The position numbers and the translations under genes are program-made. The notes beneath the pieces were generated by a model that had not been told where the DNA came from, did no database searches, and worked only from the letters and a program-made list of their open reading frames with translations. From contig JAQBVH010000053.1 of NCBI GenBank assembly GCA_027623615.1, forward strand, positions 1-10,352: a DNA stretch of 10,352 bases, written 5' to 3'. This DNA is from Planctomycetota bacterium (lineage in GTDB: Bacteria > Planctomycetota > UBA1135 > GCA-002686595). Below are positions 1 through 10,352 of this stretch, piece by piece; within the stretch, counting starts at the first letter, position 1; each line of letters opens with the position of its first letter.

Positions 1-4
1 GCTC

Positions 5-35
5 CGCGCGAGCCGGTCGAGCCCGGTTCGGCGCG
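5..35 (-). terminator. Hairpin just downstream of the lipoprotein gene
   Basis: Directly beyond the minus-strand TAG stop (38-40), bases 5-16 pair with 23-35. The result is about 12 base pairs with one bulged G (31), one G-T wobble and a 6-base loop (17-22). The position is right for a terminator of the minus-strand lipoprotein gene. No T-run follows the stem on the minus strand, so it is not a textbook intrinsic terminator. It could instead be a 3'-end stabilising structure, or could serve a convergent gene outside the window. Confidence 0.45.
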
Positions 36-37
36 CG

Positions 38-3000
38 CTAGAACCGGAACGGGAAGCGCAGGTGCTCCAGGGCAGGGAAGACGCCCCCCGGGTCGAGCCC
101 GGAGTCGTCGGCGTCGAGGTCGAAGTCGACCCGCACACGCACGAAGTCCCAGTGGTTCAGGTTCAGGTCGCCGGCCACGCCCGTCCAGCCGAGGCTGGCC
201 GACTCGTCCGGGAGACCCGTGGCCGGGTCGACCACCGTCGCGTCGAAGTTGAAGGTGATCGAGGTGTCCGGACCCAGCTGATCGGCCGCGGAACCGATCG
301 CGCGGAAGGAGCGCTCGATCAGCGCCGCGTCGGTGCTCGTGGTCTGACCGAAGTTGGTCAGCGGCCCGTTGTCGGCAGTGACCGTCACGCGCATGCGATC
401 GAGGGCGGCGTCGTAGCTGGCCTCCGCGATCGGGAAGTCCGCCGATACGTTCGGGTTGGCCGTCAGGGACAGCCGGACGCTCGAGCCGCGCAGGAGCATC
501 GGGTTGCGCTTGACCAGGTCGTCCGCGAAGACGGAGGCGTCGAAGACGATCGTGTAGGGGTCCGAGGTGATGTGCGGCGTCTGGGGCGCCGACTGGATCG
601 TGTCCGGGCCGACCAGGGGTGCGCCGAGCTGGACCTCACCCGCGCCGTTCGTCAGGACCTGACCGCCCGGACCGAGGGCGTCGAAGCCGAAGGCGACCTG
701 GTCGAGGAACGCGGCCGGATCCCAGCGGGCCAGGCCCAGGGGGATCCAGCGGGTCTGGGCCCGCGAGCGATCGCCGTAGCTCGGAACGAGGTGACCGATC
801 CAGGCCTCGTTGAAGACGTCGTAGCCCACCGGCGCCGGAGTGCAGACCTTGGTCGGGTCGCCGGCTGCGTCGGGGAAGGAGAGGTCGCTCAGGTTCGGGG
901 CGTGCAGCTGAACGACACCCGGTGCGCCGTCGCCGCCTGCGCCGACCGTCCAGAACCCGCTCGGATCGTTCTTGTCCGGCTGGGCGTGGAAGCAGGGGAA
1001 GTTGGCCGGCGGGTTGAAGGGGGGCACGTTGGCCTGACCCTCGTCGTAGAACGTCGGGATGGAGTCACACTTCCAGACCGTCGCCCCGTTCTCGTTCGCG
1101 CCGCCCTGGTTCTGGCTGCCGGCGCCGCCCTGGCCGCCGCGGGCGTCCAGCTGCCGCAGGGGGTGCTGGAAGCTCATGGAGCTGTCCCGGTAGCCGTCGC
1201 CGGCGTCGCCATGGACGCCCTGGACCTCGACCAGGGTCAGGCTCTCGAGCACGATCGACCCTCCGGAGCCGCCGCCCGAGCCGCCGCCGACCCGATCGAA
1301 GAACCCGGTGTTCTCGCCGCCCCCGCCGGTGCCGCCCTTGGCCGAGACCTGACCTTCCGGCCCGACCACGATCTTGCCGATCGCCAGCACCTGGATCCTG
1401 CCGGCGCCGCCGCCGCCGCCGGCGCCCTTCTCATCACCCGTGGGTTTGAAGGGGACCAGCGGGAAGCTGGCCGAGTTGACCGCGTCGCCTCCGGCGCCGC
1501 CGCCCGAACCGGGTGCAGCGGATGCGAGCTCGCCGACGATCACCTCGCCGCCGATCAGGAGCATGCGGCCCGCGAAGTCGTTGCCGGTCTCACCGTCGAG
1601 GAACGGCGAGGGACCGACCCTGCCGCCCTGGGCCCGCAGCGCCTGGCTCTCCGCGCCGAGGCCCAGTTCCCCACCGGGGGCCCCGGGCTCGGCGTCCATC
1701 CCGACCAGGGTCTGGCAGCGAACCGGGACGGTCGCGCCGAGGTCGTAGCGGTACCACACATCAGGGCCGTGGCCACCGCCGCCGCCGCCCGCGCCGCGGC
1801 GCGCGGTCTTGCCGGTCTGCGCGTAGCTCGTCTCGCCGCCCTCGCCACCGCCGGCGAAGCTGTTGAAGGGTCCGAAGCCTGGCCCGCCGCGGGGGGTCGA
1901 CTGGGTGGTGAGATAGCTCCCGGTGCCGCCCTGGCCGCCGCCACCCTGACCGGAGGCACCCGGCTCGGGTTGGTTGGTCGTGTTGAGCGTACTCACGCCG
2001 GGGAAGTTGCCCCCATTGACGGACACGACCCCATGGATGCGCGCCTGCCCGGTGCACAGGATGGTCAGCGGGTTGGGACCGTTCGCCAGCACCTTGGAGC
2101 CCGCGGGGACGAACAGATCACGGATGTCGATCACCCCGTTGATCACGGTCTGGGTGCCGGTCGGCGCCCCGCCGGGTCCACCGATGATCGTGTCCGCGAC
2201 CGTGTTGATGATGATCGTGGTGAACGGCGGGATGTACCAGTCGAAGTCACCGTTCGGCCCGCCCGTGCCGGCGAAGCCGCCGCCGGCCGTGAGCTTGCCG
2301 TTCACGATCGTCGCGGACTGGAAGGGGTGGATCGCCTCGGTGTCGAGCAGACCGCCGGTCTCGAAGCCGGCGAAGATCTGATCCCCGTCGTCGCCGGGGG
2401 TGATCGTGCCGGGGTCGTAGGAGGTGGCGGTGGGCGCGACGAGGCTATCGTCGTCCGCGGTCGTTGCCTCGCCGGAGAGGTCCTCGAAGCCCGCGTCGAC
2501 GACGACTCGGGTCTGGGTGCCCTGGGGCAGGATGCCGAGGGGCGTCACGCGCAGCACCGCGCCGTTCGGGCCGCAGTTGCTCTCGAGCTTGACCCGCGCG
2601 CCCATCGATTCCCAGGTGAAGGAGCCGGAGTGGAACCACTCGAAGCGCACCCGCGCGAGGTTCGCCTCGGAGGGATTCACGGACTGGTCGAACCACACGA
2701 TCCAGGACACGGCATCGCCGATGCGACTGCGGGTGTTGATCGGCGCGAGGAAGCCCAGCGGCAGGTCCACGTTCCCGCCGACCTCGGACCAGTAGACGCG
2801 CTTGGTGTCGTCCTTGGCGATCTCCAGGTAGGAGGCCGCGTCGAGGCCGCTCGAGAGGGGTCGGACGACGACGGCGGGCGGCCCCGCGACAGGGTCGTCG
2901 TAGAGACCGGAGGGGTGGTCTGCCTGTCGCACCTGGAAGCCCCCCCGCGCCGTCACGGCCAGCGCGTCGCCGGCGGGCGACTGGACCGTGGGGGCGTTCG

Positions 3001-3403
3001 CGTCGCTGCCGCGAACCTTGACCATGTAGTGCATCCCGGCCTCGAAGCCGGCGCCCGCGTCCCCGGCGCCCGTCGGGCACGCGGGCCGGAAGACGACGAC
3101 GTTCGAGGCGCCCAGCTCGTAGGTGCCGACGGCGTGGGGGCCCTCGAGCACCCCTCCGAACGTGTCGGTGGCGCGCAGCCCTCGAATCAGGATCGTGTTG
3201 CCGTTGACCGTGGACAGGTCCACGTCCTTGGAGAAGGTGATCGTGACCTCGCCGTTCAGGGCCAGGGTGGCGCCGTCGCCGGGGCAGATGTCGAGCACCT
3301 CGAAGGTGCTCCCTGCGCCGGGGCCGCCGGGGGCGGTGCTCGAGGTGCCTGGCGAGCAGGCCCAGAAAAGGGGTGCGAGGAGCAGAACGCGATGAATCAG
3401 CAT
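38..3403 (-). CDS. Large Gly-rich lipoprotein with SbsA/Big_5-type Ig-like domain
   Basis: Predicted surface lipoprotein of 1121 residues, function unknown. The ATG at 3401-3403 was chosen because it opens a lipoprotein signal peptide: MLIHR, hydrophobic LLLAPLFW, then a lipobox ending at Cys16. The open frame extends further upstream to 3793, but that part is low-complexity and would bury the signal. Residues about 33-158 resemble a Big_5/SbsA Ig-like domain, with the typical 'PGDGATLALNGEVTITFSKDV' style opening. Residues about 170-310 look like a second all-beta module. From about 450 to 835 the chain is a Gly-rich repeat region. The C-terminal ~285 residues are beta-rich, contain an Asp-rich segment near the end and finish in an aromatic FPFRF tail. 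There is no Shine-Dalgarno before the start. The gene stands alone on the minus strand, divergent from the coiled-coil/actin genes. Such proteins are common in planctomycete envelopes; adhesion or cell-surface structure is a guess. I see no enzymatic motif. Confidence 0.85.
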   Translation of the reverse strand: MLIHRVLLLAPLFWACSPGTSSTAPGGPGAGSTFEVLDICPGDGATLALNGEVTITFSKDVDLSTVNGNTILIRGLRATDTFGGVLEGPHAVGTYELGASNVVVFRPACPTGAGDAGAGFEAGMHYMVKVRGSDANAPTVQSPAGDALAVTARGGFQVRQADHPSGLYDDPVAGPPAVVVRPLSSGLDAASYLEIAKDDTKRVYWSEVGGNVDLPLGFLAPINTRSRIGDAVSWIVWFDQSVNPSEANLARVRFEWFHSGSFTWESMGARVKLESNCGPNGAVLRVTPLGILPQGTQTRVVVDAGFEDLSGEATTADDDSLVAPTATSYDPGTITPGDDGDQIFAGFETGGLLDTEAIHPFQSATIVNGKLTAGGGFAGTGGPNGDFDWYIPPFTTIIINTVADTIIGGPGGAPTGTQTVINGVIDIRDLFVPAGSKVLANGPNPLTILCTGQARIHGVVSVNGGNFPGVSTLNTTNQPEPGASGQGGGGQGGTGSYLTTQSTPRGGPGFGPFNSFAGGGEGGETSYAQTGKTARRGAGGGGGGHGPDVWYRYDLGATVPVRCQTLVGMDAEPGAPGGELGLGAESQALRAQGGRVGPSPFLDGETGNDFAGRMLLIGGEVIVGELASAAPGSGGGAGGDAVNSASFPLVPFKPTGDEKGAGGGGGAGRIQVLAIGKIVVGPEGQVSAKGGTGGGGENTGFFDRVGGGSGGGSGGSIVLESLTLVEVQGVHGDAGDGYRDSSMSFQHPLRQLDARGGQGGAGSQNQGGANENGATVWKCDSIPTFYDEGQANVPPFNPPANFPCFHAQPDKNDPSGFWTVGAGGDGAPGVVQLHAPNLSDLSFPDAAGDPTKVCTPAPVGYDVFNEAWIGHLVPSYGDRSRAQTRWIPLGLARWDPAAFLDQVAFGFDALGPGGQVLTNGAGEVQLGAPLVGPDTIQSAPQTPHITSDPYTIVFDASVFADDLVKRNPMLLRGSSVRLSLTANPNVSADFPIAEASYDAALDRMRVTVTADNGPLTNFGQTTSTDAALIERSFRAIGSAADQLGPDTSITFNFDATVVDPATGLPDESASLGWTGVAGDLNLNHWDFVRVRVDFDLDADDSGLDPGGVFPALEHLRFPFRF
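905..2045 (-). repeat. Gly-rich repeat-coding region within the lipoprotein
   Basis: This part encodes irregular repeats in which Gly clusters (GGGGQGG, GAGGGGGGHG, GSGGGAGG, GAGGGGGAG, GGTGGGG, GGGSGGGSGG) alternate with short beta-type stretches such as RIQVLAIGKIVV and SIVLESLTLVEV. The spacing suggests a stacked parallel beta-helix or a Gly-rich fold, as in other large bacterial surface proteins. At DNA level it appears on the plus strand as imperfect (GCC)n runs, for example near 1399-1427. The repeats differ in sequence and length, so this is an old degenerate array rather than a recent tandem expansion. Confidence 0.7.
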
Positions 3404-3751
3404 GTGCGAGCTTGGGGTTGGGGGAGCCGGTGACGCGTTGTCCGGACTCCTGCCATTCAAGGCGCGTGCCGCAGGGTCACAGGCAACGGGCGGGCGCTTC
3501 TGTGGCGAACCAGCGTGCGCTCCCGCACTTGGGAGGGTGCGCCTCCTTCTGAGAATAGCAGCGGACCGGCAGCACGACCGGCGTCGAAATTCCGTCCAGA
3601 CCGAGAGAAAGAATCCGCAGGTTCGGGACTTCAGCTGGTCGGCGGCATACGGATGTGGGATCGCCCGCACTGCCAGGAAGGCCACTCCAGCCCCTTCCGC
3701 TCTGCTCGCATTTGAGTGATCCTGTTGAGGACTGCACCTCCCCCCACCTCG
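3404..3751. other. Divergent intergenic region, no convincing gene
   Basis: About 350 bases separate the minus-strand lipoprotein start from the plus-strand coiled-coil gene. GC content is lower in places (3585-3620) than in the flanking genes. Short frames exist on both strands but have neither protein-like composition nor a ribosome site. A small inverted repeat is present (CTCCC-GCACTT-GGGAG near 3520-3535). On the minus strand a TATTCT hexamer (complement of 3553-3558) could be a -10 element for the lipoprotein gene, but I see no matching -35. The region presumably holds the promoters for both directions. Confidence 0.5.
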
Positions 3752-3775
3752 ATGTCCAGCTCCAGCCCCTTCCGC
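3685..3775 (+). repeat. 16-bp perfect direct repeat, 75 bp apart
   Basis: CTCCAGCCCCTTCCGC occurs at 3685-3700 and again at 3760-3775. The offset of 75 bases is a whole number of codons, so both copies read SSPFR in the same frame. The first copy is followed by an in-frame TGA at 3713-3715. The second copy lies inside the first codons of the coiled-coil protein gene. It may be a small duplication or a pair of regulatory sites; the sequence does not decide between them. Confidence 0.55.
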
Positions 3776-4207
3776 GGCACGAATGTGTGCCACCGCCTCG
3801 AGCTACCCACGGCTCGTCGTCCCCGGCGTTCGATCCGCACGGGGCGAGGACTGCGGCTTGGTGGCGAATGGACAGCCACGGTCACCGAGCCCAGGGTCGC
3901 GCCGGCACCGGCGGTGGCGGCCCAACCCACCCAGGCGATCGCGGATAGCTCCGGTCGCGATATCGCCTTCCTCCAGCGTCGCCTGGCCAAGCTCTCCGCC
4001 ATCCTGGAGCTGCAGGAGGGGGAGCTGAGACGGGTCGCTGGCAAGCTGAGCGAGGACCCCGGCATCGCCTCGGCCAGCCCTGCCCACGCGGGCCTGGACG
4101 CCATGGATCCCGAGGTGGAGCGCAAGCGCGAGATCATGTCGCGCATCTTCCAGGCCAACGTCGAGCTGCGACGTCGACTGGACTCTCGAGCCTCCCCCGG
4201 CCGATAG
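3752..4207 (+). CDS. Small basic/coiled-coil protein of unknown function, upstream of MamK-like actin
   Basis: I do not recognise a family. From ATG 3752 the product is 151 residues. Residues 1-48 are basic and Arg-rich (ARRPRRSIRTGRGLRL). Residues 49-66 are Ala/Pro-rich, probably a linker. Residues 69-101 form a heptad-bearing helix (I71, L74, L78, L81, L85) rich in Arg, Glu and Gln. A loop follows, and then a second charged helix at about 120-145 (VERKREIMSRIFQANVELRRR). High GC at third positions and the clean helical pattern argue that it is coding. The start is uncertain: a GTG at 3716 is in frame, neither start has a Shine-Dalgarno, and I prefer the ATG. The gene ends in TAG, 114 bases before the MamK-like gene, and could be co-transcribed with it. 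A filament adaptor or regulator is possible, because actin-like filaments often pair with small coiled-coil proteins, but that is inference from position only. Confidence 0.6.
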   Translation: MSSSSPFRGTNVCHRLELPTARRPRRSIRTGRGLRLGGEWTATVTEPRVAPAPAVAAQPTQAIADSSGRDIAFLQRRLAKLSAILELQEGELRRVAGKLSEDPGIASASPAHAGLDAMDPEVERKREIMSRIFQANVELRRRLDSRASPGR

Positions 4208-4227
4208 ATGTGGTGACAAGCCCGTCA

Positions 4228-4278
4228 GGATCCGATCCGGCTGGACCTGGGCCTAACCATCCCTAGGATGGGGTAGCC
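4228..4278 (+). promoter_or_regulatory. Two inverted repeats before the MamK-like gene
   Basis: Between the coiled-coil stop (4207) and the actin start (4322) lie two inverted repeats. The first is GGATC-C-GATCC at 4228-4238. The second is CCATCC-CTA-GGATGG at 4257-4271. The second extends outward: 4253-4255 pair with 4274-4276 and 4250-4251 pair with 4277-4278, with a small internal loop and one bulge, giving about 11 pairs in total. The arms could be an operator overlapping the possible -10 hexamer at 4264-4269. If transcribed, they could form an RNA hairpin separating expression of the two genes. No T-run follows. Confidence 0.45.
4242..4269 (+). promoter_or_regulatory. Possible sigma70-type promoter for the MamK-like gene
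   Basis: TGGACC (4242-4247) and TAGGAT (4264-4269) are separated by 16 bases. Each matches its consensus (TTGACA, TATAAT) at four of six positions. The -10 falls inside the inverted repeat at 4257-4271. In GC-rich DNA such a match is only suggestive. Confidence 0.3.
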
Positions 4279-4321
4279 TCAATTCGGGGCCGAGAACCGC
4301 ACTCTCCAACCTTTCACCGTA

Positions 4322-5383
4322 ATGGCCGACCCGCACCCGGCAGACGTTGACGTGAGCTCAAACAAAGATCACGGCGTCCTTTACCTCGGTATTGACCTGG
4401 GCACCTCCCGGACCTCCGTCTGCGCAAGCAACGGCGTCCGCGAGACCATCGAGTCTTTCGTGGGCTACCCGAAGGACCCCGTCGCCCAGAAGCTCCTCAA
4501 GAAGGACGTCTTGTTCGGGCAGGAGGCGCGGGACAAGCGCCTCTCCCTGAACCTGCACCGTCCGCTCCAGCACGGCGTGCTGAAGTTCAACGAAGGCGGA
4601 GTGGAAAACAGCGAAGCCTTGCGCGCAGCCAAGGACCTGGTCAAGGAGACCGTCCGTCTGGCTCGCCCGCGTAAGGACGAACTCGTCTATGCGGTGATCG
4701 GCGTGCCCGCCCAGGCCTCGATCCACAACAAGGACGCGATCCTGCAGGCAGCGCGCGAGTCGGTGGACTCGGTGATGCTCTGCTCGGAACCCTTCTCCGT
4801 GGCCTACGGCCTCGAGATGCTCGAGGACGTGCTCGTCATCGACATCGGCGCGGGAACGGTCGACCTGTGTCGGATGCATGGCACGATGCCCGAGGATTCG
4901 GACCAGATCACGATGACCACCGCCGGAGACTTCGTGGACGGCGAGATCGAGAAGGAGATCGGCGCTGCGTTCCCCGAGGCGCAGTTCACCACGCAGATGG
5001 TGAAGGAGATCAAGGAGCGCTACTCGACGGTCGACCAGGCCACTGAGCGCATCAACGTCACCTTGGGCAAGCCGACCGAGTTCGACATCACGGACCAGAT
5101 CCGCGCCGCGTGCCAGCGCATCGTGCCGCCCCTGGTCGAGGGCCTCGGAAAGCTGATCGCGACCTTCGACCCCGAGTTCCAGGACAAGCTGAAGAACCGG
5201 GTCCTGCTCGCTGGCGGCGGCAGCCAGATCCGCGGTCTCGACCGCGCGATCGAGGCGGCCATGCGCGAGAATCTGGGCTCCGGCCGGGTGATCCGCATCG
5301 AGGAGCTGGTCTACGGGGGCGCGAACGGCGCCCTGAAGATCGCCCACGACATGCCCGAGGACTACTGGGAGCAACTCAAGTAG
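4322..5383 (+). CDS. MamK-like bacterial actin (ASKHA ATPase)
   Basis: A complete 353-residue actin-like ATPase whose closest match I recall is MamK, the filament that positions magnetosome chains. All actin-fold motifs are in order: phosphate-1 loop LGIDLGTS (22-29); VVGYPKD-like FVGYPKD (46-52); AVIGVPA (124-130); SEPF with Glu156 and DIGAGT with Asp174, which from memory correspond to catalytic Glu143 and Asp161 of Magnetospirillum MamK; and the adenosine motif LLAGGGSQIRGL (295-306). The C-terminus (GALKIAHDMPEDYWEQL) resembles the MamK ending in spacing and residues. Length is that of MamK (about 350) and there is no large insertion, so it should be able to polymerise with ATP in the cytoplasm. 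ATG 4322 gives a short polar 17-residue lead before the first strand; it has no Shine-Dalgarno, and a GTG at 4352 is an alternative. No other mam genes are nearby. A strong hairpin follows the TAG stop. MreB, ParM, FtsA and DnaK are less likely given the SEPF..GYG and C-terminal signatures. Confidence 0.88.
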   Translation: MADPHPADVDVSSNKDHGVLYLGIDLGTSRTSVCASNGVRETIESFVGYPKDPVAQKLLKKDVLFGQEARDKRLSLNLHRPLQHGVLKFNEGGVENSEALRAAKDLVKETVRLARPRKDELVYAVIGVPAQASIHNKDAILQAARESVDSVMLCSEPFSVAYGLEMLEDVLVIDIGAGTVDLCRMHGTMPEDSDQITMTTAGDFVDGEIEKEIGAAFPEAQFTTQMVKEIKERYSTVDQATERINVTLGKPTEFDITDQIRAACQRIVPPLVEGLGKLIATFDPEFQDKLKNRVLLAGGGSQIRGLDRAIEAAMRENLGSGRVIRIEELVYGGANGALKIAHDMPEDYWEQLK

Positions 5384-5400
5384 TCCCGCTCCGATCCAGC

Positions 5401-5436
5401 ACGGCCGCCGTCCCCTTGGCTGGGGGCGGCGGTCGT
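5401..5436 (+). terminator. 15-bp stem hairpin after the MamK-like gene
   Basis: Bases 5401-5415 pair with 5422-5436 without gaps (two G-T wobbles) around the loop TTGGCT. The stem starts 18 bases after the TAG stop (5381-5383). It is the longest uninterrupted stem I found and is well placed to end transcription. It lacks a T-run, so termination would be of the T-poor kind or aided by other factors. Confidence 0.65.
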
Positions 5437-5571
5437 CGTAATGTGGGGTTGCGCGACGACGGTCGTTCGCGCGGCAGCCGCACCGTCAGGTGCGACGCCA
5501 ACCACACGCACGTCTCCTGTGGAGGCGTAGGCGGCCCCGGCGGGGTCGCTCGACTCGAAGGGAGGACCCGC

Positions 5572-5625
5572 ATGACCAGCAACCTGAACCTGGCCGCCCG
5601 GCGCACCTCCGTCCTCGTCGTCTAG
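5572..5625 (+). CDS. 17-codon ORF, possible leader peptide
   Basis: MTSNLNLAARRTSVLVV, then TAG. It is preceded by GGGAGG (5560-5565) at the ideal distance of 6 bases, the best ribosome site in the window, while most full-length genes here have none. Seven bases after its stop the hairpin 5632-5651 begins, an arrangement like translated leader peptides that control a downstream gene. There is no run of a single amino acid that would point to an amino-acid sensor, although there are Arg-Arg and three Val codons near the end. It could also be chance, or a remnant of a longer gene: RRTSVLVV resembles the first strand of many response regulators. Confidence 0.4.
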   Translation: MTSNLNLAARRTSVLVV

Positions 5626-5631
5626 GTTCCG

Positions 5632-5651
5632 CGCCCCGCAGCAGCGGGGTG
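5632..5651 (+). promoter_or_regulatory. GC hairpin after the small leader ORF
   Basis: CGCCCCGC (5632-5639) pairs with GCGGGGTG (5644-5651) around the tetraloop AGCA: eight pairs, one of them G-T. It starts 7 bases after the stop of the 17-codon ORF. It could act as an attenuator element or a pause site. No T-run follows. Confidence 0.4.
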
Positions 5652-5829
5652 GATAGCGGACCGGGACGCCCCGGGGACGGACCTCGCCTGGACCGGCGCT
5701 TTCGCAGCGTCGGGGAACTCCGTGGCCGCAGCGAACGCTGCCTGCCCGACTTCGAACCACGGCCCCGCCCCGTGCCTCGCGCGCCCCGTCTGGTGCGCGA
5801 CACGGCCGGCGCCCCGCCGACCCACGACC

Positions 5830-5844
5830 GGAGATCCACCCTTG
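5830..5844 (+). promoter_or_regulatory. Ribosome binding site deciding a TTG start for rsgA
   Basis: GGAG (5830-5833) lies 8 bases before the TTG at 5842-5844. The in-frame GTG at 5722 has no such site and would add 40 Pro/Ala/Cys-rich residues without family resemblance, so the TTG is preferred. Confidence 0.6.
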
Positions 5845-7026
5845 GATCCTAACGACAAGAACGAAACCGTACGGCGCTTCCTCAAGTGCGCCAAGAAGAT
5901 GAAGAGCCGCGACGAGCGGCGTCTGATCGACGAGAACCGCAAGGCGAACCATGACCGTCCGAGGCACGCCCCGCGCCAGCGCTCCTGGAACGAGTGGGAC
6001 GAGGACCAGGGCGACGAGGACCTCTTCGAGGCGATGCGTCCGGCCGCTCCCACGGACTTGAGCGGGGCGAAGAAGGTGGGGCTGCCCGAGCTCCCGGACC
6101 TGGCCGCCTCGCCAGGCGAGCCAGATGCGGCCACGACCGTGGGTTGGCTTGTCGCTCCTCGGGGGCGACAGGCCACGGTGCTCACGCCCGATGGGGAGAT
6201 CGAGGCGAACATCCCGCCGCACCTGCGCGCGGGCGGTGCGCTCGTCGTCGGGGACGAGGTGCTGCTCGAGGGGAACAAGGTCCTCGGGCGCAGCGCCCGG
6301 CGCAGCGTCCTCTCGCGCCGGGACCCGGGCTCCGCCCACGCCGAGAAGGTGATCGCCGCCAACGTCGACGTCGGCGTGGTCGTCGTGCCCGCGGGGGGCA
6401 GGCGCCTCAAGGTCGGGCTCGTCGACCGCATGTGGGTCGCCCTCGCGAAGGGCGGGATCGCGCCGGTGGTCGTGATCAACAAGGTCGACCTGGTCGACGA
6501 CCCCGACGAGCGTCGCGAGATCGAGGCTGCCCTCGCCGACTGGTCGGCGCTCGGAGTCACGGCCCTTGCGGCCTCAGCCTCCGACGGCACCGGCCTCGAC
6601 GAGCTGGGAAAGCAGCTGATCGGGCGTACGGCGGTCTTCGTCGGGCAGAGCGGGGTGGGCAAGTCCTCCCTCTTGAACCTGCTGGATCCGGAGGGCGTGC
6701 GCGACGTCAAGGAGATCCGCGACGCGGATGGGCGCGGGCGGCACACGACCAGCGCCTCGACCCTGCGGGAGCTCGGTGACGGGACGCGCCTGATCGACAC
6801 CCCCGGCATCCGCGCCTTCGGACTGCCGGACCTGGAGCCCGAGGACGTACTGGCTGCCTTCCCCGACCTCGCCGACCTCGCGCAGGGGTGCAGATTCCGC
6901 GATTGCAGCCACACCGGCGCTGAGCCGGGCTGCGCCCTCGAGGTCGCGTCGTCAATGGACCCGGACCTGGCACGCCGGCTTACGCGCTTGCGGTCCATCC
7001 TCGCAAGCTTGGACGAGGCGGGTTAG
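5842..7026 (+). CDS. rsgA: Ribosome small-subunit-dependent GTPase RsgA
   Basis: RsgA (YjeQ) is a cytoplasmic GTPase that checks late maturation of the 30S ribosomal subunit. From TTG 5842 the product has 394 residues. After an N-terminal extension of about 95 residues comes an OB fold (about 98-155, with VVGDEV and the 'EKVIAANVDVGVVVV' type junction). The circularly permuted GTPase domain follows in the order that defines the family: G4 NKVD (213-216), G5 SAS (about 245-247), G1 GQSGVGKS (268-275), G2 around HTT (301-303) and G3 DTPG (319-322). The C-terminal zinc site is intact: Cys350, Cys355, His357, Cys364 in CRFRDCSH...GC. All key residues are present, so it should be active. The extension is Lys/Arg-rich at first (KCAKKMKSRDERR) and then acidic (EWDEDQGDED), longer than in E. 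coli RsgA (about 350 residues in total). The DUF3810 gene follows after 9 bases, which suggests co-transcription. Confidence 0.95.
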   Translation: MDPNDKNETVRRFLKCAKKMKSRDERRLIDENRKANHDRPRHAPRQRSWNEWDEDQGDEDLFEAMRPAAPTDLSGAKKVGLPELPDLAASPGEPDAATTVGWLVAPRGRQATVLTPDGEIEANIPPHLRAGGALVVGDEVLLEGNKVLGRSARRSVLSRRDPGSAHAEKVIAANVDVGVVVVPAGGRRLKVGLVDRMWVALAKGGIAPVVVINKVDLVDDPDERREIEAALADWSALGVTALAASASDGTGLDELGKQLIGRTAVFVGQSGVGKSSLLNLLDPEGVRDVKEIRDADGRGRHTTSASTLRELGDGTRLIDTPGIRAFGLPDLEPEDVLAAFPDLADLAQGCRFRDCSHTGAEPGCALEVASSMDPDLARRLTRLRSILASLDEAG

Positions 7027-7035
7027 GTTTCCCCC
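7024..7035 (+). promoter_or_regulatory. TANNNT hexamer 6 bases before the DUF3810 start
   Basis: TAGGTT (7024-7029) overlaps the rsgA stop codon and is followed by exactly 6 bases before ATG 7036. This is the spacing of -10 elements that give leaderless transcripts in some bacteria. There is no recognisable -35 at the right distance, and TAG is fixed by the stop codon, so this may be chance. Confidence 0.2.
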
Positions 7036-8157
7036 ATGGACGCGCCGTCGACGAACGATCGCCCCGTTCGTTGGCGGCGCGCCCTCGCTCTGGTTGCGCT
7101 CGCGCCCCTGGCGTGGGGACTGCTGCACCTCGCCCGGCTCGACCCGTGGCGCACCGAGGCCTGGTACGCCCGGGGGGTGTTCCCCTACGTGCAGCGGGTG
7201 CAAGCCGCGCTCACCTCCTGGAGCCCGGTCTCCATGGCCGAGGTCGTGATCCTCGTCGGCCTGGCCGTGGTCGCCCTGCGCTGCTGGTGGGGCGGACGCT
7301 GCTGGCGGCACGGAAGCCGCAGCCTGCGCAACCTTGGCGCCCACGCGCTGGCCCAGTCCTGCGCGCTGGTGGGGGTGAGCGGGATCACCTTCCAGTGCCT
7401 ATGGGGCTTCAACCACGCCCGGCCGACCCTGGCGGAGTTGATCGGGCTCGAGACCGGGGACATCGAGGTCGAGGAGCTGCGCTCCCTCGTGCGCGCCCTG
7501 CACGACCGGGCCTCCGAGGACCGACCCGAGAACAGCCTGCTCGGGGCCCTGACCCATGTCTGGCGCTGGAAGCCGGAGGAGGACGAGCGCGCAACAGCGA
7601 GCGCGTGGGACCGGGCCGTGCTCGAGCACAGGTTCCTCGATGGGCCGCGCGTGCGCAGCAAGGACGCGCTCGGGTCGCGGCTGTTGACCTTGGCGGGGCT
7701 GACCGGGATCTACTCGCCCTTCACCGGCGAGCCGCACCTCAACGCTCACATGCCGCGGCTGAGTCGCCCCTTCACCGACGCCCACGAGATCGCGCACCAG
7801 CGGGGGATCGCCCGTGAGGACGAGGCCAACTTCGTGGCCTGGCTCGTCTGCAACCACTCGACCGAGCCCTACCATCGCTACTCGGGCAACCTGCTCGCCC
7901 TGTCCTATTCGATCTCCGCCTGGTACGGCCAGCAGCCGGAGGAGGCCCGGACGGAGTTCCTGTCGTTCCGGCCGGAGGTGCGCAGGGACCTGGTCCTGCT
8001 CTGGGACTTCTGGCGCAAGCGCAAGAGCGCCCTGAGTGAGGTCGCCCGAGGGACGAACGACCTGTTCCTCAAGGGCCAGGGGCAGGAGTCCGGAGCGAGG
8101 AGCTACGGGCGCATGGTCGACCTCCTGGTGGCCTGGCGCCGGCGTAGGGCGGACTGA
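7036..8157 (+). CDS. DUF3810 family membrane protein, putative zinc metallopeptidase
   Basis: A 373-residue protein matching the DUF3810 family. Three hydrophobic segments precede the main domain: about 15-33, 67-85 and 103-123. The C-terminal domain carries HEIAH (His250, Glu251, His254) followed by QRGIAREDEANF. The HExxH zinc motif and the nearby acidic EDE (261-263, a possible third ligand) suggest a gluzincin-like metallopeptidase. The family is named only as a domain of unknown function and its substrate is not known to me. The large domain probably lies near the membrane on one side; I cannot fix the topology. ATG 7036 lies 9 bases after the rsgA stop without a Shine-Dalgarno and gives a natural N-terminus (polar, then WRR, then membrane helix). 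Stop is TGA, the only non-TAG stop among the complete genes here. The next gene starts 42 bases later. Confidence 0.85.
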   Translation: MDAPSTNDRPVRWRRALALVALAPLAWGLLHLARLDPWRTEAWYARGVFPYVQRVQAALTSWSPVSMAEVVILVGLAVVALRCWWGGRCWRHGSRSLRNLGAHALAQSCALVGVSGITFQCLWGFNHARPTLAELIGLETGDIEVEELRSLVRALHDRASEDRPENSLLGALTHVWRWKPEEDERATASAWDRAVLEHRFLDGPRVRSKDALGSRLLTLAGLTGIYSPFTGEPHLNAHMPRLSRPFTDAHEIAHQRGIAREDEANFVAWLVCNHSTEPYHRYSGNLLALSYSISAWYGQQPEEARTEFLSFRPEVRRDLVLLWDFWRKRKSALSEVARGTNDLFLKGQGQESGARSYGRMVDLLVAWRRRRAD

Positions 8158-8187
8158 GCTCGAAGCGAGGTCCGGCGCGCGCTCGGA

Positions 8188-8199
8188 TAGACTGCGGCG
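8188..8199 (+). promoter_or_regulatory. TANNNT hexamer 6 bases before the dehydrogenase start
   Basis: TAGACT (8188-8193) is followed by exactly 6 bases and then ATG 8200, with no Shine-Dalgarno in between. It has the same geometry as the element before the gene at 7036. It could be the -10 of a leaderless promoter inside an otherwise tight gene row. No clear -35 is visible upstream. Confidence 0.35.
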
Positions 8200-10352
8200 A
8201 TGGTGCTACGGATTGCCGCCCTCGCCCTGTTCACGTTCGCCCCGCCCGCCCTCGCCCAGCACGAGGTCCCCGACGACGAGGTCTACTCGCCGCGCGTGTC
8301 CGGCGCCTCCGAGGAGGGGCAGCAGGCCATCACGGGCACGATCGTCAGCGCTGGGTTCCGGGTGGAGCTGTTCGCCGCCGAGCCGCACCTCGCGAACCCG
8401 GTGGTGTTTGCGATCGACCCCAAGCTGCGCTTCTTCGTCGCCGAGACGTTCCGGTTGCACGCGGGTGTGACCGACATGCGCAGCCACATGAACTGGCTGC
8501 ACGACGAGCTGGCCTGCCGCACCGTCGAGGACCGCGTCGCGATGATGCGCAAGCACGAGGGCGCCAGGTTCGACGAGCGCTACGCGGTCGAGCACGAGCG
8601 CATCAAGCTGGTCTGGGACGAGGACGGGGACGGCGTGGCCGACACCTCGACCGTCTACGCGGATGGCTTCGCGAACCCGGCCGACGGTATCGCCGCGGGT
8701 GTGCTGCCTCTCGGAGAAGACGTCTACTACGCCTGCATCCCAGACCTGTGGGTGCTGCGAGACGAGGACGGCGACGGGGTCGCGGACCGTCGCAAGTCCC
8801 TGCACACGGGCTGGGGCGTGCACATCGCCCTGCTCGGTCACGACATGCACGGCCTGATGCGCGGCCCGGACGGGCGCCTGTACTGGTCGATCGGCGACCG
8901 GGGCTTCCACGTGGAGCACGAGGGCAAGACCTTCGCCCATCCCCACGCGGGGGCGGTGCTGCGCTCGGAGCTGGACGGGTCGAACCTCGAGGTCTTCGCC
9001 ACCGGCCTGCGCAACCCCCAGGAGCTGTGCTTCGACGATCACGGCAACCTGTGGACCGGGGACAACAACTCGGACGGCGGAGACCGGGCGCGGTGGACCT
9101 ATGTCCTCGAGGGCGCGGAAATCGGCTGGCGCCACGCGTTCCAGTACGTGGGCTTCCCGAACAGCCGCGGACCCTGGAACGCGGAGAAGGTCTGGCATCC
9201 GCCCCATGCGGGGCAGCCGGCCTACACCGTTCCGCCCGTGGCGAACTTCAGCGACGGTCCCTCGGGGCTCGCCTACTATCCCGGCACCGGCTTCGGCCCG
9301 GACTGGCGCGGGCACTTCTTCCTGTGCGACTTCCGTGGTGGCCCCAGCAACTCCGGCGTGCACGCCTTCCGGGTCGAGGCCAAGGGCGCCGGCTTCGAGC
9401 TGGTCGACCCGAAGCGCTTCGTGTGGAACTGCCTGCCGACCGACGTCGACTTCGGGCCGGACGGGAACCTGTACTACTCGGACTGGGTCAACGGCTGGGG
9501 GATGACCGGCAAGGGCCGCATCTACCGGGTGACGACGGACGAGTACGCGGACGAGCGCACGGAGCTGCGCCAGATCTTCGCCGACGGCATGCAGGGCCGC
9601 GAGGCGGCGCAGCTGCGGCGCTTGTTGGGCCACGGGAACCAGCGCGTGCGTCTCGAGGCGCAGTGGGAGCTGGCCGAGCGCGGTGAGCATGCCCTCCTGC
9701 TCGAGGCCGCGACAGACCCGCAGGCGAATGCCCTCGCACGTCTGCACGGTCTGTGGGGACTCGGACACCTGCTGCGAGTCGACGGGCGCGAGGCCGCTCG
9801 CGTCGTGCGCGAGCTCCTCTCCCTGCACGACGATCCGGACCTCGAGGTGCGCGCGCAGCTCTACAAGCTCCTCGGCGACCTGCGCTGGCTGGACGCCGTG
9901 CCGCTCGCCCTGCGAGCCCTCGAGGACGACTCCGCTCGCGTGCGCTCGTTCGCAGCCCAGGCCTTGGGCCAGATGGGGGACGCTCGTGCGTTCGGGCCGC
10001 TGGTCGACCTGCTCGCGAGCAACGACGACCAGGACCCCTGGCTGCGCCACGCGGCGGTGTGGGCCCTCGTGTCCCTCGGGGATGGCGACCGGATCGCGGG
10101 GCTGTCCCAGCACGAGCACCCCGCGGTGCGCCGGGGTGCCGTGGTCGCGCTGCGTCGCCTCGCCCACCCGGGCCTCGCGCGCTTCGTCGCGGACGCGGAC
10201 CGCAGCGTCGTCGCCGAGGCGGCGCGCGCGATCTACGACGCGCCGGTCCCGGAGGCGATGACCGACCTGGCCATGCTGCTGCCCTCGATCACCCCGGGCG
10301 ACGAGCACTACCTGGCACGCCGCGCCCTGCTCGCGAACCGCTACCTCGGCGG
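8200..10352 (+). CDS. PVC-type membrane-bound dehydrogenase-like protein with HEAT repeats, 3'-truncated by window end
   Basis: The frame stays open from ATG 8200 to the window end, giving 717 codons of a longer gene. A Sec signal peptide (MVLRIAALALFTFAPPALA, cleavage likely before Gln20) places it in the periplasm. Residues about 45-445 match the N-terminal domain of the large planctomycete/verrucomicrobial 'membrane-bound dehydrogenase' family (TIGR02604-like, related to PQQ/sorbosone dehydrogenase propellers). Signatures are GLRNPQE, GDNNSDGGDRARW (about 287-299) and a GWR/FQY stretch. Two DEDGDGVAD loops (140-148 and 188-196) look like calcium-binding Asp loops. From about 455 to the end there are HEAT-like helical repeats (VRLEAQWEL, VRAQLYKLLGDL, VRSFAAQALGQM, VRRGAVVALRRL). 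Family members usually continue into a C-terminal cytochrome c-like domain with CxxCH. That part would lie beyond 10352 and is not seen. Substrate unknown; roles in sugar or polysaccharide oxidation are only presumed. Confidence 0.88.
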   Translation, partial: MVLRIAALALFTFAPPALAQHEVPDDEVYSPRVSGASEEGQQAITGTIVSAGFRVELFAAEPHLANPVVFAIDPKLRFFVAETFRLHAGVTDMRSHMNWLHDELACRTVEDRVAMMRKHEGARFDERYAVEHERIKLVWDEDGDGVADTSTVYADGFANPADGIAAGVLPLGEDVYYACIPDLWVLRDEDGDGVADRRKSLHTGWGVHIALLGHDMHGLMRGPDGRLYWSIGDRGFHVEHEGKTFAHPHAGAVLRSELDGSNLEVFATGLRNPQELCFDDHGNLWTGDNNSDGGDRARWTYVLEGAEIGWRHAFQYVGFPNSRGPWNAEKVWHPPHAGQPAYTVPPVANFSDGPSGLAYYPGTGFGPDWRGHFFLCDFRGGPSNSGVHAFRVEAKGAGFELVDPKRFVWNCLPTDVDFGPDGNLYYSDWVNGWGMTGKGRIYRVTTDEYADERTELRQIFADGMQGREAAQLRRLLGHGNQRVRLEAQWELAERGEHALLLEAATDPQANALARLHGLWGLGHLLRVDGREAARVVRELLSLHDDPDLEVRAQLYKLLGDLRWLDAVPLALRALEDDSARVRSFAAQALGQMGDARAFGPLVDLLASNDDQDPWLRHAAVWALVSLGDGDRIAGLSQHEHPAVRRGAVVALRRLAHPGLARFVADADRSVVAEAARAIYDAPVPEAMTDLAMLLPSITPGDEHYLARRALLANRYLG

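Follow-up and report, generated by a model that had tools for sequence, protein, structure and literature searches.

We found that a coiled-coil gene lying upstream of a MamK-family actin, in a 10,352-nt stretch of planctomycete DNA (hereafter the window, meaning the whole stretch analysed), is a conserved partner of that actin. This conserved upstream partner and its helix motif are what is new here; no prior paper on either was found in the open-access literature, a scope outside which most subscription papers lie. We lean modestly towards reading the two genes as a cytoskeletal module, in which a filament-forming actin of the MamK family would work with an adaptor partner on a cargo other than the magnetosome. 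The features discussed below are collected in Table 1.

Table 1. Features of the window and of two related loci.
Feature	Position	Strand	Basis or remark
Partner gene, coiled-coil protein	3716..4207	+	at most 163 aa; homologue upstream of actin in related loci
Predicted long helix, residues 72-113, coiled-coil part	3929..4054	+	AlphaFold, block-mean pLDDT 81-98 over 71-110
Conserved C-terminal domain (alignment A1)	3959..4195	+	91.7 bits in the window's own genome (E 1.1e-25), with the window itself among the A1 rows
Helix motif IMSRIFQANVELR, residues 140-152, candidate actin-binding helix	4133..4171	+	inside predicted helix 134-159
MamK-family actin	4322..5383	+	353 aa; NF040964 match, PDB MamK match, AlphaFold/Foldseek
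Glu156 codon	4787..4789	+	at least 90% conserved among 54 aligned relatives
Asp174 codon, DIGAGT loop	4841..4843	+	invariant among 54 aligned relatives
rsgA	5722-7026
DUF3810 protein	7036-8157
PVC-type haem-binding protein, N-terminal part	from 8200
Second partner copy of Poly30	L003 14032-15066		N-terminal GGDEF domain
G036 pair	L109 1455-2330 and 2367-3410		same contig as MamB-like transporter

Membership of the window actin in the MamK family is nearly certain. It scored 411.9 bits against NCBIfam NF040964 ("MamK family actin-like protein", curated cut-off 400), so the family name given in the first-pass annotation of this DNA stands, and it stayed below the cut-offs of both the BeeR model NF053558 (197.1 bits, cut-off 530) and the MreB model NF010539 (54.6 bits, cut-off 293). 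The nearest solved structure is MamK 5ljw (phmmer E 1e-74), followed by BeeR (E 8e-34). The AlphaFold model (mean pLDDT 90.1, pTM 0.84) has as its top Foldseek match 5ljv, a subunit of the MamK double-helical filament (E 2e-38, TM 0.88/0.95), with BeeR at rank four and MreB-type chains from rank six onward. The E values for 5ljw and 5ljv exclude a chance match to MamK. Nucleotide-site residues of the actin type are present: Glu156, the catalytic position of the actin fold, and Asp174 of the DIGAGT loop are kept at the positions first reported. The MamK-like C-terminus was also confirmed, as the window actin has MPEDYWEQL where MamK has LPPQYWRQL, and two of its residues there, P345 and W349, never vary among the 54 relatives. 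The window actin resembles MamK of Magnetospirillum (5ljv, 5ljw, 5jyg) in family model, nearest fold, nucleotide-site residues and C-terminal PxxYWxQL, but it is only about 38% identical to it, falls in a separate sister clade and has no magnetosome genes found with it.

That clade was recovered in a main tree of 63 rows computed with a mixture model. Thirty planctomycete proteins including the window actin formed one clade (99/98) and 21 relatives of AMB-1 MamK a second (93/99), the two being sisters with a joint support of 89/75 (92 in a quick tree of 162 rows). MreB was most distant (split 100/100). The quick tree is concordant, but its long branches call for caution. The MTB label given to the 48 and 21 AMB-1 MamK relatives in the trees is our own and not a record of magnetosome genes protein by protein, and the sampling held no MamK nameable as Nitrospirota. 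The window actin is thus placed with MamK and outside MreB and BeeR, while FtsA, DnaK and PilM were compared by profile scores only. The sister position does not bear out the suggestion of an ancestral branch of the family. The supposed planctomycete host is upheld, as both the phylum group and the nearest loci are Planctomycetota.

We also considered whether the window actin could be a planctomycete BeeR, building a three-stranded tubular filament. BeeR of Opitutus terrae (8r2n) is the nearest solved structure after MamK and, according to the accessible part of its description, it is a MamK-related actin from Verrucomicrobiota that are non-magnetotactic and lack magnetosomes (PMC11929497). 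However, the window actin lies far under the BeeR cut-off, and in the main tree BeeR falls outside the MamK clade, joined by five other proteins from planctomycetes (100/98). Moreover, the same accessible part (PMC11929497) lists 12 cross-strand residues, of which nine could be mapped, the remaining three finding no match in the chain numbering; none of the nine was identical in the window actin, with one falling in a gap and E153 facing D138. This identity therefore appears extremely unlikely.

MamK-family proteins are widespread in the phylum. At E<1e-90 they were found in 106 of 294 Planctomycetota genomes, about a third, and the NF040964 cut-off was exceeded in 73 of the 294. Ten further genomes gave matches with E between 1e-59 and 5e-79; in the quick tree eight of these group with BeeR, and the other two (L078 and L079) are long branches within the planctomycete clade. 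The actin is therefore no stand-alone copy, as had been thought, considering that 106 genomes have it and that a partner gene accompanies most copies. That the family occurs in Planctomycetota is not in itself new, because NCBI already names some copies "MamK family actin-like protein"; in addition, the part of a 2020 paper available to us speaks of "planctobacterial MamK actin-ancestors" (PMC7203096). Ten BeeR-like planctomycete actins (L066-L068, L071-L077) group with O. terrae BeeR and have no partner upstream. One locus (L080, genome G023) carries an adjacent pair of actin-like ORFs, the second very diverged (end branch 3.09).

We then asked which magnetosome genes accompany these actins. 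The magnetochrome domain PF18509 was not found in the window's genome (G000, 72% complete), nor in Poly30 and Pla163, two relatives recorded as complete single chromosomes (102/102, 150/159 and 103/103 candidate places scored, respectively). Across the 294 genomes the domain occurred in at least three (G011, G036 and G192), which serve as positive control; this count is a lower bound, with at most 26 candidate places scored per genome. The MamP model gave no match in G000 and at most 23.8 bits in Poly30 and 21.4 bits in Pla163, against 187 bits in G011 and 176 bits in G192, although low-scoring matches to it were also seen in 10 of 14 controls. MamB was discarded as a marker, as its model failed to discriminate, with matches in each of the six genomes tested and in 13 of the 14 controls. 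Because G000 is 72% complete, the absence of magnetosome genes is weaker there than in Poly30 and Pla163. The first-pass annotation had seen no magnetosome genes around the actin, and the same holds for PF18509, MamP and a magnetosome cluster across G000. As no magnetosome genes were found with it in this 72% complete genome, we do not file the window actin as MamK in the strict sense, the magnetosome-chain filament, and the cargo of its filament is probably not a magnetosome. The earlier interpretation is in this way partly supported, and a filament system with another cargo, which it had offered, seems its best reading.

A different view is that the window actin is the leftover of a lost magnetosome island. 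A MamK-family protein is encoded in two of the three genomes with a magnetochrome domain, G036 and G192, the latter also carrying a MamP-like gene. The G036 actin (378.3 bits against NF040964) is nested inside the planctomycete clade, grouping 100/100 with four planctomycete proteins in the main tree. G036 holds MamB-like and magnetochrome genes, all under curated cut-offs, and may make magnetosomes. For magnetosome genes, inheritance by descent and repeated independent loss have also been proposed, as the accessible section of PMC7602337 has it. On the contrary, the MamK-family gene is kept in 106 of 294 genomes versus at least three for magnetochrome, its catalytic residues are conserved where a leftover would be expected to decay, and the partner family is retained without magnetosome genes. 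We therefore regard a leftover as very unlikely. The third magnetochrome genome, G011 (93% complete), has no MamK-family match beyond the MreB level (best E 1.4e-18), and one of its contigs (C135, L113) carries the MamP-like gene of 187 bits together with two MamB-like genes.

The partner gene ends 114 bp upstream of the window actin. Its start codon is uncertain (in-frame GTG 3716, ATG 3752, GTG 3785 or GTG 3914), and its product has no Pfam or NCBIfam match. The AlphaFold model shows confident helices at residues 72-113 and 134-159, whereas its confidence is low ahead of the first helix and in the stretch that separates the two; as its pTM is 0.32, only local helices are predicted. In the loci around 34 relatives, a homologue of the gene was found mostly directly upstream and on the same strand. 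The conserved part comprises 76 residues (consensus ExLERRIxKLxxxLxxTExxLxRxxxxKxxDPGVASIYRxVQGLxxxDxxxxxKKELMxxIFxANLxLQ) and was made into a profile, A1, of 21 rows with the window among them. The window partner, which thus helped define A1, has its features R88, R89, G116, G126, K137 and N148 as well as the final helix motif. With an iterated profile, the partner was found upstream in 81 of 111 actin rows, a set that counts some loci more than once and includes 13 actins that are BeeR-like or divergent in another way, all 13 of which lack it upstream; the iterated profile gave no match at the MreB loci L116-L139 either.

Partner and actin also occur together at the level of genomes. The A1 domain was found in at least 67 of the 294 genomes, all within the 106 having a MamK-family actin at E<1e-90, and at none of the candidate places scored in the other 188 (Fisher p 8e-39, in a test that ignores relatedness). 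These counts are lower bounds, with at most 19 candidate places scored per genome. In family f3, one of the six genomes (G207) alone has the actin, and it alone has the partner. The A1 profile found no partner in 39 of the 106 MamK-bearing genomes, and family f27 is a consistent exception, with nine countable loci (L094 in the first set; L157-L160, L173 and L189-L191 in the held-out set) that lack the upstream motif, suggesting that the actin can do without the partner or that the partner lies elsewhere.

The helix motif of the partner is an amphipathic stretch of 13 residues with the form hydrophobic pair, two of any, hydrophobic pair, two of any, N, two of any, L, R/Q. In the window partner it falls in a region with a block-mean pLDDT of 90-96 over residues 131-160. 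The pattern was drawn up after seeing a first set of 89 loci, four of which are cut by contig ends; among the 85 remaining distinct loci, the motif was found in the upstream ORFs of 67, compared with 2/1700 in controls and 3/1700 in shuffles. With the pattern unchanged, it was found in 18 of 36 held-out loci (controls 1/720, shuffles 1/720), the 36 being what remained of 40 fetched once two used before, one cut off and one repeated place were excluded. Both control numbers, 1700 and 720, are repeated draws from the same loci. Against the motif stand some f14 loci with an A1 domain (G060, G079, G221 and G262) that did not match the pattern; in L193, L194, L196 and L185 it was absent over the whole upstream protein too. 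Judged by eye, L162 and L164 look like near misses, and all such cases were counted as misses. Diverged upstream proteins missed by the A1 profile still end in a similar helix.

Four f23 loci (L037, L039, L041 and L054) have two or three copies of the motif in one upstream protein, as a multivalent binder would. The motif could instead be a self-association helix. The N-terminal part of the partner varies. An N-terminal GGDEF domain was found in three of ten partners scanned, namely those of L061, L049 and the second copy of Poly30 (Pfam E 4e-13 to 2e-17). Judged by eye against the GGDEF signature motif, these domains are degenerate, with DDRIL, GDRIL and similar forms in place of the signature, and for this reason cyclase activity is doubtful.

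These same features would suit a partner that acts in filament assembly, as nucleator, capper or bundler, instead of as an adaptor; the filament would then be a scaffold for cell shape or for the envelope. The two or three motif copies of the f23 loci would fit a role in nucleation or bundling, the coiled coil one in bundling, and the GGDEF-bearing forms one in regulation. However, true MreB scored above its cut-off in 24 of the 27 genomes examined (the three without it being G000, 72% complete, G125 and G036), so that shape is probably served already. We consider this explanation rather unlikely.

The pair was also found on one viral contig (IMGVR_UViG_3300009370_000045, L197/L201), the only one found. 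The order there is major head protein (phrog_283), partner, a small ORF matching phrog_7851, actin and terminase large subunit (phrog_2), and the head gene is followed by an ORF on the other strand for which no match was seen. The phage partner ends LLKVVFEENKQLRKDLSGE and carries the helix motif. The A1 profile, built without this contig, picked only this partner from 155 ORF segments in 21 kb (E 1.9e-5). Searching the partner domain against PHROGs gave nothing better than E 0.02. At 359.4 bits against NF040964 (cut-off 400), the phage actin stays below the threshold; its identity to seven G036-group proteins is 59-67%. The G036 partner matches the A1 profile weakly (E 2.9e-4), and at E<=0.01 no relative but itself was found.

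Could the pair then be a plasmid- or phage-type DNA segregation system turned chromosomal? Besides the phage contig itself, its actin has as best phage family PHROG 691 "partition protein" (E 1e-6), and two partners gave sub-threshold matches to an Xre/MbcA/ParS-like N-terminus (E 0.015) and to KfrA_N (E 0.29). However, a single viral contig carries the pair, the window actin had no match among 50,697 phage records, no DNA-binding family rose above cut-off in the ten partners scanned, and the actin is spread across the phylum. Such an origin is accordingly quite unlikely. A link to plasmids was tried and rejected: 15 records match MamK P0121, and the ten listed have at most 28% identity.

In the adaptor reading that we prefer, the window actin would form an ATP-driven filament, and the partner would oligomerise through its coiled coil and bind the actin through its C-terminal amphipathic helix. 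The partner would then tie a cargo or a regulator to the filament, by analogy with MamJ, which joins magnetosomes to MamK, and with ParR, which links plasmids to the ParM filament. The variable N-terminus, whether disordered, coiled-coil or degenerate GGDEF, would bear the cargo or signal side. The position of the partner, its co-occurrence with the actin, its coiled coil and its short conserved terminal helix make it the natural candidate for a linker. Like our pair, ParM with ParR joins an actin to a dedicated partner, on a different actin branch. The same applies to FcmB with FcmC, likewise on a different actin branch (accessible part of PMC12645912). It is established that MamK and ParM filaments require a cargo linker (see also the available text of PMC13052382), and MamJ is that linker for magnetosomes. 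In Desulfovibrio magneticus RS-1, which has MamK and Mad28, Mad20, Mad23, Mad25 and Mad26 are, by description, coiled-coil proteins that work with the MamK filament, and two-hybrid contacts are reported in the portion available of PMC12748827.

With slightly more doubt than confidence, we further propose a Planctomycetota-wide, magnetosome-independent system of actin plus adaptor. In it, one short amphipathic helix would bring modules that can replace one another to MamK-family filaments. Coiled coils, GGDEF domains in degenerate form and phage proteins would be such modules, as would, in a single lineage, a protein encoded next to magnetosome-type genes. The magnetosome filament would then be one application of a broader organiser. 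MamK is commonly presented as the filament of the magnetosome chain. Should the family serve Planctomycetota chiefly as a cytoskeleton unconnected with magnetosomes, equipped with a dedicated partner and a short candidate helix for binding, the origin of the magnetosome skeleton becomes testable, and so does the cargo of a filament in cells known for complex membranes. The motif brings the hypothesis down to the size of a peptide, which can be assayed with purified protein. Poly30 and Pla163, both single-chromosome records, carry the actin/partner pair.

We also looked at the genes around the pair. The coiled-coil gene, rsgA and the envelope genes named by the first-pass annotation are there as described; the coiled-coil gene is conserved, whereas rsgA was dropped as a functional neighbour, because in a set of 35 loci, of which some are short, it turned up by the actin in the window's own genome alone. 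The DUF3810 and haem-binding proteins were likewise rejected as functional neighbours, as in the same loci they are near the actin only in close relatives. Clustering of neighbours gave mainly antisense frames of GC-rich DNA and genes limited to close relatives, and no cargo gene was conserved beside the pair in the loci compared. The minus strand of the window holds a large ORF at positions 38-3403. By eye, its start at 3403 resembles that of a lipoprotein; it carries a Big_5 domain, and L006 has two relatives in tandem. Another contig of G000 (C537, L152) has a second partner gene of 375 residues, GGDEF-like at its N-terminus by eye, with a gene for a CxxCH haem protein ending upstream of it. 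As Poly30 (L003) has a haem protein followed by its second partner, C537 is possibly the continuation of the window's contig.
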